64,000 bases of DNA. Source: Desulfobacteraceae bacterium (lineage in GTDB: Bacteria; Desulfobacterota; Desulfobacteria; Desulfobacterales; Desulfosalsimonadaceae). Under the pieces are notes generated by a model. It was given only the letters and a program-made list of their open reading frames with translations. It was not told the DNA's origin and did not search any database. A program made the translations under genes and the position numbers. Numbering within the stretch: position 1 is the first letter of the stretch; the number at the start of each line of letters is the position of its first letter. Positions 1 to 64,000 of the stretch are shown piece by piece. The DNA is taken from NCBI GenBank assembly GCA_014237465.1, contig JABZFM010000001.1, positions 62,001-126,000 of the forward strand, read 5' to 3'.

Positions 1-6
1 TATCCC

Positions 7-921
7 TTATCCTGTTTTCAGTTTTTCGGTAATATTTAAAACGGTTTCCACATAATACGAGCTGTGGTTGTAGTGATAGACAACTTTGCCGGCTTCTTCC
101 CGGGTGATGCCGGGCTTCCATCCGTAATATTTCAGGTAATTGGCAATGCTGGCAATGGCGTCTTCATGGTGGAACAGGTTCACACTGCCGTCTTTGTTCC
201 CGTCTTCTGCCAGAATGATGATATTGCTGGGCATAAACTGGGCAAGTCCCATGGCGCCGGCATAGGAACCGTTGATGTTATACGGGTCCATGCCTTCCTT
301 TTCCACATATGTGATAAAGGCGATGAGTTCTTTATATGCCCATTTTGATTTTCGGGCTGCTTTTTTTTCATACGCTTCTCTGGTCACCCGGTTTTCTGTG
401 GGGATTTTTTTCCAGAACCGGTCCCGGATGGTTTTGTCTTCTAAGACGGCCATGGTCGACAGAATGCTGATGACCGGACGATTGCCCACATAAGCGCCGA
501 AACGGGTTTCCACCAGCATGATCGCCGTGATGACTTCCTTATCCACACCGTAATTTATTTCCGCCTTTAGCAGGTCGGCATGGTGTGCGCGCATATAGTC
601 ATTGGCTTTTTTAATGGATTTGGTTGAAAGAAACTGATCGTAGTTGAGTTTACCCTCCTGGTGCCGGAAATAGGAAGAGACCCCTTTGATATCAAAAAAT
701 ACTCCCGGATTGTTGTAAATGCGATTGATCTGTTCTGGGGTGAAATTTGCCTTTTTGTCATTGATCAACCGGGTTTCGAGGGTTTGAAAACTGATATTTT
801 CTTCAGAGGAACAGGCGGTTGTTGGAATTGCAGCAAAAAGTAATATGATAAGAAACACATTGTTGATCCAATTGTTGATATGGGAAAATGAATCCGGCAA
901 CAGGGTCAGAACGTTTCTCAC
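7..921 (-). CDS. Lytic murein transglycosylase (MltB/SLT-type)
   Basis: Predicted to cleave peptidoglycan glycan strands at the cell envelope. The N-terminus has a hydrophobic segment (about residues 17-36) ending in TTACSS, a weak lipobox, so it is either a lipoprotein or a secreted enzyme. The central region carries the MltB-like VETRFG stretch with the presumed catalytic Glu, and the GAMGLAQFMPSN motif typical of the family lies near residue 225. The length is normal for MltB-like enzymes. I place the start at GTG 921 because a GGAGG ribosome site sits five bases upstream. An in-frame ATG at 933 would lie inside that site region and has no site of its own. The gene stands alone and reads toward the window edge. 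Confidence 0.85.
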   Translation of the reverse strand: MRNVLTLLPDSFSHINNWINNVFLIILLFAAIPTTACSSEENISFQTLETRLINDKKANFTPEQINRIYNNPGVFFDIKGVSSYFRHQEGKLNYDQFLSTKSIKKANDYMRAHHADLLKAEINYGVDKEVITAIMLVETRFGAYVGNRPVISILSTMAVLEDKTIRDRFWKKIPTENRVTREAYEKKAARKSKWAYKELIAFITYVEKEGMDPYNINGSYAGAMGLAQFMPSNIIILAEDGNKDGSVNLFHHEDAIASIANYLKYYGWKPGITREEAGKVVYHYNHSSYYVETVLNITEKLKTG

Positions 922-950
922 AAGCACCTCCATTTTGGATTTTCAGGATT

Positions 951-1075
951 GATGGCTTCGTAAAAAGTCCAACTTCTGCGTTGCGCTGCATCCTTCGTTT
1001 TTTCAAAGTACGATAAGTACGAATCATCACTCAGGATTTGCGCGCCTTGAATTTGTAACTTTTTTTTTTGCCATC
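951..1075. repeat. Dispersed palindrome-ended repeat element (about 125 bp)
   Basis: The left end begins GATGGCTTCGTAAAAAGT and the right end (1059-1075) is its imperfect reverse complement, ending GCCATC. Partial relatives occur at 11570-11649 (left half) and 12457-12493 (right half). There is no transposase, so it resembles a MITE or small palindromic repeat. It supplies the stop codon of the neighbouring PHP gene. Confidence 0.6.
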
Positions 1076-1902
1076 GAAATCTGACTTTTAAAGAGTTTGT
1101 CATGATTGCTTAGGGTTAGGGGTATATCATACGGTTTCCGCCGGGTAAATGCCGAGATATGGCAATAGCCGGTTTTTATGAGCAGGTCGATCGCCTTGTC
1201 AAAATGCCGGGCCACCTGATGCGGCTGATGGGCGTCTGATCCGATGGTCATGCGGATATTTTTTTCATGGCATTTTTTTAACAGTGAAGTTTTTGGGTAA
1301 AATTCGTTTGCCTTATGATTGTAGCCACTTGTATTTAGTTCCACTGTAAGGTTTTTATAGCTGATTTTAGACAATATTTCATCAAATTTTTTTTCAAATT
1401 CAGTAGAAGGGCGGCGTCCGAATTTTTTGATGATGTCCAGGTGGCAGATGATGTCCAGATCCATGTTTTCGATCATCTCATCTAAGAGCGAAAGGTAATT
1501 TTTGCATATCACATCAATGCATTCATTTTCACGGGCCTCGGTGTCCTTGGAGCTGACAATGTTTATGTCGTCAATAAAATGCACTGATCCGCCGATCACA
1601 TCAAAATCAAATGGCGAAATAATTTTTTTTACATCATGTGCGTTTTTCGGGTCATAATCGACTTCAAGTCCCACTTTTACCTGGATATGGTTTTTATATG
1701 TGTGCGCCAGTTGTCGGGCGGACTGATAATAAAAAGGCACATAATCCGGTGTCATGGACAGGTGCCTGCCGCTTTCATGCAGGGTCAGGTGATCCAGAAA
1801 ACAGATTTCCGCCAGTCCGGCGTCAATGGCATTTTGGATGTATTGGTCCATGGTGCCGTTTGCATGGTTGCAAAGGGATGTGTGGACGTGGTAATCAATC
1901 AT
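1027..1902 (-). CDS. PHP-domain phosphatase, histidinol-phosphatase (HisJ/HisK) like
   Basis: Metal-dependent phosphoesterase of the PHP superfamily, probably hydrolysing histidinol phosphate. Metal-binding motifs appear in order: DYHVHTS at residue 3, FLDHL, GLEVDYDP, GGSVHF, CHLDIIKKFGR and GSDAHQPH. I start it at ATG 1902, directly before the first HxH motif. An upstream extension to 1989 reads through low-quality sequence containing a fragment of the same dispersed repeat. The last 15-20 residues (1027 to about 1075) are encoded by the repeat element at 951-1075, so the original C-terminus was replaced or extended. No his genes adjoin it (hisD is at 27.7 kb), so the substrate is inferred. 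Confidence 0.8.
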   Translation of the reverse strand: MIDYHVHTSLCNHANGTMDQYIQNAIDAGLAEICFLDHLTLHESGRHLSMTPDYVPFYYQSARQLAHTYKNHIQVKVGLEVDYDPKNAHDVKKIISPFDFDVIGGSVHFIDDINIVSSKDTEARENECIDVICKNYLSLLDEMIENMDLDIICHLDIIKKFGRRPSTEFEKKFDEILSKISYKNLTVELNTSGYNHKANEFYPKTSLLKKCHEKNIRMTIGSDAHQPHQVARHFDKAIDLLIKTGYCHISAFTRRKPYDIPLTLSNHDKLFKSQISMAKKKVTNSRRANPE

Positions 1903-2007
1903 AAATATGGCTTCGTAAAAAATTAAAAAACATTTGCACCGATGTTTAAAATGGCATGCCAATCTGTCTGGTGTCAAACTCCAAATCAAGAAAGTTGAAT
2001 ATTAAAT

Positions 2008-3375
2008 ATGGTAAAAGCACCTAAAACGGTCTACTCCTGTCAGGAATGCGGTTATCATGCACCCAAATGGCTCGGGCGCTGTCCGGAGTGCGGCGGCTGG
2101 GATTGCTTTGTTGAAGAACGACAGGCGTCTGTGAACCAACCTGGTGCGCGGCCCGGAAAGCCGCTTTTGCGGGCGGAGCCGGTTTCCATTGATTCGGTAG
2201 TCATTGATGAGGATCACCGGACGCTGACCGGAATCGGGGAATTTGACCGGGTATTGGGCGGCGGGGTCATCGCCGGCAGCCTGGTCCTCATCGGCGGTGA
2301 TCCGGGTATTGGAAAGTCCACTCTCCTGCTTCAGGTAATTCATGGTCTGGCCGAGCGGAATAAAAAGATTTTGTATGTGTCCGGTGAAGAATCCATCCGT
2401 CAGATAAAAATGCGGAGTCAGCGGCTGGGCGCTGTTTCGCCGGGCATGCTGGTTGTCTCGGAAATTGATATTGATGTTATATTGGATATGACCGATTCCG
2501 TTAAACCGGATGCACTGGTGATTGATTCCATCCAGACCATGTTCAGCCCGGATGTGTCATCCGCCCCCGGCAGTGTCAGCCAGGTGCGGGAATCCACAAT
2601 GAAATTGATGCTCATGGCAAAGCAGACCGGCATTCCGACGTTTTTGATCGGTCACGTGACTAAAGACGGGGCCATTGCCGGACCGAGAATTATGGAGCAC
2701 ATGGTGGATACGGTATTGTATTTTGAAGGGGATCAGAATCATGAATTTCGTATTCTTCGGGCGGTCAAAAACAGATTCGGCTCGACCAATGAAATCGGCG
2801 TGTTTGAAATGAAAGAAAGCGGCCTGGCGGAAGTGAAGAATCCGTCGGCGATTTTTCTAGCGGAACGGGCGGCCAATGCGCCCGGGTCCGTGGTGACGGC
2901 CTGCATAGAAGGGACGCGGCCGATTCTGGTGGAACTCCAGGCATTGATCAGCAGTGCGGGATTCGGCACGCCGCGCCGGACCGTTTTGGGCCTGGATTAT
3001 AACCGGGTGTCATTGCTGGTGGCGGTAATGGAAAAAAAATTAGGCTTGAATTTGGCCGGGCATGATATATTTATGAATGTTACCGGCGGCGTGAAAGTCT
3101 CGGAACCGGCGGTTGATTTGGGAATTGTGTCGGCCGTGGCATCGAGTTTCCTGGACCGGCCGATTCCGGAAGCAATGATTGCCATTGGAGAGGTCGGTCT
3201 TTCCGGGGAGGTACGGGGGGTCTCCCATCTGGACGCCCGAATTTCCGAAGTCGAAAAAATGGGATTTACAAAATGTATTGTCCCGAAAACGAGTTTAAAA
3301 CAGATGAATAAAAAAAATGGTATTGAGTTGATCGGGATTAGCAAGCTGGTGGAGGTCATGGAAAACCTTTTTTAA
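2008..3375 (+). CDS. radA: DNA repair protein RadA/Sms
   Basis: RecA-like ATPase and branch-migration helicase in recombinational repair. The N-terminal four-cysteine zinc finger is complete (C11, C14, C25, C28). Walker A GGDPGIGKST is at residues 96-105, the RadA signature KNRFG is near 255, and the C-terminal Lon-protease-like domain (from about 290) ends at the expected length of 455 residues. It starts at ATG 2008, immediately before the zinc finger, and is transcribed away from the PHP gene. The rlmE gene follows after about 80 bases. Family assignment is certain. Confidence 0.97.
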   Translation: MVKAPKTVYSCQECGYHAPKWLGRCPECGGWDCFVEERQASVNQPGARPGKPLLRAEPVSIDSVVIDEDHRTLTGIGEFDRVLGGGVIAGSLVLIGGDPGIGKSTLLLQVIHGLAERNKKILYVSGEESIRQIKMRSQRLGAVSPGMLVVSEIDIDVILDMTDSVKPDALVIDSIQTMFSPDVSSAPGSVSQVRESTMKLMLMAKQTGIPTFLIGHVTKDGAIAGPRIMEHMVDTVLYFEGDQNHEFRILRAVKNRFGSTNEIGVFEMKESGLAEVKNPSAIFLAERAANAPGSVVTACIEGTRPILVELQALISSAGFGTPRRTVLGLDYNRVSLLVAVMEKKLGLNLAGHDIFMNVTGGVKVSEPAVDLGIVSAVASSFLDRPIPEAMIAIGEVGLSGEVRGVSHLDARISEVEKMGFTKCIVPKTSLKQMNKKNGIELIGISKLVEVMENLF

Positions 3376-3454
3376 CTTAGTTCTGTCAATATATTGAAAT
3401 TACTATAAATCTATTGATTCCGATATTAATTCAATCCTAAAAACAATAAATTAT

Positions 3455-4081
3455 ATGAAACGAAAAAAAACATCCAGCAAGTATCAGACGGATCATTACG
3501 CGCGAAAAGCGAAAAAGGAAAACTTTCCGGCCCGCTCCGTATACAAGCTTAAAGAGATTCAGCAGAAATTTAAGTTGATAAAAAAAGGGGACAAGGTTCT
3601 GGATCTGGGGTGTGCCCCGGGTTCATGGGCCAAGTACGCCGCAGAACTTGCCGGAGCCGAAGGCCGGGTGATCGGTATTGATTTGAAAAAAGTATCTGAA
3701 CGCTTTTCTGCAAACACCCGCGTCATTATCGGCGACGTGATTGAACTGGCCCAAAAAGATAAAGAAAATCTGGCTGAAACCATCGGAACAGGCTATAATG
3801 TGGTGTTAAGTGATATGGCGCCGGCCACCACCGGACGCAAGGATGTGGATGCAGCCCGGTCGTATTATCTTTGTATGGCAGCCCTCACAATCGCCCAAGA
3901 AACGCTTAAAGAAAATGGATGTTTCGTTTGTAAAATTTTTCAGGGCGAAGATTTTGAAGAATTTAAAGATGCGGTCTGCAAAACTTTTGACAAACATAAA
4001 ATTTTTAAACCCCAGAGCTGCCGTAAGGAAAGCAAGGAAATTTATATTATCGGCATTTGTAAAACACAGGAGGAGAATTGA
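3455..4081 (+). CDS. rlmE: 23S rRNA uridine-2'-O-methyltransferase RlmE (FtsJ)
   Basis: SAM-dependent methyltransferase that modifies the ribosomal A-loop uridine (U2552 in E. coli numbering). The SAM-binding motif [11 protein letters not shown] is near residue 48. The catalytic tetrad K-D-K-E is visible in [26 protein letters not shown] and KESKEIYI. The length of 208 residues is standard. Its stop TGA (4079-4081) overlaps the ATG of the YebC-family gene by one base, implying translational coupling. Confidence 0.95.
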
Positions 4082-4845
4082 TGTCAGGACACAGCAAATG
4101 GGCAAATATTAAGCACAAAAAGGGCGCTGAGGATGCGAAACGGGGAAAGATTTTTACAAAAGTCGTTAAGGAAATCATCGTTGCGGCCCGTCTCGGCGGC
4201 GGCGATCCAGGCGCCAATCCGAGACTGCGTGCTGTGCTGCTAAAAGGAAAAGCGTGCAACCTTCCCAAGGATAAAGTTGAGCGGGCGATTAAAAAAGGAA
4301 CCGGTGAATTGGAAGGTGTCAATTACGAGGAAAGCTCCTACGAAGGTTACGGCCCGGGTGGTGTGGCGGTCCTGGTGGAATCTTTGACTGACAACAAAAA
4401 TCGCACGGTGGCCGATGTTCGCCATATCTTCAGTAAATATAACGGGAATCTCGGAGAAAACGGTTGCGTGTCCTGGATGTTTGATAAAAAAGGCTGGTTT
4501 GCGGTGGCAAAGTCGGATGCAGATGAAGAAGAGCTGATGATGACAGCGTTAGATGCCGGTGCTGAAGATGTGAAAGATGACGATGATGATAATTTTGAGA
4601 TTATCACCGCACCGGATGATTTTGAAGCGGTCAAAGCTGCCCTGGAAGCGGCCTCTATTTCTATTGTTGATTCGGAAGTCACCATGCTGCCCCAGAATTA
4701 TGTCAGCTTAAACGGCAAGGAAGCATTGTCCATGCTGAAATTGATGGATGCATTGGACGATAACGATGATATCCAGAAAGTTTATACGAATGCGGATATA
4801 CCGGATGAGGTGATTTCTTCTGGTTCCCACGGTCCCCCGTGGTAA
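4081..4845 (+). CDS. YebC/PmpR family protein
   Basis: Member of the YebC/PmpR/TACO1 family, annotated as transcriptional regulators and also implicated in translation at difficult peptide motifs. The N-terminus [15 protein letters not shown] is diagnostic, and the 254-residue length and acidic middle segment (about 140-180) are typical. The start is ATG 4081, with AGGAGG five bases upstream inside the end of rlmE. An in-frame TTG at 4078 is less likely. It usually precedes ruvC, but here the next genes are a convergent toxin-antitoxin pair, so the ruv genes lie elsewhere. Confidence 0.93.
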
Positions 4846-4850
4846 CCCAT

Positions 4851-5261
4851 TCAGGGCTCTTTCCGGTTAGTGTTAAATTTGTCGAAATCCCGATCATAAC
4901 TGTATAAAATGTTCTGAGGGTCTTTTTCAATACAGGCAATCAGATAGCAGTCTACGATTTCAATGTTTTTTTCGCGCCACAGTTCCAGCGCCCGTAAAAC
5001 GATTTTTTTCTCCTTCACAGCAATCCCTTTATATTTTAAAAGATCCATCAGGCTGTCGACAATCTTTTTTTTGGGAACAAGGTAAACACTTTTTAAAATA
5101 AATATCGTCTGGAATAACACAATCAGCTTCAACTCAAGACGCATTTCGCCACGTTCCAAAGACTCAAAGAATTCATACAAATTTTTATATTTTTTGGTGT
5201 TATCAAAGGTCAAAAACCGAATCAGAACGTTGGTATCCAACAGAGCGATCACACTTTCCAC
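4851..5261 (-). CDS. PIN-domain ribonuclease toxin (VapC-like)
   Basis: Predicted Mg-dependent RNase toxin of a type II toxin-antitoxin pair. The PIN acidic residues are visible: LLDTNVLI at the N-terminus, EIVDCYLIA (Asp near 103) and YSYDRDFDK near the C-terminus. The usual mid-protein Glu is less clear. It starts at GTG 5261, which overlaps the end of the antitoxin gene by 13 bases, the usual arrangement for a coupled pair. It ends five bases from the convergent YebC-family gene, so there is almost no spacer. Confidence 0.8.
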   Translation of the reverse strand: MESVIALLDTNVLIRFLTFDNTKKYKNLYEFFESLERGEMRLELKLIVLFQTIFILKSVYLVPKKKIVDSLMDLLKYKGIAVKEKKIVLRALELWREKNIEIVDCYLIACIEKDPQNILYSYDRDFDKFNTNRKEP

Positions 5262-5542
5262 CCTTTCGTAAATCCGGTTTCAGTCGCCTTTTTAATGTCG
5301 GCTTTGGTGGGTTTTGATTTTTTCGATGCATAGCTGCTGAAGATACCGAATAACCGTTCGGTCAAGGATTTCCGGCCGGTTTTCTTGGAAAGCGGTTTTA
5401 ATAAAATACCTTCCGGTGAAGGGATCACATCAATCTGGTCGCCGATTTCAATAAGGTATTTTTTTCTTAAAGAAACAGGGATGACAACCTGCCCCTTTTG
5501 AAACACCTTCATTTTAATGGATTCTTTGGTGCCGGTACCCAT
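5249..5542 (-). CDS. AbrB/SpoVT-type antitoxin
   Basis: DNA-binding antitoxin partner of the PIN toxin. The swapped-hairpin AbrB core KVFQKGQVVIPVSLRKKY is at residues 12-29, followed by GDQIDVIPSPEGILLKPL, and the C-terminal tail would bind the toxin. The start chosen is ATG 5542 with AGGGG upstream. A longer reading frame to 5602 would run through the operator and promoter and is unlikely. Autorepression through the inverted repeat upstream is inferred. Confidence 0.8.
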   Translation of the reverse strand: MGTGTKESIKMKVFQKGQVVIPVSLRKKYLIEIGDQIDVIPSPEGILLKPLSKKTGRKSLTERLFGIFSSYASKKSKPTKADIKKATETGFTKGWKV

Positions 5543-5570
5543 AGGTATTCCCCTGTTAAAAAATGATTTT

Positions 5571-5610
5571 GTTATACCTAAAAAATAATGAAGTATAACC
5601 AAAAAGTCAA
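5571..5610 (-). promoter_or_regulatory. Promoter and operator of the AbrB/PIN toxin-antitoxin pair
   Basis: On the minus strand TTGACT (5605-5610) is followed after 17 bases by TATTTT (5582-5587). An inverted repeat GTTATAC (5571-5577) / GTATAAC (5593-5599) has one arm in the promoter spacer and one at the expected transcription start. This is ideally placed for repression by the antitoxin. Confidence 0.55.
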
Positions 5611-5724
5611 GGGAATTATTTTTCTGGTTCCCATAGTCCTTGGGAACCCATAATTAAATTGCGGCGCAAAGCGACATCATTATTCGATGTTCAATGTTGG
5701 ACGTTTGATGTTGGATGTTCATTT

Positions 5725-6639
5725 TTATAATTCGACCATCTGTTTGACCGACTGTAATGCCGGTACCCGGATGTCCTCCGGCACCTTGACTTCGCCGCTC
5801 AGGTTTTCAAGGCTGCCCGCCACATCTGCCAAAGTTATTTTTTTCATGTCCACGCATTCCATGGCGGTGGAAGCCGGGTAAAAAGTCTTGCCTGGATTTG
5901 CTTTTTGCAGGGGATAAAGCAGGCCCACTTCCGTACCCACTATAAAGGATGTGCTTTCGGATTCTTTAGCGATGTTGATCATGCCCGATGTGCTGGCGAT
6001 CATATCGGCCAGTTCCAGCACTTCAATTCGGCATTCCGGATGCGCCATGAACAAAGCGTCCGGATGCGCCTGTTTTTGTTTGATGACCTGTTTCGGGGTC
6101 AGGGCATCATGAAACGGGCAGTATCCATCCCATGTGTGAATGATTTTATCAGTTTTGGTGGCAGCGTAATTGGCAAGATTTCGGTCCGGGACCATCAGCA
6201 TTTCGTTTTCTTTAATGCTGCCGGCAACCCTGACGACATTGGCGGAGGTGCAGCAGATGGTGGTCAGGGCCTTGACCGCAGCCGTTGAATTCACATAGGT
6301 GACAACCGGCATGGAAGGGTTTTCCGCGATTCTGGCTTTTAATGCTTCCGGAGTGACCATATCCGCCATGGGGCATCCGGCATCTAAGCGGGGCAATAAT
6401 ATGGTTTTTCCCGGGGAAAGAATGGACGCGGTTTCCGCCATGAATTTGACGCCGCAGAAGACAATAATGTCCGCATCGGTTTGAGATGCCTTGATGCTGA
6501 GTTCCAGGGAATCCCCGCACAGGTCGGCAATATCCTGAATTTCCGGCGGTTGATAGTTATGTGCGATAATAATCGCGTTTTTTTCTTTTGCCAGTTGTCT
6601 GATTTTGTTTTTTATATTCTGTTTTATATTTGGGTTCAT
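5725..6639 (-). CDS. nadA: Quinolinate synthase NadA
   Basis: [4Fe-4S] enzyme condensing iminoaspartate with dihydroxyacetone phosphate to quinolinate in de novo NAD synthesis. Family motifs include AHNYQPPEIQDIADLCGDSLELS near residue 26, FCGVKFMAETASILSP, TTICCTSANV and MAHPECR, which include the cluster cysteines. The length of 304 residues is typical. It starts at ATG 6639 with a weak AAGAGA site. The next gene upstream is lolA, 32 bases away, and cotranscription is possible. No nadB or nadC was seen in the window. Confidence 0.95.
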   Translation of the reverse strand: MNPNIKQNIKNKIRQLAKEKNAIIIAHNYQPPEIQDIADLCGDSLELSIKASQTDADIIVFCGVKFMAETASILSPGKTILLPRLDAGCPMADMVTPEALKARIAENPSMPVVTYVNSTAAVKALTTICCTSANVVRVAGSIKENEMLMVPDRNLANYAATKTDKIIHTWDGYCPFHDALTPKQVIKQKQAHPDALFMAHPECRIEVLELADMIASTSGMINIAKESESTSFIVGTEVGLLYPLQKANPGKTFYPASTAMECVDMKKITLADVAGSLENLSGEVKVPEDIRVPALQSVKQMVEL

Positions 6640-6671
6640 TTTAAAATCTCTTTTAAAAAAATGTTATTTTT

Positions 6672-7409
6672 TTATTCATCCAGCTTCAAAATATCCGCAC
6701 CCGGCGGAATCCGGAAGTTGAATAATGATGCATCCAGATCCTCAAAAATCAAATCTGAAAATTCGATTCGGGTTTCATCTCCGTAATCATTTAATGTCAG
6801 AACACTTTTAATATCAAAAGATTTTTTTTCGATATTTAAGAAAATGGCCGACAGATCTATCTGTTTTTGCTTAGGGACCAGTTTTAAGGTGTATTGACCG
6901 TCATTGGCCGGCTTGGCGACGCTGACCGTGTAGGCGTCCTGGACCAGTTTAAAATTAGACAGAAAACTGGCGCCTTTGCCGTTGCCGAAGTATGTCATGG
7001 CATTACCGATCACCACCTGATTGTCCTCAGGACGATATATCCATAAATTTTTTCCATCGGAAATAATGGCATATTTTTCAGGGCGCTCATATTCCCACCG
7101 CATCATTTCCGGATGTTTGAACCATACTTTTCCGGCAGCCGTATCGGTGATGTCTAATGCCTTTAATGTGGATTCTTGGGAAAAGGCAGCTGAAAAATCT
7201 GCGGCATTATAGCGCGTTTCAAGTTTTTCCAGAATTTCTTCATGGGAATTCAAGGAAGACGTGACCGGTGGCGCTTTTGGTGAAGTTTCCGGTGAAGTTT
7301 TCATTGATGCTTCGGATGGTGCTTCCGTCCCGATCGGCTCGGACGTCGAAATACCGGTCATAACAGATACGCACAGAATAAAAGAAACTAAGAATAAAAT
7401 GTTTTTCAT
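6672..7409 (-). CDS. lolA: Outer-membrane lipoprotein carrier protein LolA
   Basis: Periplasmic chaperone that carries lipoproteins from the LolCDE exporter to the outer membrane. It has an N-terminal signal peptide (residues 1-20), then a Pro/Ser/Thr-rich linker (about 25-52) that is longer than usual. The LolA fold follows: LETRYNAADFSAAFSQ, MRWEYERPEKYAIISDGKNLWIY, and a C-terminal LNDYGDETRIEFSDL segment. It implies a diderm envelope. The low-complexity linker contains short near-repeats (SEAS, SPETSPKAPP). The start is ATG 7409. Confidence 0.9.
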   Translation of the reverse strand: MKNILFLVSFILCVSVMTGISTSEPIGTEAPSEASMKTSPETSPKAPPVTSSLNSHEEILEKLETRYNAADFSAAFSQESTLKALDITDTAAGKVWFKHPEMMRWEYERPEKYAIISDGKNLWIYRPEDNQVVIGNAMTYFGNGKGASFLSNFKLVQDAYTVSVAKPANDGQYTLKLVPKQKQIDLSAIFLNIEKKSFDIKSVLTLNDYGDETRIEFSDLIFEDLDASLFNFRIPPGADILKLDE

Positions 7410-7699
7410 GTATTAATTATTTTCCAATTATTGTGATTAAAAATTGTTTTATGTCAACACCGACTGAACAAAACATGATGGATTCGAAAAAGTCAAGAAT
7501 CAGCTTTTTCTGGATTTTTGTCATCAATAAATTCAATAAGATAAAAAGACAATTTTGCAAAACACTGACTTTTTACAGAGACATCAAACTTGAATTAAAA
7601 ATTAATATAAACAAATTTTGATGGAAATAAAACGAATTTAAATGCGAATCAAGGCCGGATATAAGGAGTCAGGAACCCCTGTCTGGGTGTCAAAAGGTT
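7410..7699. other. Intergenic, AT-rich, no supported gene
   Basis: A 62-codon open frame at 7433-7621 has no ribosome site, no family resemblance and biased Lys/Asn/Phe content. I treat it as non-coding. Nothing else is evident before the inverted repeat at 7700. Confidence 0.5.
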
Positions 7700-7780
7700 A
7701 ACTATTTGATATTTATTGAAAATAACAAATAGTTCGTACGCAAATTTTTCTTGACACCTAAAAGGACTCTTTGGTAGTTA
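7700..7780 (+). promoter_or_regulatory. Inverted repeat and candidate promoter of the fad operon
   Basis: A perfect 9-base inverted repeat AACTATTTG (7700-7708) / CAAATAGTT (7726-7734) lies just upstream of TTGACA (7751-7756). The -10 is poor (TAGTTA at 18 bases). The repeat could be an operator, for example for a fatty-acid regulator, but no regulator gene adjoins it. Confidence 0.4.
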
Positions 7781-7856
7781 TTTGACTTTGTTTAAAAAAT
7801 ATTTCTGATGGGTTTGTGCATTTTTTGCTTAACTTAATATATTTCAGGAGGTAACT

Positions 7857-10265
7857 ATGCAAAGAAGAATTAGAAAGGTAGCCGTGATCGGTTCAGGTAT
7901 TATGGGTGGCGGTATTGCAGCCCTTCTTGCCGGAGCCGGTGTGGAAGTCTTGCTTTTGGACATCGTTCCATTTGATTTGACCGATGACGAAAAAAAAGAC
8001 CCCAAAGCCAGAAACAGAATGGTTGAGACCGGTTTGAACGCGGCATTGAAGTCAAAACCGCCGTTGTTTTATGACAAAAAAAATGATGCGCCGATGATCT
8101 CCATCGGAAATCTGGATGACGATTTTGATAAACTGGCCGACTGTGACTGGATTGTTGAGGTGGTTGTTGAAAATCTGAAAATTAAACAACAGCTTTTCAA
8201 ACGGATCGAAGGGGTAAGAAAACCCGGATCCATCGTCAGCTCAAACACATCCGGTATTCCTTTAAAGGACATGTCTGCTGATTTGAATCAGGAAATGCGT
8301 CAGCATTTTCTCGGAACTCACTTTTTCAACCCGGTCCGCTACATGCATCTTCTCGAGATGATCCCCGGCGAAGAAACGCTTCCCGAAGTTCTTGAGTTTA
8401 TCGCAAACTATGGCGAAGTGATGCTGGGTAAAGGCATTGTGTGGGCCAAAGATACCCCCAACTTCGTGGGTAACCGTATCGGTATCCATGGTATCGGCAA
8501 AGCCATGCAGATTATGTTGGAAGACGGCCTGACCATTCCCGAAGTGGACGCGCTTTTCGGTGCTCCCATGGGCCGCCCGAAAACCGCTATTTTCAAAACA
8601 TCTGACTTAGTTGGCCTGGATACAATGACTCATGTGTCCACCAATACATATGATTTGTGTGTTGATGATGAAGAAAGGGATACGTTTATTGTTCCGGATT
8701 TTGTCAAAAAAATGGTCGAAAACAATCAGCTGGGCAACAAAACCAAAGGCGGTTTCTACAAAAAAGAACTGACCCCGGAATGGAAAACCCTCCGTAAGGT
8801 CATCAATCCGACCACCGGTGAATATGTAGATCTTGACAGACCTACTTTTCCCTGCATGGAGGCAGCCAAAAAATGTGAAACCACCGCTGAAAAACTTCAG
8901 GCAGTTGTTTACGGCGATGACAAAGGTGCTAAATACGCATGGAAAGTGTCTGTGGCCGGATTTATTTATTCCGCCAACCGTATTCCGGAGATTTCCGGCA
9001 CGGTTGTTGAAATCGACAATGCCATGAAATGGGGCTATAATTTTGAAATGGGCCCGTTTGAACAATGGGATGCCATTGGCGTTGAGAAATCAGTTGCCAA
9101 AATGGAAGCGGAAGGAATGGCGGTTCCGGAAAACGTTAAAAAAATGTTGGCATCCGGTGCGACCTCTTTCTATAAGCTGGAAGACGGCAAAAAAATGTAT
9201 TTTGATTTTGCTTCCGGCGGATACAAACCTATGCAGACCAGCGAAAAATCCATTGTTCTGGCGGATCTTCGCGCCAATAACAAAGTGGTTAAATCCGTGC
9301 CCTCCTGCTCATTGATCGATCTGGGAGACGGGGTATATAACATTGAATTCCATTCCAAGATGAATGCGCTCAACGGCGAGATGCTCGATTTCATGAAAGA
9401 GGCCGGTGAGTATGTTCTTGAAAACGGTGTGGGTCTGGTCATTGGTAATCAGGCAGGCGGCATGCCCGGTGCATTTTCAGCGGGCGGCGATCTGGCCTAT
9501 ATGCTAGGTCTTGCAAGAGCCGGCAAGTTTGATGAAATTGATACGTTTATTAAAGGTGTTCATGAAGGCATTATGGGCACCAAGTATTCACCGTATCCGG
9601 TGGTTGCCGCACCTTATGGCCTGGCATTGGGCGGTGGATGTGAAACCTGCCTGTCAGCAGACAGAATTGTTGCCCATACGGATCTGTTCATGGGTCTGGT
9701 TGAAATCGGCGCCGGTTTGGTTCCGGGAGGTTGCGGCATGATTCATCTATGGAGAAACTATATTGAATCCAAGCCGGGTGCCGGAAAAATTACGGACCTG
9801 GCGGGTTTCTTTATCCAGGCATTCATGTGTGTGGCTCAGGCGAAAGTTTCTTCATCAGCGGCAGATGCCCGCAAGAACGGATTCCTCAGACCCGCTGACC
9901 GGATTGTTGCCAATAAAGACAACCTGATCGGTGAAGCAAAGAAAGAAGTCTTAAAGATGGTGGATGACGGTTATGCACCGCCGAGAAAGAAAAAGATCCC
10001 CGTATTCGGGCGTGAAGCACACGGCATGCTGTGGGCGGAAATGAATAATATGAAATCCGGCGGCTACATCACCCCGCATATGGAATTTATTGCCAAGAAA
10101 GCGGCTGTCTGTATGGCCGGCGGCGATGTTCCCCAGGGAACGCTCGTGTCTGAAGATCATCTGATGAAGCTGGAAAGAGAAGCTTTTGTTGATTTGTGGC
10201 GCACCGAAAATACCCAGAAGATGGCTGAAAATATCATGAAGACAGGCAAGCCATTATTCCTTTAA
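7857..10265 (+). CDS. 3-hydroxyacyl-CoA dehydrogenase / enoyl-CoA hydratase fusion (FadN type)
   Basis: Bifunctional beta-oxidation enzyme. The NAD-binding Rossmann motif is at the extreme N-terminus (VAVIGSGIMGGGIA, residues 9-22), followed by the dehydrogenase catalytic region (LGTHFFNPVRYMHLLEMIPG, with the active His) and a duplicated C-terminal dehydrogenase domain to about residue 430. An enoyl-CoA hydratase/isomerase domain follows (about 480-690: FSAGGDLAYM, APYGLALGGGCE, GLVEIGAGLVPGGCG). This dehydrogenase-first order and the 802-residue length match Bacillus FadN (YusL) rather than E. coli FadB/FadJ. A strong AGGAGG precedes ATG 7857. The thiolase follows 36 bases downstream in the same operon. 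Confidence 0.93.
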   Translation: MQRRIRKVAVIGSGIMGGGIAALLAGAGVEVLLLDIVPFDLTDDEKKDPKARNRMVETGLNAALKSKPPLFYDKKNDAPMISIGNLDDDFDKLADCDWIVEVVVENLKIKQQLFKRIEGVRKPGSIVSSNTSGIPLKDMSADLNQEMRQHFLGTHFFNPVRYMHLLEMIPGEETLPEVLEFIANYGEVMLGKGIVWAKDTPNFVGNRIGIHGIGKAMQIMLEDGLTIPEVDALFGAPMGRPKTAIFKTSDLVGLDTMTHVSTNTYDLCVDDEERDTFIVPDFVKKMVENNQLGNKTKGGFYKKELTPEWKTLRKVINPTTGEYVDLDRPTFPCMEAAKKCETTAEKLQAVVYGDDKGAKYAWKVSVAGFIYSANRIPEISGTVVEIDNAMKWGYNFEMGPFEQWDAIGVEKSVAKMEAEGMAVPENVKKMLASGATSFYKLEDGKKMYFDFASGGYKPMQTSEKSIVLADLRANNKVVKSVPSCSLIDLGDGVYNIEFHSKMNALNGEMLDFMKEAGEYVLENGVGLVIGNQAGGMPGAFSAGGDLAYMLGLARAGKFDEIDTFIKGVHEGIMGTKYSPYPVVAAPYGLALGGGCETCLSADRIVAHTDLFMGLVEIGAGLVPGGCGMIHLWRNYIESKPGAGKITDLAGFFIQAFMCVAQAKVSSSAADARKNGFLRPADRIVANKDNLIGEAKKEVLKMVDDGYAPPRKKKIPVFGREAHGMLWAEMNNMKSGGYITPHMEFIAKKAAVCMAGGDVPQGTLVSEDHLMKLEREAFVDLWRTENTQKMAENIMKTGKPLFL

Positions 10266-10301
10266 TAAAACAATAATAGAAAATTCCAGGAGGAAATATC
10301 T

Positions 10302-11510
10302 ATGAGAGAAGCATATATTGTAAGTTCAGTCAGAACTCCCGGTTGCCGGAGGGGTAAAGGCGCTTTAGCCCAGACACGGCCGGAAGATCTGTTGGTCCAG
10401 GCTTTGAACGAGCTGATCGAGAGAACGCCGGGTGTGGAAAAAAAAGATGTTGAAGATTTGATGATCGGTTGCGCGTTTCCGGAAGCAGAACAGGGCTTGA
10501 ATATCGGTCGCGTTGCCGCACAGATGGCCGAGTTCCCGGATGATACCTGTGGTGCCACTGTCAACCGTTTCTGCTCTTCCGGTCTGGAAGGGATTACGCT
10601 TCAGGCCATGCGCATCAAGTCAGGCTGGAGTGATGTCGCTATCGGCGGTGGTGTGGAATCCATGTCTATCGTTCCCATGGGCGGCAATATGCCGCGCCCT
10701 CATCCGGAATGGTCAAAAAAGAACCCGGATGTTTATATTTCCATGGGCATCACAGCTGAAAACGTTGCCAATCGGTATAAAATTACCCGGGAAATGCAGG
10801 ATGAATTTGCCTATCATTCACAGATGAAGGCGTCTAACGCAAAAGCCAATAAACTGTATAAAGAAATCGTGCCCACTGAAGCGGTTAAGTATGTTGAGAA
10901 AAATGGTATTTGGGAGAAGGAAACATTTATCCAGGATTTTGATGATGGAATCCGTGAAACCACAACCATTGAAGGCCTGGCAAAACTTCGGGCGGTATTT
11001 GCAGCCACCGGCTCCGTGACCGCGGGAAATTCCTCCCAGACAACTGACGGCGCAGCCGTCAGCCTTGTGATGAGTGAAGAAGCCGTGAAAAAGTTCGATC
11101 TCAAACCGATTGCCAAACTTGTTGCATATACGGTTGCCGGATGCCGGGCTGATGAAATGGGTGTTGGTCCTGCTTACGCAGTTCCCAAACTGCTGAAAAT
11201 GGTTGATATGAAGGTGGAAGATATCCATCTTTGGGAGCTCAATGAAGCGTTTGCATCCCAGTGTATCTATGCCATGCAGCAGCTGGGTCTGTATGAGAAG
11301 AGAGAACTGTGGGAATCCACCAGTGACAAACGCATCATCAATGTCAATGGCGGTGCCATTGCTCTGGGCCATCCCCTGGGATGTACCGGTGCAAAACTCT
11401 GTGCCCAGATCATGAATGAAATGCGTGAACGCGGCGCCAAATACGCTGTCGAGTCCATGTGTATCGGCGGCGGCATGGGGGCGGCGGCATTGTTTGAACT
11501 GTGTGAATAA
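10302..11510 (+). CDS. Acetyl-CoA acyltransferase (3-ketoacyl-CoA thiolase, FadA type)
   Basis: Thiolase cleaving 3-ketoacyl-CoA to acetyl-CoA, the last step of beta-oxidation. The nucleophilic cysteine lies in NRFCSSGLEG (near residue 89), the catalytic His in GGAIALGHPLGCTGA, and the second Cys in ESMCIGGGMGAA. The length of 402 residues is standard. AGGAGG is positioned before ATG 10302. With the upstream fusion gene it forms a FadN-FadA pair, and no acyl-CoA dehydrogenase is in the operon. A strong terminator follows at 11543. Confidence 0.94.
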   Translation: MREAYIVSSVRTPGCRRGKGALAQTRPEDLLVQALNELIERTPGVEKKDVEDLMIGCAFPEAEQGLNIGRVAAQMAEFPDDTCGATVNRFCSSGLEGITLQAMRIKSGWSDVAIGGGVESMSIVPMGGNMPRPHPEWSKKNPDVYISMGITAENVANRYKITREMQDEFAYHSQMKASNAKANKLYKEIVPTEAVKYVEKNGIWEKETFIQDFDDGIRETTTIEGLAKLRAVFAATGSVTAGNSSQTTDGAAVSLVMSEEAVKKFDLKPIAKLVAYTVAGCRADEMGVGPAYAVPKLLKMVDMKVEDIHLWELNEAFASQCIYAMQQLGLYEKRELWESTSDKRIINVNGGAIALGHPLGCTGAKLCAQIMNEMRERGAKYAVESMCIGGGMGAAALFELCE

Positions 11511-11536
11511 TTTTTTTTCAAAAAATTATGTATAAT

Positions 11537-11569
11537 AAAAAAGGCTGCCCTTTGGGGCAGCCTTTTTTT
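11537..11569 (+). terminator. Rho-independent terminator of the fad operon
   Basis: Stem GGCTGCCC (11543-11550) / GGGCAGCC (11555-11562), then seven T. The A-run on the left makes it potentially bidirectional. The identical stem recurs at 26368-26387 after serC. Confidence 0.9.
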
Positions 11570-11649
11570 ATGGCTGCGAAAAAGTCCAACTCCTGCGTTG
11601 CACTGCATCCTTCGTCACTCAATGTACGGTTGGCAGCCTTTTTTATGCG
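11570..11649. repeat. Partial copy of the dispersed palindromic repeat
   Basis: The sequence from ATGGCTGCGAAAAAGTCC through CATCCTTCGTCACTC closely matches the left half of the 951-1075 element. It abuts the fad terminator directly. The right half is degenerate. Confidence 0.5.
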
Positions 11650-11657
11650 ACCACAGG

Positions 11658-11954
11658 CTACTTCCTCAGTAGTCGAAGTGATTTTAAAATATGTTTTTCA
11701 TCCATTAGTTTGTCATTAGCATATTTATATAAAATACTTGAAATAAATGTCTGATATGGCAGGCCTTCTTCTTGAGCTTTTCGTTTGATGGATTCTAAGG
11801 TTTGGTTATTTAAGCGAAGAGTAATTCTATTTTTCTCATTTGCTTTTGAGATGATTTTTGTAACCCTTTGCTGTATTTTCGTCGATGCTTTTACAAAGTG
11901 TTCAGCATTCTTCTCAATTTCTTTTTCAAAACTATCTAATTTTATATCGTTCAT
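11658..11954 (-). CDS. Ribbon-helix-helix (CopG/BrnA-like) antitoxin
   Basis: Small basic protein with a C-terminal ribbon-helix-helix pattern: ITLRLNNQTLESIKRKAQEEGLPYQTFISSIL (spread over residues 43-75) has a beta strand followed by two helices. Such proteins neutralise their toxin and bind their own promoter. The gene overlaps the end of the upstream toxin gene by four bases, so the order is toxin then antitoxin. It ends close to a repeat fragment. The family is assigned from pattern, not alignment. Confidence 0.7.
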   Translation of the reverse strand: MNDIKLDSFEKEIEKNAEHFVKASTKIQQRVTKIISKANEKNRITLRLNNQTLESIKRKAQEEGLPYQTFISSILYKYANDKLMDEKHILKSLRLLRK

Positions 11955-12214
11955 AATAAATCACCATATATTTTATTAAATTTTCTACTTGGATATGCTG
12001 TCTTTAAAATAATATTCTCACTATCATCAATTATAAATGGTACAGCATAAATATAATCATACAAACTAATAATGAATATCAATTGGTCTTTCCTGTTTGG
12101 ATTTTCTAAAATATCTAAATACTCTTTTCGCAAGATAATTTCAGAAATTTCATCAAAGGAAATATCCCTTTCTATAGTCAATTTATTATTCTTATCTTCA
12201 TTCCAGTAAATCAT
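11951..12214 (-). CDS. BrnT-like toxin of a type II toxin-antitoxin pair
   Basis: Protein of 87 residues encoded just upstream of, and overlapping, a ribbon-helix-helix antitoxin gene. The pattern IYWNEDKNNKL at the N-terminus, ERDISFDEISEII, and a central IFIISLYDYIYAVPF strand region resemble BrnT/DUF4258-type RNase toxins. No catalytic residues can be assigned with certainty. The start is ATG 12214. No ribosome site is visible, and the predicted promoter places transcription initiation at the start codon itself (see the promoter at 12221-12249). Confidence 0.65.
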   Translation of the reverse strand: MIYWNEDKNNKLTIERDISFDEISEIILRKEYLDILENPNRKDQLIFIISLYDYIYAVPFIIDDSENIILKTAYPSRKFNKIYGDLL

Positions 12215-12220
12215 AGTTAA

Positions 12221-12249
12221 ATATTACACCATTAGATGCACATTGTCAA
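12221..12249 (-). promoter_or_regulatory. Consensus sigma-70 promoter with leaderless start, TA pair 2
   Basis: On the minus strand TTGACA (12244-12249), a 17-base spacer, and TAATAT (12221-12226), then only six bases before ATG 12214. The transcript would begin at or next to the start codon. Confidence 0.65.
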
Positions 12250-12522
12250 TTTTTTTGTGCTTAAACACCAAATCCTGAGTGAATCTATCGCTTGATTAAA
12301 GATGGCCCGAAACCCATCTGATGGTGCAGAAAAAAAGGTGATCTCCGCAGTGTTTTCGTTTATAAATTCAAAATAAAGAGCACGCGATATTTGCTTGGAG
12401 AGAGCATCTTTGGCCGCATTCATGTCGTAACGGCTTTGCAGGTTTATCCAATGCGGATCATCACGAAGAATTTGCGAGCCTTGCCAATTTTTATAAGAAT
12501 GGGGGCGCTTTTTTCTGTCCAC
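12232..12522 (-). pseudogene. Doubtful open frame containing a repeat fragment
   Basis: A 96-codon frame whose first 25 or so codons derive from the right half of the dispersed repeat (12457-12493). The remainder (ISRALYFEFINENTAEITFF) looks partly coding but matches nothing I recognise. There is no ribosome site. It is either a gene remnant disrupted by the repeat or chance. It also overlaps the promoter of TA pair 2. Confidence 0.25.
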
Positions 12523-12599
12523 TGTCCATTAAGGACTCAGTGGATTTTCAAAAAAATAATATCCTGATTTCTCATTGACAGATTCGTCTGGTTGCGAGG

Positions 12600-12643
12600 C
12601 ATCCAGGATGAAGCCGTAGTGTGCTACTGCGATTCCTGGATAA
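12600..12643. repeat. Degenerate intergenic motif shared with 30690-30735
   Basis: GGATGAAGCCGTAGTGTGCT here and GGCTGAAGACGTAGTGCGCT near 30704 align without gaps and continue similarly for about 20 more bases. Both lie in non-coding DNA. Confidence 0.35.
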
Positions 12644-12684
12644 CAAAGCAAAGGGGCAAATCGGGCATGAGAAAATTGAGAAAA

Positions 12685-14472
12685 TTAATCGATTGCGTTG
12701 AACCTACACGCCTCATAACAACTCATGCATTTGATGCATTTATCTCTATTAATTTCAGCCACCTCTTTTTTCTGCCAGGTGATGGCCTCCGCCGGACAGG
12801 CCTTAAAGCAGAGCCCGCATTTTTTGCAAAGATCCGGATCGATTTTAAAATGCAGCAGCGCCACGCAACGTTTAGCCGGGCATCTTTTTTCAATAATATG
12901 GGCGTAATACTCATCCTTAAAATATCTTAAAGTGGACAGTACCGGATTCGGGGCCGTCTGTCCGAGTCCGCACAGGGAAGAATTTTTAATGACTTCAGAT
13001 AGTTTTTCCAGTTTTTGAATGTCTTCGGGTTCTCCGTTTCCCTGACAGATTTTTTCAATTATTTCCAGTAAACGCCGGGTACCTTCACGGCACGGGATGC
13101 ATTTTCCGCAGGATTCATCCTGGATAAAATCCATAAAAAAGCGGGCCATATCCACCATGCAGGTCTTCTCGTCCATGACAATCACGCCGCCGGACCCCAT
13201 AATGGCCCCGACTTTTGCAATTTCTTCATAATCGATGGGGGTGTCCAGGCATTGCGCTGGTATGCAGCCGCCCGAAGGCCCCCCGAGTTGGACGGCCTTG
13301 AATTTCCTTTTATTCGGGATACCGCCGCCGATGTCATAAATCATCTGATGAAGGGTAATTCCCATGGGGATTTCCACCAGGCCGATGTTGTTCACCGCCC
13401 CGGTAAGGGCAAACACTTTGGTGCCTTTGCTGGTTTCAGTGCCGATCCCGGCAAACCACTTGCCGCCGTTTAAAATGATCTGCGGGATGTTTGCAAGGGT
13501 TTCCACATTGTTTAAAACCGTGGGTTTTTCCCATAACCCCTTATTGGCAGGAAAAGGCGGCCGGGGCCGCGGCATGCCGCGTTTGCCCTCAATGGAACGC
13601 ATGAGTGCGGTTTCCTCTCCGCATACAAATGCGCCGGCTCCCTGATAGACTTCAATATCAAAGTCAAATCCGCTTTCCAGGATGTTGTTCCCTAACAGGC
13701 CGTAATCACGTGCCTGTTTAATCGCAACATCCAGCCGGTGCAGCGCCAGCGGATATTCGCTTCGGCAATAGATATATCCCTTGTTTGCATTGATGGCCCG
13801 TGCCGCGACAATCATTCCTTCCAGAACCGAATGGGGATCAGCCTCTAAGATGCTGCGATCCATGAACGCACCGGGGTCTCCCTCATCTGCATTGCAGAGC
13901 ACATATTTGATATCACCGGGCGACTTGCCGGCAAATTCCCATTTCAATCCGGTCGGGAATCCGGCGCCCCCTCGGCCCCTGAGCCCTGAAATTTTTATTT
14001 CAGATATGATCTGCTCCGGCGACATTTCCGTCAGCGCCTTGGCAGCCCCAAAATACCCGTCCCTGGCAATATATTCATCAATGACTTCGGGATCAATCAT
14101 CCCCTTGTTGCGCATGACCCAGAATTTCTGGTGGGCAAAAAATGGAATGTCATTCATATTCGGTATGGTTTCTTTGGATGCCGGTTCAACATATTGAAGC
14201 CGTTTGACCGGACGGCCTTTCAGAAAATGCTCTTCCACAAGCTCCGGTACATCTTTGACGGTCAACTTCTGGTAAAAGATACCTTCCGGCTGTACCAGCA
14301 TGACGGGACCGACTGCACAGAATCCGTTGCAGCCGGTTTCAATGACTTTAACTTCCCGGGCAAGGTGGGTGTGTTTGAGTTCTTCTTCAAGCGCATCCTG
14401 AAATTTCCGGCTTCCGGTTGCCTGGCATCCTGAACCGCCGCACAGCATTAATTGGAGTCGGGTTTTTTCCAT
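12685..14472 (-). CDS. NADH-dehydrogenase/diaphorase subunit NuoF/HndC-like with C-terminal ferredoxin domain
   Basis: FMN- and NAD(H)-binding flavoprotein subunit found in bifurcating hydrogenases and formate dehydrogenases. Domains in order: thioredoxin-like [2Fe-2S] (residues 1-95; CGGSGCQATG and ETGCNGFCAVGP), the NuoF FMN/NAD domain (about 150-430; GLRGRGGAGFPTGLKW, CNADEGDPGAFMDR, GAGAFVCGEETALM), SLBB, the [4Fe-4S] domain ESCGKCIPCREG, and a C-terminal 2x[4Fe-4S] ferredoxin (CKKCGLCFKACP and CIKCMSCYEACR). The 595-residue length matches HndC. The NuoE-like gene lies 42 bases upstream. No catalytic hydrogenase gene follows. A partner could be the FdhA encoded 8 kb away. Confidence 0.92.
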   Translation of the reverse strand: MEKTRLQLMLCGGSGCQATGSRKFQDALEEELKHTHLAREVKVIETGCNGFCAVGPVMLVQPEGIFYQKLTVKDVPELVEEHFLKGRPVKRLQYVEPASKETIPNMNDIPFFAHQKFWVMRNKGMIDPEVIDEYIARDGYFGAAKALTEMSPEQIISEIKISGLRGRGGAGFPTGLKWEFAGKSPGDIKYVLCNADEGDPGAFMDRSILEADPHSVLEGMIVAARAINANKGYIYCRSEYPLALHRLDVAIKQARDYGLLGNNILESGFDFDIEVYQGAGAFVCGEETALMRSIEGKRGMPRPRPPFPANKGLWEKPTVLNNVETLANIPQIILNGGKWFAGIGTETSKGTKVFALTGAVNNIGLVEIPMGITLHQMIYDIGGGIPNKRKFKAVQLGGPSGGCIPAQCLDTPIDYEEIAKVGAIMGSGGVIVMDEKTCMVDMARFFMDFIQDESCGKCIPCREGTRRLLEIIEKICQGNGEPEDIQKLEKLSEVIKNSSLCGLGQTAPNPVLSTLRYFKDEYYAHIIEKRCPAKRCVALLHFKIDPDLCKKCGLCFKACPAEAITWQKKEVAEINRDKCIKCMSCYEACRFNAID

Positions 14473-14514
14473 TTTGGTTGTCCTGGTTATTAAACGATCA
14501 ACAAGTGTGATCCG

Positions 14515-15009
14515 TTATTCGTAATGTTCAAGAAGCGATTTTACCTGGCTGGCTGAAACACTGCCGTGGGTATCCTGATCCACCACCACTACCGGTGCCA
14601 GGCCGCAGGCCCCCAGGCACCGGACCGCTTCCAGTGAAAAGCGGCGATCGGAAGTGGTTTCGCCTTCTTTCAGTTTAAATTCGTTGGAAATACGGGTCAT
14701 GACTTCTTTTATGCCTTTGACATAACAGGCAGTTCCGAGACATGCTTTGATGGTATGCCGGCCTTTGGGTATTAAAGAGAACAGGGAGTAAAACGTTACC
14801 ACTCCGAGAACTTCACTTCGGGGAAGATTCAGACCATAGCTGATATAATCAATGAGCACCATCGGAAGATATCCGACAATATCCTGGCAAAGCCTGAGAA
14901 CGGGAATCACGGCGCCATTTGTTTTATAATGGGCAGCTATAATCCCATCAATTTCAGGAATCATTTCAGATGAGATATCCGGGTGGTTTAACTGCGTAGG
15001 AGTCGGCAT
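14515..15009 (-). CDS. NuoE/HndA-like [2Fe-2S] subunit
   Basis: Thioredoxin-like [2Fe-2S] protein, the usual small partner of the NuoF-type subunit in a soluble diaphorase. The cluster ligands are in CLGTACYVKG (Cys pair, near residue 90) and CLGACGLAP (near residue 131). The start is ATG 15009 with GGGAGG six bases upstream. ATG 15012 is adjacent and would be too close to that site. It is transcribed with the NuoF-like gene and diverges from the hydrogenase-sensor operon at 15407. Confidence 0.9.
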   Translation of the reverse strand: MPTPTQLNHPDISSEMIPEIDGIIAAHYKTNGAVIPVLRLCQDIVGYLPMVLIDYISYGLNLPRSEVLGVVTFYSLFSLIPKGRHTIKACLGTACYVKGIKEVMTRISNEFKLKEGETTSDRRFSLEAVRCLGACGLAPVVVVDQDTHGSVSASQVKSLLEHYE

Positions 15010-15228
15010 CATGGTCCTCCCTTGCACAATTTTAAGGATATTCGGCAGCGGCTACTTTGCTAAATGTTTCATCATAAAGGTAAAATGTCAATGCGGATTC
15101 GGTATCTACCTTAGTAAGGCCGGTCACGCAAACAGCTGATGCAGCTGAAAATAAAGAATCGATAATGATACCAATTCCATTTTTAGTGACTTTATGCATT
15201 ACACATGTCTGCTTAAAACAACATTTGA
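15010..15228. other. Intergenic between divergent redox operons
   Basis: A 67-codon minus-strand frame (15032-15235) has no ribosome site or family resemblance, and it would overlap the promoter. I regard it as non-coding. Confidence 0.4.
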
Positions 15229-15257
15229 TTGACACTGTGCTGGATTTATTATATTTT
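15229..15257 (+). promoter_or_regulatory. Candidate promoter of the hydrogenase-sensor operon
   Basis: TTGACA (15229-15234), 17 bases, TATTTT (15252-15257). The 5' leader to ATG 15407 would be about 145 bases. Confidence 0.5.
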
Positions 15258-15406
15258 ATCAGTTAATATTACAACTTCTCACCTGATTTCTCTTCCTCTT
15301 TTTTTGTCAGTCAGTTATTGATTTGGGATCGCTTTGGGATAAATTTTGGTGGTTCATAAAGGTATAGACAACGGCAAAACTTTAAAAAGGAATCCGACAA
15401 CGACCG

Positions 15407-15760
15407 ATGAAACTATCAATGTTAGCTGAAACACTCGAAGCATCTTTTCTCAATGGAGAAGACCGACCCGATATTGAGATTGATAAAGCCGGCGCAAGTG
15501 ACCTGATGAGTGATATTCTGGCTGCTTTATCAGAGCGCGGTGTGTTGCTGACCGGCTTGACAACTATTCAGGCTGTAAAAACAGCTGTAATATCAGGGGT
15601 CACTGCCATTGTTTTTGTCCGTAATAAAACGCCGGAACCGGATGTTGTGGCGCTGGCTGAAATGCACGGTATTCCGCTCCTGTCAACTCCCTGTTCCATG
15701 TTCGTTTCCTGCGGCCGTTTATATAGCGTCGGTTTGACCGGTCTTAACGGGTCGCGTTGA
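15407..15760 (+). CDS. DRTGG-domain protein (hydrogenase-cluster type), copy 1
   Basis: Small cytosolic protein of 117 residues. The pattern GVLLTGLTTIQAVKTAVISGVTAIVFVRNK followed by VVALAEMHGIPLLSTPCSMF is that of the DRTGG domain also found in HPr-kinase-like proteins. Such genes commonly accompany [FeFe]-hydrogenase sensory modules in clostridia and sulfate reducers. Their function is unknown, though ligand sensing is likely. A second copy lies at 17383. First gene of the plus-strand operon. Confidence 0.7.
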   Translation: MKLSMLAETLEASFLNGEDRPDIEIDKAGASDLMSDILAALSERGVLLTGLTTIQAVKTAVISGVTAIVFVRNKTPEPDVVALAEMHGIPLLSTPCSMFVSCGRLYSVGLTGLNGSR

Positions 15761-15888
15761 GGCTGATCTGAAACCCGGTTGTTGTTTATTGACAAGTGAT
15801 TCGGCATAGAGCGGGATTTTTGCTTCATTTTTTAGCTTCAATCCCGTGATTCATGATGTCTCTACAAAATTCTTTTTAAGGGCAGGCC

Positions 15889-16176
15889 ATGTCATCTTTA
15901 AAAAAATGTTTTAATATTCGGAGCAGAGACTTTATTCATGCCGGTGAAGCATCCATTACGGTTCAGCAGCTTCTCAAGCAGATGCGGTTTGATTCCGCCT
16001 TGATTCGTCGGATTGCCATCTGCGGCTATGAAGGTGAAATGAATGTGGTCATGCATGGTGGTGATGGTCTGTATTGTGTTGAAATAAAGACTGATAAGAT
16101 TATGCTGGATATTTCAGATAAGGGGCGGTCAGTTCATCAATTTCGATTATTGAACCATGCATGGAAGACAATCTGA
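15889..16176 (+). CDS. Truncated anti-sigma-factor-like (RsbW-type) ATPase
   Basis: Protein of 95 residues corresponding to the first two thirds of a serine-kinase/anti-sigma GHKL ATPase. The N-box region YEGEMNVVMHG (near residue 48) and LDISDKG (G1 box, near 78) are visible. The following glycine-rich lid and G2 box that complete the ATP site in the family are absent. The last residues after DKG do not resemble the family, and the frame closes inside the next gene (16-base overlap). A deletion has probably joined this gene to the hydrogenase-like gene downstream. It may be non-functional. Confidence 0.6.
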   Translation: MSSLKKCFNIRSRDFIHAGEASITVQQLLKQMRFDSALIRRIAICGYEGEMNVVMHGGDGLYCVEIKTDKIMLDISDKGRSVHQFRLLNHAWKTI

Positions 16177-17219
16177 ATGTGGTAATCGTTTCTCCGATTT
16201 TGTATGCCCAGTTTCCTGGGTTCATGCCCGGGGATGTGTTGCTTGGTCTTAAGCACATGGGGTTTGATCATGCCATTGATCTGTCCTATTATATTGAAAT
16301 GTATCAATATGCTGTAGAAGAGTTTGTCCTTGAAAACCGGAAGGCGCATAGGCCGCTGATTTCTCCGATTTGTCCGGTGGTAATCAGGCTGATTGTTCTT
16401 AATTATCCGAATTTAATAAATCATATTCTTCCTTTAAGAAGTCCGGCGGCCCTGGTGGGAGATAAAATCCGTGAAAAATTAAGCCATGAGCATGGGATGG
16501 CTGAAAAAGATATCAAACTTTACCATATCACGCCCTGTCATTCCAAGGTGGTGCCGGATCGTTCTAAGCTTATGGATGAACTGAGTTATGTTGACCATGC
16601 GCTGGGCATCAATAAAATTTTTCCGGGATTGCTTGCCAAGATGGAGCAGGTAAAAAAACTTGAGCTAAGTCTTTTTCCAAATGAACATTTCAGTTTTGTT
16701 CCCAGTTCCCGGGGGCCACTGTGGGGGATGTCCGGCGGTGAAATTGCCGGCATGCGAATTGACAGGGTTATTGCTGTGTCCGGCTTGAAAGAGACCATGG
16801 CATATTTGGAGAAAATTGAAATGGGCTTGTTCAGTGATATGGAATATATTGAATTCCGGGCCTGTACGGAAGGGTGCCTTGGCGGCCCCCTGACGGCTGT
16901 TGACAGGTATATGGCAAAAAGCACGGTCCAGAAGTTTATTAAAATGTTCGGGATCGGGCGGCGCCTGCCCAGACGGAAAATTCGGCAATTATATGATAAA
17001 GGGTGGTTTTTTTCCAAATTGAAACCATCCGCGCTAACCGGAATTTATTTGTCAAAAAAGAAATCGTTGACAATCAAGGATATGAAGAAAATAGAAAAAT
17101 TAATGTCTTTGATTCAAGGAAATGACTGCGGGGCTTGTGGCGCTCCGGATTGCAGAACATTTGTCGAGGATGTGGTCCGGGGAGAAGCGGACCTGAAAGA
17201 CTGTTTCAAAATGAGGTAA
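16161..17219 (+). CDS. [FeFe]-hydrogenase-like sensory protein lacking its N-terminal ferredoxin domain
   Basis: Resembles the C-terminal H-cluster domain of sensory or non-catalytic [FeFe] hydrogenases. The usual cysteine motifs are present in modified form: ISPICPVVIRL (near residue 70), TPCHSKV (near 126) and RACTEGCLGGPL (near 237). A C-terminal [4Fe-4S] motif follows (CGACGAPDCRTF plus a later Cys). Relatives carry two ferredoxin-type clusters before the H-domain, but here the protein starts directly with VVIVSPILYAQFPG. ATG 16161 has no ribosome site, and the frame is open back to 16122. Probable role: hydrogen or redox sensing, relayed to the neighbouring ATPases. Enzyme activity is unlikely. 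Confidence 0.75.
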   Translation: MEDNLNVVIVSPILYAQFPGFMPGDVLLGLKHMGFDHAIDLSYYIEMYQYAVEEFVLENRKAHRPLISPICPVVIRLIVLNYPNLINHILPLRSPAALVGDKIREKLSHEHGMAEKDIKLYHITPCHSKVVPDRSKLMDELSYVDHALGINKIFPGLLAKMEQVKKLELSLFPNEHFSFVPSSRGPLWGMSGGEIAGMRIDRVIAVSGLKETMAYLEKIEMGLFSDMEYIEFRACTEGCLGGPLTAVDRYMAKSTVQKFIKMFGIGRRLPRRKIRQLYDKGWFFSKLKPSALTGIYLSKKKSLTIKDMKKIEKLMSLIQGNDCGACGAPDCRTFVEDVVRGEADLKDCFKMR

Positions 17220-17382
17220 TAATAGTTTCCGGATACTTTATTGTTAAATTAAACCTTAATTGAGTGATTGTCGAGGTTGCCGCAGATACAAGGAAGATGT
17301 TTTTTTGCTATAGTCGCTTATGCGGTAAAGCATCTGACAAAGTAGATGCGATAAGATCGACAGTCACGGAGGATTTTATATC

Positions 17383-17718
17383 ATGCAGGTAGAAGACTTA
17401 GCGGCACAGTTCAACCTTACGGTGGTTGCCGGCAAAGACGTTTTGGGTCGGACGGTGACCGGCGGTCACTGCGGGGATCTTCTCAGCGAAGTGATGGCCA
17501 ACGCGCCGACCGGCAGTGTATGGCTGACCATTCAGGTACACCAGAATATCGTCGCAGTGGCGGTTTTAAAAGAAATGACAGCTATTATTCTGACCGGGGG
17601 CAATGTGCCGGATGAGGCAACCCGCGTAAAAGCGGATGCGGAAGGGATTCCCATTATGCTCAGTGATGAACGGACGTATGACCTTGCCGGAAAGCTTTAT
17701 GAGGCTGGGGTGGTATAG
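17383..17718 (+). CDS. DRTGG-domain protein, copy 2
   Basis: Protein of 111 residues with the DRTGG-like pattern: VLGRTVTGGHCGDLLSEVMANAPTG, then IVAVAVLKEMTAIILTGG and EATRVKADAEGIPIMLSDERTYDLAGKLYE. A GGAGG site precedes ATG 17383. It is diverged from copy 1, suggesting distinct ligands or partners. The PHP gene begins five bases after its stop. Confidence 0.75.
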   Translation: MQVEDLAAQFNLTVVAGKDVLGRTVTGGHCGDLLSEVMANAPTGSVWLTIQVHQNIVAVAVLKEMTAIILTGGNVPDEATRVKADAEGIPIMLSDERTYDLAGKLYEAGVV

Positions 17719-17722
17719 CAGG

Positions 17723-18493
17723 GTGGCTCATTTGAAACTTTACAGGGCAGATATGCATATTCATACATGTCTTTCCCCCTGCGGTGACTGGGGGATGAGC
17801 CCGAAAGCGATTACCCGGAAAAGCTGTCAGATGGGGCTGGATATCATTGCCATCTGTGATCATAATACGGCTGAAAATGCCGGCGCCGTCATCCGGGCCG
17901 GACAAAAACACGGCATTACCGTGTTGCCCGGAATGGAAATCTGTTCAAAAGAGGAAGTTCATGTGCTTGCGATTTTTGAAACTTATGACAGGGCGTTGAA
18001 TATGCAGGCATTTGTTTATGATCATCTGCCTGGTGAAAATTCTGCAGATTTGTGGGGCGAGCAGATTGTGGTTGATGAAAATGATGAAGTGATTGCCGAA
18101 AATTCCAACCTGCTGATCGGTGCGACAACATTGTCCCTGTATGAGCTGGTGGATAAAATAAATAATTTTAATGGATTGTGTATTGCATCACATATCGACA
18201 GGCCCGCGTTCGGGATTATCAGCAACCTTGGATTTATCCCGGATGATTTGCAATTCTGCGGACTGGAGGTTTCCTGGCGAATGTCGTTGAATGAGGCAGC
18301 CGCTTCAATCTCCGGCATCGGCCGATTTCCATGCATTACATCCTCTGACGCCCATTATATTGAAGATGTTGGAAAAGTCTGGACCGGGTTTATGCTGGAA
18401 GCACCGACATTTGCTGAAATCCGTATGGCGTTTGAGGGGCGGTCGGGCCGACGGATCGTACGCAAAGAAATAATCTTAAAAGAGGTACAGTGA
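17723..18493 (+). CDS. PHP-domain metal-dependent phosphoesterase (hydrogenase-cluster type)
   Basis: PHP superfamily protein with ADMHIHTCLSPCGDWGM at the N-terminus (HxH), ICDHNTAEN, LPGMEICSKEEVHVLAIF, IASHIDRPAFGI and SSDAHYIEDVG, so the metal site is intact. Members of this subgroup sit in [FeFe]-hydrogenase sensory clusters; their substrate is unknown. I choose GTG 17723, just after the stop of the DRTGG gene. An in-frame ATG at 17636 would overlap that gene by 83 bases. The stop TGA overlaps the GTG start of the next gene (GTGA). Confidence 0.8.
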   Translation: MAHLKLYRADMHIHTCLSPCGDWGMSPKAITRKSCQMGLDIIAICDHNTAENAGAVIRAGQKHGITVLPGMEICSKEEVHVLAIFETYDRALNMQAFVYDHLPGENSADLWGEQIVVDENDEVIAENSNLLIGATTLSLYELVDKINNFNGLCIASHIDRPAFGIISNLGFIPDDLQFCGLEVSWRMSLNEAAASISGIGRFPCITSSDAHYIEDVGKVWTGFMLEAPTFAEIRMAFEGRSGRRIVRKEIILKEVQ

Positions 18494-19041
18494 AGGAATT
18501 ATCGCTTCATATTTTAGATGTTGCGGAAAACGGGATTAATGCCGGGGCGGACCGGGTGCGGATTACTGTGGAAGAAGCCCGTAATGACAATCGGCTGCGG
18601 ATTATTATCGTAGATAACGGACGCGGGATTCCGCCGGATCTGATTCAAAATGTCACGGATCCGTTTTATACCACCCGAACCACCCGGCGTGTCGGACTGG
18701 GGCTTTCCCTGCTCGAAGCCGCCGCACGCCAGTGTAATGGATCAATGCGTGTCGACTCCATGCCGGGAAAGGGTGCCTCTGTTATCGCAGAATTTGCACA
18801 TGACCACATCGACCGGGCTCCCCTGGGGGACATGGCCGGTACGTTGATATCCCTGATCATGGGTTACCCGGACGTTGAGTTTGAATATTCTCATTTGGTG
18901 AACACCAGCCGGTTTGAGATGAAAACCATTGATATTAAAAATATGTTTGAAGACCGTCCCGTCAGTGATCCTGCTGTTTTTCGAAAACTGCGGCAAATTA
19001 TACAAGACGGGCTAAAACGATTGAAAACAAACGAGGACTGA
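18490..19041 (+). CDS. GHKL histidine-kinase-like ATPase without a kinase domain
   Basis: ATP-binding protein of 183 residues. N-box LHILDVAENGINAGA (residues 6-20), G1 box IIIVDNGRGIP (near 40) and the lid DPFYTTR / RVGLGLSLL (near 58-70) are all present, so ATP binding should be intact. This contrasts with the truncated ATPase at 15889. There is no dimerisation/phosphoacceptor His domain. The C-terminal 75 residues carry a separate small domain found in hydrogenase-cluster ATPases. GTG start, four-base overlap with the PHP gene, and the next gene starts one base after its stop. Confidence 0.82.
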   Translation: MKELSLHILDVAENGINAGADRVRITVEEARNDNRLRIIIVDNGRGIPPDLIQNVTDPFYTTRTTRRVGLGLSLLEAAARQCNGSMRVDSMPGKGASVIAEFAHDHIDRAPLGDMAGTLISLIMGYPDVEFEYSHLVNTSRFEMKTIDIKNMFEDRPVSDPAVFRKLRQIIQDGLKRLKTNED

Positions 19042-19042
19042 A

Positions 19043-19411
19043 ATGGCACGATTAACCATTGATGATTTAAAGAAAGTTAAGGAAAAGACAGCAAAAGAAA
19101 CCTCTTTGCGCTACGGAAATGCAAGCATTAAGGTGACAGTGCATATGGGAACCTGCGGCATCGCAGCCGGTGCCCGAGATGTAATGAACGCGCTTATGAA
19201 TGAAATGGCGGAGGATGACCGCCAGGATATCCGGGTGGTGGCTTCCGGGTGCATGGGAATGTGCAGCAGCGAACCCAATGTCACCATTGAAGTTGATGGC
19301 GAGGAACCTATTGTTTATCAGCTGATGGATGCCAATAAGATGCGTCAGGTATTCAAGCGGCATGTGTTGCTGGGGGAAGTACAGACGGATTTCGCGCTGG
19401 CAAAAATGTAA
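19043..19411 (+). CDS. Thioredoxin-like [2Fe-2S] ferredoxin (HndB-like)
   Basis: Protein of 122 residues with the cluster motifs GTCGIAAGARDV (near residue 38) and SGCMGMCSSEPNV (near 70), as in HndB and other small shuttle subunits of hydrogenase and NADH-dehydrogenase complexes. It probably passes electrons or redox state between the diaphorase and the sensor proteins. AGGACTGAA precedes ATG 19043. The same domain reappears fused to a cyclic-nucleotide-binding domain in the next gene. Confidence 0.85.
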   Translation: MARLTIDDLKKVKEKTAKETSLRYGNASIKVTVHMGTCGIAAGARDVMNALMNEMAEDDRQDIRVVASGCMGMCSSEPNVTIEVDGEEPIVYQLMDANKMRQVFKRHVLLGEVQTDFALAKM

Positions 19412-19693
19412 TGTCTTGAAAAATATAAAATTTATAATCCTGGATATCTACTTCTCTTAAGTTGTCATCTCAACTTTATGATATTGATTAATCTATTGAA
19501 ATAAATTTTAATTATTGAATTTTAACCAGAATTTTTTATTTGGAGCAGCGTCTTTTTCTATAAGTGGCGTATTAAGCCGGACGTCTTCAATACGTTCATT
19601 TTTTGATCTTTTGTTTTCAGGCGGTATTATGCTATTATATATTTAAACCATCATCAGGTTCTATCTATCAGCAAACAGACAAAGGAGAAATGA

Positions 19694-20449
19694 ATGGTTG
19701 CTATTGAATTGTTAAAGCAGGTTGAAGTGTTTCAGTCGTTAAGTGATGATGAATTGTCAGCAATCGGTAAATTGACCACTGAAAATCAGTTTGCATATGG
19801 TGACCGGTTGTTTAAAGATGGAGATTCCGCCACCCATTTATGGATCGTCGAAGAAGGGATCATTGATTTACGGTTTGATCTGCCGGGTCGTGAAACCTCG
19901 GAAGAGAGCACGCTTTCTACCATATCCGCAAATAAAATTATCGGGTGGTCCAGCCTTGTCCCCCCTTATAAATACAAACTTTCAGCCTACTGCGCATCAA
20001 GCCGGTGCAGGGTGCAGGTCATTGACCGCGAACCCCTGCGCGAGTTTTTAACGAAACATCCGAAAACAGGATACCAGGTGATGTCCGCCATGCTTCGGGT
20101 GGTGGGGAGGCGTTTTCAGAGGCTTCAGGGAGCATCGGATGACGCCCCGCTTGCGCCTGTCAAGGTGACGGTACATCTGGGAACCTGCGGTATCGCGGCC
20201 GGCGCCCGGGATGTTATGAAGGCCGCCATTGAAGCGGCATCCGGCCCCGGTCATGAAAGGATTGCGGTCACAAGCAGCGGATGCCTCGGCAAGTGTGCAA
20301 CCGAGCCGAACGTTACCGTGGAAATTCAGAACCAGGGAGCAGTGGTTTATCAGAAAATGAATCCGGAAAAGATGCGCCGGGTGCTTGATGAGCATATTGT
20401 GAATGGCCGGGTGCTGAACGACTGGGTACTGGAAGGAGGAAACATATGA
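19694..20449 (+). CDS. Cyclic-nucleotide-binding domain fused to thioredoxin-like [2Fe-2S] domain
   Basis: Two-domain protein of 251 residues. Residues 1-145 form a cNMP-binding (CRP-sensor) domain: VFQSLSDDELSAIGKL, FAYGDRLFKDGDSATHLWIVEEG, then IIGWSSLVPPYKYKLSAYCASSRCRVQVID. Residues 155-251 are a [2Fe-2S] thioredoxin-like domain with GTCGIAAGARDVM and SGCLGKCATEPNV, close to the protein encoded just upstream. No DNA-binding helix-turn-helix follows the sensor domain. The arginine normally contacting cyclic-nucleotide phosphate is not evident, so the ligand is uncertain. AAGGAG precedes ATG 19694. The next gene overlaps by ATGA. Confidence 0.85.
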   Translation: MVAIELLKQVEVFQSLSDDELSAIGKLTTENQFAYGDRLFKDGDSATHLWIVEEGIIDLRFDLPGRETSEESTLSTISANKIIGWSSLVPPYKYKLSAYCASSRCRVQVIDREPLREFLTKHPKTGYQVMSAMLRVVGRRFQRLQGASDDAPLAPVKVTVHLGTCGIAAGARDVMKAAIEAASGPGHERIAVTSSGCLGKCATEPNVTVEIQNQGAVVYQKMNPEKMRRVLDEHIVNGRVLNDWVLEGGNI

Positions 20450-20928
20450 TTGGTCTGGAATTTCTGGAACAGGTGGATGTTTTTAGAAACCTGACCGACG
20501 ATCAGCTTTTTGCAATTCAGGAGTGTGCGGAGGCCGTTGATTTTAAAAGGGGCGACCGCATTTTTGCCCAGGGTGACAGCTCGTCGTATGTCTGGATTGT
20601 TTTGGAAGGAGATGTGGAGCTTAGAAGCGAGCCTTCCGGCCAGGATGGGGGAATCCGTCCGTCGCCCTCTTTTATGTCCGAAGCTCAGGCGTTCGGATGG
20701 ACATGTTTTGTTCCGCCATACAAATACCGGCTATCCGGTTATTGCGCTTCCCGGTGGTGCAAAGTCATCAGGTTAGAGAGTGAAGATCTGCTGGCGATTT
20801 TTGAGCAGGATGAGGTCATGGGTTTCAAGGCGATGGAATATCTGCTCGGAGCGGTGGGAAAGCAGTTTGAGCAGCTTCAGGATGAGATCGCAAAGGTCCG
20901 AGGGATAGAAATGATGAGCCAATGGTAA
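20446..20928 (+). CDS. Stand-alone cyclic-nucleotide-binding-domain protein
   Basis: Protein of 160 residues, paralogous to the sensor half of the preceding gene: VFRNLTDDQLFAIQE, FKRGDRIFAQGDSSSYVWIVLEGDV, AFGWTCFVPPYKYRLSGYCASRWCKVI. It has no DNA-binding domain. GGAGG precedes ATG 20446, which overlaps the previous stop by four bases (ATGA). With the fusion protein it could form a heteromer that joins small-molecule sensing to redox state. Last gene of the operon. Confidence 0.82.
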   Translation: MIGLEFLEQVDVFRNLTDDQLFAIQECAEAVDFKRGDRIFAQGDSSSYVWIVLEGDVELRSEPSGQDGGIRPSPSFMSEAQAFGWTCFVPPYKYRLSGYCASRWCKVIRLESEDLLAIFEQDEVMGFKAMEYLLGAVGKQFEQLQDEIAKVRGIEMMSQW

Positions 20929-20960
20929 AAATGATGTCAAAGGTTCATCTGACGCCCGAT

Positions 20961-21033
20961 GGCGGTGTTGCAATCCTCTTCAAATGCTCACATAGCAAGC
21001 TATGCTCTGCTTTTCATCGGATTGCGCCTTGCC
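20961..21033. repeat. Long imperfect hairpin
   Basis: GCAATCC (20970-20976) pairs with GGATTGC (21019-21025), and the centre is a perfect CATAGC (20991-20996) / GCTATG (20999-21004) hairpin. It lies between convergent genes. It may act as a terminator or be a palindromic repeat. Confidence 0.4.
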
Positions 21034-21090
21034 CTCGGACGTGATCTAAGCCTGTAAACCATTTTTTAATATTTTTATTACGATAAAAAA

Positions 21091-21693
21091 TTATTGAATG
21101 ATCTCCAGGATTTTTCTGGAGGTGTATTCCCCCACATCGGCCAATCCGTCAACCGGCAGGAACCGGCGGGCGTTATTGGCGTAAAGACAGGTGACGGACG
21201 CGGGAAAATCCTCATCCGGCTCATAAAAAATATAGCACAGAGCGATTTTGGGCAGCGGATAGACCACGACGCTAAAGTCTCCGACAGCCTCTGTTGGAGC
21301 AGCTTCACCGTTTAATGTCTTTTTGATTTTATCTAAACCGGCTTTTATTTTTTCCACATAGGGGACCAGCAGCTGTTCCGTGTGGGTTGTAAAGGCCCTG
21401 ACATACGGCATACTGTCGTCAAACTCCTTGAATGATTTTAATGGCTGCAGCACACAATTGTCAGGCCGGACGTTTAATGCATAAAGAGAGATCAGGATGT
21501 TAAATACCGACGAGTGTTTTTCTTTGCCAAGAAAAATCCCTTTGGGGGAAATCACGCAGGTTTCGCCAAACGCATTAAAAATAAACCGGTCGCCGTCCTG
21601 TTTGCCCGGAAGATTTTCAGCCAGGTTTTCCGGTAAATCCTTGTAGAGTTGATCAAGATTGTCCTGTGCAATTTTTGCATAATTATCTTTCAT
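21091..21693 (-). CDS. DUF3786 family protein
   Basis: Cytosolic protein of 200 residues with the DUF3786 hallmarks: an N-terminal FNAFGETCVISP, a central PYVRAFTTHTE, and the C-terminal VVVYPLPKIALCYIFYEPDEDFPASV. The family occurs in anaerobes, often near corrinoid or metal-enzyme genes, and has no firm function. It stands alone between the hydrogenase-sensor operon and the efflux gene. The start is ATG 21693. Confidence 0.75.
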   Translation of the reverse strand: MKDNYAKIAQDNLDQLYKDLPENLAENLPGKQDGDRFIFNAFGETCVISPKGIFLGKEKHSSVFNILISLYALNVRPDNCVLQPLKSFKEFDDSMPYVRAFTTHTEQLLVPYVEKIKAGLDKIKKTLNGEAAPTEAVGDFSVVVYPLPKIALCYIFYEPDEDFPASVTCLYANNARRFLPVDGLADVGEYTSRKILEIIQ

Positions 21694-21797
21694 TTATAAA
21701 CTCCGTAATTTCAATGAATATAATTATATTGGTTCAACCTGTCTGAGCGGATCAGTCATTTTAGGCATTAGTTCGTTTTTAAGTAACTGGAATAATG

Positions 21798-22754
21798 CTA
21801 ATTTTTATTTTTTTCGAGAAGGGTTTCCGAAGGCAGACTGCATGAATCCCGGGTTTGAAACGCGTTGGGATTCACCGGGTGATAGTGAACGTGAACCTTT
21901 CGCATAAACTCGATATTGGCCATCAGTGTATTTTCAACCTGGGTGGCGATTTTATCCCCTTTGGCCACGCTTAAATATCCATCCACGCAGATCGTGACGT
22001 TTGCTACCAGATACGGACCGAAACGGTGGGCATGAATTTCCCCGATTTCCCTGACACCCTGGATCGGCGTCACGAGACCGGTGATTTGTTTTGCCAGATT
22101 TTTTCCCGGTATGGTATCCATTAAATCCGAGGTGGATTCGCGTAAAATTACAATCCCCGTATGCAGGATAATCAATGATACAATTGCCCCGGCCAGGGGG
22201 TCCACCCAGGGATATCCGAGCCGGCCAAAGGAAATGCCGATGGTCGCGGCCAGGGCTGAAAATACGTCATTTCTGTGATCAAACCCTAAGGCCAGCACGG
22301 CCGTGTTCCGGGTCTGGCGGCCGATTTTCAGTGTCCAGATCGTCAGCTGTATTTTTACGGCCACGGTAAATAAAGCGACCCATAATGCAATCAGCGCAGC
22401 ACCGCTGAAATCCCCTTTTCCCGCATACAGATTATACACATTGTTGACGGAATTCCAGAAAATAGCAATGGCCGTGGTGATTATAAACGCACCCACGACC
22501 ACGGCCGCAATGCTCTCCATCTGACTGTGACCATAGGGGTGGTCTTCATCCGGCGGTTTCCCGGATAACCGCATAAACACGCTCACCACAATACCGTACG
22601 CAACATCTGAGGTGGAATTGATGCCGTCGGCAAGCAGGGCGGGGCTGTGGCCCAGTATACCGATACTGGTTTTCAGGGCCGCAAGAAAGAAGTTGGCAGC
22701 CAATCCGATATAGACTGCCAGGATGCTTTTACGATTTCTGAGTTTATGGATCAT
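21798..22754 (-). CDS. Cation diffusion facilitator family metal exporter
   Basis: Inner-membrane proton-coupled exporter of Zn, Fe or Mn. Six hydrophobic segments can be read from about residue 12 to 200. The metal site motifs are HSPALLADGINSTSD (HxxxD-type) and FDHRNDVFSA. A C-terminal cytosolic domain ends in VHYHPVNP. I start at ATG 22754. An earlier ATG at 22835 would overlap the zinc-ribbon gene by 64 bases. Neither candidate has a good ribosome site, so translation may be coupled to the upstream gene. Confidence 0.88.
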   Translation of the reverse strand: MIHKLRNRKSILAVYIGLAANFFLAALKTSIGILGHSPALLADGINSTSDVAYGIVVSVFMRLSGKPPDEDHPYGHSQMESIAAVVVGAFIITTAIAIFWNSVNNVYNLYAGKGDFSGAALIALWVALFTVAVKIQLTIWTLKIGRQTRNTAVLALGFDHRNDVFSALAATIGISFGRLGYPWVDPLAGAIVSLIILHTGIVILRESTSDLMDTIPGKNLAKQITGLVTPIQGVREIGEIHAHRFGPYLVANVTICVDGYLSVAKGDKIATQVENTLMANIEFMRKVHVHYHPVNPNAFQTRDSCSLPSETLLEKNKN

Positions 22755-22771
22755 TGGGTTGATTATTGGTT

Positions 22772-23017
22772 TTAAATACGTTGTTTTTCTGTTTCCGTTT
22801 TTTTCCGGATTTTGTGCCAGGTGTTCTTTTGGCATTCAGGACATTTGAGGTACTGCCTCGGCTCTCCAACGGCCTTGTAACGCATCCCGCCTGCATCCCA
22901 GAAGTCCCGCCGGTGACCGCATTTGCATTCGATCAACCATAGTTTGGTGCCTGCTTTTACGGCTTCAAACACCCGGGAGGGAAGGATGAATTTGAGGAAT
23001 TTGTGCTCTGACGGCAT
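22772..23017 (-). CDS. Small zinc-ribbon protein downstream of fdhA
   Basis: Protein of 81 residues with two CxxC-type pairs (IECKCGHRRDFW and LKCPECQKNTW), so it probably binds zinc. Function unknown. It begins 13 bases after the formate dehydrogenase stop and ends 17 bases before the cation exporter start, consistent with an fdhA-ribbon-exporter operon. Confidence 0.6.
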   Translation of the reverse strand: MPSEHKFLKFILPSRVFEAVKAGTKLWLIECKCGHRRDFWDAGGMRYKAVGEPRQYLKCPECQKNTWHKIRKKTETEKQRI

Positions 23018-23030
23018 TTTTTTTATTTGC

Positions 23031-25811
23031 TTATCCGGCTTTTGACAGTTTGACGGTACAGACCTTGTATTCCGGAATTTTGGAAACCGGGTCCAGGGCG
23101 GAATTGGTCAGTCTGTTGGCTGCGGCTTCGGCAAAATGAAACGGGATAAATACAGATCCTGCCACTGCTTTTTCGGATATTTTTAATTTTGCGATAATTT
23201 CGCCTCTTCGGGAGGCGATTTTCGTTTCTTCACCGTCTTTGAGGTTATATTTGTCCGCATCAGCGGCGGATATTTCAACAAAGCTTTCCGGAACCCGATC
23301 ATTTAATCCCTCGGTGCGACGGGTCATGGTGCCGGTGTGGTAGTGATACAGCACCCGGCCGGTGGTGAGATATAAGGGGTATTCATCATCGGTCTGTTCG
23401 GCGGGGGGGATGTAGTCAATCGCATGAAAGACCCCTTTGCCGTGAGTGAATTGTTGGGTATGCAGAATCGGTGTGCCGGGATGATCCTCGGTGGGGCACG
23501 GCCAGTGGATTCCGGCGCTGTCGATACGATCATAGGTGATGCCGCCGTAAGACGGGGTTACGCGGGCGATTTCTTCAAAAATCTCCCGGCTGTCAGCGTA
23601 GATCATGTCATACCCCATGCGTTTGGCAATTTCAGCAGTGATTTCCCAGTCATTTTTTGCGGAACCGGGGGCCTCCAGAGCCTTGCGGACACGCTGCACC
23701 CGCCGTTCGGTATTTGAAAAAGTGCCGTCTTTTTCGGCAAAGCAGGCGGCCGGCAGGACTACATCCGCCAGTTGCGTGGTTTCCGTCATAAAGATATCCT
23801 GGACCACCAAAAAATCCAGGTTGTTAAAACTTTTTTCCGCATGGTTTAAATCCGGGTCTGATACCAGGGGGTTTTCCCCGATAATATACATGGCTTTAAT
23901 ATCACCGTCATGGGCCATGGGCACCATCTGGGTGACGGTCAGGCCGATCTGGTCAGGCAGGTTCGACACGGCCCATGCTTTTTCCATTTTTTTTCGGGCC
24001 GCTTCATCCGTGACTTTCTGGTATCCGGTATATACATTGGGCAGGCCGCCCATATCACAGGCGCCCTGGACATTGTTCTGGCCCCTTAAGGGGTTTACGC
24101 CGCTGCCCGGGATGCCGAGATTACCGCACAGCATGGCCAGGTTGGCCAGGGATTTCACATTGTCCGTACCGGTGGTGTGCTGGGTGATCCCCATGCAGTA
24201 TAAGATACTTCCGGCGTTGGCAGAAGCATACAGCCGCGCAGCTTCGATCAACTGACGGGCAGGGATCCCGGTAATGGATTCCACATAATCCGGGGTGAAT
24301 TTTTCAACCATGTCCTTTAACGCGTCAAAGTCGGTGGTCCGGGTTTCAATGAATTCCCGGTCATGGCGGTTTTCTGAAATGATCACATGCATGAGCCCGT
24401 TAATCCAGGCCACATCGGTCCCGAGATTCGGCCGGAGCCAGATATCCGAAAATTCGGTGAGTTTGATCCGTCTGGGATCAATGACGATCAATCGGGTATT
24501 TTTAAATTTAACTGCCCGTTTTACATAGCTTGACAGGACCGGATGATTTTCCGTGGTATTAGATCCGGTCACCAGGATCACATCCGCATCTTCGATATCC
24601 CCGATGGTATTTGTCATTGATCCACTTCCAAATGCAGCGGCCAGACCGGCCACGGTGGAACTGTGTCAGAGCCGGGCGCAGTGATCAATGTTATTGGTTT
24701 TCAAAACCGCCCGGGTAAATTTCATGGCCGCGTAATTATCTTCGTTGGTGACACGGGCCGAGGTGAGGACACCGATACTGTCCGGGCCGTTTTTTTCCTT
24801 GATTTCCGACAGCCGTCGTGCCGTCAGATCAAGGGCTTCATCCCATGAGGCTTGCCGGAATTTACCGTTTTCCCTCCCCGTCTCACGAATCAGGGGGGTT
24901 TTCAGGCGGTCTTCGGAATGGATAAAATTAAACCCGAACCGTCCTTTGACGCATAAACTGCCGTAATTGGGTGGTGTCCCTTCTGCCCCGGATATTTTAA
25001 CAATTCGGTTATCATGGACATGAAAATCAAGCTGGCAGCCGACCCCGCAGTAACTGCAGGTGGATCTTACTTTCCTGTTTGACCAGGGCCGCCAGTCATA
25101 CCGGGCATCTTTTTCCACCAGAGCCCCCACCGGGCAGGCCTGGATGCATTCCCCGCAGAACACACAGTCGGAATCCTTGAGCGGACGATCACCGGCGGCA
25201 ATAATTTTGGCCGCCGTTCCCCGGTATCCTATGCTGATGGCATTGTTGACTTGGACTTCATTACAGGCCTGAACGCACCGTCCGCAAAGGATACATCTTG
25301 AGAAATCCCGGATAATAAACGGGTTGACGGTTTCCATGGGATATCGGTTTTTGGTTGCCGGAAAGGTCTCACCGGAGACCTGATACCGGTAGGCCAGACT
25401 CTGAAGCTCGCAGTCCCCCCAAACCGGGCAAAGGTCACCACTGTTATCCTGGTGCTGAACATTTAACTGAAAAGCGGTCCAGCTTTGGCCATCGGATTCG
25501 CGGACCGCGCAGTTATGGTTCCCGGATGCCAGCAGCAGCTGCAGAGACATCCGGCGGGATTCTATAACCTCCCGGGACTCTGTCTGTACTTCCATGTTGC
25601 TTTCCACCGGCGTGGAGCAGGCCGGCAGGAGGTTTCGGGCGTTCTTAACCTCGACGACACATATTCGACAGGCACCGGTCGGGGTGGTCCCTTTCAGATA
25701 ACACAGGGTCGGGATATCGATATGGTTTCGTTGGGCAACTGTCAGGATGGTTTCTCCGGGGGTAAAAGAAAATGAATTGCCGTTAATGATGATTATTTTT
25801 TGATCGTCCAT
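23031..25811 (-). CDS. fdhA: Formate dehydrogenase alpha subunit, selenocysteine-containing
   Basis: Mo/W-bis-pterin enzyme oxidising formate or reducing CO2. One continuous frame is interrupted only by a TGA (24666-24668) read as selenocysteine in the context CARL-U-HSSTVAGL, exactly at the catalytic position. Domains: [2Fe-2S] (PTLCYLKG, GACRICVVEV), a His/Cys cluster domain, two [4Fe-4S] ferredoxin clusters (CILCGRCVQACNEV, CVFCGECIQACPVGAL), the MopB [4Fe-4S] motif CSYCGVGCQL, the MopB body, and a C-terminal molydopterin-binding domain. The 926-residue architecture is that of soluble NAD- or ferredoxin-linked enzymes using NuoE/NuoF partners. The start is ATG 25811 with AAGG upstream. ORF callers split it in two at the TGA. 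Confidence 0.95.
24622..24668 (-). promoter_or_regulatory. Bacterial SECIS element of fdhA
   Basis: Directly after the UGA the mRNA folds as GUGGCC (24653-24648), apical loop GGUCU, GGCCGC (24642-24637). A lower stem pairs UUCCA with UGGAA. The GGUCU loop and its distance from the UGA match the SelB-binding hairpin of E. coli formate dehydrogenase mRNAs. Confidence 0.8.
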
Positions 25812-26175
25812 GATGGCCTTTTCCTGTGTTGTCAGGGTTTGAGGTGGCATCTTTTATGATGACACGGCTCTGCAAAATAGGTATAATTTTTTCACTGTTT
25901 GTTGAAATGGCCGGAGTATAATGAGAAGCGATCAGTAAGGGCAAAAGTTAAAACTCTATGGTAGCGTCAATGGAATTGATAATCCGGCCTCTCAATTTTT
26001 ATATTCTTTTAATCTTAATATATTTATCGGTTAAGTTTCAAGATATTATAAGTTTTTGCAAAAATCCGTTTCCCTCGGCTGCGCTGCAATGGGGTTCGAT
26101 GCCCGAAGAAAGGTCGGGTTAACGCAATATTGGAGGAAATCGAAATTTAGTAGCCAGCTCTTCGTTCGTGGGTAG
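25812..26175. other. Intergenic upstream of fdhA, no gene seen
   Basis: AT-rich upstream region of the formate dehydrogenase gene. I found no convincing promoter or sigma-54 site. A short frame at 26168-26359 is a read-through of the palindromic repeats and is not a gene. Confidence 0.4.
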
Positions 26176-26290
26176 CATGGGCAACTCGTTGCCCATGTTC
26201 CGAAGGAACAAGAGGAGATTTATAATTTGGAATTTTTTTCCATTTTTTGAAATCCCTTTTGCGCTTCGCGCATTGGCAACAAGTTGCCAG
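26176..26290. repeat. Pair of REP-like hairpins
   Basis: CATGGGCAAC (26176-26185) and GTTGCCCATG (26188-26197) form a perfect 10-base stem. A related hairpin TGGCAAC (26274-26280) / GTTGCCA (26283-26289) lies 77 bases on. Both share the GGCAAC-GTTGCC core, like bacterial REP pairs. Confidence 0.55.
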
Positions 26291-26360
26291 TGTCACCCGA
26301 AAATTCATTTATCAAGCTTTTCCCCAAATAAATATCCGCTGAAGTTTTTTGAATTTTGAT

Positions 26361-26394
26361 AAAAAAAGGCTGCCCGTCAGGGCAGCCTTTTTTT
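26361..26394 (-). terminator. Bidirectional terminator of serC
   Basis: A-run, GGCTGCCC (26368-26375), loop GTCA, GGGCAGCC (26380-26387), T-run. Confidence 0.9.
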
Positions 26395-26428
26395 AAAAAT
26401 TTAAAAAGTTACTAAACTGCGCAGCAGT

Positions 26429-27517
26429 TTAGCCGTTTTTCTTTTCAAATTCTATCATGAACTCAACCAGCGTTTTGATGCCTTCGATGGGCATGGCATT
26501 GTAAATCGATGCCCGGCAGCCGCCCACGGAACGATGGCCCTTTAATCCGCCCATTTCTTTTTCTGTGGCTTCTTTGATAAATTGTTTTTCCAGGTCTTCA
26601 CTGGGCAGGCGGAATGTCACGTTCATCAACGAACGGCTGTCTTTGTCCGCTGTGGCGTTGTAAAAGTCAGTGGCATCCATGAAGTCATAAAGCAGGCCGG
26701 CTTTTTCCCGGTTGATTTTTTCCATAGCTGCCAGACCGCCGATGGTTTCTTCCAGCCATTTCATCACGAGTTGAATGCAGTAGATGGAAAAACACGGCGG
26801 TGTGTTGTACATGGAGTTTTTGGAGACAAACGTATTGTAATTGAGCATGGACGGCAGATTGTCCGGTATCAATTTCAGCATGTCGTCACGCACAATCACC
26901 ATGCAGACACCGGACGGTCCGATATTTTTCTGGGCGCCCGCATAAATCATGCCGAATTTATCCACATCCAGCGGCCGGGACATGATGTCCGAAGACATAT
27001 CGGAGATGATGGGCACGCCTGCGGTATCCGGGAACTGGGCCCACTGGGTGCCCTTGATGGTGTTGTTGGAAGTAATATGAGCGAAAACCGCGTCTTTATT
27101 AAAGGCAATGTTTTTGGGGATATAAGCAAAATTCCGGTCTTCTGATGAGGCAACGACATGATAAGATTGATTTTGAATTTGTGCTTCCTTGATGGCTTTT
27201 GTCGACCAGGTGCCGGTATTGACATAGTCGGCGGACTTGCCGTCGGCAAGAAAATTCATCGGGAGCATGGCAAACTGTGTGCTTGCGCCGCCCTGCAGAA
27301 ACAGTACGTGAAATTTGTCGTCCAGTCCCAACAGACGTTTTGTTCTTGCGATCGCGTCGTTGATCACATCATCAAACCAGACGGATCTGTGGCTGACTTC
27401 CGTGATGGACATGCCGCTTGATCTGTAATTTAAAAATGATGCCTGGATTTCTTCCAGAACAGGGAGCGGCAGTGTCGCCGGGCCGGCGTTAAAATTATAA
27501 ATTCTGTTTTCAGACAT
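26429..27517 (-). CDS. serC: Phosphoserine aminotransferase
   Basis: PLP enzyme converting 3-phosphohydroxypyruvate to phosphoserine in serine synthesis, and also used in pyridoxal phosphate synthesis. The N-terminus YNFNAGPATLPLPVLEE is diagnostic, the PLP lysine is in MIYAGAQKNIGPSG (near residue 197), and the C-terminal GLKGHRSVGGCRASIYNA binds substrate phosphate. The 362-residue length is standard. It starts at ATG 27517 with GGAGGAAG upstream. A single-gene unit with its own terminator. Confidence 0.97.
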   Translation of the reverse strand: MSENRIYNFNAGPATLPLPVLEEIQASFLNYRSSGMSITEVSHRSVWFDDVINDAIARTKRLLGLDDKFHVLFLQGGASTQFAMLPMNFLADGKSADYVNTGTWSTKAIKEAQIQNQSYHVVASSEDRNFAYIPKNIAFNKDAVFAHITSNNTIKGTQWAQFPDTAGVPIISDMSSDIMSRPLDVDKFGMIYAGAQKNIGPSGVCMVIVRDDMLKLIPDNLPSMLNYNTFVSKNSMYNTPPCFSIYCIQLVMKWLEETIGGLAAMEKINREKAGLLYDFMDATDFYNATADKDSRSLMNVTFRLPSEDLEKQFIKEATEKEMGGLKGHRSVGGCRASIYNAMPIEGIKTLVEFMIEFEKKNG

Positions 27518-27681
27518 TTACTTCCTCCAATGATGGCTATATATTGATATTTAATTTTCAAAATAGAAAAAAGGACTATGCCAAAATAATTGAGGGATGT
27601 CAACTCAAGGATAAGAAGGATAAGAAGAGAATATGCTTCATATAATTGAAATTGTAACAGGTTTTGATCATGAGTGAATCA

Positions 27682-27710
27682 TTGACATGCGGGCGGGTTT
27701 ATCATAAATA
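27682..27710 (+). promoter_or_regulatory. Candidate promoter of hisD
   Basis: TTGACA (27682-27687), 17 bases, TAAATA (27705-27710), about 40 bases upstream of ATG 27752. Confidence 0.5.
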
Positions 27711-27751
27711 TAATGAAATTTATATAGAAACTACATTTTGAGGAATTGTTT

Positions 27752-29068
27752 ATGAAAATAGTTCGTTATCCATCACCGGATGCTGAAAAAAAGATCCGCG
27801 CCATCACTGAAAGAGGATTTGAATTCAGAGCTGAGGACATTGATACGGTTTCAAAAATTCTTTCCGATGTTAAACAGCGCGGCGATGATGCATTGATAGA
27901 GTATACCAATCGTTTTGATGCCCCGGAGCTGAAAGCTTCGGATTTAATCGTTTCGCAGGAAGAAATTGCGGCGGCTGAGGAACAGGTTGACAGGAGTTTC
28001 AGGTCCGCGCTCAACCGGTCGGTGGAACAGGTTGAGGAATTTCATAAAAAACAGCTTCGCAATTCCTGGATCAGCACGCCCCGGCCCGGGGTGATACTGG
28101 GGCAACTAGTGAATCCTGTGGATGCTGCAGGGGTCTATGTGCCGGGCGCCAAAGGCGGCTTGACGCCGCTGGTTTCCTCCGTGCTGATGGGTGTTATTCC
28201 CGCTAAAATTGCCGGTGTGAAACATATTGCCATGGTAACCCCGCCCACGAAAGAGGGAACGATCAATCCCCACCTTCTGGTGGCGGCAAAAAAAGTCGGC
28301 GCAGATATTATCTATAAAACGGGCAGCGCCTGGGCCGTGGCCGGACTGGCATATGGGACGGAAACCATAAAAAAAGTCGATGTGATTGTGGGTCCGGGTA
28401 ATATTTACGTGACCCTTGCCAAAAAGATGGTGTCCGGAACCGTTGGAATCGATATGATTGCCGGTCCCAGTGAAATACTGATTATTGCCGATGATACGGC
28501 AAATTCGGAGTTTATTGCCGCGGATTTGCTTTCTCAGGCGGAACACGATATGTTAGCGTCTTCGGTATTGATTACCAGCTCAGAAACGGTTGCCGAAAGA
28601 ACGTTAAAAGCCGTGCGCATTCAGCTCGATCATCTGGATCGGAAAGATATTGCGGAACAATCATTAGCGGCTTTTGGCTGTATCATGGTTGTTCCGGATA
28701 TAGAAACGGCCATTGATCTGTCCAACCGGATCGCGCCGGAGCACTTGGAAATTCAAATAAAGGAGCCTTTTGAATACATTGGATTAATCCGGAATGCGGG
28801 TGCTGTTTTTATCGGAGAGTACACTCCGGAACCGGTCGGTGATTATGTCGCCGGACCGAATCATGTTCTTCCCACCGGGGGAACGGCAAGGTTTTCTTCC
28901 GCATTGTCTGTGGATAATTTTATGAAACAGACCAGTCTGCTTCATTATTCAAAAGAGGCGTTTGACCGGGAGGCGGATGACATTATGCGCCTGGCCAATG
29001 TAGAGGGTTTAAGCGCGCATGCGGGGGCGGTCGCAGTGAGGTTCAGGTCCGGTAAGCCGGATGAATAA
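27752..29068 (+). CDS. hisD: Histidinol dehydrogenase
   Basis: Zinc enzyme catalysing the last two oxidations of histidine synthesis. Visible motifs are MIAGPSEILIIAD, the zinc ligands in LSQAEHD (Gln/His), the catalytic RIAPEHLEI (Glu/His), VGDYVAGPNHVLPTGGTARF and the C-terminal GLSAHAGAV with the last zinc ligand. The length is normal. The start is ATG 27752 with GAGG eight bases upstream, and an in-frame TTG at 27746 is less likely. No other his genes adjoin it. The DUF134 gene follows after 106 bases. Confidence 0.96.
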   Translation: MKIVRYPSPDAEKKIRAITERGFEFRAEDIDTVSKILSDVKQRGDDALIEYTNRFDAPELKASDLIVSQEEIAAAEEQVDRSFRSALNRSVEQVEEFHKKQLRNSWISTPRPGVILGQLVNPVDAAGVYVPGAKGGLTPLVSSVLMGVIPAKIAGVKHIAMVTPPTKEGTINPHLLVAAKKVGADIIYKTGSAWAVAGLAYGTETIKKVDVIVGPGNIYVTLAKKMVSGTVGIDMIAGPSEILIIADDTANSEFIAADLLSQAEHDMLASSVLITSSETVAERTLKAVRIQLDHLDRKDIAEQSLAAFGCIMVVPDIETAIDLSNRIAPEHLEIQIKEPFEYIGLIRNAGAVFIGEYTPEPVGDYVAGPNHVLPTGGTARFSSALSVDNFMKQTSLLHYSKEAFDREADDIMRLANVEGLSAHAGAVAVRFRSGKPDE

Positions 29069-29174
29069 ACCGGATGAGTAAACCGGATGAATAATATTGA
29101 GTTTGAACTTGACAATGGCGAAGCTTGTGATTAATTTTAACAGTATGAGAATATGCTCAAAATTAAGGTAGATT

Positions 29175-29591
29175 ATGGGAAGACCGCATAAAAAACGTTT
29201 TGTCGCATTTAATCCGGGGGTTTGCTATTTCAAACCCAGAGGCATTCCAATGCTTGATCTCGAAGAAATTCGTCTGACCATCGATGAAAGGGAAGCATTA
29301 AGGCTTGCTGACCTGGAAGGGCTGTCGCATGAGGAAGCCGGTCAGATGATGGGTGTTTCAAGGGCAACATTCGGAAGAATTATTGAGCAGGCCAGACGAA
29401 TTGTTGCCGATGCCCTGATCAATGGCAAAGCCATCAATGTGGAAGGCGGCAACTATGAGATCAGCTCCACGGAACGCCTTTTTGCATGTGAAAAGTGTGA
29501 TTATGAATGGCACGAGGATTTCGGCACAGGAAGGCCGAAGGCGTGTCCGTCCTGCCGTCACAGCGGAGTTTTTCGGGTGTCTTCCGAATAA
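29175..29591 (+). CDS. DUF134 family helix-turn-helix protein with zinc ribbon
   Basis: Protein of 138 residues with the DUF134 N-terminus MGRPHKKRFV and a sigma-region-4-like helix-turn-helix (LTIDEREALRLADLEGLSHEEAGQMMGVSRATFGRII, residues 34-70). A C-terminal zinc ribbon follows (FACEKCDYEW and ACPSCRHSG). It is probably a DNA-binding regulator. DUF134 genes often adjoin Mrp/NBP35 or dinitrogenase-cofactor genes, and here mrp follows. Confidence 0.85.
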   Translation: MGRPHKKRFVAFNPGVCYFKPRGIPMLDLEEIRLTIDEREALRLADLEGLSHEEAGQMMGVSRATFGRIIEQARRIVADALINGKAINVEGGNYEISSTERLFACEKCDYEWHEDFGTGRPKACPSCRHSGVFRVSSE

Positions 29592-29618
29592 GTTTGATGT
29601 GTTTATGACATAGAAGTC

Positions 29619-29650
29619 AAAAAGTGCACGCATGTTGTGTGGCACTTTTT
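29619..29650 (+). terminator. Terminator after the DUF134 gene
   Basis: AAAAAGTGC (29619-29627) pairs with GCACTTTTT (29642-29650) across a 14-base loop, ending in a T-run. Confidence 0.6.
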
Positions 29651-29706
29651 TATATTGTATTATTTAAATCAGGTGGTTTTGTATTAATAAAAGGAGAAGT
29701 GTTTGT

Positions 29707-30552
29707 ATGGAAAATTGTCAGAGCGGGACCTGTGGTTCGCAGGATCCGGCAAAACAACAACAGGAAATTGAATTAAAAAATACGTTGTCAAAAATAAAAT
29801 ATAAGTTGATTGTCATGAGCGGCAAGGGCGGCGTGGGCAAAACCAGCGTGTCCGTGAATCTGGGAATGGCGCTGGCAAAAAAGGGGTTTAAAGTCGGCAT
29901 TATGGATGTTGACATGCATGGGCCGGATGTCCCCCGAATGATGGGGTTGAAAGGCGAAGTAACGGCATCAAAGGAAGCAGCAAAATTAAGCCCGATGACC
30001 TATTCGGATAACCTGAAAGCCATTTCCATGGAATGTTTTATGCCCAATAAAGACGATGCGGTGATCTGGCGTGGTCCGTTGAAGCATTCCGCCATTAATC
30101 AGTTTATTGCCGATATAGACTGGGGGGAGCTTGATTTTTTAATTGTTGATTCTCCTCCGGGCACCGGCGACGAGCCATTAAGTGTTGCCCAGACGATTCC
30201 CGATGCCAAGGTGATCATCGTGACAACCCCGCAGGAGGTTGCATTGTCCGATGTGCGAAAATCCATCAATTTTTGTATAAAAATCAACAAAGATATCGTG
30301 GGAATGATTGAAAACATGAGCGGGTATGTTTGTCCGCATTGCGGTGAGACCGCTGAATTATTTGGTACCGGCGGTGGCGAGGCGACCGCAAAACAGTTTA
30401 ACCTCAATTTTTTAGGGAAAATCCCGTTTGATCCGAAAATTGTTAAAGCTGGTGATTCAGGGAAATCCTATCAGGACGAATACAGCGATGCGCCGGCAGC
30501 CAAAGCGTTTGGTAATGTAGTGGAAAAGGTAGTGGAATTGCTGAACGCGTAA
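29707..30552 (+). CDS. Mrp/NBP35-type Fe-S cluster carrier ATPase
   Basis: Cytosolic P-loop ATPase that assembles and transfers Fe-S clusters. The deviant Walker A SGKGGVGKTSVSVNLG is at residues 38-53, switch motifs are MDVDMHGPDVPRMMG and LIVDSPPGTGDEPLS, and the cluster-binding CxxC is in GYVCPHCGE. The short N-terminus has two Cys (ENCQSGTCGS), as in the deltaproteobacterial forms. AGGAG precedes ATG 29707. It suits a genome rich in Fe-S enzymes. Confidence 0.92.
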   Translation: MENCQSGTCGSQDPAKQQQEIELKNTLSKIKYKLIVMSGKGGVGKTSVSVNLGMALAKKGFKVGIMDVDMHGPDVPRMMGLKGEVTASKEAAKLSPMTYSDNLKAISMECFMPNKDDAVIWRGPLKHSAINQFIADIDWGELDFLIVDSPPGTGDEPLSVAQTIPDAKVIIVTTPQEVALSDVRKSINFCIKINKDIVGMIENMSGYVCPHCGETAELFGTGGGEATAKQFNLNFLGKIPFDPKIVKAGDSGKSYQDEYSDAPAAKAFGNVVEKVVELLNA

Positions 30553-30601
30553 ACCGAACTTGGGCAAAACAAATTCAGGAGAAATGCGGAACAAAAAAAA
30601 T

Positions 30602-30639
30602 AAAAACGCCTATCTGAAACCATCAGATGGGCGTTTTTT
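30602..30639 (+). terminator. Terminator after mrp
   Basis: AACGCC-TATCTGA pairs with TCAGATG-GGCGTT around a five-base loop, followed by a T-run. Confidence 0.88.
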
Positions 30640-30689
30640 ATTTGATAAACACCCGTTCGATATTTGTTCGCAAGGGTGATGCGTTCACG

Positions 30690-30740
30690 GTCAAGGCATT
30701 TCAGGCTGAAGACGTAGTGCGCTACTTCGAGGACTGAATA
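30690..30740. repeat. Degenerate intergenic motif shared with 12600-12643
   Basis: Contains GGCTGAAGACGTAGTGCGCT, related to the sequence at 12612. It lies between the mrp terminator and the convergent PFK gene. Confidence 0.35.
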
Positions 30741-30764
30741 ACACAGCCAGTGGACGAATCAGAT

Positions 30765-32864
30765 TTATTGCCGTCCCAGGTTGTCTAAAGTCAGCGTCAG
30801 GGGCTTGCTGTCTACGCTACTGCCGGAAAACCGGATGGGGCCGGGACGTCGAAACTGGTCAGGTCCCGGATTTGCTGCGAGCCATTTTTCACGCATGGCT
30901 TCAACAACTTTAAAGGACGGGGATTCAATGTCTACAACCGTTCGTTCAAGGACCAGCGCCAGTTTGCCTTTTCTTTCCTCCAGATGCATGAGCGGCGCAA
31001 TCGGGATGCCGATGGGTTCCCAGTCTGAAAAGTCCTTTTCAAGATTTTGGATTGCCGCCATCTGACCGGTGGCATTGTTTGCGATCAGAGAAAAAACCGT
31101 CAGCCCCAGATTATAAGTGTATGTGCAGTCAAACCAGGTGGGGTCATTGCCGCGTCCGTCATAGCCGTAAAAATGAACCTGGGTTTTGAATTTGGGAACC
31201 GTTGCCAGAAAGACACTTTGAATGACTGCCGGGATATCATCATTTTTACCGATAACTTCTTCTTTGACCAGTTCCTGGTTTAATTTTTTTAATGAAATAA
31301 GGGAATCTTTGGCCAGGAGAAATGGATCATCCGTGTTAAAATTTTTAAACAGGACCGGTCCGTAATAATCCGGGTCAAAGCCTTCTTTTTTAAGCGTTTT
31401 TCTAAACCAGGCCGGCTTAATGCCAATTTTATAGCGTCCCTGTTCCTGCCGGATTTTCAGGTAATTTCGCACCAGGCCCAAAATGACTTTTTCGGTCTCT
31501 ACCTGAGAAAACTGAAAATTTCCATGGCTGTCTCTTTCTGTCAGAAGGCCCTCCTGGAAAAATGCGGGAATATCACTGAAAAGATCGTCATCTCTGGTAT
31601 TCCAGATGAAAAAATTCTTATCCTCGCGGGACAATCTGGCCAGCCGGCGAAGATAATTGAGTTTGTCGTCAAGGGTGATGAAATCCGAATGAAAGTCCGT
31701 GTCATGGGTCTGGTTGTAATCGGCGATGATGGTGTTCAATTTTATTATAAATACTTGGATTTCATTTATAAACTCTAATATCCCCTCGGGGATCACAATC
31801 ACGCCGTAATTCTTGCCCATCTCGGCGCGTCGTACGATGGCATTGCAGATAACCCGTGAAAGATGCCGAATGGTCATGCCGTAGGCCGTATAGTCAGTGA
31901 CGCCGGCGGCCTTTGCTTTTTCTATCCGCTCCATGTCAATGTAATCCGCCATTTCTTCACCAATCATGCACATATTCGGATGGACCTGAAGAGCGACTTC
32001 CAGGGCGAGGTGACTGGCCACCCGGCCCATGACTTTGCAGACATGCCAGTATTTTACATCCGAGCTGCTGTCGGAACACAGATTGTTGATATTCACCGCA
32101 AACGCTCTGGCAGCCGTGTGAAAGCCGAACGACATGGCGCATAGAATTTTTCCGTTTTTATCTTTGACCTGAATATCGCCATCAATGGTTTTGGGAACTC
32201 CAATGACCTGAATACCGTCATTAAAAAGTTCCTGGGCCAGAAATGCCGCATTGGTGTTGGAGTCATCACCGCCCACAATCACAATGGCGTCCAGGTTCAT
32301 TTTTTTGCAGTTTTCCCGGGCAATGGCCATTTTTTCTTTTGTATCGATTTTTGTGCGGCCGGTTTTGATCATAGAAAAACCGCCGAGATTCCGGTGCGCG
32401 TCAATCAGGTCCTTTTCGAGTTCAATGGCATCACATTCGAGTATCCCTTCCGGTCCCAAAATAAAGCCGAATAACCGGTTTGTCGGATTGGCTTTTTTCA
32501 TGGCATCAAAAAGTCCGGCAATCACATTGTGTCCACCGGGGGCCGGGCCGCCGGAAAATACAATGCCGATATTTCTTTGTTTTTTATATTCATTTGCAAG
32601 ATCCGCGTCAGGAGCGTCAATGCCGATAATGCGCTGAATCGTGTTATCAATAATATGGGGGAGCGCTTCTTTTGTGGCCGGGTGGATATCAAATTCATAC
32701 TGCAGGTCACTTTCAAGTCTGCTTGCCGGATTATTAAAAACTTCACAGGCCTGCGGTTGAAAGTTTAACCGTTCCTGAAAATCATTTGTAAAGGGTGTCG
32801 TGACTTTTTGTACGTCCGGATCTTCTAAAAATGAATTCAGATCGATTCCTTTGCTTTCCGGCAT
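30765..32864 (-). CDS. Pyrophosphate-dependent 6-phosphofructokinase, long form
   Basis: Uses pyrophosphate to interconvert fructose 6-phosphate and fructose 1,6-bisphosphate; being reversible it can serve glycolysis and gluconeogenesis. FSGGPAPGGHNVIAG (near residue 105) is the phosphate loop. GGDDSNTNA (near 199) has the Asp residues typical of PPi rather than ATP enzymes. PKTIDGD (near 225) includes the PPi-form Lys, and KVMGR and PEG motifs follow. At 699 residues it is larger than the plant-like group (about 550), with an extended C-terminal half. It starts at ATG 32864 with GGAGG upstream. Confidence 0.9.
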   Translation of the reverse strand: MPESKGIDLNSFLEDPDVQKVTTPFTNDFQERLNFQPQACEVFNNPASRLESDLQYEFDIHPATKEALPHIIDNTIQRIIGIDAPDADLANEYKKQRNIGIVFSGGPAPGGHNVIAGLFDAMKKANPTNRLFGFILGPEGILECDAIELEKDLIDAHRNLGGFSMIKTGRTKIDTKEKMAIARENCKKMNLDAIVIVGGDDSNTNAAFLAQELFNDGIQVIGVPKTIDGDIQVKDKNGKILCAMSFGFHTAARAFAVNINNLCSDSSSDVKYWHVCKVMGRVASHLALEVALQVHPNMCMIGEEMADYIDMERIEKAKAAGVTDYTAYGMTIRHLSRVICNAIVRRAEMGKNYGVIVIPEGILEFINEIQVFIIKLNTIIADYNQTHDTDFHSDFITLDDKLNYLRRLARLSREDKNFFIWNTRDDDLFSDIPAFFQEGLLTERDSHGNFQFSQVETEKVILGLVRNYLKIRQEQGRYKIGIKPAWFRKTLKKEGFDPDYYGPVLFKNFNTDDPFLLAKDSLISLKKLNQELVKEEVIGKNDDIPAVIQSVFLATVPKFKTQVHFYGYDGRGNDPTWFDCTYTYNLGLTVFSLIANNATGQMAAIQNLEKDFSDWEPIGIPIAPLMHLEERKGKLALVLERTVVDIESPSFKVVEAMREKWLAANPGPDQFRRPGPIRFSGSSVDSKPLTLTLDNLGRQ

Positions 32865-33130
32865 TTGTTTCCTCCCTCTATGTATTTCAATCTTCTGTTT
32901 TTTTGCCGCTAACCGTATGTATCTTATGATTTGATCGATAAATTATTATCAAAAGCCCGATGTGTGTCAAGTAAACAATGTGAAGATTTTTTTAATAAGA
33001 TAAATAGTATAAGGCCGAAATCCGTTTGCACCGGGGTTGCCGGCATGTGGATCCATATCCCCAAATCGGATAAAGACGGAAAAGTTAAAAGTGACACGGG
33101 TATGGTTTTTTGATAATCGTATTTCAGGAA
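32865..33130. other. Intergenic between divergent PFK and aro genes
   Basis: No supported gene. A 60-codon plus-strand frame (32931-33113) lacks a ribosome site and family resemblance. Confidence 0.4.
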
Positions 33131-33159
33131 TTGACATGAATGTTTTTTTGATATAAAAA
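33131..33159 (+). promoter_or_regulatory. Candidate promoter of the aro leader transcript
   Basis: TTGACA (33131-33136) with TATAAA at 15 bases (33152-33157) or TAAAAA at 17 bases. The transcript start would be near 33165, about 45 bases before the leader peptide. Confidence 0.45.
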
Positions 33160-33209
33160 TTAAACAATATTGATAATTCTTAAATCTGCTTGAAGGAAAG
33201 GGCGGTAAT

Positions 33210-33284
33210 ATGTGCACTAAGTATTGGCGTTGGTGGCAAATAGATTTACAGCAGAGGTGTGCCCTTTGGCCGATTTTGGTATGA
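33210..33284 (+). CDS. Trp-rich leader peptide of the aroF-aroB operon
   Basis: A 24-codon frame MCTKYWRWWQIDLQQRCALW plus PILV and a stop, preceded by an AAGGGCGG ribosome site. It contains four Trp codons, three of them within four positions (33225-33236). It lies immediately before a rho-independent terminator that precedes a DAHP synthase gene. This is the classic form of a tryptophan attenuation leader: ribosome stalling at the Trp codons under low charged tRNA-Trp would favour the antiterminator. Too short for routine ORF calling. Confidence 0.75.
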   Translation: MCTKYWRWWQIDLQQRCALWPILV

Positions 33285-33351
33285 ATTGTTAGTAAAAATA
33301 AGATAAAGTAAATGACCGCGGGGCACAGCAAAGGCCTCGCGGTTTTTTTTT
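33258..33351 (+). promoter_or_regulatory. Transcription attenuator (terminator/antiterminator) before aroF
   Basis: Terminator: ACCGCGGGGC (33315-33324) pairs with GCCTCGCGGT (33334-33343), then a T-run to 33351. Alternative: TGTGCCC inside the leader ORF (33258-33264) is exactly complementary to GGGCACA (33321-33327), which would break the terminator stem. Confidence 0.75.
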
Positions 33352-33397
33352 GGCCAAACAATTTTGAAGAGTCGATTCTAATAGAGGGGGTCGAATT

Positions 33398-34414
33398 ATG
33401 TTAATCGTGATGCGTCAGGATGCGAGTCAAAAACAGATTGATGAAGTCATTCGTGCTGTTGAATCAAAGGAATGCAAGGCCCGTCCCATTCCGGGGGGGG
33501 ACCGGGTATCCATTGCGGTTCTTTTTAATAAAGGTGCGTTAGACGAGGCCTGGTTTCAGGATTTACCGGGAGTGAAACAGGCCATTGCAGTTACCCGGCC
33601 TTACAAGCTGGTGAGCCGGGAAACCAAACCGGACGGGACCAGGATTCAGGTGGGTAATGTGACAATCGGCAATGGCCGTATGGTGATCATTGCCGGGCCG
33701 TGCGCGGTGGAGAGTGAAACCCGGGCCATGGTCATTGCCGAAAGTGTTAAAAAAGCCGGGGGGGATATGTTCAGGGGGGGTGCTTTTAAGCCCCGGACAT
33801 CGCCGTATTCCTTTCAGGGGCTGGGGGAAGAAGGTTTAAAAATTCTTGCAAAGGTCCGTGAAACTTTTGACATGCCTGTTGTGACTGAGGTGATGGATCT
33901 GGCCTGTTTTGATATGGTCGAAGATTATGCGGATATTATCCAGATCGGTACCCGCAATATGCAGAATTTCAGTCTGCTTCGCCGGGCCGGGGTAGCGAAA
34001 AAACCGATATTTTTAAAGCGGGGTATGTCTGCGACCATTGATGAATGGCTGATGGCGGCGGAGTATATCATGGCGGAAGGCAACCCGGAAGTCATCTTGT
34101 GTGAACGCGGTGTCCGAACATTTGTCCGTCACAGCCGGAATACTTTGGACCTTTCTGCCGTTCCGGTGGTCCAGCGGGAAAGTCATTTACCGATTATGGT
34201 GGATCCCAGCCATGCCGCCGGTTTTCGGGACCAGGTCATGCCACTTGCCCGCGCGGCGGCAGCCGCCAATGCCCATGGAATCATGATCGAAGTTCATAAT
34301 GAACCGGAAAAAGCAACAAGCGACGGTGCCCAGTCCCTGTACCCGAAACAATTTGAAATTTTGTGCCGGCAGATCCGGGCGATTGAAAATATTTTAAAAG
34401 ATAATTCTGAATAA
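33398..34414 (+). CDS. aroF: 3-deoxy-7-phosphoheptulonate (DAHP) synthase, type I-beta with regulatory domain
   Basis: First enzyme of the shikimate pathway, joining PEP and erythrose 4-phosphate. The N-terminal ferredoxin-like domain (residues 1-70, MLIVMRQDASQKQIDEVI) is the feedback-regulatory module of the Thermotoga-type enzyme. The catalytic barrel has IAGPCAVES, GAFKPRTSPYSFQG, QIGTRNMQN, LKRGMSATI and VDPSHAAG. GGGG precedes ATG 33398. Allosteric control is by family knowledge. The Trp leader upstream indicates an additional transcriptional control. Confidence 0.95.
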   Translation: MLIVMRQDASQKQIDEVIRAVESKECKARPIPGGDRVSIAVLFNKGALDEAWFQDLPGVKQAIAVTRPYKLVSRETKPDGTRIQVGNVTIGNGRMVIIAGPCAVESETRAMVIAESVKKAGGDMFRGGAFKPRTSPYSFQGLGEEGLKILAKVRETFDMPVVTEVMDLACFDMVEDYADIIQIGTRNMQNFSLLRRAGVAKKPIFLKRGMSATIDEWLMAAEYIMAEGNPEVILCERGVRTFVRHSRNTLDLSAVPVVQRESHLPIMVDPSHAAGFRDQVMPLARAAAAANAHGIMIEVHNEPEKATSDGAQSLYPKQFEILCRQIRAIENILKDNSE

Positions 34415-34437
34415 TCCGTAACTGCGCAGGCGATCAG

Positions 34438-35499
34438 ATGGCCGGCGGCCAACAGAGAAAGGGTTTGACTTTGAAAAAAATTGAAATTCAAGGGGATACC
34501 GGGAATTCGCAGATATTTGTCGGGGAAAGACTGGAGAACCTTGCTTCGTATTTACATCAAAATCAGGTGGTCATCATTACGGATGATCATGTTGCCCGTT
34601 TTTATCAAAAAGATTTTCCAAAAATCCCTGTGATCCGGATTGGAACCGGCGAAGGGGTGAAAACACTTGATACGGTGGAACGAGTTTATCAGCAGCTCAT
34701 TGAACTTGAAGCAGACAGATCCGTATTCCTTTTGGGTATCGGCGGGGGGATTGTTTGTGATGTTACCGGATTTGCGGCATCCACCTATTTAAGAGGGGTG
34801 AGGTTCGGTTATGTCCCCACCACCCTGCTGGCACAGGTGGATGCCAGTGTGGGGGGGAAGACTGGTGTTAATTTTATGGGGTATAAAAACATGGTCGGCG
34901 TGTTCAATCAGCCGGAATTTGTTATCTGTGATCCAGCCGTTTTGAAAACTCTTCCTCGCCGGGAACTTGCCAGCGGTTTTGCCGAAATTGTCAAGCATGC
35001 CGCCATTGCAGATGAATCCTATTTTACGTATCTGGAGAAAAACGCCGCCAATGCCCTTGCACTGGACCCGGACGTCCTGCAGCAGATAATATATGATTCG
35101 GTTGTGATCAAGGCAGATATTGTCAGCCGGGATGAAACAGAGAAAGGAGAGCGCCGGAAGCTGAATTTCGGTCATACGTTCGGGCATGCAATGGAAAAAA
35201 CAGCCGGCATTTTTCATGGTGAGGCGGTCAGTATCGGCATGATGGTCGCGACATTGCTGTCCGTGTCCAAAAATATGTTAACTGAAAATGAAGTGGGGCG
35301 GATCAAAAGCCTGCTGTCTGTGTTCAATCTCCCTGTGGAAATAGAAACAGATAAAGCCGGGATATTGGACGCTCTGGCAAGGGACAAAAAACGGGAGGGC
35401 GATGGCATCTATTTTGTTCTGCTCTCCGGCATCGGGCATGCGGTGGTGGAAAAAATCACCCTTGCGGAGCTTGAAAAGGTTCTTTATGGTATCCCATGA
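34438..35499 (+). CDS. aroB: 3-dehydroquinate synthase
   Basis: NAD- and metal-dependent second enzyme of the shikimate pathway. NAD-binding GIGGGIVCDVTGFAAS, YVPTTLLAQVDASVGGKTGVN, metal ligands in FAEIVKHAAI (Glu), LNFGHTFGHAME (His) and FHGEAVSIGM (His). It follows aroF by 23 bases in the same attenuated operon. The coordinate given is the upstream ATG. TTG 34471, preceded by AAAGGG, gives the more usual N-terminus KKIEIQG and may be the true start. Confidence 0.95.
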   Translation: MAGGQQRKGLTLKKIEIQGDTGNSQIFVGERLENLASYLHQNQVVIITDDHVARFYQKDFPKIPVIRIGTGEGVKTLDTVERVYQQLIELEADRSVFLLGIGGGIVCDVTGFAASTYLRGVRFGYVPTTLLAQVDASVGGKTGVNFMGYKNMVGVFNQPEFVICDPAVLKTLPRRELASGFAEIVKHAAIADESYFTYLEKNAANALALDPDVLQQIIYDSVVIKADIVSRDETEKGERRKLNFGHTFGHAMEKTAGIFHGEAVSIGMMVATLLSVSKNMLTENEVGRIKSLLSVFNLPVEIETDKAGILDALARDKKREGDGIYFVLLSGIGHAVVEKITLAELEKVLYGIP

Positions 35500-35527
35500 A
35501 AAATTCCGGCCCGGGACTGGATAATTT

Positions 35528-35809
35528 TTATCTAATTTTAAATCGTGGCGGTTCAATCCGTTCTTTTTTGCACTTCGGACACCGACCCGGTGTTGCCGCT
35601 TTTGTCCGGTCTTTGAATTGATATCCGCAGCTGTTGCACTCCGCTGGAATGATCATGAGTCTCTTTTTAATTGCGGCGGCTGAACGGGTGATGTGCGGCA
35701 TATGTTCATACACTTCTTTTTCCCGGATTTTCAGACACTGTGAAATCATCCGCGCATCACATTCCTGGGTTTCCAGTAGTCTTATTATCTGTTTTCTGAT
35801 AGTTGCCAT
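35528..35809 (-). CDS. Predicted transcriptional regulator: helix-turn-helix plus zinc ribbon
   Basis: Protein of 93 residues with an N-terminal winged-helix-like region (TIRKQIIRLLETQECDARMISQCL, then REKEVYEHMPHI) and a C-terminal four-Cys zinc ribbon (CNSCGYQF and CPKCKKERI). It matches the COG3357-type small regulators common in anaerobes and archaea. Targets unknown. Convergent with aroB (28 bases between stops). Confidence 0.7.
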   Translation of the reverse strand: MATIRKQIIRLLETQECDARMISQCLKIREKEVYEHMPHITRSAAAIKKRLMIIPAECNSCGYQFKDRTKAATPGRCPKCKKERIEPPRFKIR

Positions 35810-36015
35810 GGGCCGCTCTTTTTTGACAGGATATCAATAAACTGTGATATCAATAAAATATTGATATTTATTCAATTAAGGCCTATTGTGTTCATCAATA
35901 TTGAAATTTAATGGACCCATACGTGAAGAATAATGGCAGTAACAGGAATATGTCAAGGGGAGTTGCCGGTTTATCTATATGATTTTCAAATCCGTTACGA
36001 TATTGAGGGCCACAT

Positions 36016-37632
36016 ATGAGCGTCAAACCGACTCAAAAAGAACTGGAACAAAAAATAAATGATCTGGAACGTGAAGTTGCCGCGAGCCGCCGGATTCTTG
36101 AAAGTTACAAAAAAAATGAAGAAAAACATCAGGCCATGCTCGCATCCATCGGCGACCACATGAGCATGATGGACCCGGATTTAAATATTGTCTGGGCAAA
36201 TAAAGTTGCCACCGATCTGTTCGGAGATGATATTGTCGGTAAAAAATGTTACCAAGCTTACCATAACAGGTCAGAACCGTGTGAACCATATCCCTGTATC
36301 ACATCAAAAGCATTTAAAGATGGAAAAGTTCATAAACATGAAACAACCGTGCTGGATAAGAATGGGGAGAAGGTTTATTTTTATTGTACTGCAAACGTTG
36401 CGCTGAAAGATGCACTTGGAAAACCCGAGGCGGTTCTTGAAATTTCAAGGGATATCACCCAGACGAAAAAACTGGAAAACCAGCTGCGTCAAACCCAGAA
36501 AATGGAAGCGATCGGAACCCTGGCCGGCGGTGTTGCACATGATATTAACAATATACTGGGTATTATATTAGGCAATACGGAACTGGCATTAAACGATCTC
36601 CCCGGATGGGACCCGTCACATACCTGGCTGTCGGAAATCAAAACTGCATCATTAAGGGCCAAGGGGATTGTCAAACGTATCCTGACTTTTTCAAGAAAGA
36701 TAGAAGACAGCATTGCGCCAATCCATATGCGGCCGACAATAAAAGATTCCATGAAACTTTTATCGGCAATGATCCCGTCATCCATTGAAATTCAACTGAA
36801 GCTGGCCTCGAGCCGTGATATTATCATGGCGGACCCGGTCCAAATTCACCAGATAATGATGAACCTGTGTACCAATGCCTATCACAGCATGCGTGAGACA
36901 GGAGGAAAGCTGTCTGTTTGCCTTGAGGAATTTAATCTGGAGCAGGGGCAATGTGCGGAATTGAATGTTTCGAAACCCGGTGTATATGTCCGGCTCAGCA
37001 TAGAAGATACCGGCCCTGGAATGGAAAAGGCGATTGTGGACCGGATTTTTGAACCCTATTTTACGACAAAAGATTTCAGTATGGGGATCGGTCTGGGGCT
37101 TTCGGTTGTTCACGGTATTGTAAAAAGCCTCGGCGGGGTAATTTCAGTCAAAAGTGAGCTGAAAAAAGGTTCGACATTCGTCATATTGTTTCCCGCTGTG
37201 GATGCTGAAGTTGAAAAAGATACATTAAAGCAAACCGGCTCTGTTAACAAAGGATCCGAACGGATTCTTTTTGTTGATGATGAAATCGCGCTGGCCAGGT
37301 TGGGCAAACAGATGCTGGAGCATTACGGGTACTCGGTCACAATCAGTGTCAACCCGCTAAAAGCGCTCGATCAGTTCCGGCAGGACCCGAATCAGTTTGA
37401 TATGGTGATCACTGACTTGACAATGCCGAATATGTCAGGAAACAAGCTGGTCGCTGAATTGATGAAAATCCGGTCGGATATTCCGGTGATTGTCTGTTCG
37501 GGCCACAGTGATTTAATTGATTCCGATATTACTGACCAGACAGGTATCAAGGCATTTCTGGCAAAACCGATTCGCATGATTGATTTGAACAATAAAGTAC
37601 GGGAAGTGTTTGATGGTGGGGCAGGGGTTTAG
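36016..37632 (+). CDS. PAS-containing hybrid histidine kinase with receiver domain
   Basis: Soluble sensor kinase of 538 residues: N-terminal coiled coil (1-38), PAS domain (about 38-150), HisKA with phosphoacceptor H175 in GGVAHDINNILG, HATPase (N-box MMNLCTNAYHSM, DTGPGME, GLGLSVVHGIV), and a C-terminal receiver domain (FVDDEIALA, phosphoacceptor Asp in MVITDLTMPN near residue 463, Lys in FLAKPIR). The PAS domain contains several Cys/His. No membrane segment or cognate regulator adjoins it. The receiver may act as a phosphate sink. Confidence 0.93.
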   Translation: MSVKPTQKELEQKINDLEREVAASRRILESYKKNEEKHQAMLASIGDHMSMMDPDLNIVWANKVATDLFGDDIVGKKCYQAYHNRSEPCEPYPCITSKAFKDGKVHKHETTVLDKNGEKVYFYCTANVALKDALGKPEAVLEISRDITQTKKLENQLRQTQKMEAIGTLAGGVAHDINNILGIILGNTELALNDLPGWDPSHTWLSEIKTASLRAKGIVKRILTFSRKIEDSIAPIHMRPTIKDSMKLLSAMIPSSIEIQLKLASSRDIIMADPVQIHQIMMNLCTNAYHSMRETGGKLSVCLEEFNLEQGQCAELNVSKPGVYVRLSIEDTGPGMEKAIVDRIFEPYFTTKDFSMGIGLGLSVVHGIVKSLGGVISVKSELKKGSTFVILFPAVDAEVEKDTLKQTGSVNKGSERILFVDDEIALARLGKQMLEHYGYSVTISVNPLKALDQFRQDPNQFDMVITDLTMPNMSGNKLVAELMKIRSDIPVIVCSGHSDLIDSDITDQTGIKAFLAKPIRMIDLNNKVREVFDGGAGV

Positions 37633-37690
37633 GTAGAAGGCTGAAAGTAATAAGGTGTTTAGGTCGAAGGCTGAAGACTGAAGGTAAAAA
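37627..37690. repeat. Heptamer-type repeats (GGCTGAA/GTCGAAG)
   Basis: GTTTAGGTAGAAGGCTGAAA (from 37627) is repeated at 37657 as GTTTAGGTCGAAGGCTGAAG, followed by ACTGAAG. Related to the array at 57661-57730. Confidence 0.6.
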
Positions 37691-38178
37691 AGAAAAAAGA
37701 TTGAAGCAGCTCTATAATTGTTGACGATCCTATTCGATATTCTGGTCAGCGGCTATATTGAGGTTCTCTCCAAAAGTTGAAAACCGTAGAATGTAAATGA
37801 CAATTCAAGCTTTTTCAAGGCTCAGTTCCTGTCAACCATGTAGCCAATGACATTTTATCTATCATTGCAAGCAGTTAATCTCAATTGAGGCATTGCTGGA
37901 GTGAATGCTTTTGTGCATATTGGTGGCAACCTGTTTGGCAACGATAGATAAAACGCTTTTCAATAAGTCTGCGCTTGGAGACTATACTTCTGAAGCGAGG
38001 ACTGATTGACACTTCACAACGACCAAGCTCACCTGACTTTATGAATCGAGGCGGACGTCCTTTGATGAGGAGTATCTGTTTATGGATGACCCTATCATTT
38101 TTTGGAGGTCAGGTCAGGAACTCTCCTTACAAAATGTCGAATTTCTACAAACGAATAAAAGCAAAATTTTATCTATCG
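37691..38178. other. Intergenic region with a thrice-repeated 14-base motif
   Basis: TTTTATCTATC(A/G)TTGC occurs at 37853-37868, inverted at 37938-37953, and in shorter form at 38167-38181. A 69-codon frame (37975-38184) has no ribosome site. This may be a decayed mobile element. Confidence 0.4.
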
Positions 38179-39180
38179 TTATAAAGATTTCCGATATTCC
38201 CCGGGACTGATGGCGACCCATCTTTTGAAAGCACGTTGAAAAGCGGCAGGTTCAGAAAACCCAAGAAGGTAAGCGACCTGGGAATTGGTCATCCCTTGGC
38301 GTAGATGGCTTTTCGCCAGTTCCTGCCTCGTTTTGAGCAACAAATTTTTAAACGTTGTGCCCTCCAATTTCAGTTGCCGGTACAATGTGCTCCGATCCAT
38401 GTTCATTGCTCTGGAGACTTTTTTGATGTCGGTCCCGCCTTGCGGGAGGTGGGTCATAATTTGTTCGCATACTTTGCCTTGCAGGGATTCTGAACCGTCC
38501 AGCTTTTTTAGTAATAATTCTGCATGCTTTTTAAAAATTTTTTGAAGATAAGGATCTCGGGAGGCTATTGGTTGCAGGAGATCTTTCTTTTTTAGCACAA
38601 CCATGTTCTCGGGTTGTTGAAATAAAATGGGCGATCGAAAAACTTCAGCATACGCTTCAGGATATCCGGGATCAGCGTGCTGAAAGTGTACTTTCAAAGG
38701 GTTATATTCTCTACTTACCAGAGATCTCCCAATTCGAAGCCCCAGTGAAAAATGGTGTTCAGGTATCCATCTGTTTTGATATTCAGGGGCGGTATTTGTA
38801 TAAACGATCGTGATAAGCCCGTCTTCATCGAAAACATCAAACTTGTCTGTATCCGACATTAATTTGGCATATTGGGAGAGATGGAACATGGCTTCCAGTA
38901 AATTTGAACTGTGTTGCGCTAAAGAGACCACGAAATGAACAATCCGGAGCCCTACTTTTTTTCTTAGATGAAGGGCCAAAGCGGGATCGCCGGTGAGATC
39001 GATGGCGATTTGCCAAAGATTTAAAAAAGAACTCATCGGGATCCGCGCATCAGGATCTTCAATTTGAATCCGGCTGATACCTGTTTGCCGTTCAAAATCT
39101 TTCAAGGGCATCCCTTTATCTAAAATCATCTCCATTAATATCTGACTCGCTGCAAATGAAGTCATTACCTCTGTGCCCAT
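38179..39180 (-). CDS. AraC-family transcriptional regulator (OruR/ArgR-like)
   Basis: DNA-binding regulator of 333 residues. The N-terminal 190 residues match the arabinose-binding-like domain of the OruR subgroup (SSFLNLWQIAIDLTGDPALALHL). The C-terminal AraC domain holds two helix-turn-helices (VSRAMNMDRSTLYRQLKLEGTTFKNLL and NSQVAYLLGFSEPAAFQRAFKRWVAISPGEYR). Its start lies 348 bases from the divergent beta-helix gene and its riboswitch, so it could regulate that gene, but no binding site was identified. Confidence 0.9.
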   Translation of the reverse strand: MGTEVMTSFAASQILMEMILDKGMPLKDFERQTGISRIQIEDPDARIPMSSFLNLWQIAIDLTGDPALALHLRKKVGLRIVHFVVSLAQHSSNLLEAMFHLSQYAKLMSDTDKFDVFDEDGLITIVYTNTAPEYQNRWIPEHHFSLGLRIGRSLVSREYNPLKVHFQHADPGYPEAYAEVFRSPILFQQPENMVVLKKKDLLQPIASRDPYLQKIFKKHAELLLKKLDGSESLQGKVCEQIMTHLPQGGTDIKKVSRAMNMDRSTLYRQLKLEGTTFKNLLLKTRQELAKSHLRQGMTNSQVAYLLGFSEPAAFQRAFKRWVAISPGEYRKSL

Positions 39181-39241
39181 GAGTTCTCCTGTAACCGTAT
39201 GAAGTGCTTATCCATACTTGGGTCAAAAAATTATTTTTTGA

Positions 39242-39281
39242 CACCAACTATCACAATTTTGCATCCTGCGATCATTTACAC
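39242..39281 (+). repeat. Upstream sequence block shared with 50505-50544
   Basis: The block ending CGATCATTTACAC is about 85 percent identical to the block upstream of the fragment gene at 50614. It lies about 100 bases upstream of the riboswitch and could contain a promoter. Confidence 0.45.
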
Positions 39282-39350
39282 GCATTTCTGTTTTCTATAT
39301 TATCACAGTCAGTGATGAAGAGCAATTTTTCTGTTTATCAGTGTTTCTGT

Positions 39351-39450
39351 TTATCAGACAAAGCCAAATTCGTCGTGAGGCGGAGACGGAAAGCCACGGG
39401 TCTCAAGGAGACAGCCGGGTTGCCTGAAGAAAGGTACCCGGCTTTTTTTA
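39351..39450 (+). promoter_or_regulatory. GEMM-type (cyclic-dinucleotide) riboswitch, copy 1
   Basis: The aptamer core GACGGAAAGCCACGGGTCTC, then AAGGAGACAGCCGGGTTGCC, preceded by AAAGCCAAA, fits the GEMM-I consensus (GCAAA, GACGCAAAGCC, AGCCGGGTTGCC tetraloop-receptor arm). The 3' arm GCCGGGTTGCC (39414-39424) also forms an intrinsic terminator with GGTACCCGGC (39433-39442) and a T-run. Ligand binding should therefore compete with termination (ON switch). Whether the ligand is c-di-GMP or 3',3'-cGAMP cannot be told from reading. Confidence 0.85.
39414..39449 (+). terminator. Expression-platform terminator of riboswitch 1
   Basis: GCCGGGTTGCC / GGTACCCGGC stem with seven T. It shares its left arm with the aptamer. 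Confidence 0.85.
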
Positions 39451-39528
39451 TTCTTATGTGGTTTTAATCGGAATATGTTGGGTGCCAAGTTTAACCTAAA
39501 CCATAATTATTGTTAGGAGGAAAAGAAA

Positions 39529-41028
39529 ATGCGTAATTCAAAGAGTTTATTGGTTTATTTCATTGTTCTCTGTACAGGATTGGCCCTGGCAGCCCCGACC
39601 ACGGCTATAGGGAAAGTAATGAAAGTGGTGGGACAAAACGATCCGGCCGTTGACGTTGCAGCTGTCCAGGATGCGGTTGATTCTAATGGTTCAGTGCGCC
39701 TGGAGGGAACCTTTGACTTTGGAGAAGACGGTTCTGTAACCCTGACTCAGAGCGTTCAGATCCGTGGCCAGGCAGACAATCAAGGCAATCCCCTGACAAC
39801 CATTAAAGGGGGGGACAAGACATTTTATTGTGATGATACGGATGTCAGCATCAAGATCAGTCAGATTTGTTTTGACGGAGCGAAATTTTGCGCCATTCGG
39901 GTACGTCAATGCGATGTACTGGAAATTTCAGACAACAAGTTTATCAACCTCGTCGGCGGGTTAAATTACGGAGAGCGCGGAGATCCCTATTATGACGCAG
40001 TCGGCGCTATTATCGGCGGCAAGAGGATAGAGTCGCAAAATGGAAGAAATATTTACTGCCGCAACATCACTGTGTCAGACAATTATTTTGATTGCGGGGC
40101 TTACGATGAAAACGGGCAATTAATCAATCGGGATGTGGGCCTGCTGCCTGAAACATCCAGAGGCTTGAGGCTGTATCATTGTGTTGTTGAGAATGCGTAT
40201 ATCACCGGCAATGAAATCATAAACGTCAACAGGATTTGCATAGACGTGCTTGATGCCAGCGGCACGCCCGACCTTACGGCTGATATTTACATAGAGCAGA
40301 ACGATGTATCCACCGGTCCTTACGCAGCCCGGGGCGGATGGAGTGCCAGTGAGATAGTGGGGTCCAGTTACGGCATGCATTGCCTTTGCGGCTTTGCGCA
40401 TCCGGAAGCAATATATACGAGATTTCACGTAAACCACAATAATATTACCGTATGGGCCACAAATCCATGGGCTTACGCAGCGGGTATTTATATGCTGCCC
40501 GGCACCTCTTTTGCGGAAGTTTCGTTCAACACATTTAACCTGGGAGAAAACGCGGCCGGTGGTATTTATGTGATGTGGGTTTATGGAATGGCCTCCCCCC
40601 TGGCAAACCAGCCCCATAATAATGTCATCAGCAACAACCAGTTTATCGGGACTGTCACTCCGGCCATCATGTCTTTGTCCCCGCTTCGGATATTACCCGG
40701 TGCTGCAGTTGGTATGGGATCCACCCACTCCAACGCGATCTTGGGGAACAATTTTGACAATTTGATCCCCATCCCAAAACAGATGGGGGGCATGATTTTA
40801 CCGGCCGCACACGTGATTTTCACGGGATATGATCTGGCTAACGGTGTTTTCCCGGCAAGAGATAACGTCCTTGTCGGTGGGGGCGGATTTGTTATTGACG
40901 GGACAGACAACCCTTTGACCCCCGAGTATGATGGATTGAATTCCATCAAGGGAGACTTTAATATTCAGACCGAGGGCGGCGTTGGCTATGATCTTACGGA
41001 GATCATAAAGGCGTCTAAAGACTTCTAA
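39529..41028 (+). CDS. Secreted right-handed beta-helix protein
   Basis: Exported protein of 499 residues with a signal peptide (1-26, cleavage near TTAIG). Repeated short strands with Asn-rich turns (ITVSDNYFDC, AYITGNEIINV, IYIEQNDVST, FHVNHNNITVW, AEVSFNTFNLG, NVISNNQFIG, NAILGNNFDN) indicate a parallel beta-helix as in pectate-lyase-like proteins. No catalytic residues can be assigned. AGGAGG precedes ATG 39529. It is controlled by the riboswitch 80 bases upstream, so it is probably a surface or matrix protein linked to a cyclic-dinucleotide lifestyle switch. Confidence 0.75.
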   Translation: MRNSKSLLVYFIVLCTGLALAAPTTAIGKVMKVVGQNDPAVDVAAVQDAVDSNGSVRLEGTFDFGEDGSVTLTQSVQIRGQADNQGNPLTTIKGGDKTFYCDDTDVSIKISQICFDGAKFCAIRVRQCDVLEISDNKFINLVGGLNYGERGDPYYDAVGAIIGGKRIESQNGRNIYCRNITVSDNYFDCGAYDENGQLINRDVGLLPETSRGLRLYHCVVENAYITGNEIINVNRICIDVLDASGTPDLTADIYIEQNDVSTGPYAARGGWSASEIVGSSYGMHCLCGFAHPEAIYTRFHVNHNNITVWATNPWAYAAGIYMLPGTSFAEVSFNTFNLGENAAGGIYVMWVYGMASPLANQPHNNVISNNQFIGTVTPAIMSLSPLRILPGAAVGMGSTHSNAILGNNFDNLIPIPKQMGGMILPAAHVIFTGYDLANGVFPARDNVLVGGGGFVIDGTDNPLTPEYDGLNSIKGDFNIQTEGGVGYDLTEIIKASKDF

Positions 41029-41038
41029 GATACTTTTT

Positions 41039-41070
41039 GCGAACCCCGCTGGTTGCCCTGCGGGGTTCGC
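41039..41070 (+). terminator. Terminator after the beta-helix gene
   Basis: Perfect 11-base stem GCGAACCCCGC / GCGGGGTTCGC with a 10-base loop; no long T-run. Confidence 0.75.
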
Positions 41071-41189
41071 TGTTTACAAAAAGAAGTTCCGGCAGTGGCA
41101 AGAGCATCGCATGCGATTAACGATCATCACAATGTCTGTTAAGAAAAATAAACTTTTAACCATGTTTCGATTTGAACAAGGGGTGTATC

Positions 41190-42632
41190 ATGAAAAAAAC
41201 AATACAAAACAAGAAACTATTTTTTAAACGATCAATCATGAAATTGGTGATGCTGATCACTGCTTTCACTATCGTTGCATCAGGTTTGCCGATGGCTGTT
41301 AACGCCGAAGATACTCATGCAGAGTTTCCTGACAGAACAACCTTGTGGGAAGGGCCCTATGATATCTTTATCAGACCTGAACTCAACATTGCTTATCCTG
41401 ATACCGGCGCCGTCTATTGGTCGGCACAGATTACAATACCCGAAGGTGCAAAGCTTGAGCTGGTGGGTACATATGCACACGCAAGGTACGAATCCATCAA
41501 TTCCTATGATATGGCCACAGGCGCTCCCACCGATGCCCTTAATGATGTGCAGATCGTTCCTGATCCAGGCTCTGACAACCCCTTTTTGCCCGGTGCGTTA
41601 CGTGCTAATGATAATATCAACCGCGATTTCACCATTACAATTCTGAATGAACTTCCTCCGGCAGATCCGGCTGATCGTCTTCCCAATACACTGTATGCCA
41701 AATCAGGTGATGAGGGAAAAATCGTTCTGGCATGGCGTATCTATGTCACTGATAAAAATCGTGACATTACCGGAGGCGTTGGACTCCCGGAACCGCGTGT
41801 AACATTGGCAGACGGAACTGTCCTGGATACAGAAGCTTCATACGCTGCACTGTCTATTGATCAGACACCTATTCCTATCCTGAACATGGATTTGCAAACT
41901 TACATAGCGCTGCGAGAAGGAATCGTCCTGCAGCAATATGGCTGGCCTTACCCGATACCAGAGACATTCCCGGCTCAGAATCCTCCGGTTTTTAAAAAGG
42001 TCTTCAATGTCAATGAAACGGTCGCATGCTCTTTCGTAAAGCAGTTCCTGGGGATATGCGATCCAGCACCTGAATATATTGTAGGACAGTATGCAAATCT
42101 TGACAACCAGTATATGTCCGTTACTATTAACCGCGGTCATGGGGAAGTTGTTGTGATTCGTGGAAAGGCACCTGTTACTCCTGCAACTTACAAAAGAGTT
42201 CCATTCATGCAGGAAAATGTTGACATGCGCTATTGGTCCATCACTTCAAACGAATCCATTGCCACAACCAAGGTTGCGGACGGCGTTTATGACGAACAGG
42301 CACCCCTTGATCCGAATGGTTATTACACAATCGTAGTGAGTCTTCCAGAGGATCGTCCCCTGAACGCACAGGAAAGAAACGGCGTAAAATGGCTGGCATG
42401 GCCTGAAAATGGCGATGGTGTATTATTTCCTCCGCAGTATAATCATCCGGATGACGGAAATCTTATTATCCGCAACATGCTCCCATCATCTGATTTCGGG
42501 CATGCTATTCAGGACGTGGAACTGCCTGGCACAGAGAGTGATGTTCTCGGACCCTACATGCCGGTTTGTCAGTATATGAGCATCGTGGAATTTGAAGCAC
42601 TTGGTCTCAGACCATGGAAAAACCTGCCCTAA
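41190..42632 (+). CDS. Secreted protein of unknown function, related to the C-terminal module of the 987-residue protein
   Basis: Exported protein of 480 residues with a long signal peptide (about 1-39, ending AVNAED). Two segments parallel the large secreted protein encoded downstream: IVPDPGSDNPFLPG with NRDFTITILNE (compare IQPDPDNLNPFQSG with NRNFTLWYVPE) and VDMRYWSITSNES (compare NDMRYWSITMNNF). The family resembles DUF1254/DUF1214-like exported proteins, but I cannot assign it. The start is ATG 41190 with AAGGGG upstream; an in-frame TTG at 41172 is less likely. It lies downstream of the beta-helix terminator. Confidence 0.65.
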   Translation: MKKTIQNKKLFFKRSIMKLVMLITAFTIVASGLPMAVNAEDTHAEFPDRTTLWEGPYDIFIRPELNIAYPDTGAVYWSAQITIPEGAKLELVGTYAHARYESINSYDMATGAPTDALNDVQIVPDPGSDNPFLPGALRANDNINRDFTITILNELPPADPADRLPNTLYAKSGDEGKIVLAWRIYVTDKNRDITGGVGLPEPRVTLADGTVLDTEASYAALSIDQTPIPILNMDLQTYIALREGIVLQQYGWPYPIPETFPAQNPPVFKKVFNVNETVACSFVKQFLGICDPAPEYIVGQYANLDNQYMSVTINRGHGEVVVIRGKAPVTPATYKRVPFMQENVDMRYWSITSNESIATTKVADGVYDEQAPLDPNGYYTIVVSLPEDRPLNAQERNGVKWLAWPENGDGVLFPPQYNHPDDGNLIIRNMLPSSDFGHAIQDVELPGTESDVLGPYMPVCQYMSIVEFEALGLRPWKNLP

Positions 42633-42677
42633 TCATTTGCAAGAGGATTTAACCAAAAAATTATAATCAGTAAGAGT

Positions 42678-42709
42678 GTGAGCCGGGGAAAAGATTTTCT
42701 CCGGCTCAC
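42678..42709 (+). terminator. Terminator-like hairpin after 42632
   Basis: GTGAGCCGGGGAAAA / TTTTCTCCGGCTCAC stem with a two-base loop. No following T-run. Confidence 0.65.
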
Positions 42710-42762
42710 TTAAATAACAACTTGATTTAATAGTTATAAATTCACAGTTAGTGTTTGTTCTG

Positions 42763-42863
42763 CTTATCAGATAAAGCCAAATCCGTTGTGAGGCGGAGAC
42801 GGAAAATCGCGGGTCTCAAGGAGACAGCCGGGTTGCCTGAAGAAAGGTACCCGGCTTTTTTTA
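42763..42863 (+). promoter_or_regulatory. GEMM-type (cyclic-dinucleotide) riboswitch, copy 2
   Basis: Nearly identical to the copy at 39351: AAAGCCAAATCCGTTGTGAG, GGCGGAGACGGAAAATCGCG, GGTCTCAAGGAGACAGCCGG. The left arm GCCGGGTTGCC (42827-42837) pairs with GGTACCCGGC (42846-42855) to form the terminator. Most differences lie in the P1b stem and keep pairing (CACGGG here is CGCGGG). It precedes the 987-residue secreted protein by about 180 bases. Confidence 0.85.
42827..42862 (+). terminator. Expression-platform terminator of riboswitch 2
   Basis: Same stem as copy 1 with seven T (42856-42862). Confidence 0.85.
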
Positions 42864-43042
42864 TGGTGCAGAAAACGACGATTTGACAAATCGTCAGCAA
42901 TATTAACTGTTTATTCGTGAAAGGAGGGCGATATAAAAAGAAATAAAAAGACAATTCATATTTTATAAACATCTCGTTCATTGAGTTTCATGTTTTATTT
43001 TCATTTACTCATGATGCTGACTGAACAATAAAGGAGGATAAA

Positions 43043-46006
43043 ATGAAACGAAAATACATCTTTAAAGGACTGTGGTGCTGGATATTTTTTCTGGTCCTCA
43101 GTGTTTTGACATTCCCGGGAGGGATGGTGTCGGCAGATGACGGTTACGAGCCCCCTACTAATTCTTATCTGGCAAATTCCCCCTGGCCAATGTCCCACCG
43201 CAACCCTTATTGTCAGGGGTCATCTCCGTTAAGAGGTCCTGAAGCAAGTGATACCCTTGGCGTGGATTTTTCACTGGTGGGCATGGCGCCAATCACATTG
43301 AATTTTTCAGCCCCTTATCCGGACGGCAAACGGTATATCTGGGCGTCTTCAGTAACGAACATCTTCAAGGCCGACCCCAACGGAGACCATGTAACGGTGC
43401 TGGCCATATCAATGAAAAGCCTCACCGGGGATCCGATCTCCGGGGCCTACACCGTGTTGGATAAAGACAACAAATTTTACGTACCCGGCAATACGGTTAT
43501 TACAGTGTTTCAGGATGCGGTTGCCGGCGATCCAACATCGGATATTGTTCAGTCAGCCGTATTTACCATCCCGGACACTTATCTGGTAAGCGATGATGAA
43601 CATATTGTCGGAATGAACATGACATATGACGGGTATTTGGCCTTTGCCACCTCTCACGGACTTGTGGGCGTTGTGTCACGGGATTTTACCGAGTCCTACT
43701 TTGTAAGCCTGAGGGCTGATGGAGATGATGAAGAGGTTTCTAATTCCATATCCGTGGATGAAGACGGCGGGATTTACGTGGTGACCAGTCACTTCATGCA
43801 CGGTCTCAAGTGGACCGGTTTCGGGATACTGGATGAGTGGACCGCAACATACGAAACCGGACCGGCAGTACCGCCTCCCGGACGGCTCGGGACCGGTTCC
43901 GGAACCACCCCGTCTCTCATGGGCTCCGGAAGTATGGATAAATTTGTCGTTATCGGCGACGGGAATGCCCCATTGATGAATCTGGTGCTCTTCTGGCGAA
44001 ATGAGATTCCTGCAGACTGGGAACCGATCGCGCCGGGCGTCGACATCCGTATCGCCGCCCAGGTCCCCATCTTGTTCGGCGACCCGGACAGGGAAACCAG
44101 CATAACGGAACAGTCCGTGCTGGTTCGGGGGTATAGTGCCGCGGTGGTGAGCAATGATTACGGCGACCTGCCAAGCAACCCCGACCTTCCCGGATTTTTG
44201 GGTGAACTCAACGTATTGCTGACCAATTTGGCGCCATACGCCCCGTACGGGGTGGAAAAGTTTACCTGGGATCCCGGGACACGGCAAATGACCAGCACCT
44301 GGGCCAACCCGGACATCAGCTGTCCCAACGGCATACCCACCATGAGCGCTGACTCGGGATGCATGTACTGCTGGGGCCAGCGCAATGCCATCTGGACCCT
44401 GGAAGCGATTGACTGGAATACCGGGGAGTCCAAATTTCATAAGACTCTAGGTTTCCTGCCCATATACAACAGCACCTACGCGGCCACTGAGATCGGTATC
44501 AATCGGTCCATTGTCAGCGGAACGTTCTTCGGCATGGCCAAAATCGAACCAACAGATGATGTGAGCAACACCATTCCCCTGGATTACGATCCGGAAACCA
44601 ATAATGTCTTTATGGCCGGCCTCATCGAACACAATGCGTATGCCGATACGGTTGACTACACAGCGGAGAAATACTTTACCGACCCGGAGGCGTATCAGGA
44701 TGAGGTGGATTGCGGTACCTGTACCTCCCAATGGGGCTATACATGGAACGCCATGTATCCCTTTACGGCATTTGCTTTCCCGAACATGGACACTGCCTAT
44801 TGGTTTTATTCCCTCGACAGTGTGCAGAGTGCCCCGCTGCCCATCATCCGGTTAACCGGCCAATTTCCCCATTGCCGCTACTACAGCTTTAATCTTTACG
44901 ACAATACATCCGGTTTTGCCGTGGGAGACGGCTTTCTGGACAAGGACATTCAACCGGATCCGGACAACCTGAATCCCTTCCAGAGCGGTGTGGGCAGGGA
45001 AGTATTGAATCGGAATTTCACCCTCTGGTATGTGCCGGAAGGCCATCCGGCATATGCTGAGCTGCTGGCGGCATACGGCCCCAATAATGTCCTGGAAATT
45101 CCGGATGCGCTGATCGAACCCTCGATCGCTGTCCGGGTCTATTTGCCGGACGGCGGCTATAAAATTCACGGGCAACCGAGTGACGACATTGCATTGCCGA
45201 CAATCGAATCCTTTGATCCGAACCAGACGACTGTTGCGGGTATCCTTGCGAATCCCGTTCCCTGCCCGGACGCCTATAACATGAATCAAGAGGCTTTTCT
45301 GGCCCGGATGGCCGGCGCAGGGGATGTGGAAAGGATGGACCCGGAAACGGATATTTTCAAAAAAGTGGAATTTTATCGGGCTCCCGGCGGCGGGTGGTGG
45401 CCCACGGTTCATAATGTATATGGTGCTTCGATTCTCAGGCCGTATACCATATACGACGATGAGCTGAACGCGTATCCCGGGTTCGGAGAAGTGATTGATC
45501 TTTATTTCAAGGTGCCCAACACACCCAAAACCCTGGCCGGCGGCGGCGCGTTTGACCATGGTGCAAACGATATGCGTTACTGGTCGATTACAATGAATAA
45601 TTTTGACTCGACCTTCGGTATGCGGGCCTATAATGACGAAACAGCCGCGACATATACGGACAAAAAAGGCAACCGGTGGGTGCACCTGGTGGCCGGCCCG
45701 GACAACCCGGTATTGAAGACTTTTATCCGGAACAATATGACAAATGTGACCTTTCTGCCCTTTGACGGCGCACAAATTCCGTTCGTCCTTCCAACCGGTA
45801 AACGGGTCAGGTCATTGCCCACCGTGCTTCAGCGAAATCTGGTCATCAACCCGGCATACGAATACGGATACGATGCAGCGGAAGTTCGGCCGGAAGCAGT
45901 TCATGGAAAGGCTGTGTTGAAATACGCGGCCGATAAATGGATGGGTGATTATGCCCCTGATGGGTCCCATTACACCCTTAAAGCATTTATGAAAAAATAT
46001 AAATAA
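43043..46006 (+). CDS. Large secreted protein with beta-propeller-like N-terminal half
   Basis: Exported protein of 987 residues with a signal peptide (1-31, ending VSADDG). The N-terminal 500 or so residues have repeated short strands such as ITLNFSAPYPDGKRYIWASS, TYDGYLAFATSHGLVGVVSR and VDEDGGIYVVTSHF, spaced as in propeller or PQQ-like blades. The C-terminal half (from about 560) carries the module shared with the 41190 protein (CRYYSFNLYDNTSG, IQPDPDNLNPF, NDMRYWSITMNN), plus CxxC-like VDCGTCTSQWG. Function unknown. AGGAGG precedes ATG 43043. It is controlled by riboswitch 2, and a decayed copy of its 5' part lies at 50614. Confidence 0.7.
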   Translation: MKRKYIFKGLWCWIFFLVLSVLTFPGGMVSADDGYEPPTNSYLANSPWPMSHRNPYCQGSSPLRGPEASDTLGVDFSLVGMAPITLNFSAPYPDGKRYIWASSVTNIFKADPNGDHVTVLAISMKSLTGDPISGAYTVLDKDNKFYVPGNTVITVFQDAVAGDPTSDIVQSAVFTIPDTYLVSDDEHIVGMNMTYDGYLAFATSHGLVGVVSRDFTESYFVSLRADGDDEEVSNSISVDEDGGIYVVTSHFMHGLKWTGFGILDEWTATYETGPAVPPPGRLGTGSGTTPSLMGSGSMDKFVVIGDGNAPLMNLVLFWRNEIPADWEPIAPGVDIRIAAQVPILFGDPDRETSITEQSVLVRGYSAAVVSNDYGDLPSNPDLPGFLGELNVLLTNLAPYAPYGVEKFTWDPGTRQMTSTWANPDISCPNGIPTMSADSGCMYCWGQRNAIWTLEAIDWNTGESKFHKTLGFLPIYNSTYAATEIGINRSIVSGTFFGMAKIEPTDDVSNTIPLDYDPETNNVFMAGLIEHNAYADTVDYTAEKYFTDPEAYQDEVDCGTCTSQWGYTWNAMYPFTAFAFPNMDTAYWFYSLDSVQSAPLPIIRLTGQFPHCRYYSFNLYDNTSGFAVGDGFLDKDIQPDPDNLNPFQSGVGREVLNRNFTLWYVPEGHPAYAELLAAYGPNNVLEIPDALIEPSIAVRVYLPDGGYKIHGQPSDDIALPTIESFDPNQTTVAGILANPVPCPDAYNMNQEAFLARMAGAGDVERMDPETDIFKKVEFYRAPGGGWWPTVHNVYGASILRPYTIYDDELNAYPGFGEVIDLYFKVPNTPKTLAGGGAFDHGANDMRYWSITMNNFDSTFGMRAYNDETAATYTDKKGNRWVHLVAGPDNPVLKTFIRNNMTNVTFLPFDGAQIPFVLPTGKRVRSLPTVLQRNLVINPAYEYGYDAAEVRPEAVHGKAVLKYAADKWMGDYAPDGSHYTLKAFMKKYK

Positions 46007-46080
46007 AATAACAACTTTTACTAACCCATTTTAATGGAGTACCGGAACGATTCCGTTATTCCGGAAAGGCACATTATAGG

Positions 46081-46124
46081 TTCTTCCTCCGGCAACCCCG
46101 CGTCAGGGTAAGCCGGAGGAAGAA
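46081..46124 (+). terminator. Terminator after the 987-residue gene
   Basis: Perfect 13-base stem TTCTTCCTCCGGC (46081-46093) / GCCGGAGGAAGAA (46112-46124). Confidence 0.85.
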
Positions 46125-46178
46125 TTCTTTCAGCAACTGGCAGAACCGGCCTGACCTCCGAGCAGTGGTTCAGAAGGG

Positions 46179-46226
46179 AAGAGAGGGAGATTCGATGCTT
46201 TTGACACGGAATTCGTTAACAAATAA
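46179..46226 (+). pseudogene. Remnant of the 5' end of a PAS-domain gene
   Basis: 48 bases match 51002-51049 with five mismatches. Here they read ATG then LLTRNSLTNKK and stop. The copy at 51002 continues into a PAS domain, so this is the start of a decayed relative. No other coding signal is seen from 46227 to 46448. Confidence 0.5.
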
Positions 46227-46448
46227 GAAATGAGCAGGATTCCTGGAACGGGGTGGAGACTTATTTTAGAGCTCATCTCGACATCAATTTTATCCATGGT
46301 CTTTGTCCGCATTGCGCCAGGATACTATATCCGGAAATTTTTAAGAACTAACCTTTGTTCGGATTGTGAGAGGAATCCTTCTCTGGAATACCCGAATGAC
46401 TTGGGTCGCTGTAAACCACATAAACAAAAATTATATAGGATAAAACCC

Positions 46449-46871
46449 ATGAGGTATATGCGTAAGTTTTATATCTTTTTTTATATTATACTTTTATCAG
46501 GATGTCTTACTGCTCCGCCTCATGAGGCGATACAACATCAAGCCGGTCCATATCCTGAAAATTTTGAATCAATGATTAAAGATTATTTGCAATTTCATTT
46601 GAAGGTTCCGGAAAGCCTGAAAGATTTCACTATTAACAAGTCACCCGAAATAGTCATCCTTGATACGTACTATCCGTGGATTCCCCTCAATGAGGGGCAG
46701 GAAGTCTGGCAATGCTTCGTAGTTTATGATGCCAAAAACGAACAGGGAGTTTATGTCGGCAGAAAGCTCCATGTGGTCTGGTTCAGACACAACCGGATCA
46801 TCGCCTTTGATTATAAAGAACTGGAGCTTGAATATCAGATCGAAGAAAGGATAAAAAATCCCGGCTATTAA
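46449..46871 (+). CDS. Putative lipoprotein, small
   Basis: Protein of 140 residues with a lipoprotein signal (FYIFFYIILLSGC, Cys at 20), so probably anchored to the membrane. The remainder is charged with no recognised domain (YLQFHLKVPESLKDFTI, EVWQCFVVYDAKNEQGVYVG, ELELEYQIEERI). The start is ATG 46449 with AGGA upstream; ATG 46458 is an alternative. A longer frame back to 46230 is open but not convincing. It starts a run of lipoprotein genes. Confidence 0.65.
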   Translation: MRYMRKFYIFFYIILLSGCLTAPPHEAIQHQAGPYPENFESMIKDYLQFHLKVPESLKDFTINKSPEIVILDTYYPWIPLNEGQEVWQCFVVYDAKNEQGVYVGRKLHVVWFRHNRIIAFDYKELELEYQIEERIKNPGY

Positions 46872-46922
46872 ATCCGGGCTTTCTCATTAACAAATATTTT
46901 TGGGTCAATAAGGAGATACAAA

Positions 46923-47498
46923 ATGATTTTTAAAGGGCTTCGTTTTGTATATATAACAATCCTAATCATCACATTTAGCGGTTGTTCAAGCATTATGACC
47001 TATCTGGGCCCCTTAAAGTCCGAATTGGTAGACGGCGAGACATCCCACAGCGAACTCAGTAGATATGATTATGGTTTTCAGGAAGGAAAACACACGCTGC
47101 TTATTGAAAAAACCCCCATGTGTAAAGAAATGGTCCAAAGACTGCGGCTAGAGAAAAAACAGCTCCGAGGATTTCCGATAGCCATCTTTGAGCTGATATT
47201 TTATGGTTTCGGTCTGTTAGATATGGCCTGTGTATATGGAATTATTGAAAATTCCAAAAAAGTTGAGCCGCTGGCATATTATGCCACCGGGAATTTATTG
47301 GTGTGTGGAGAAAAAATTCCAGCGGGGAATGAAACCTTTGTCATCGAAAATAAAATTTTCGGCATACATCAGACTGCTATAACCAATGCTGACGGTTTAT
47401 TAAAATTAGATCCTAAATTGTCTGAGCGCGCCAAAATGAATAGATTAAATATCTATCTTAAAAACGATCCTTCAGTATCGTATGTTCATCATTATTGA
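46923..47498 (+). CDS. Lipoprotein, paralogue A
   Basis: Protein of 191 residues with a clear lipobox (IITFSGCSS, Cys at 21). It is paralogous to the protein at 49385: SSIMTYLGPLKSELVDGE vs ASFLTYMSPVQSKVVVGE, KTPMCKEMVQ vs KTPLCNETAQ, AIFELIFYGFGLLDMACVYGIIENSK vs the matching stretch in B, and YYATGNLLVCG vs YETGNVVACG. Function unknown. AAGGAG precedes ATG 46923. It converges on the sigma-54 activator gene. Confidence 0.7.
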   Translation: MIFKGLRFVYITILIITFSGCSSIMTYLGPLKSELVDGETSHSELSRYDYGFQEGKHTLLIEKTPMCKEMVQRLRLEKKQLRGFPIAIFELIFYGFGLLDMACVYGIIENSKKVEPLAYYATGNLLVCGEKIPAGNETFVIENKIFGIHQTAITNADGLLKLDPKLSERAKMNRLNIYLKNDPSVSYVHHY

Positions 47499-47586
47499 GA
47501 GTAACCGTCAAAAAATCTATATCATCAATTCGCGCCGTTTTAACTGAAACGTGAATTTAAAAATACCGCGCATTTTTTAAATGATT

Positions 47587-49137
47587 CTATACAATTTTTC
47601 TTCTCTTGTATTGTATATTAAGTTTATCCATCCTTTTCCTAATCGTATTCGGGTGGATATTGAGAAGTTCGGCTGCACCCCCCGGACCGTTTATTTTTCC
47701 ATTGGCGAGTTCTAACGCCCGCTGAATATGAAGTGAATTCATTTCATCAAGCGAAAGAAATTTACTATTGTTTTTCACGCTCGCCGTTATTTGACCTGGG
47801 GATGGGTGGCTTAACATCAGGTTCTCAAAACGAAGCGGTCCTTCCGTATACTGAATTAGCGCCCTTTCAACGATATTTTCCAGTTCCCTGACATTGCCCG
47901 GCCAAGCGTATGCGGTAAGCTGATCGATGGCCCCGGATGCGAGTTTCGGTTTTTCGGGAAGTTTAAGTTCAATTGATTTCTTCTCTATAAAATGGTGCAC
48001 CAGGGTCGGGATATCTTCTTTTCTTTGCCTTAAGGGCGGAATCTGAATCGGAAATACATTGATGCGAAACCAAAGATCTTCGCGAAACTGACCGTCCTTG
48101 ATCATTTCCTCCAGATTTCGGTTCGTCGCTGAGATGATCCGGATATCCACCGGGATCGTCGTCGTTCCCCCCACGCGCTCGATGACTCTTTCCTGAAAAA
48201 CATGCAGGAGCCGGACTTGGGCCTGCGGCGGCAGTTCACCTATTTCATCAAGGAATATGGTCCCCTTATCGGCCCGTTCAAAGCGACCTTTTTTCCGGGA
48301 ACTGGCGCCGGTAAACGCCCCTTTCTCGTGCCCGAACAGTTCGCTGTCGAAAAGGGTATCCGGAATGGCGCCGCAGTTGACACTGACGAAGGGCCCGTCT
48401 TTTCGTCGTGAAGCATAATGAATGGCGTTGGCAATGACCCCTTTTCCCACACCGGTTTTTCCGAGCAGGAGTACCGGGCTGTCGAGTTTCGCAACCTGCT
48501 GAACCATGTCCATCACATGCCGAAGGCCAAATTTTGCGCCGATGATTTCTGAGGTCGAGATGTCTCGAATCTGCCGGCGAAGATAGCGGTTGTCATCGGC
48601 CAGGATGTCCTTGAACCTGACAATCTCCTGATGCTGCAGGGCGTTTTCCATGGCAATCGCAAACGGTTCGTGCAGTAGGAGCAATAGCCGGGTATGTTCT
48701 TCCGTATACTGATCAATCCCTTTTGTTCTGAGCAACATGACTCCCATCCGTTTGCCTTCCAATTCCAGACGCATCGAGATGATGGATATATCGAGGTCCA
48801 GGCCATACATTTGGAGTATATCAATGATCTCGGGTCTCAAAGCCGGCTGGTTAATGATTTCAATATCGTCCATATGGGCCCATTGTGTAGACCATATGTC
48901 CTTAGTGCTTTCAGGCAGGTGCAGGACGGGATTTAAAATATTGCCTTGATGGCTTTTGGCTACCGCTATCCGTTTGAGCACATTCAAATCCGGATCATAT
49001 AAATAAAGACCGATTTCATCCACAGGAAGAATTTTTTCAAAATATTGAAAACAATTTTCCAGCGCAGTCTCAATGTTCAGGCTGCCGCAGATCCGGATAG
49101 TCGCCTGCCTGAAAAATTCATTTTTATCCACTTCCAT
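47587..49137 (-). CDS. Sigma-54-dependent transcriptional activator with GAF domain
   Basis: Enhancer-binding protein of 516 residues. The N-terminal GAF-like sensor domain (about 1-175) has [20 protein letters not shown]. The AAA+ domain has Walker [12 protein letters not shown], the sigma-54-contacting loop [13 protein letters not shown], Walker [12 protein letters not shown] and the arginine finger region [14 protein letters not shown]. The C-terminal Fis-type helix-turn-helix is [21 protein letters not shown]. It is divergent from lipoprotein gene B, whose upstream region carries a -24/-12 promoter and repeated TTACCC sites, so that gene is the probable target. Confidence 0.93.
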
Positions 49138-49178
49138 TGGGTGTGCCTCTATATGGTCGTTGATAGACCGAGTTATGT

Positions 49179-49234
49179 TTACCCTATGGGGTAATTTTTT
49201 TGTTATTTATATTATAGGGTAACACAATTTACCC
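49179..49234. promoter_or_regulatory. Probable activator-binding sites (UAS) for the sigma-54 regulator
   Basis: Four half-sites: TTACCC (49179-49184), GGGTAA (49189-49194), GGGTAA (49217-49222) and TTACCC (49229-49234), plus GCGTAAA nearby. The first two form a palindrome with a four-base centre. They lie 60-115 bases upstream of the -24/-12 promoter. Confidence 0.6.
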
Positions 49235-49293
49235 GTTAGCGTAAATATAAATTTTAATTTTTTTAACTTATTGATATTAATGAATAATTTTTT

Positions 49294-49309
49294 TGGCACG
49301 GTTTAAGCA
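49294..49309 (+). promoter_or_regulatory. Sigma-54 (-24/-12) promoter of lipoprotein B
   Basis: TGGCACGGTTTAAGCA: the GG (49295) and GC (49307) are exactly 12 bases apart, and the -24 block TGGCACG is perfect. It lies 76 bases upstream of ATG 49385. Confidence 0.75.
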
Positions 49310-49384
49310 TTACAATAATTAAAAATACGATGAATCACGATAACGGAAATTTGTTTCAGAAAGAATAAATGAAAGGATAAGACA

Positions 49385-50026
49385 ATGAATTTCAAAACAA
49401 TAAAGCTCTTTTTTATTATGGTAATGGTTTTAAGCGCAAGCGGTTGTGCAAGCTTTTTAACCTATATGAGCCCTGTCCAGTCCAAGGTGGTTGTCGGCGA
49501 GAAATCCGTCGGCGATTTCAATACGTATGAATATCACTATAAGGTCCGTTCAAATAATAAAATTATTCTTACAAAAACGCCCTTATGCAATGAAACCGCT
49601 CAAGCGTACCGAGAGTCAAAAAAACGGATAATAGGATATTCGGCCGCCGCTTTTGAATTAATATTTTACGGATTGGGAATCATCGATATAGTCAATGCAC
49701 ATGGTATTTCCGAGAACAGTAAAGCAATATATCCCCTGGCAGAATATGAAACCGGGAATGTGGTGGCATGTGGTGTTGAGCGGCCGGCTGCCAACGAAGG
49801 GATTATAATTGAAAATCAACAGCGCAAACTTTATCGAAAGGCTTATACGGATGAAAATGGTGCCGTTGACCTTCAAGCCGTTCTAAAGGATGTCAACGGA
49901 GTGGTTAAAGTAAATATTCGTCTGGAATCTGACAGCGCGCTGGCATTCTCATACTTATATGCAGCAACCAAAATAGCAAGAAGTGAAACTCAAAACATGA
50001 ATGCTTATAAAATTGTATCTAACTAA
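49385..50026 (+). CDS. Lipoprotein, paralogue B, sigma-54 controlled
   Basis: Protein of 213 residues with a lipobox (VLSASGCAS, Cys at 21) and the family segments ASFLTYMSPVQSKVVVGEKS, KTPLCNETAQ, FELIFYGLGIIDIVNAHGIS and YETGNVVACGVERPA, shared with paralogue A. The hydrophobic stretch in the middle may be a membrane hairpin. Function unknown. A -24/-12 promoter and activator sites lie directly upstream, and a small hypothetical gene follows. Confidence 0.75.
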   Translation: MNFKTIKLFFIMVMVLSASGCASFLTYMSPVQSKVVVGEKSVGDFNTYEYHYKVRSNNKIILTKTPLCNETAQAYRESKKRIIGYSAAAFELIFYGLGIIDIVNAHGISENSKAIYPLAEYETGNVVACGVERPAANEGIIIENQQRKLYRKAYTDENGAVDLQAVLKDVNGVVKVNIRLESDSALAFSYLYAATKIARSETQNMNAYKIVSN

Positions 50027-50142
50027 AATTATAATTAAAAAGTGATAAAAAACAGAGAGAAAGAATTAGAACTTGAATATATTATGAGAACCGGTTTCAG
50101 GACAAATCGGTTTCTTAAGAACGTCTAAAGGAGGAAAAATCA

Positions 50143-50382
50143 ATGGTAAAATATTTTATGAATTTTAAAAAAAATAATGATGATAAAATTCCACTCCCAA
50201 AAGATTTTGGCAACATGTATTATTTACTGCCTGTGGGAAATGCATATTTGAGTGAATTTCATTCATCCAATATTTTGACAAAGGCTTTTGAGAAAGAAAA
50301 TTTTATATTATCAATATTAGTTTCAATTTCGGTTGGGGCACAATGCGTACAATCCAGGCTGCATAATATATTAAAACGATAG
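50143..50382 (+). CDS. Small hypothetical protein
   Basis: Protein of 79 residues with no recognised domain. A strong ribosome site AAAGGAGG lies seven bases before ATG 50143, and an intrinsic terminator follows, which supports it as real. The composition is Lys/Asn-rich at the N-terminus, with a hydrophobic stretch FILSILVSISVGAQ near residue 57. It probably shares the transcript of lipoprotein B. Confidence 0.5.
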   Translation: MVKYFMNFKKNNDDKIPLPKDFGNMYYLLPVGNAYLSEFHSSNILTKAFEKENFILSILVSISVGAQCVQSRLHNILKR

Positions 50383-50395
50383 TAAAATATTGGTG

Positions 50396-50438
50396 CCGGC
50401 AGCAAGGTCATTTTTGACGGGCTTTGCTGTCGGTTTTT
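50396..50438 (+). terminator. Terminator after 50382
   Basis: CCGGCAGCAA pairs with TTTGCTGTCGG (one wobble), followed by five T. Confidence 0.75.
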
Positions 50439-50504
50439 GTTGTGCGGCTATCGACCGTTTCAGATTAATTTTCCGGTTCCGGTGTTCAGTAAATTATTCT
50501 CTGC

Positions 50505-50544
50505 AACCAATAATCATAATTTTACATCCGGCGATCATTTACAC
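50505..50544 (+). repeat. Upstream block shared with 39242-39281
   Basis: Ends CGATCATTTACAC as in the block upstream of the beta-helix gene, and precedes the fragment gene at 50614. Confidence 0.45.
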
Positions 50545-50613
50545 CTGTTATTAATTGTTTTAGTATAAAAAAATCGGAAGAATTTGCAATACTCAGGAAA
50601 TATTAATCAACCA

Positions 50614-51334
50614 ATTCCCGGGAGGGATGGTGTCGGCAGACGACGGTTACGAGCCCCCTACTAATTCTTATCTGGCAAATTCCCCCTGGCCAATGTCCCA
50701 CCGCAACCCTTATTGTCAGGGGTCATCTCCATTAAGAGGTCCTGAAGCAAGTGATACCCTTGGCGTGGATTTTTCACTGGTGGGCATGGCGCCGATCACA
50801 TTGAATTTTTCAGCCCCTTATCCGGACGGCAAACAATATATCCGGGCGTCTTCAGTAACGAACATCTCCAAGGCCGACCCCAACGGAGACCATGTAACGG
50901 TGCTGGCCTGGGGATCCGATCTCCGGGGCCTATACCGTGATGGATAAAGACAATAAATTTTTCGTACCCGGCAATACGGTCATTACAGTGTTTCAGGATG
51001 TAAGAGAGGGAGATTCAATTCTTTTGACACAGAATTCGCTGACAAATAACAATTTTTACAGAATCGTATTCGATGCAATCCCTTCACCGGCATATGTGGT
51101 GAAAAAGGATGTACAAGTCGTCGATTGCAATACCGCTGCTTCAAAGATGTTGTCCAAAGATCCGGAATTGATCATCCGAACACGCCTTGGAGAAGTTATT
51201 CAGTGTCTTCATTCAACAGAGGGATGCGGCAATGATCCCTTTTGTGAAAAATGTATTATCAGACATTCAGTCAATCAGTCCCTCTCAAGTCAAAAGGTGA
51301 TACGTCAAAAGGCAAAAATTTCAAGGAGAACAAG
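50614..51334 (+). pseudogene. Mosaic pseudogene: 5' piece of the 987-residue gene joined to a PAS-domain fragment
   Basis: 50614-51000 is a near-identical copy of 43111-43517 lacking the signal peptide start and carrying a 20-base deletion near 50909 that shifts the frame. At 51001 it switches to a second segment that first matches 46179-46226 and then reads as a PAS domain (FYRIVFDAIPSPAYVVKKDVQVVDCN) and a Cys-rich stretch (CGNDPFCEKCIIRHS). That reading ends after about 95 codons with no output domain. A junction peptide could be translated from 50937, but it has no plausible function. Confidence 0.8.
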
Positions 51335-51688
51335 ATGAGATTTTTATTACTTCTTACCATTCTGGCATTAAAATTTAAAAAGTCTTCCCAGACCAATGAA
51401 AACTTTAAAAAATTCCTGATGGGCCATGAGTGCCGGATTGTGGTCAAGACAAAAGATGAAAAAAAAGGCAAACGCTTCATTTTTAAGGACGGCAAATTTT
51501 CATCAGATGCGGTGCTGGATCAATATGATGCCGCCATGGTATGGGCAAATCCAAAAATCGGGTTCAATGCCATGAAAAAAGGAGAGGAAGGGATTATGGA
51601 TGCACTTCAAAACCATTTGGTCGGCATTGAAGGCAAAATCCACTCGTTTACATGGTTCGGCGCAGCAATTAATTTTGTCATGGAATAG
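51335..51688 (+). CDS. SCP2-like (sterol-carrier fold) small protein
   Basis: Protein of 117 residues. The C-terminal pattern YDAAMVWANPKIGFNAMKKGEEG, then ALQNHLVGIEGKIHSFTWFGAAINFVM, follows the SCP2 lipid-binding fold, as in small stand-alone SCP2 proteins. It may carry acyl or hydrophobic substrates. The start is ATG 51335 with AAGGAG upstream; the frame is open back to 51251 but overlaps the PAS fragment. It is followed by the alcohol dehydrogenase/AOR operon. A second SCP2-like gene is at 60804. Confidence 0.6.
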   Translation: MRFLLLLTILALKFKKSSQTNENFKKFLMGHECRIVVKTKDEKKGKRFIFKDGKFSSDAVLDQYDAAMVWANPKIGFNAMKKGEEGIMDALQNHLVGIEGKIHSFTWFGAAINFVME

Positions 51689-51689
51689 C

Positions 51690-51808
51690 ATTAGGCTGTA
51701 GGTTGAAGGCTGAAGGCTTTTAGGGCAACCGGAATGGGCATTTTAAAAAAATGATCCATTTCGACCGCCCTTCAGTCTAAACCCCTTTAGCCTAAACAAC
51801 CTATACAA
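51690..51808. repeat. Heptamer-type repeat region
   Basis: GCTGTAG GTTGAAG GCTGAAG (from 51694), then an opposite-strand relative CTTCAGTCTAAACC (from 51769) and TTTAGCCTAAAC. Same repeat class as at 37627 and 57661. Confidence 0.5.
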
Positions 51809-51820
51809 TCAGGAGGCGAT

Positions 51821-53116
51821 ATGAGTTACTGGACACATGAATATTTACTGAGAACCTGGGGCGGCCCCATGATTCAGGCGGAATTTCTGCGGGATGTTGC
51901 AAAACCGTTTTTTGTCCCACGGGTATTTTCCGGTTTTAATCTCTTTCTTGAAAAGCCCCAGCTCCTCCCGGACGCGGTGGATCTGATTGCACGGGAATGC
52001 AGGAGCAAAAGGGCGTTTATTGTCACCGATGAATATGCCGTCCGCTTTGCACCCAAAGTCATGAATGCTTATGAAAAACGGCATGGTATTTCTTTTGAAA
52101 CCTGGGCCAAAGCACAACCGGACGCCCCCATTGATACCGTAAAAGACTGCGCCGAACAGATAAAAAAATTCAAGCCGGATCTTATTTTTGCTTTGGGAGG
52201 CGGATCGGCCATGGATACCGCAAAAGCGGCATGGCTTTTGTATGAACATCCTGATGTTAAACTTGAAATTTTAAGTCCGATTGTCCCTTTAAATCTAAGA
52301 AATAAGGCCAAGTTGGTTGCGATACCGACCACCAGCGGGACCGGTTCCGAGGTCTCCGGCGTGGCGGTCATCTCATTCCCCGATGGCGTGAAGCTCCCGG
52401 TTTCCGGCGCATTGCCCGAATTTGTTCCGGATTTTGCACTGCTCGACCCGACGTTAACGGTGGGGATGCCGCCGGAATTAACCGCAGGAACCGGTGGAGA
52501 CGCGTTAGCCCATGCCATAGACGGTTTTATGGCCCCGAAATCAGATGAAATCAACCAGGCGATTGCTTTAAAAACCATTGAAATGATATTTGAATGGCTG
52601 CCAAGGGCATATAAAGATGGAAGTGACCTTATGCCCAGAATGAAGATGCAACAGGCCGCGATGATGGCGGGAATACCGCTTGCAAATGCAGGCTCCGGTA
52701 TTTCTCACGCGTTGGGCCACACCATCGGGGGATTATTCCATATTCATCATGGAGTAATGGTGCTTTTGTTTATCTCCTATGAACTTCAGGTCTATTCAAA
52801 AATTACCGATCGTTACCTGAAACTCTGCGATATGCTGGGTGTGAGGGACAACGATTCAGATAAAAAAAGTCTGTCCAACCTGATCGAAAAGATACGGGGA
52901 CTTATGAAAGCGTTGAACATACCGATTGGTCTTAAGGATGCCGGTGTGTCAAAGGAGGACCTTGAAAGCAACCTTGACTTGATCTTAGAGCAGACCCCCA
53001 CGGATCCGGCTTTCTATTTCGGATGGTTCGACCTGACCCAGGATCAGCTTAAGGATATATTTTTATGTGCCTATGAAGGTAAACTGCTGGATATGCATTC
53101 GGACATTTGGAGGTAG
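51821..53116 (+). CDS. Iron-containing (group III) alcohol dehydrogenase
   Basis: NAD(P)-dependent alcohol dehydrogenase or aldehyde reductase. The cofactor-binding motif is FALGGGSAMDTAKA (near residue 126) and the TTSGTGSEVSGVAVI signature is present. Metal ligands lie in TGGDALAHAIDGF (Asp, His), SGISHALGHTIGG (His) and HIHHGVM (His). The 431 residues include an N-terminal extension of about 30. AGGAGG precedes ATG 51821. The AOR gene starts four bases after its stop, indicating a two-step alcohol-aldehyde-acid unit or the reverse. Confidence 0.92.
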   Translation: MSYWTHEYLLRTWGGPMIQAEFLRDVAKPFFVPRVFSGFNLFLEKPQLLPDAVDLIARECRSKRAFIVTDEYAVRFAPKVMNAYEKRHGISFETWAKAQPDAPIDTVKDCAEQIKKFKPDLIFALGGGSAMDTAKAAWLLYEHPDVKLEILSPIVPLNLRNKAKLVAIPTTSGTGSEVSGVAVISFPDGVKLPVSGALPEFVPDFALLDPTLTVGMPPELTAGTGGDALAHAIDGFMAPKSDEINQAIALKTIEMIFEWLPRAYKDGSDLMPRMKMQQAAMMAGIPLANAGSGISHALGHTIGGLFHIHHGVMVLLFISYELQVYSKITDRYLKLCDMLGVRDNDSDKKSLSNLIEKIRGLMKALNIPIGLKDAGVSKEDLESNLDLILEQTPTDPAFYFGWFDLTQDQLKDIFLCAYEGKLLDMHSDIWR

Positions 53117-53120
53117 TGCT

Positions 53121-54971
53121 ATGAAAGGATATTTTGGAAAATTCCTGAAAATTGATCTTACCAATAATCAAACAGAAGATATCACAATCAGTGACGATGA
53201 CCAGAAAAAATATGTCGGCGGATCAACCCTGGCCGCTAAAATCATATATGACTATGTAAAACCCGGCATGGACCCGCTTGCGCCGGAAAACCCCATGGTA
53301 TTTGCCACCGGTCCGTTTACCGGCTCAAACGTTCCCATGGTCAGCCGGTCAGCCGTATGCGGCATATCCCCGGGAACCGGCCTTTGGGGAGAGGCCACAA
53401 CAGGTGGAAAATTTCCCATGCGCCTGAAAGGCACCGGCTATGACGGCATTCTGATTACCGGCAAAGCTGAAAAACCGGTTTATGTATATGTAAAAGAAGG
53501 CGTAGCTGAAATTTATGACGCCTCCCACCTGTGGGGCAACGGCGACATTTACGAAACACAGGAAAAAATCAAGGCTGATGTTGACAAAAAGGCTTCCATC
53601 GCCTGCATCGGCGCGGGTGGAGAAAATTTGATCAATTACTCCAACATCATGAATGATGAAGGCCGCGCTGCCGGCAGATGCGGTATGGGGGCGTTAATGG
53701 GTTCTAAAAACCTGAAAGCCCTTGTTGTATCAGGCAGCAAAAAAACCCTGATTGCGAACCCGGAAAAATTAAAGAATGTTATCAGTGAAGCGCGGGACAC
53801 GATTAAAAGCAACGCCTATACCCAGGCATACAAGCTATACGGCACGAATTTCTATATGGACCTTGCCATGCGCCTGGGCGATGCGCCTGCCAAGTACTTT
53901 ACCAAAAGTGTGTTCCCGGCCGCAAAAGTACACGGCCCGGCATTTCGGAACCGCTATCGCATGTCTAGTTACGCATGCGCCGGCTGTCCTATCGGATGCG
54001 GACGAATCATCAAGGATTTTACCCCAAATTCAACAAAAACTATCAAACAGGTGGACGGTCCGGAGTATGAAACCGTGGGCGCGTTCGGGCCCCTTTGCAT
54101 GAATTTTGACATTGATTCCGTGGTTATGGCCAACCACCTGTGCAACGCCCATGGCATTGATACCATATCCGCCGGTGTATCCATCGCCTTTGCCATGCAT
54201 TTATATGAAAAGGGCATCCTCACAAAAGAAAAAGCAGGCATGGAAATATCCTGGGGCGACAGTGAAACAATATTAAAACTCGTCAACATGATTATCAATC
54301 AGGAAGGTATCGGCAAACTGCTGTCCAAAGGCGTTAAACAAATGGCTGAAGAACTCGGGGCTGACCCGGAAGAAGCGGCCCATGTGAAGGGACTTGAGTT
54401 TCCCATGCATGACCCGCGAGCTTATCAGGGCGCCGCCCTTGCATACGCGGTGGGCCCCAGAGGCGCATGTCACTTAAAAGGCGCTTTTTACAGTCTGGAT
54501 GCCCCGGGAAACGAAGTCGGCCTGGAACTCGGAATCACTTTCACCGATAAAAATGACCCCGCACAAAAAGGGGCGATGGCGGCAAAAATGTTAAGCTTTT
54601 GCGAGCTGTACAACAGCTTCACATTATGTCAGTTTTCACCAATACCGGCTTCAATGATTGCCCGTATTCTTGCTGATATCACTGGATACGATTTTAAAAC
54701 AATGGACCTGCTGACATTCGGCGAACGGTCCCTTAATTTAAAACGCGCGATTAACAACATACTGGGAGTCACCCGCGAAGATGACAAAATACCGGACATT
54801 GCCCGCAAAGCGCTTTCCGAAGGCGGCACTGCCGGTATTGAACCGGATATGGACATGATGTTAAAGGAATTTTACACTGTATCCAAATGGGACTGGGAGA
54901 CCGGAAAACCTACAAAAGAGAAGCTCCTCGAGCTTGGACTGAATCAGGCCGCAAAAAATCTCTGGGGATAA
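53121..54971 (+). CDS. Aldehyde:ferredoxin oxidoreductase, tungsten-containing
   Basis: Oxidises aldehydes to carboxylic acids with ferredoxin, using a tungsten bis-pterin and one [4Fe-4S] cluster. N-terminal beta-rich domain (MKGYFGKFLKIDLTN), pterin-binding segments GGENLINYSNIMNDEGRAAGRCG and MGSKNLKALVV, cluster ligands in CAGCPIGCGR (near residue 292), the final Cys in CELYNSFTLCQF, and the AYAVGPRGACHLKG segment. The 616 residues are standard. The start is ATG 53121 with GGAGG seven bases upstream. It is coupled to the alcohol dehydrogenase gene, and a terminator follows at 55038. Confidence 0.94.
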   Translation: MKGYFGKFLKIDLTNNQTEDITISDDDQKKYVGGSTLAAKIIYDYVKPGMDPLAPENPMVFATGPFTGSNVPMVSRSAVCGISPGTGLWGEATTGGKFPMRLKGTGYDGILITGKAEKPVYVYVKEGVAEIYDASHLWGNGDIYETQEKIKADVDKKASIACIGAGGENLINYSNIMNDEGRAAGRCGMGALMGSKNLKALVVSGSKKTLIANPEKLKNVISEARDTIKSNAYTQAYKLYGTNFYMDLAMRLGDAPAKYFTKSVFPAAKVHGPAFRNRYRMSSYACAGCPIGCGRIIKDFTPNSTKTIKQVDGPEYETVGAFGPLCMNFDIDSVVMANHLCNAHGIDTISAGVSIAFAMHLYEKGILTKEKAGMEISWGDSETILKLVNMIINQEGIGKLLSKGVKQMAEELGADPEEAAHVKGLEFPMHDPRAYQGAALAYAVGPRGACHLKGAFYSLDAPGNEVGLELGITFTDKNDPAQKGAMAAKMLSFCELYNSFTLCQFSPIPASMIARILADITGYDFKTMDLLTFGERSLNLKRAINNILGVTREDDKIPDIARKALSEGGTAGIEPDMDMMLKEFYTVSKWDWETGKPTKEKLLELGLNQAAKNLWG

Positions 54972-55037
54972 TATAACAAATTTAAAGGAGGCGCCGAATG
55001 TGTCTATGAAAATGAGACACTGATTTAGAGAAATTAA

Positions 55038-55076
55038 GCCTGAATCTTGTTGCAAGATTTAGGCATTGGTTTTTGT
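55038..55076 (+). terminator. Terminator of the ADH-AOR operon
   Basis: GCCTGAATCTTG (55038-55049) pairs with CAAGATTTAGGC (55053-55064), one mismatch, then a T-rich tract. Confidence 0.75.
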
Positions 55077-55205
55077 TTAGGAGGTCTGGTCATTGAAAAA
55101 ATTGGCGTCTGAAAAAGGACAAAAAAATAAAAAAAATGGGAAGTGTTACGTATAGCTTGATCTGTGACAATAGTGTGGCGTCTGAGAAGTTTTGCACCTT
55201 GTATC

Positions 55206-55314
55206 AGAGCCTGTCGAAAAAGTCCAATTTTGCATCTTTTAAAAATTTATATTTAATAATATAAAGCATTTAGAAGCACAAGAATTGCCTTTTTGGGGTT
55301 TTTCGACAGGCTCT
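55206..55314. mobile_element. MITE-like element with perfect 16-base terminal inverted repeats
   Basis: AGAGCCTGTCGAAAAA (55206-55221) and its exact reverse complement (55299-55314) bound a 109-base AT-rich, non-coding unit. No transposase is present in the window and no clear target duplication is visible. Confidence 0.65.
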
Positions 55315-55481
55315 CAGATATTCCTCGGTTTTTATAATTCAACAGCTTTGTTTTTCAGGGAAAAGTGGAGTATAGATGGAATTGGACTATTTACTTCAGA
55401 AATTTTGATTTTTAAAGCTATAAAAGTTGATCATTGAATAACTAATATTTGTTTTTCACGTACAGTGCTTGACAATACTCA

Positions 55482-55510
55482 TTGACAATGTGTAGCCACA
55501 TGGATACATT
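55482..55510 (+). promoter_or_regulatory. Sigma-70 promoter with leaderless start, TA pair 3
   Basis: TTGACA (55482-55487), 17 bases, TACATT (55505-55510), then six bases to ATG 55517. TGTG-TAGC-CACA inside the spacer is a short inverted repeat suited to autorepression. Confidence 0.6.
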
Positions 55511-55516
55511 ATAAGA

Positions 55517-55807
55517 ATGATTGAAATTCGCAAGACTGAAAAATTCGCTAAATGGCTTGATGATCTGAATGACATCCGTGCACGTGCTCGTGTCCTTGTC
55601 AGGATAGAAAGATTAGCGGCAGGCAATCCTGGAGATGTCAAGGCAGTGGGGGAAGGTGTTTCAGAATTGCGGATTGATTATGGGCCCGGTTATCGGGTTT
55701 ATTACAAAAAGCAAGGACGGCAGGTAATAATTTTGTTGGCTGGTGGCGATAAGCGTACCCAGTCTAAAGACATCAAAATGGCCTTACGCCTTGCGCAGAA
55801 TCTATAG
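55517..55807 (+). CDS. RelE/HigB-type addiction module killer protein
   Basis: Predicted ribosome-dependent mRNA endonuclease toxin of 96 residues. The family pattern is complete: MIEIRKTEKFAKWLDDL, ARVLVRIERLAAGNPGDVK, VSELRIDYGPGYRVYY, and IILLAGGDKRTQSKDI. The conserved N-terminus supports ATG 55517, although there is no ribosome site and the promoter implies a leaderless message. The antitoxin gene follows after 15 bases. Confidence 0.88.
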   Translation: MIEIRKTEKFAKWLDDLNDIRARARVLVRIERLAAGNPGDVKAVGEGVSELRIDYGPGYRVYYKKQGRQVIILLAGGDKRTQSKDIKMALRLAQNL

Positions 55808-55822
55808 GTTTAGGAAGGTATC

Positions 55823-56146
55823 ATGGCAAAAACCACAACAACCCGTTATGACGTTGCTGAACATCTTCGTACTCCGGAGGAAATGGCTGCGTATCTTGAG
55901 GCTTGCCTTGAAGAGGCGAATGGTAATGCTGCCTTTATCGCGAAAGCTTTGGGAGATATTGCCCGGGCCAAGGGAATGACACAAGTGGCGCGAGACGCTG
56001 GGCTGTCCCGTGAAAGTCTTTATAAAGCACTCTCTGGTGATCGAAATCCAAGTTTTGACACGATTCTTAAAGTTATTGGTGCTCTTGGATTAAAATTACA
56101 TGCAGAAGCTGTTCAGAGAAATAGCTCTATACCTCAGGTCAGTTAA
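55823..56146 (+). CDS. HigA-type antitoxin with helix-turn-helix
   Basis: Addiction module antidote of 107 residues that neutralises the adjacent toxin and represses the operon. The N-terminal TTTRYDVAEHLRTPEEMAAYLEACLEE and the XRE-like helix-turn-helix MTQVARDAGLSRESLYKALSGDRNPSFDTILKVI (residues 54-87) are typical. AGGAAGG precedes ATG 55823. Confidence 0.9.
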   Translation: MAKTTTTRYDVAEHLRTPEEMAAYLEACLEEANGNAAFIAKALGDIARAKGMTQVARDAGLSRESLYKALSGDRNPSFDTILKVIGALGLKLHAEAVQRNSSIPQVS

Positions 56147-56406
56147 GGGGACACAACGGCCAAAAGCCATCTGAAAGTCGACAGCATTGTGTACATTTGC
56201 TTCTCCTTGCCTAAGTATTCCCCGTTAAAAACCTGCATTTCCTCGTACACTGGAATAACGATTCGAAGGTTTTTTCAAAATTAATCACCCCATGAGGTCT
56301 TGGGATAAACTCCCCGACCCCTGAAATATTCACTTAAACTTTGCATGTTTTTTCTAATAGTTAAGGCTATTGATTTATCATTATGAAACCACAAAGGAGA
56401 TTGAAC

Positions 56407-57426
56407 ATGAAAACCACAGTAATTTCCACCATCCTCGCAATGGCCGTTATTGTCGCGTTATCGCCGATCATGGCCATGGGACAGACTGATCATTACCAGG
56501 CATTAGCAAATCTGTCATTCAATAACGACTATCCAACGCCTGAAACTTCTCGCACATTGGACGAAGAACTATTTTTCCAGCGCGCGGTTCAAACGTACCT
56601 TTGGTCTCTCCCTGCCGTAAACATGTATGCTATGAAAGAAGGACAGGAAAAGACTTTTGGTGAAGGATACAATGTTCTTGCCATCTTTGAAAAACGCCTA
56701 AAATCGAATACACTGATCACCACACCAAATTCTGATGTTATCTATGGCCTCGGATTTCTCGACTTGGGCAAAGACGGTCCAATGGTCATAGATGCGCCGC
56801 CCATGCTGCAGGCACTGATTAACGATTATTGGCATAGAGCCATTGAAGGCCCTGAGATCGCAGGAGTGAAGTACTACGCAGATATTGGTTTGCCTGGGCC
56901 CGATCAGGGTAAAGGTGGCAAGTATTTGATCCTGCCTCCCGGTTACGAAGACCCTGTAGATGAAGAAAAGTACTTTGTTTACCGCTCTAAAACCAATGGA
57001 GTGTTCGTTTTCCTGCGCGGTTTTTTCGATAACCCGAACAATCTACAGCCAGCTGTCGAAAACATGGAAAAGATAAAGATCTATCCACTCAAAGGTGATG
57101 CCAAACCAATGAAGTTCCAGCATGCATCGGATGTTGCATCAGACTATTTGTTTCCCCGCGACGCAAGCTACTTTTCTATGCTTGACCGCTTTATCCAAAA
57201 CGATGTTGTTGATGACGTTGATCCATATATGCATGGCATGATGGCAGCCATCGGCATCGAAAAGGGGAAGGCCTTCGCCCCGACTAAGAGGCAGCAGGAT
57301 CTACTGGACAGCGCAGCCAAAACTTCGTGGAAAATGGCAAAAAATATCGCAGCCAATTCTGATCGAGAACCCAAGGGGATCTGGTACAAAGATGAGCTGC
57401 CGGATATTAAGAAAACGAATTTCTAA
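56407..57426 (+). CDS. DUF1254-domain exported protein, short form
   Basis: Protein of 339 residues with a signal peptide (1-27, ending AMGQTD). DUF1254 features are YLWSLPAVNMYAMKEG, TLITTPNSDVIYGLGFLDLGKDGPMVIDAPPM and GKYLILPPGYEDPVDEEKYFVYRSKTNGVFVFLRGF. Most relatives carry a following DUF1214 domain (total about 450-500), but this one ends after a helical tail, so it is a short form. Function unknown. It contains the same kind of exported-protein motifs as the 39-46 kb secreted proteins. The start is ATG 56407 with AGGAGA upstream. Confidence 0.85.
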   Translation: MKTTVISTILAMAVIVALSPIMAMGQTDHYQALANLSFNNDYPTPETSRTLDEELFFQRAVQTYLWSLPAVNMYAMKEGQEKTFGEGYNVLAIFEKRLKSNTLITTPNSDVIYGLGFLDLGKDGPMVIDAPPMLQALINDYWHRAIEGPEIAGVKYYADIGLPGPDQGKGGKYLILPPGYEDPVDEEKYFVYRSKTNGVFVFLRGFFDNPNNLQPAVENMEKIKIYPLKGDAKPMKFQHASDVASDYLFPRDASYFSMLDRFIQNDVVDDVDPYMHGMMAAIGIEKGKAFAPTKRQQDLLDSAAKTSWKMAKNIAANSDREPKGIWYKDELPDIKKTNF

Positions 57427-57457
57427 CGTAAAACTAACTCTCAATCTACTAAAAATC

Positions 57458-57500
57458 GGTTCAAGGGGGCGGTGCTATAATCACCGCCCCTGACTGAACC
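57458..57500 (+). terminator. Terminator-like hairpin after the DUF1254 gene
   Basis: GGTTCA...GGGGCGGTG pairs with CACCGCCCC...TGAACC (nested stems), no T-run. Confidence 0.65.
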
Positions 57501-57660
57501 GGCGTAGTGAATATAGCCACAGTGCGTACCCAGCAGACCAAATTTCAGTGCAGCTTCTAAACGCTATTCTGCCGTAATCAATCATTGCTACTGGCACTAT
57601 ATGGTGTGGTTTATCGGGTTTATCTTGCTGACAGAGCCACATAACGCATCGCTTAACTGC

Positions 57661-57730
57661 CTTCAGCCTTCAGCCTTCAGCCTTCTACCTTCAGCCTTCT
57701 ACCTTCAGCCTTCAACCTTCGACCTTTAAC
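57661..57730. repeat. Heptamer tandem array (CTTCAGC-type), ten units
   Basis: Ten consecutive 7-base units: CTTCAGC x3, CTTCTAC, CTTCAGC, CTTCTAC, CTTCAGC, CTTCAAC, CTTCGAC, CTTTAAC. It lies between convergent genes and ends near the stop of the sigma-54 activator gene. Confidence 0.85.
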
Positions 57731-57740
57731 CTGCTTTCTT

Positions 57741-60524
57741 CTATCTTAACCCCAGCTTTTTCATCCGGTTGTAAAGACTGGTCCGTTTCATGCCCAAAAT
57801 TTCCGTTGCCCCGCCGGGGCCGCTCAGCTTGCCCCCGGTTTTGTCGAGTACAAAGGCAATGTATCGTCGCTGAAGTTCATCTAAAAATGGCAGGTCATCA
57901 AACTGATTGCCGCCTGAGGTTCGGTTTTCAGACGGAAGGTCTAAATGAAGGAGACCATCGGTGGAGAGCAGCACGGCGCGTTCCATCACATTTTGTAGTT
58001 CCCTGATATTCCCCGGCCAGTTGTAGGCGGTCAAGGCAGCTTCATGCTCAGGCGAAAGGCAAATCGCCGGATGGTTGTGTTTGTTTGCAAATCGTTGGAT
58101 AAAGTGTCCGGCAAGCAAGAGAATATCCTCCGCGCGATCCCGAAGCGGCGGCAGGGTGACGGGAATCACATTTAACCGGTAGTACAGATCTTCCCTGAAC
58201 CGGCCGGCGGCCACTTCCTCTGCCAGGTCCCGGTTGGTCGCGGCTACCAGTCGGAAGTCGGAGTATATGTTCTGGGTGCCGCCGATCCGGGTCATGGTTT
58301 TTTCCTGGATGGCGCGCAGCAGCTTTACCTGGATTGATTTGGGGATTTCACCCACTTCATCAATAAACAGGGTCCCCTTGTTGGCAAGTTCCATGCGTCC
58401 TTTTTTTTGACGGTCAGCCCCGGTGAATGCCCCTTTTTCGTGGCCGAACAGCTCGCTTTCCACAAGGTTTTCAGGGATCACTGTCGGGTCCACAATGATC
58501 ATGGGATTGTTTTTCCGGCGGCTCATCTGGTGAATCCGTCGTGCGAGAAGTTCTTTACCTACACCGGTTTCACCGAGAATCAGCACGGTGCTGTCCGATA
58601 ACGCAATGCGATCGGTTTGATTTAAAGTTCTAAGCATGGCCGGGCTCTGGGTGATAATCGTTAAACTGTCAGTCGGTTCCAGCTGTCCCAATTGATCGGC
58701 TGTTTTTTGCTCCATCTGCCGGGAAAATTCAAATATATGATCAATATAACTGGTCAGCCAGCGGGCCATCTGAGTAAGCTGAGATTTGGAAAAGTTGTCA
58801 AAGCAATCCCGCACATAGGAATTGTCATGGTAAAGTACTCCGCGAACCTGGCCGGAAACTTCAAAGGGTACACAGATCATTGCCTTGACACGGCTCGGGT
58901 TGAGTCCGGATTCTCCCCGGCGAAGCACTTGGGGGCGGTTTTCATGGAATGCTTTAAAAACAAGGGTCAGGTTATCCCTGAAGTCTTTTGAGGATATATC
59001 CGCCTGGGACAGATTGCACGGGCCCCTTAGTATGGGTCCTTTTTTAGGTTCATGGCGCCGGAACCAGAAAATGCCGCCGCGTTCCGCCCCGAAATACCGG
59101 TTGGTGGATTTTATCGTATTGGACAGCAGGTAGTCGAAATCCGCACTGGGCGATAATTCCTGGATGACATTGGCAAACATGCCGAGAAGCTGGTCTTCTG
59201 AATCTGTGTAATGATTCAGGTCGCTTTCGACGGTCAGCAATGGTCGCAAATCATCCGGGAAAAATACATCCATATAACTGGCAAAATCTTTGCGGGCTTT
59301 TCCCGCCAGAATCCTCGCGCCTTGCCGATCTCCTTCCCGTAATTTCAACCGGGCCATTTCAACGCGGGTTTTACCGGTTTGAACCGGATCTCCGGATTGT
59401 AATAAATATTTTTCACTCTGAATTAGGTTCGATTCAATGGCAGCAATTTCAGCATTATTTTCGATCTGCTCCATGGTTTTTAACCGGAGGGCCACGCCAC
59501 GCAGGTGAATGTTCGGTTCATGCATAATGCGTTTGAATTCATCCGGATAATTTAAATACTGGATTTCATTTATTCCCTTTTGATGCAGTTCAAAAAGCGT
59601 CTCAAGAACAAGGGGAGAGGCGTATTGGCGAATGAGTCCGGATTCAGTTTCTTCAGAAGTCTGCACGACCCAATCCCTTGCCTCATTTAAGCGGCCTTCC
59701 AGAAAATGGTGAAACGCCAGGCCGCCCTTGGCAAAATATCCGGCAAGGATGTTCTGCGTTCTGCGGGCTTCCTGGAAAGCACCGGATAAATGAAAGTGGG
59801 CTTCCTTGTTTTTTTTGATACCCAATAGAATAATGCCTAAAACCGCGCGGAGCGTTGTCGCCAGTCCGTGATCTCCGCCTTCAATGGCGACCCGGCGATA
59901 GTAGTCCAGGGTACCGATGGCCCGGTGGAATTGCCCTAAAAAGGCGGCGCAGTAACTCAGCCATAAGGGGCCGGAAGGGTTAATGATGCGGCCAAGTTTT
60001 TCAGATTCAAAACTGTGCGCGGCCCGTTCAAAATATCCGATGGCTTCGACAAAGCGCCCCTGAATAAAATAATACAGACCGATAAATTCCGCTGCCTGGG
60101 TTAAAATATCTTCATCTCCCAGGGCTTCAGCCTCATATTTTCCCACTTCAAAAACCGACATGGCGCTGCCGCGCTGCTCTGCAAAATAGAAAAGCCTTCC
60201 CAAATGCAGGTTGATCATGGCCATGGAACGTCGGTCCCCGATTCTTTCCGCGGCATACAAAGCACGCTGCAGCGTTTCCGTCAGTTTGCTGAATCCTTTT
60301 CCAAGAACAAAACTGACATTGGCCAGCTCAATGGCGGTGGAGATGAACAAAGCGTCCCGTTCTGGTGAGGCGGGAAAGTCGATCAGTCTGTCGGTCACAC
60401 TGTGCAGATGTTGCCAGGCGGAATCCCTGTCGCCGGATGAAAGGGCGTTTTGGGCAAGGTTCTTTTCAATCTGAAGGGCTTCTTCGCCCACACCGGGATT
60501 CGGCCGTGATTTGATGGGGGACAT
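57741..60524 (-). CDS. Large sigma-54-dependent activator with TPR-like sensor region
   Basis: Enhancer-binding protein of about 927 residues. Residues 1-420 are helical repeats resembling TPR/MalT-type sensor arrays (RSMAMINLHLGRLFYFAEQRG, EFIGLYYFIQGRFVEAIGYFERA). A GAF domain follows (about 440-610: YFGAERGGIFWFRRHEP, VKAMICVPFEVSGQVRGVLYHD). The AAA+ domain has Walker [36 protein letters not shown] and FREDLYYRLNVIPV. The Fis helix-turn-helix is GGATEILGMKRTSLYNRMKKL. The start is ATG 60524 with AAAGGAG; ATG 60575 is less likely. It is divergent from the SCP2/CoA-ligase operon, which it probably activates. Confidence 0.93.
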   Translation of the reverse strand: MSPIKSRPNPGVGEEALQIEKNLAQNALSSGDRDSAWQHLHSVTDRLIDFPASPERDALFISTAIELANVSFVLGKGFSKLTETLQRALYAAERIGDRRSMAMINLHLGRLFYFAEQRGSAMSVFEVGKYEAEALGDEDILTQAAEFIGLYYFIQGRFVEAIGYFERAAHSFESEKLGRIINPSGPLWLSYCAAFLGQFHRAIGTLDYYRRVAIEGGDHGLATTLRAVLGIILLGIKKNKEAHFHLSGAFQEARRTQNILAGYFAKGGLAFHHFLEGRLNEARDWVVQTSEETESGLIRQYASPLVLETLFELHQKGINEIQYLNYPDEFKRIMHEPNIHLRGVALRLKTMEQIENNAEIAAIESNLIQSEKYLLQSGDPVQTGKTRVEMARLKLREGDRQGARILAGKARKDFASYMDVFFPDDLRPLLTVESDLNHYTDSEDQLLGMFANVIQELSPSADFDYLLSNTIKSTNRYFGAERGGIFWFRRHEPKKGPILRGPCNLSQADISSKDFRDNLTLVFKAFHENRPQVLRRGESGLNPSRVKAMICVPFEVSGQVRGVLYHDNSYVRDCFDNFSKSQLTQMARWLTSYIDHIFEFSRQMEQKTADQLGQLEPTDSLTIITQSPAMLRTLNQTDRIALSDSTVLILGETGVGKELLARRIHQMSRRKNNPMIIVDPTVIPENLVESELFGHEKGAFTGADRQKKGRMELANKGTLFIDEVGEIPKSIQVKLLRAIQEKTMTRIGGTQNIYSDFRLVAATNRDLAEEVAAGRFREDLYYRLNVIPVTLPPLRDRAEDILLLAGHFIQRFANKHNHPAICLSPEHEAALTAYNWPGNIRELQNVMERAVLLSTDGLLHLDLPSENRTSGGNQFDDLPFLDELQRRYIAFVLDKTGGKLSGPGGATEILGMKRTSLYNRMKKLGLR

Positions 60525-60582
60525 TTGTTTCTCCTTTTTTGTGAAATTATAAAAAAAGAGGCGCGGCATTGTCAATACAAAC

Positions 60583-60618
60583 GTCCTTATATGGACGTAT
60601 TAATGTCCATATAAGGAC
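60583..60618. promoter_or_regulatory. Tandem palindromic activator sites (UAS)
   Basis: GTCCTTATATGGAC (60583-60596) and GTCCATATAAGGAC (60605-60618) are each near-perfect palindromes of the form GTCCNTATANGGAC. Centres are 22 bases apart, two helical turns. They lie between the activator gene and the -24/-12 promoter. Confidence 0.75.
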
Positions 60619-60680
60619 ATTGTTGATCGGCTTAAAAATTAATTAATATATAAATCAATATATTAGATATATTTAATGAT

Positions 60681-60696
60681 TGGCATGCTGTTTGCA
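60681..60696 (+). promoter_or_regulatory. Sigma-54 (-24/-12) promoter of the SCP2/CoA-ligase operon
   Basis: TGGCATGCTGTTTGCA matches TGGCAC-N5-TTGCA with GG (60682) and GC (60694) 12 bases apart. The transcript would begin near 60708, about 95 bases before ATG 60804. Confidence 0.85.
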
Positions 60697-60803
60697 GACA
60701 TAGTTAGGAAAGGTAATCAGTGTTTATGAAATGAACTCTTGATATCTACAACTGGATATCAAGAGTTTTTAATCCACGAATAACTATAAACAAGGAGGAA
60801 ACG

Positions 60804-61199
60804 ATGGGCTATTTTAAAGACACCAATCACATGTATGAATTTTTAGAAGATTTATGGAAGTACATTGTTTTTGAATCCGGTATTGGTGAAAAAATGAGAG
60901 AGTATGAAGTGTCGTACAAATACATTCTTACCGAACCGGACGGGTATCTGTATGTTGATCCGGATACCGTGATCACCGGGGAAGAGGCAAACAGAAAAGC
61001 GGTCATCACCATGGAGCTTTCCGGCGATAATGTTGTTAAATTCTGGACAAAACAATTATCTCTGCCTGTGGCACTGGCAACCCGCAAGATTAAATCCAAG
61101 GGGCCGATCCCCAAAGTATTAAAAATGCTGCCTGCTTTAAATCCGGTATATAAAATCTTTCCGGAATATTGCAAAAAACATAACATTTCCCTGGATTAA
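60804..61199 (+). CDS. SCP2-domain (sterol carrier fold) protein
   Basis: Protein of 131 residues: YLYVDPDTVITGEEANRKAVITMELSGDNVVKFWTKQLSLPVALATRKIKSKGPIPKVLKMLPAL reads as the SCP2 beta-sheet plus lipid-cavity helices. It is proposed to bind or present hydrophobic acyl substrates to the adjacent CoA ligase. AAGGAGG precedes ATG 60804. First gene behind a sigma-54 promoter. Confidence 0.8.
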   Translation: MGYFKDTNHMYEFLEDLWKYIVFESGIGEKMREYEVSYKYILTEPDGYLYVDPDTVITGEEANRKAVITMELSGDNVVKFWTKQLSLPVALATRKIKSKGPIPKVLKMLPALNPVYKIFPEYCKKHNISLD

Positions 61200-61253
61200 G
61201 CAATAATCGGTTTTTGAAAGAAAAAATTATTAGAAAATGAAAGGGGAAAGAAA

Positions 61254-62861
61254 ATGGCTGAATGCAAAATTCCCGGACACATTGCATATGAGCTGGAGTG
61301 CAAGGCGGAAAATACCCCGGATTTAAATATTGTGACATTTGAAAACGGTGATTTTGCGGAAGACATCCTGACCTACCAGGACATTGTCATACAGGGCCGG
61401 AAAATAGCGCGGCTGCTGATTAATGCCGGCATTGGGAAAGGTGATACGTTTGCGCTGCTGATGCGGAATCATCCGGAATTTTTATATGCAATGTATGCGG
61501 CGACAATGATCGGTGCGGTTTTGGTACCGATTGATCCCCGCGTGAAGGGCGACCGGTTGAAATATGTGCTGAAAGATTCTAAAGCCAAAGGCATTATTTT
61601 CACCAGTGAATTCATGGACAATGTAACAGCGGTTCTATCCGATCTGCCGGATGTAAAAGTTCTGGGCATTGCTTATAAGGAAGGAATGAATGCTCCGGTC
61701 AATGGTCAGTTTCCTTCATTAAATGAAGTTTATGAGGGTGCAGAAGTCGCGCCACCAGACAACCGAAACGATGAAATCGCGATTCCCCTTGAAATTATCT
61801 ATACATCCGGAACCACCGGTGATCCCAAAGGGGTGGTGCTCAAGGGAAGCCGCCTTACCCCGTTCTCTATGCTGGCGCAATTTGTCTGGCAGTATACTGC
61901 TGAAGATAAGCTTTATACCGGCTTGTCTCTAACCCATGGAAACGCACAGGCCGTCACATTGATGCCATCCATCATGCTGTCGATTCCATCTGTTATCAGC
62001 TCCAGATTTACCAAAAGCCGTATCTGGGATATCTGCAGAAAATATGGATGTACCTCTTTTTCTTTGCTGGGCGGTATGATGATGGGGATTTACAGTGAAC
62101 CGCCAAAGCCCGATGACGCAGATAACCCGGTGCGCCTGGTCTTAAGTGCCGGAACACCCCATGCGATCTGGGAGGATTTCGAAAAGCGGTTTAATGTGAT
62201 GATCCACGAGTGGTATGGCGCTGTTGAAGGCGGGTTTGCCCATAAACCGCCGGGGGTGGGGCCTATCGGCTCGTTCGGAAAGCCTTTGGAAGGCCTCATG
62301 GAAATGAAAGTTGTCGATAATGAAGGAAATGATTGCCCGCCGGGAGTAACCGGAGAGATCATTTTCAGGTTGCTGGGCCAGGAGACAGAGGTCGAGTATC
62401 TGGGCAAGAAAAAAGCTTCTGAGGATAAAACCCGGGGCGGCTGGCTGCGAACCGGCGACATGGGACATACGGACGACGCCGGCTGGTTTTTCTTTGACTA
62501 CCGGGCCGGTGGCGGATTGCGCCGGGCCGGTGATTTTATCCAGCCCCAGTACGTGGAAGCCGGCATCGCAATCCATCCGAATGTCAGTGATGTCTGTGTT
62601 TACGGGGTTCCGGCAGCCTCCGGTGCTCCCGGGGAGAGTGATCTGGTGGCAGCTGTTGTGGCAATTGATGGGCAGACCCTTGATCCCAAATCTCTTTTTA
62701 CCCATTGCAAAGAGAAACTGGAAGGTAATGCCATACCGTCATATCTGCAGGTGGTAGATGCAATTCCTAAATCTGCCTCAGAAAAGAATCTGGACCGGTT
62801 GCTGCGGGAAGAATTTTCAAAAGAAGCGGATAATATTTACGTACTGGAAGACTTTAAGTAA
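61254..62861 (+). CDS. AMP-dependent acyl-CoA synthetase/ligase (CaiC-like)
   Basis: Adenylates a carboxylic acid and forms its CoA thioester. ATP-binding P-loop IYTSGTTGDPKGVVL (near residue 179), the HEWYGAVEGG motif, WLRTGDMGH (hinge Asp region) and the catalytic C-terminal Lys region IPKSASEKNLDR. The 535 residues are usual. It resembles the crotonobetaine/carnitine-CoA ligase branch, but the substrate is unknown. AAAGGGGAAAG precedes ATG 61254. It is coexpressed with the SCP2 protein. Confidence 0.9.
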   Translation: MAECKIPGHIAYELECKAENTPDLNIVTFENGDFAEDILTYQDIVIQGRKIARLLINAGIGKGDTFALLMRNHPEFLYAMYAATMIGAVLVPIDPRVKGDRLKYVLKDSKAKGIIFTSEFMDNVTAVLSDLPDVKVLGIAYKEGMNAPVNGQFPSLNEVYEGAEVAPPDNRNDEIAIPLEIIYTSGTTGDPKGVVLKGSRLTPFSMLAQFVWQYTAEDKLYTGLSLTHGNAQAVTLMPSIMLSIPSVISSRFTKSRIWDICRKYGCTSFSLLGGMMMGIYSEPPKPDDADNPVRLVLSAGTPHAIWEDFEKRFNVMIHEWYGAVEGGFAHKPPGVGPIGSFGKPLEGLMEMKVVDNEGNDCPPGVTGEIIFRLLGQETEVEYLGKKKASEDKTRGGWLRTGDMGHTDDAGWFFFDYRAGGGLRRAGDFIQPQYVEAGIAIHPNVSDVCVYGVPAASGAPGESDLVAAVVAIDGQTLDPKSLFTHCKEKLEGNAIPSYLQVVDAIPKSASEKNLDRLLREEFSKEADNIYVLEDFK

Positions 62862-62911
62862 ATTTCGGGTTAAACCGAAAAATCAAACCCGGATAAACCG
62901 GAAAAGTGCCT

Positions 62912-63056
62912 TAAGTGAACTAAAGTTTTAAGTGAGCTAAAGTTGAGGTTAATGCCTCCGGTCACGTGGAACGCGTGATCAATTTTTATAGTAAAAATGA
63001 TTGCGCGTTTAGCGCAGCCCTCAACTTTAGGCAATTTAGGTCACTTTAGTCACTTC
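62912..63056. repeat. Complex palindromic intergenic element
   Basis: The outer arms AAGTGAACTAAAG...CTAAAGTTGAGG and CCTCAACTTTAG...TCACTTTAGTCACTT are inverted relatives. An inner imperfect hairpin joins CGCGTGATCAATTTTTA (62972-) to AAAAATGATTGCGCG (62993-63007). Non-coding. Confidence 0.55.
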
Positions 63057-63132
63057 ACACTTTTTGAGTTTTGAGATATTTTGCCATAAAATGCAAAAAA
63101 ATAGAACTTAGAAACTAAAAGGAGTGATGGTA

Positions 63133-63933
63133 ATGAAAAAATATGTGGAGGACCTTGATTTTCAGGGCGAAGAGTATATCAGCGATTGGCCGTCATGGTC
63201 GCCGCAGGATATTCGCCGAAAGAAGTGCGCGTTGGAAGCTGCACGGCTGATGGTGGATGCGGCCATGACGGCGCCGTTTGCCGGCGGTGTGCCGTCTATA
63301 GAAGCCCATATCGTCTATGGCCAGGAGGAGCTTGAAGCAATCGCACGCAAAGTGGAAGAAATCGCCCACAGCCAAGAAAGCTGGAAAGAGCCGTTTCTGT
63401 ATGAAGCGGTCATGGTCAGAGATTCAGATGTAATTATTTTTCTGGGAAATACCCGATGCCATGAAACACCGCTGGACGCCGGCTGCGGGATGTGCGGCGG
63501 GACCCTGGACTGCGGTTATTTTTATGAAAAAAAGACACAGAAATACGGTCTGGTGGATATTACTGATCGTTCATCCAAGCGAATGATTGATGGCCCCTTG
63601 TGTACCGCCCGGGTGGGAGATCTTGGGTATGCGGTGGGGAGCGCGCTCTGGACGGCTGCCACGTTGATGGTGGATGCACGTCCGTTTGCCAGCATGGGCA
63701 TGGCAGGTCAGAAAATGGGGTACTGCCCCAAGTCGGGCATGGTGGTTGGTGTTCCCGTGGCGGCAAAACCCAAGAATCCCTATGTGGATGTGAACGTGGA
63801 TTACCATCTTATCAACATGGACAAGGTGTTGGATAATACCCGAAAGATTTATCAGACCGCCCGGATTATTCGGGGGTTTGATTATCGAAAATGGATTCCA
63901 AAACCGCAAAAAACAGACGGGGAGGACGACTAA
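63133..63933 (+). CDS. DUF2148 Cys-rich ferredoxin-like protein
   Basis: Protein of 266 residues with the DUF2148 pattern: RRKKCALEAARLMVDAAMTAP at the N-terminus, then a Cys-rich centre LDAGCGMCGGTLDCGYF and DGPLCTARVGDLGYAVGSALWTAATLMVDARP, and MGYCPKSGMVVGVPVAAKPKNPYVD. It probably binds an Fe-S cluster; function unknown. The start is ATG 63133, eight bases after AGGAG; ATG 63127 is too close to that site. The next gene begins within its stop (TAATG). Confidence 0.8.
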   Translation: MKKYVEDLDFQGEEYISDWPSWSPQDIRRKKCALEAARLMVDAAMTAPFAGGVPSIEAHIVYGQEELEAIARKVEEIAHSQESWKEPFLYEAVMVRDSDVIIFLGNTRCHETPLDAGCGMCGGTLDCGYFYEKKTQKYGLVDITDRSSKRMIDGPLCTARVGDLGYAVGSALWTAATLMVDARPFASMGMAGQKMGYCPKSGMVVGVPVAAKPKNPYVDVNVDYHLINMDKVLDNTRKIYQTARIIRGFDYRKWIPKPQKTDGEDD

Positions 63934-64000
63934 TGGGACATTTAATCGGAAAAGAATACAGCCTGGATCATCTCATAGAGGTGGCCAAAAGCATCGTGCT
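63933..64000 (+). CDS. Start of a gene cut by the window edge
   Basis: ATG 63933 shares the final A of the preceding TAA (TAATG), so translation is probably coupled. Only the first 22 codons are present (MGHLIGKEYSLDHLIEVAKS...). That is too short to identify, though coupling suggests it works with the DUF2148 protein. Confidence 0.55.
   Translation, partial: MGHLIGKEYSLDHLIEVAKSIV

Follow-up and report, generated by a model that had tools for sequence, protein, structure and literature searches.

The window analysed here, a stretch of 64,000 nucleotides from a Desulfobacteraceae bacterium, carries two closely similar leader elements, each followed by a gene whose product has a signal-like N-terminus. 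The features concerned are as follows.

39275..39303, + strand: sigma-70-like promoter candidate of leader 1 (TTTACA, 17 nt, TATTAT; 10/12 match)
39354..39428, + strand: aptamer 1, c-di-GMP-I (GEMM) class (RF03167, 71.5 bits; RF01051, 64.1 bits), with stems P1 at 39354-39357/39424-39427, P2 at 39364-39389, and P3 at 39392-39421, and pocket letters G20 (39363), C21 (39364), G46 (39389), A47 (39390), and C92 (39423)
39413..39449, + strand: intrinsic terminator 1, with seven T at its end (39443-39449), from fold and family covariation
39529..41028, + strand: gene for a 499-aa protein with a signal-like N-terminus, first after riboswitch 1
41190..42632, + strand: gene for a 480-aa protein with a signal-like start (in the ORF list, start at 41172 and 486 aa)
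42767..42841, + strand: aptamer 2, c-di-GMP-I class (RF03167, 65.1 bits; RF01051, 58.7 bits), with pocket letters G20 (42776), C21 (42777), G46 (42802), A47 (42803), and C92 (42836)
42826..42862, + strand: intrinsic terminator 2, identical to terminator 1
43043..46006, + strand: gene for a 987-aa protein with a signal-like N-terminus, first after riboswitch 2
50486..51052, + strand: decayed partial copy of the riboswitch 2 cassette (direct repeats D1, D3, D4, and D5; 93% protein match)

The promoter of leader 1 is to be taken as a candidate only, since the scan returned 11 sites where 7.4 were expected. For the 499-aa protein, no Pfam family was hit at an E value of ≤1 and no NCBIfam family at ≤0.1, and its AlphaFold model, made without an alignment, had a pLDDT of 33.3, so that its initial annotation as a beta-helix protein found no confirmation. 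The 987-aa protein matched no known family. Sequence searches against solved structures gave one weak match for it (E value, 0.0038) and three for the 480-aa protein (best E value, 0.049), whose model, built from a two-row alignment, had a pLDDT of 32.7 and was not used. The 480-aa protein aligns at 28% identity with part of the 987-aa protein's C-terminal half; the N-terminal half of the latter has relatives (52%) in two genomes from a different family of the order. A regular expression for G46-type aptamers found none in the 24 loci harboring protein relatives, its sole match, at locus L158, being judged by eye not to be an aptamer. The target genes of the window seem to have been recruited to riboswitches in the host lineage.

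We determined the class of the two elements by a covariance search (cmscan) of the whole window with the Rfam models. Two matches exceeded the gathering score, and both belonged to the GEMM (c-di-GMP-I) clan (39354-39428, 71.5 bits, E value of 6.1e-15; 42767-42841, 65.1 bits, E value of 4.1e-13), which bears out the initial annotation of two GEMM riboswitches, for which such a search had been proposed. On model RF01051, whose gathering score is 35, both aptamers also scored well above that value; the top-scoring model for either was RF03167. Beside this main pair, cmscan listed two further overlapping, weaker-scoring matches, also of the GEMM clan. A match of the regular expression at position 1837 on the minus strand was dropped, as Rfam had no match there. 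The motif GACGGAAA was found at 39385-39392 and 42798-42805, and AGCCGGGTTGCC at 39413-39424 and 42826-42837. Both copies share with the RF01051 class the three-stem fold, a GTGA (GNRA-type) P2 loop, the GACG..AA core, and G20, A47, and C92. Their lowest P2 pair is C21-G46, unlike that of Vc2, which is G21-C46. Class membership and pocket letters were computed directly, and the elements are good additional members of a well-known switch class and little surprising.

The stems of the aptamer were well preserved in an alignment of 34 family copies (32 distinct), where 92.0% of the cells paired, compared with 79.2% after shuffling, and the covariation score was 0.454, compared with 0.200; neither value was reached in any of 500 shuffles. 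Pairing was found in 96.9% of the cells for the upper part of P2 and in 97.2% for P3. Doubly changed pairs showed no excess (11, compared with 10.1 in the shuffles; 175/500). P1 formed when either leader was folded at 80 nt but was paired in only 68% of the family cells, and it was absent from the RNAalifold consensus.

Folding of leaders of different lengths, also a direct computation, gave two mutually exclusive structures. For both copies, the minimum-energy fold of the 80-nt leader was the aptamer, and that of the 102-nt leader was the terminator. The terminator hairpin had an energy of −21.3 kcal/mol, compared with a shuffle mean of −8.9 (z, −4.9), and none of 200 shuffles was as good. 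The aptamer is much less stable than the terminator fold, so the switching would have to be kinetic. A simple terminator scan (3 sites found, 3.9 expected) listed neither hairpin, probably because their stems carry a bulge. The 5′ arm of the terminator, AGCCGGGT(T)GCCT, contains C92 and doubles as the 3′ strand of P3/P1, so that the aptamer arm is indeed reused in the terminator, as had been proposed from the sequence. From this reuse we infer ON logic, in agreement with the direction assigned earlier; a strand shared by the terminator and the ligand-bound fold is what marks an ON-type transcriptional riboswitch.

The same relation was followed computationally through the bacterial family. Of 105 G46-type copies, 104 had at least 50 nt of downstream DNA, and 96 of these 104 showed a T-run. 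The arm of each copy paired with its own platform at a mean of −22.8 kcal/mol, compared with −19.5 for swapped partners, a value not equalled in 10,000 permutations, although this figure is optimistic because related copies are present in the set. Foreign arms paired better than the own arm in 14% of cases for the median platform and in 2% for the window copies. Such joint change of arm and terminator fits, as expected, an ON switch acting by transcription termination, and both elements are very probably c-di-GMP-I (GEMM-I) riboswitches working as genetic ON switches of this kind. In the predicted mechanism, AGCCGGGTTGCCT would pair downstream with AGGTACCCGGCT when the ligand is absent; this pairing would hide the ligand-pairing C92, and transcription would stop at the seven-U run. 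Upon binding to the P1/P2/P3 junction, where it would contact G20, A47, and C92, c-di-GMP would keep AGCCGGGTTGCCT in P3 and P1, no terminator would form, and the exported-protein gene would be transcribed.

We take positions 20 and 92 to be the contacts of the two guanines of the ligand. A contact role for them is also described in PMC6274999 and PMC9481103. How these positions vary was read from a family search that returned 140 rows, of which the 15 weakest were discarded, including two that came from the own genome. Among the 125 copies kept, 15 were not readable at all five pocket positions (position 92 being taken, as a rough approximation, to be the sixth letter counted from the match end), and the 110 readable ones had G20 in 105 and A47 in 108 cases. 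The genome points the same way. All 13 of its domains with a GGDEF-type motif have the canonical Asp, and none has the Hypr-type (cGAMP-type) serine, the synthase signature given in PMC6456294; four more PF00990 matches without the motif lie outside this set. G20 in both copies together with 13 canonical GGDEF-motif domains, none of Hypr type, thus clearly favors c-di-GMP. We infer that this is most likely the ligand, and any physiological role of the elements is putative. To leave the ligand open, as was done before, was therefore too cautious, even if the presence in the genome of one CBASS-type cyclase (CD-NTase), with an E2-like neighbor, leaves some room for cGAMP.

Two studied systems resemble the window copies. 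According to PMC9262584, the Geobacter metallireducens pilM cGAMP riboswitch (GEMM-Ib) shows this overlap too and works as an ON switch, its terminator reusing the aptamer 3′ strand and burying its ligand-pairing C. It has A20, however, where the window copies have G20, and c-di-GMP is accordingly expected here. The c-di-GMP-I riboswitches of Desulfobacca acetoxidans, from the same broad bacterial group, are predicted ON switches with terminators as well, but those described in PMC9481103 adjoin AdoCbl riboswitches, unlike the window copies. A locus on a contig titled D. acetoxidans (L212) had the same G20/C21-G46 type and a shared-arm terminator; among the pattern loci, 3 of 118 aptamers lay too close to an end, and of the other 115 only 40 matched the strict terminator pattern.

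It is unlikely that both RNAs are Geobacter-type sensors of 3′,3′-cGAMP (c-AMP-GMP) or respond to both dinucleotides. The C21-G46 pair does occur in the Geobacter cGAMP riboswitch crystal, whose RNA, as we read PMC6274999, has C-G as its 21-46 pair (C15-G40 of P2 in its own numbering). According to PMC9262584, lower-P2 changes alter selectivity, and a mutation at the equivalent of position 20 in the Cd1 RNA did not change it greatly. The five A20 variants among the 110 readable relatives and the CD-NTase could likewise speak for cGAMP. Both copies, however, have G20 and not the A20 of GEMM-Ib, and the in-line probing reported in PMC9481103 found that the tested G-type aptamers of D. acetoxidans strongly favor c-di-GMP, while an A-type aptamer bound c-AMP-GMP markedly better. 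Moreover, at least 117 stretches, belonging to several phyla, combine G20 with C21-G46, which suggests a link with the common ligand. On G20, the absence of the Hypr serine from 13 of 13 GGDEF-motif domains, and that probing, cGAMP was rejected as the main reading. Still less likely is a dual-response pocket, in which G20 and the cGAMP-riboswitch-type C21-G46 pair would accept both c-di-GMP and a second dinucleotide that contains guanine, for instance one that the CBASS-type cyclase may produce, joining surface remodeling to phage attack; the exported-protein regulon would then be turned on by both signals.

That the RNAs belong to the Rfam variant c-di-GMP-I-GGC, with an altered pocket and possibly another ligand, is suggested by RF03167 outscoring RF01051 for both, yet appears highly improbable. 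The RF03167 consensus has C46 and G47 (GACGCGAA), from which we took G47 as the mark of the variant, whereas the window copies have G46 and A47, and G47 occurs in just 1 of the 110 readable copies; related models also tend to pick up the same set of RNAs, as stated in PMC9943018. The label was rejected as a guide to the ligand, and the "GGC" sub-label can evidently come out on top for RNAs with ordinary c-di-GMP pocket letters. That the leaders are decayed duplicates, or mere terminators that do not respond to a ligand, is no more credible: near-identity could reflect recent copying and a decayed partial cassette begins 7.5 kb downstream, but the stem changes between the copies preserve pairing, all pocket letters are in place, and arm and terminator stay complementary through the family.

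With c-di-GMP as the preferred ligand, the genome would add a small c-di-GMP regulon from a lineage of which little is known and give uncharacterized exported proteins a probable signal. Its strong riboswitch copies number six; five have terminators, the other has a covarying anti-Shine-Dalgarno (translational-type) platform, and the first gene after each of the six has a signal-like start. Across the family, a crude hydropathy rule marked 74 of 118 first genes as exported, compared with 47 of 103 background ORFs (P = 0.015), a weak enrichment among non-independent loci, 7 of the 125 having no called first gene.

The two elements lie within a 107-nt direct repeat that is 93% alike. Over 100 nt they differ at six positions; four are in the P2/P3 stems, where a standard pair is retained each time, and the other two are unpaired, so the earlier statement that the differences fall mainly where pairing is kept holds. 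The duplication proposed with it is no more than plausible. Aptamer plus terminator made the copies mutual best matches (93.8%) among 42 short-loop family copies. For the aptamer alone, copy 1 had two equally good best matches (92.0%), copy 2 and the same-genus leader G027:C27; once 42 nt of downstream DNA were added, other leaders scored slightly higher for both copies, and a tree of 41 short-loop leaders was mostly unresolved. The copies may stem from local duplication, or the same older leader may have been recruited on separate occasions, within a lineage where such leaders have spread over several exported-protein genes. The decayed cassette at 50486..51052, without an Rfam riboswitch match in the cmscan of the whole window, consists of pieces resembling the DNA upstream of leader 1, the N-terminal coding DNA of the 987-aa gene, and the DNA past that gene.

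When the window was searched against the covariance models of all Rfam families, two matches passed the gathering score, both of the GEMM (c-di-GMP-I riboswitch) clan and both where the initial annotation had placed such riboswitches:

39354-39428, copy 1, 5' of the gene for a 499-aa protein, 71.5 bits
42767-42841, copy 2, 5' of the gene for a 987-aa protein, 65.1 bits

With the parent family, RF01051, the scores were 64.1 bits (copy 1) and 58.7 bits (copy 2), which exceed its gathering score of 35. The copies form a 107-nt direct repeat of 93% identity, in agreement with the near-identity described for them. Also as described, their differences fall mainly at stem positions that keep pairing: four of the six found over 100 nt lie in the P2 and P3 stems with a standard pair kept, the other two being unpaired.

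In each copy P1 is short (TCAG/CTGA), P2 is capped by a GTGA loop, and the 3' strand of P3 lies within AGCCGGGTT. The 80-nt leaders fold into the three-stem aptamer (-23.7 kcal/mol for copy 1, -21.6 kcal/mol for copy 2), and the 102-nt leaders into a structure in which a bulged terminator hairpin precedes a T-run (-35.2 and -36.7 kcal/mol, respectively). The 5' arm of the terminator is in both copies the 3' strand of P3 and P1, which bears out the proposed re-use of an aptamer arm; it includes C92 (39423 in copy 1, 42836 in copy 2), the position that pairs with the ligand in the GEMM class. The aptamer and terminator folds are therefore mutually exclusive, as is described for the Geobacter metallireducens pilM ON switch (PMC9262584). 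For both leaders the computed terminator state is far more stable than the aptamer state and control of switching would for that reason have to be kinetic. A simple terminator scan of the window listed neither leader's hairpin.

A search of the source organism's family with RF03167, the Rfam sub-family c-di-GMP-I-GGC, gave matches in 33 of 36 genomes, and 125 of the 140 matches were used. For 34 ungapped copies with a short loop (32 of them distinct), the proportion of paired cells is 92.0%, versus 79.2% after shuffling, and the covariation score was reached by 0 of 500 shuffles; the 11 doubly changed pairs do not exceed what shuffling yields (175 of 500 shuffles). P3 is for the most part near-invariant across these copies, P1 pairs in 68% of cells only, and the RNAalifold consensus lacks P1. 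A T-run was present in 96 of the 104 G46 copies with at least 50 nt downstream (105 G46 copies in all). Own arm with own platform averaged -22.8 kcal/mol, versus -19.5 kcal/mol with other copies' arms, at 0 of 10,000 permutations, a figure that kinship among the copies makes optimistic. Foreign arms beat the own arm in 14% of cases for the median platform and in 2% for the window's two copies, and the direction, better pairing of platforms with their own aptamer arm, is clear.

The GGC variant was rejected as the class of the window RNAs. Where the RF03167 consensus reads GACGCGAA, the window reads GACGGAAA; we infer that the middle G of "GGC" is position 47 (numbered after the Vc2 RNA of V. 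cholerae), and the RNAs are kept out of this variant because position 47 is A here. Related GEMM models tend to pick the same set of RNAs, according to a paper that used them all (PMC9943018).

All five pocket positions were readable in 110 of the 125 family copies, and in these position 20 is G in 105 and A in 5, position 47 is A in 108, and the 21-46 pair is pyrimidine-G in 98 and G-C in 9. Both window copies carry G20, C21-G46, A47, and C92. In-line probing of Desulfobacca acetoxidans aptamers showed that G at position 20 goes with c-di-GMP and A with cGAMP (PMC9481103); position 20 is not absolute, since a mutation at the equivalent site of the Cd1 RNA made no great difference (PMC9262584), and the C21-G46 pair of the window copies is apparently present in the Geobacter cGAMP crystal RNA too (PMC6274999). 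At least 117 stretches combine G20 with C21-G46, and their titles include Desulfobacterota, Geobacter, Methylococcaceae, Nitrosospira, Sulfurovum, and Acidobacteria; one is titled D. acetoxidans. Five family relatives (G009:C211:1263, G024:C7:55304, G035:C146:28555, G018:C37:8220, and G018:C178:1737, as genome, contig, and position) are candidate cGAMP sensors because of their A20.

In the own genome PF00990 matched at 17 places, 13 with a GGDEF-type motif and 4 without. The canonical Asp is present in all 13 motif-bearing domains and the Hypr-type Ser at the signature position in none; Hypr cGAMP synthases have Ser where canonical domains have Asp, as described in PMC6456294. A profile search of this genome found no PF18134, and PF18144 matched one gene, which also matches CBASS cyclase models:

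G000:C58:63011-63490 (locus L293, own genome), CBASS-type CD-NTase, adjoining an E2-like gene

The ligand had initially been left open. The G20 of both copies and the canonical Asp of the GGDEF domains favor c-di-GMP, the C21-G46 pair and the CBASS-type cyclase speak for cGAMP, and we consider c-di-GMP very probably the ligand of both copies.

The near-identity of the copies had been ascribed to duplication. Among 42 short-loop copies they are each other's best match over aptamer plus terminator (93.8%). A same-genus leader 5' of a relative of the 146-aa gene (G027:C27) is 91.7% identical to copy 1 over that stretch, ties with copy 2 as nearest to copy 1 over the aptamer alone (92.0%), and comes slightly nearer to copy 1 once 42 nt of downstream DNA are added (82%, versus 80% for copy 2). 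With those 42 nt, copy 2 is equally like copy 1 and the own genome's C64 leader (80%). The best match shifts with the stretch compared and the leader tree gives no resolution of the relationship; local duplication is plausible, and the same older leader may alternatively have been recruited separately. Rearrangement in the window is real, given a decayed joined cassette:

50486-51052, decayed partial cassette of the 987-aa gene, found as direct repeats

Two of its repeats match the stretch of the gene that encodes the N-terminus (98% and 95%), and they are joined to segments resembling the sequence upstream of leader 1 (81%) and the sequence that follows the 987-aa gene (85%); the Rfam search of the window gave no riboswitch match within it.

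Of the GEMM matches in the own genome, six are strong and two weak, and the first genes behind the strong copies encode the following:

499-aa protein (window)
987-aa protein (window)
146-aa exported protein
833-aa lipoprotein with FG-GAP repeats
pectinacetylesterase-like protein
1018-aa protein with MopE, fn3, and lectin motifs

By a crude rule all six have a signal-like N-terminus. Terminators accompany five of the six strong copies, and the platform of the remaining one, C15, is of another, translational type. Judged by resemblance at the N-terminus, the 146-aa protein is found again downstream of riboswitches in nine other genomes and the pectinacetylesterase-like protein in four; neither window target was found again among the sampled genomes of the family. 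Among 242 genomes of the order, the own always included, matches were present in 2 for the 499-aa protein, in 3 for the 480-aa protein encoded between the 499-aa gene and copy 2, and in 8 for the 987-aa protein, and no convincing aptamer was found near relatives of the three (24 loci, flanks to about 1.5 kb, G46-type pattern only). Recruitment of the riboswitches to the window's target genes seems to have taken place within the own lineage. The 480-aa protein (41190-42632) matched no Pfam or NCBIfam model; it has nine matched stretches in the own genome, itself included (contigs C13, C23, C39, and C20).

Another GEMM type, which has G21-C46 and lacks a terminator, was seen in the own genome at G000:C15:15685-15772 (about 7686-7773 of locus L020) and in 12 family relatives. 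In its hairpin 3' of the aptamer lies an anti-Shine-Dalgarno strand able to base-pair with the purines at the start site of the following gene, own pairs averaging -18.5 kcal/mol versus -14.7 kcal/mol for swapped ones (12 of 13 usable; 1 of 10,000 permutations). The target in the own genome carries fn3 and lectin motifs, many other targets look alike at the N-terminus, and this type looks like a conserved translational switch.

Triplets and doublets of c-di-GMP-I aptamers and predicted ON switches are already published (PMC9481103), tandem c-di-GMP riboswitches are reported to be enriched in Thermodesulfobacteriota (PMC12452182), and the window pair adds members to an already described riboswitch type. 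One family locus (L102, G013:C121:729-1016, minus strand) contains a tandem of three GEMM aptamers, of which the last lies 25 nt 5' of the start codon called for a 168-aa protein that has a signal-like start.
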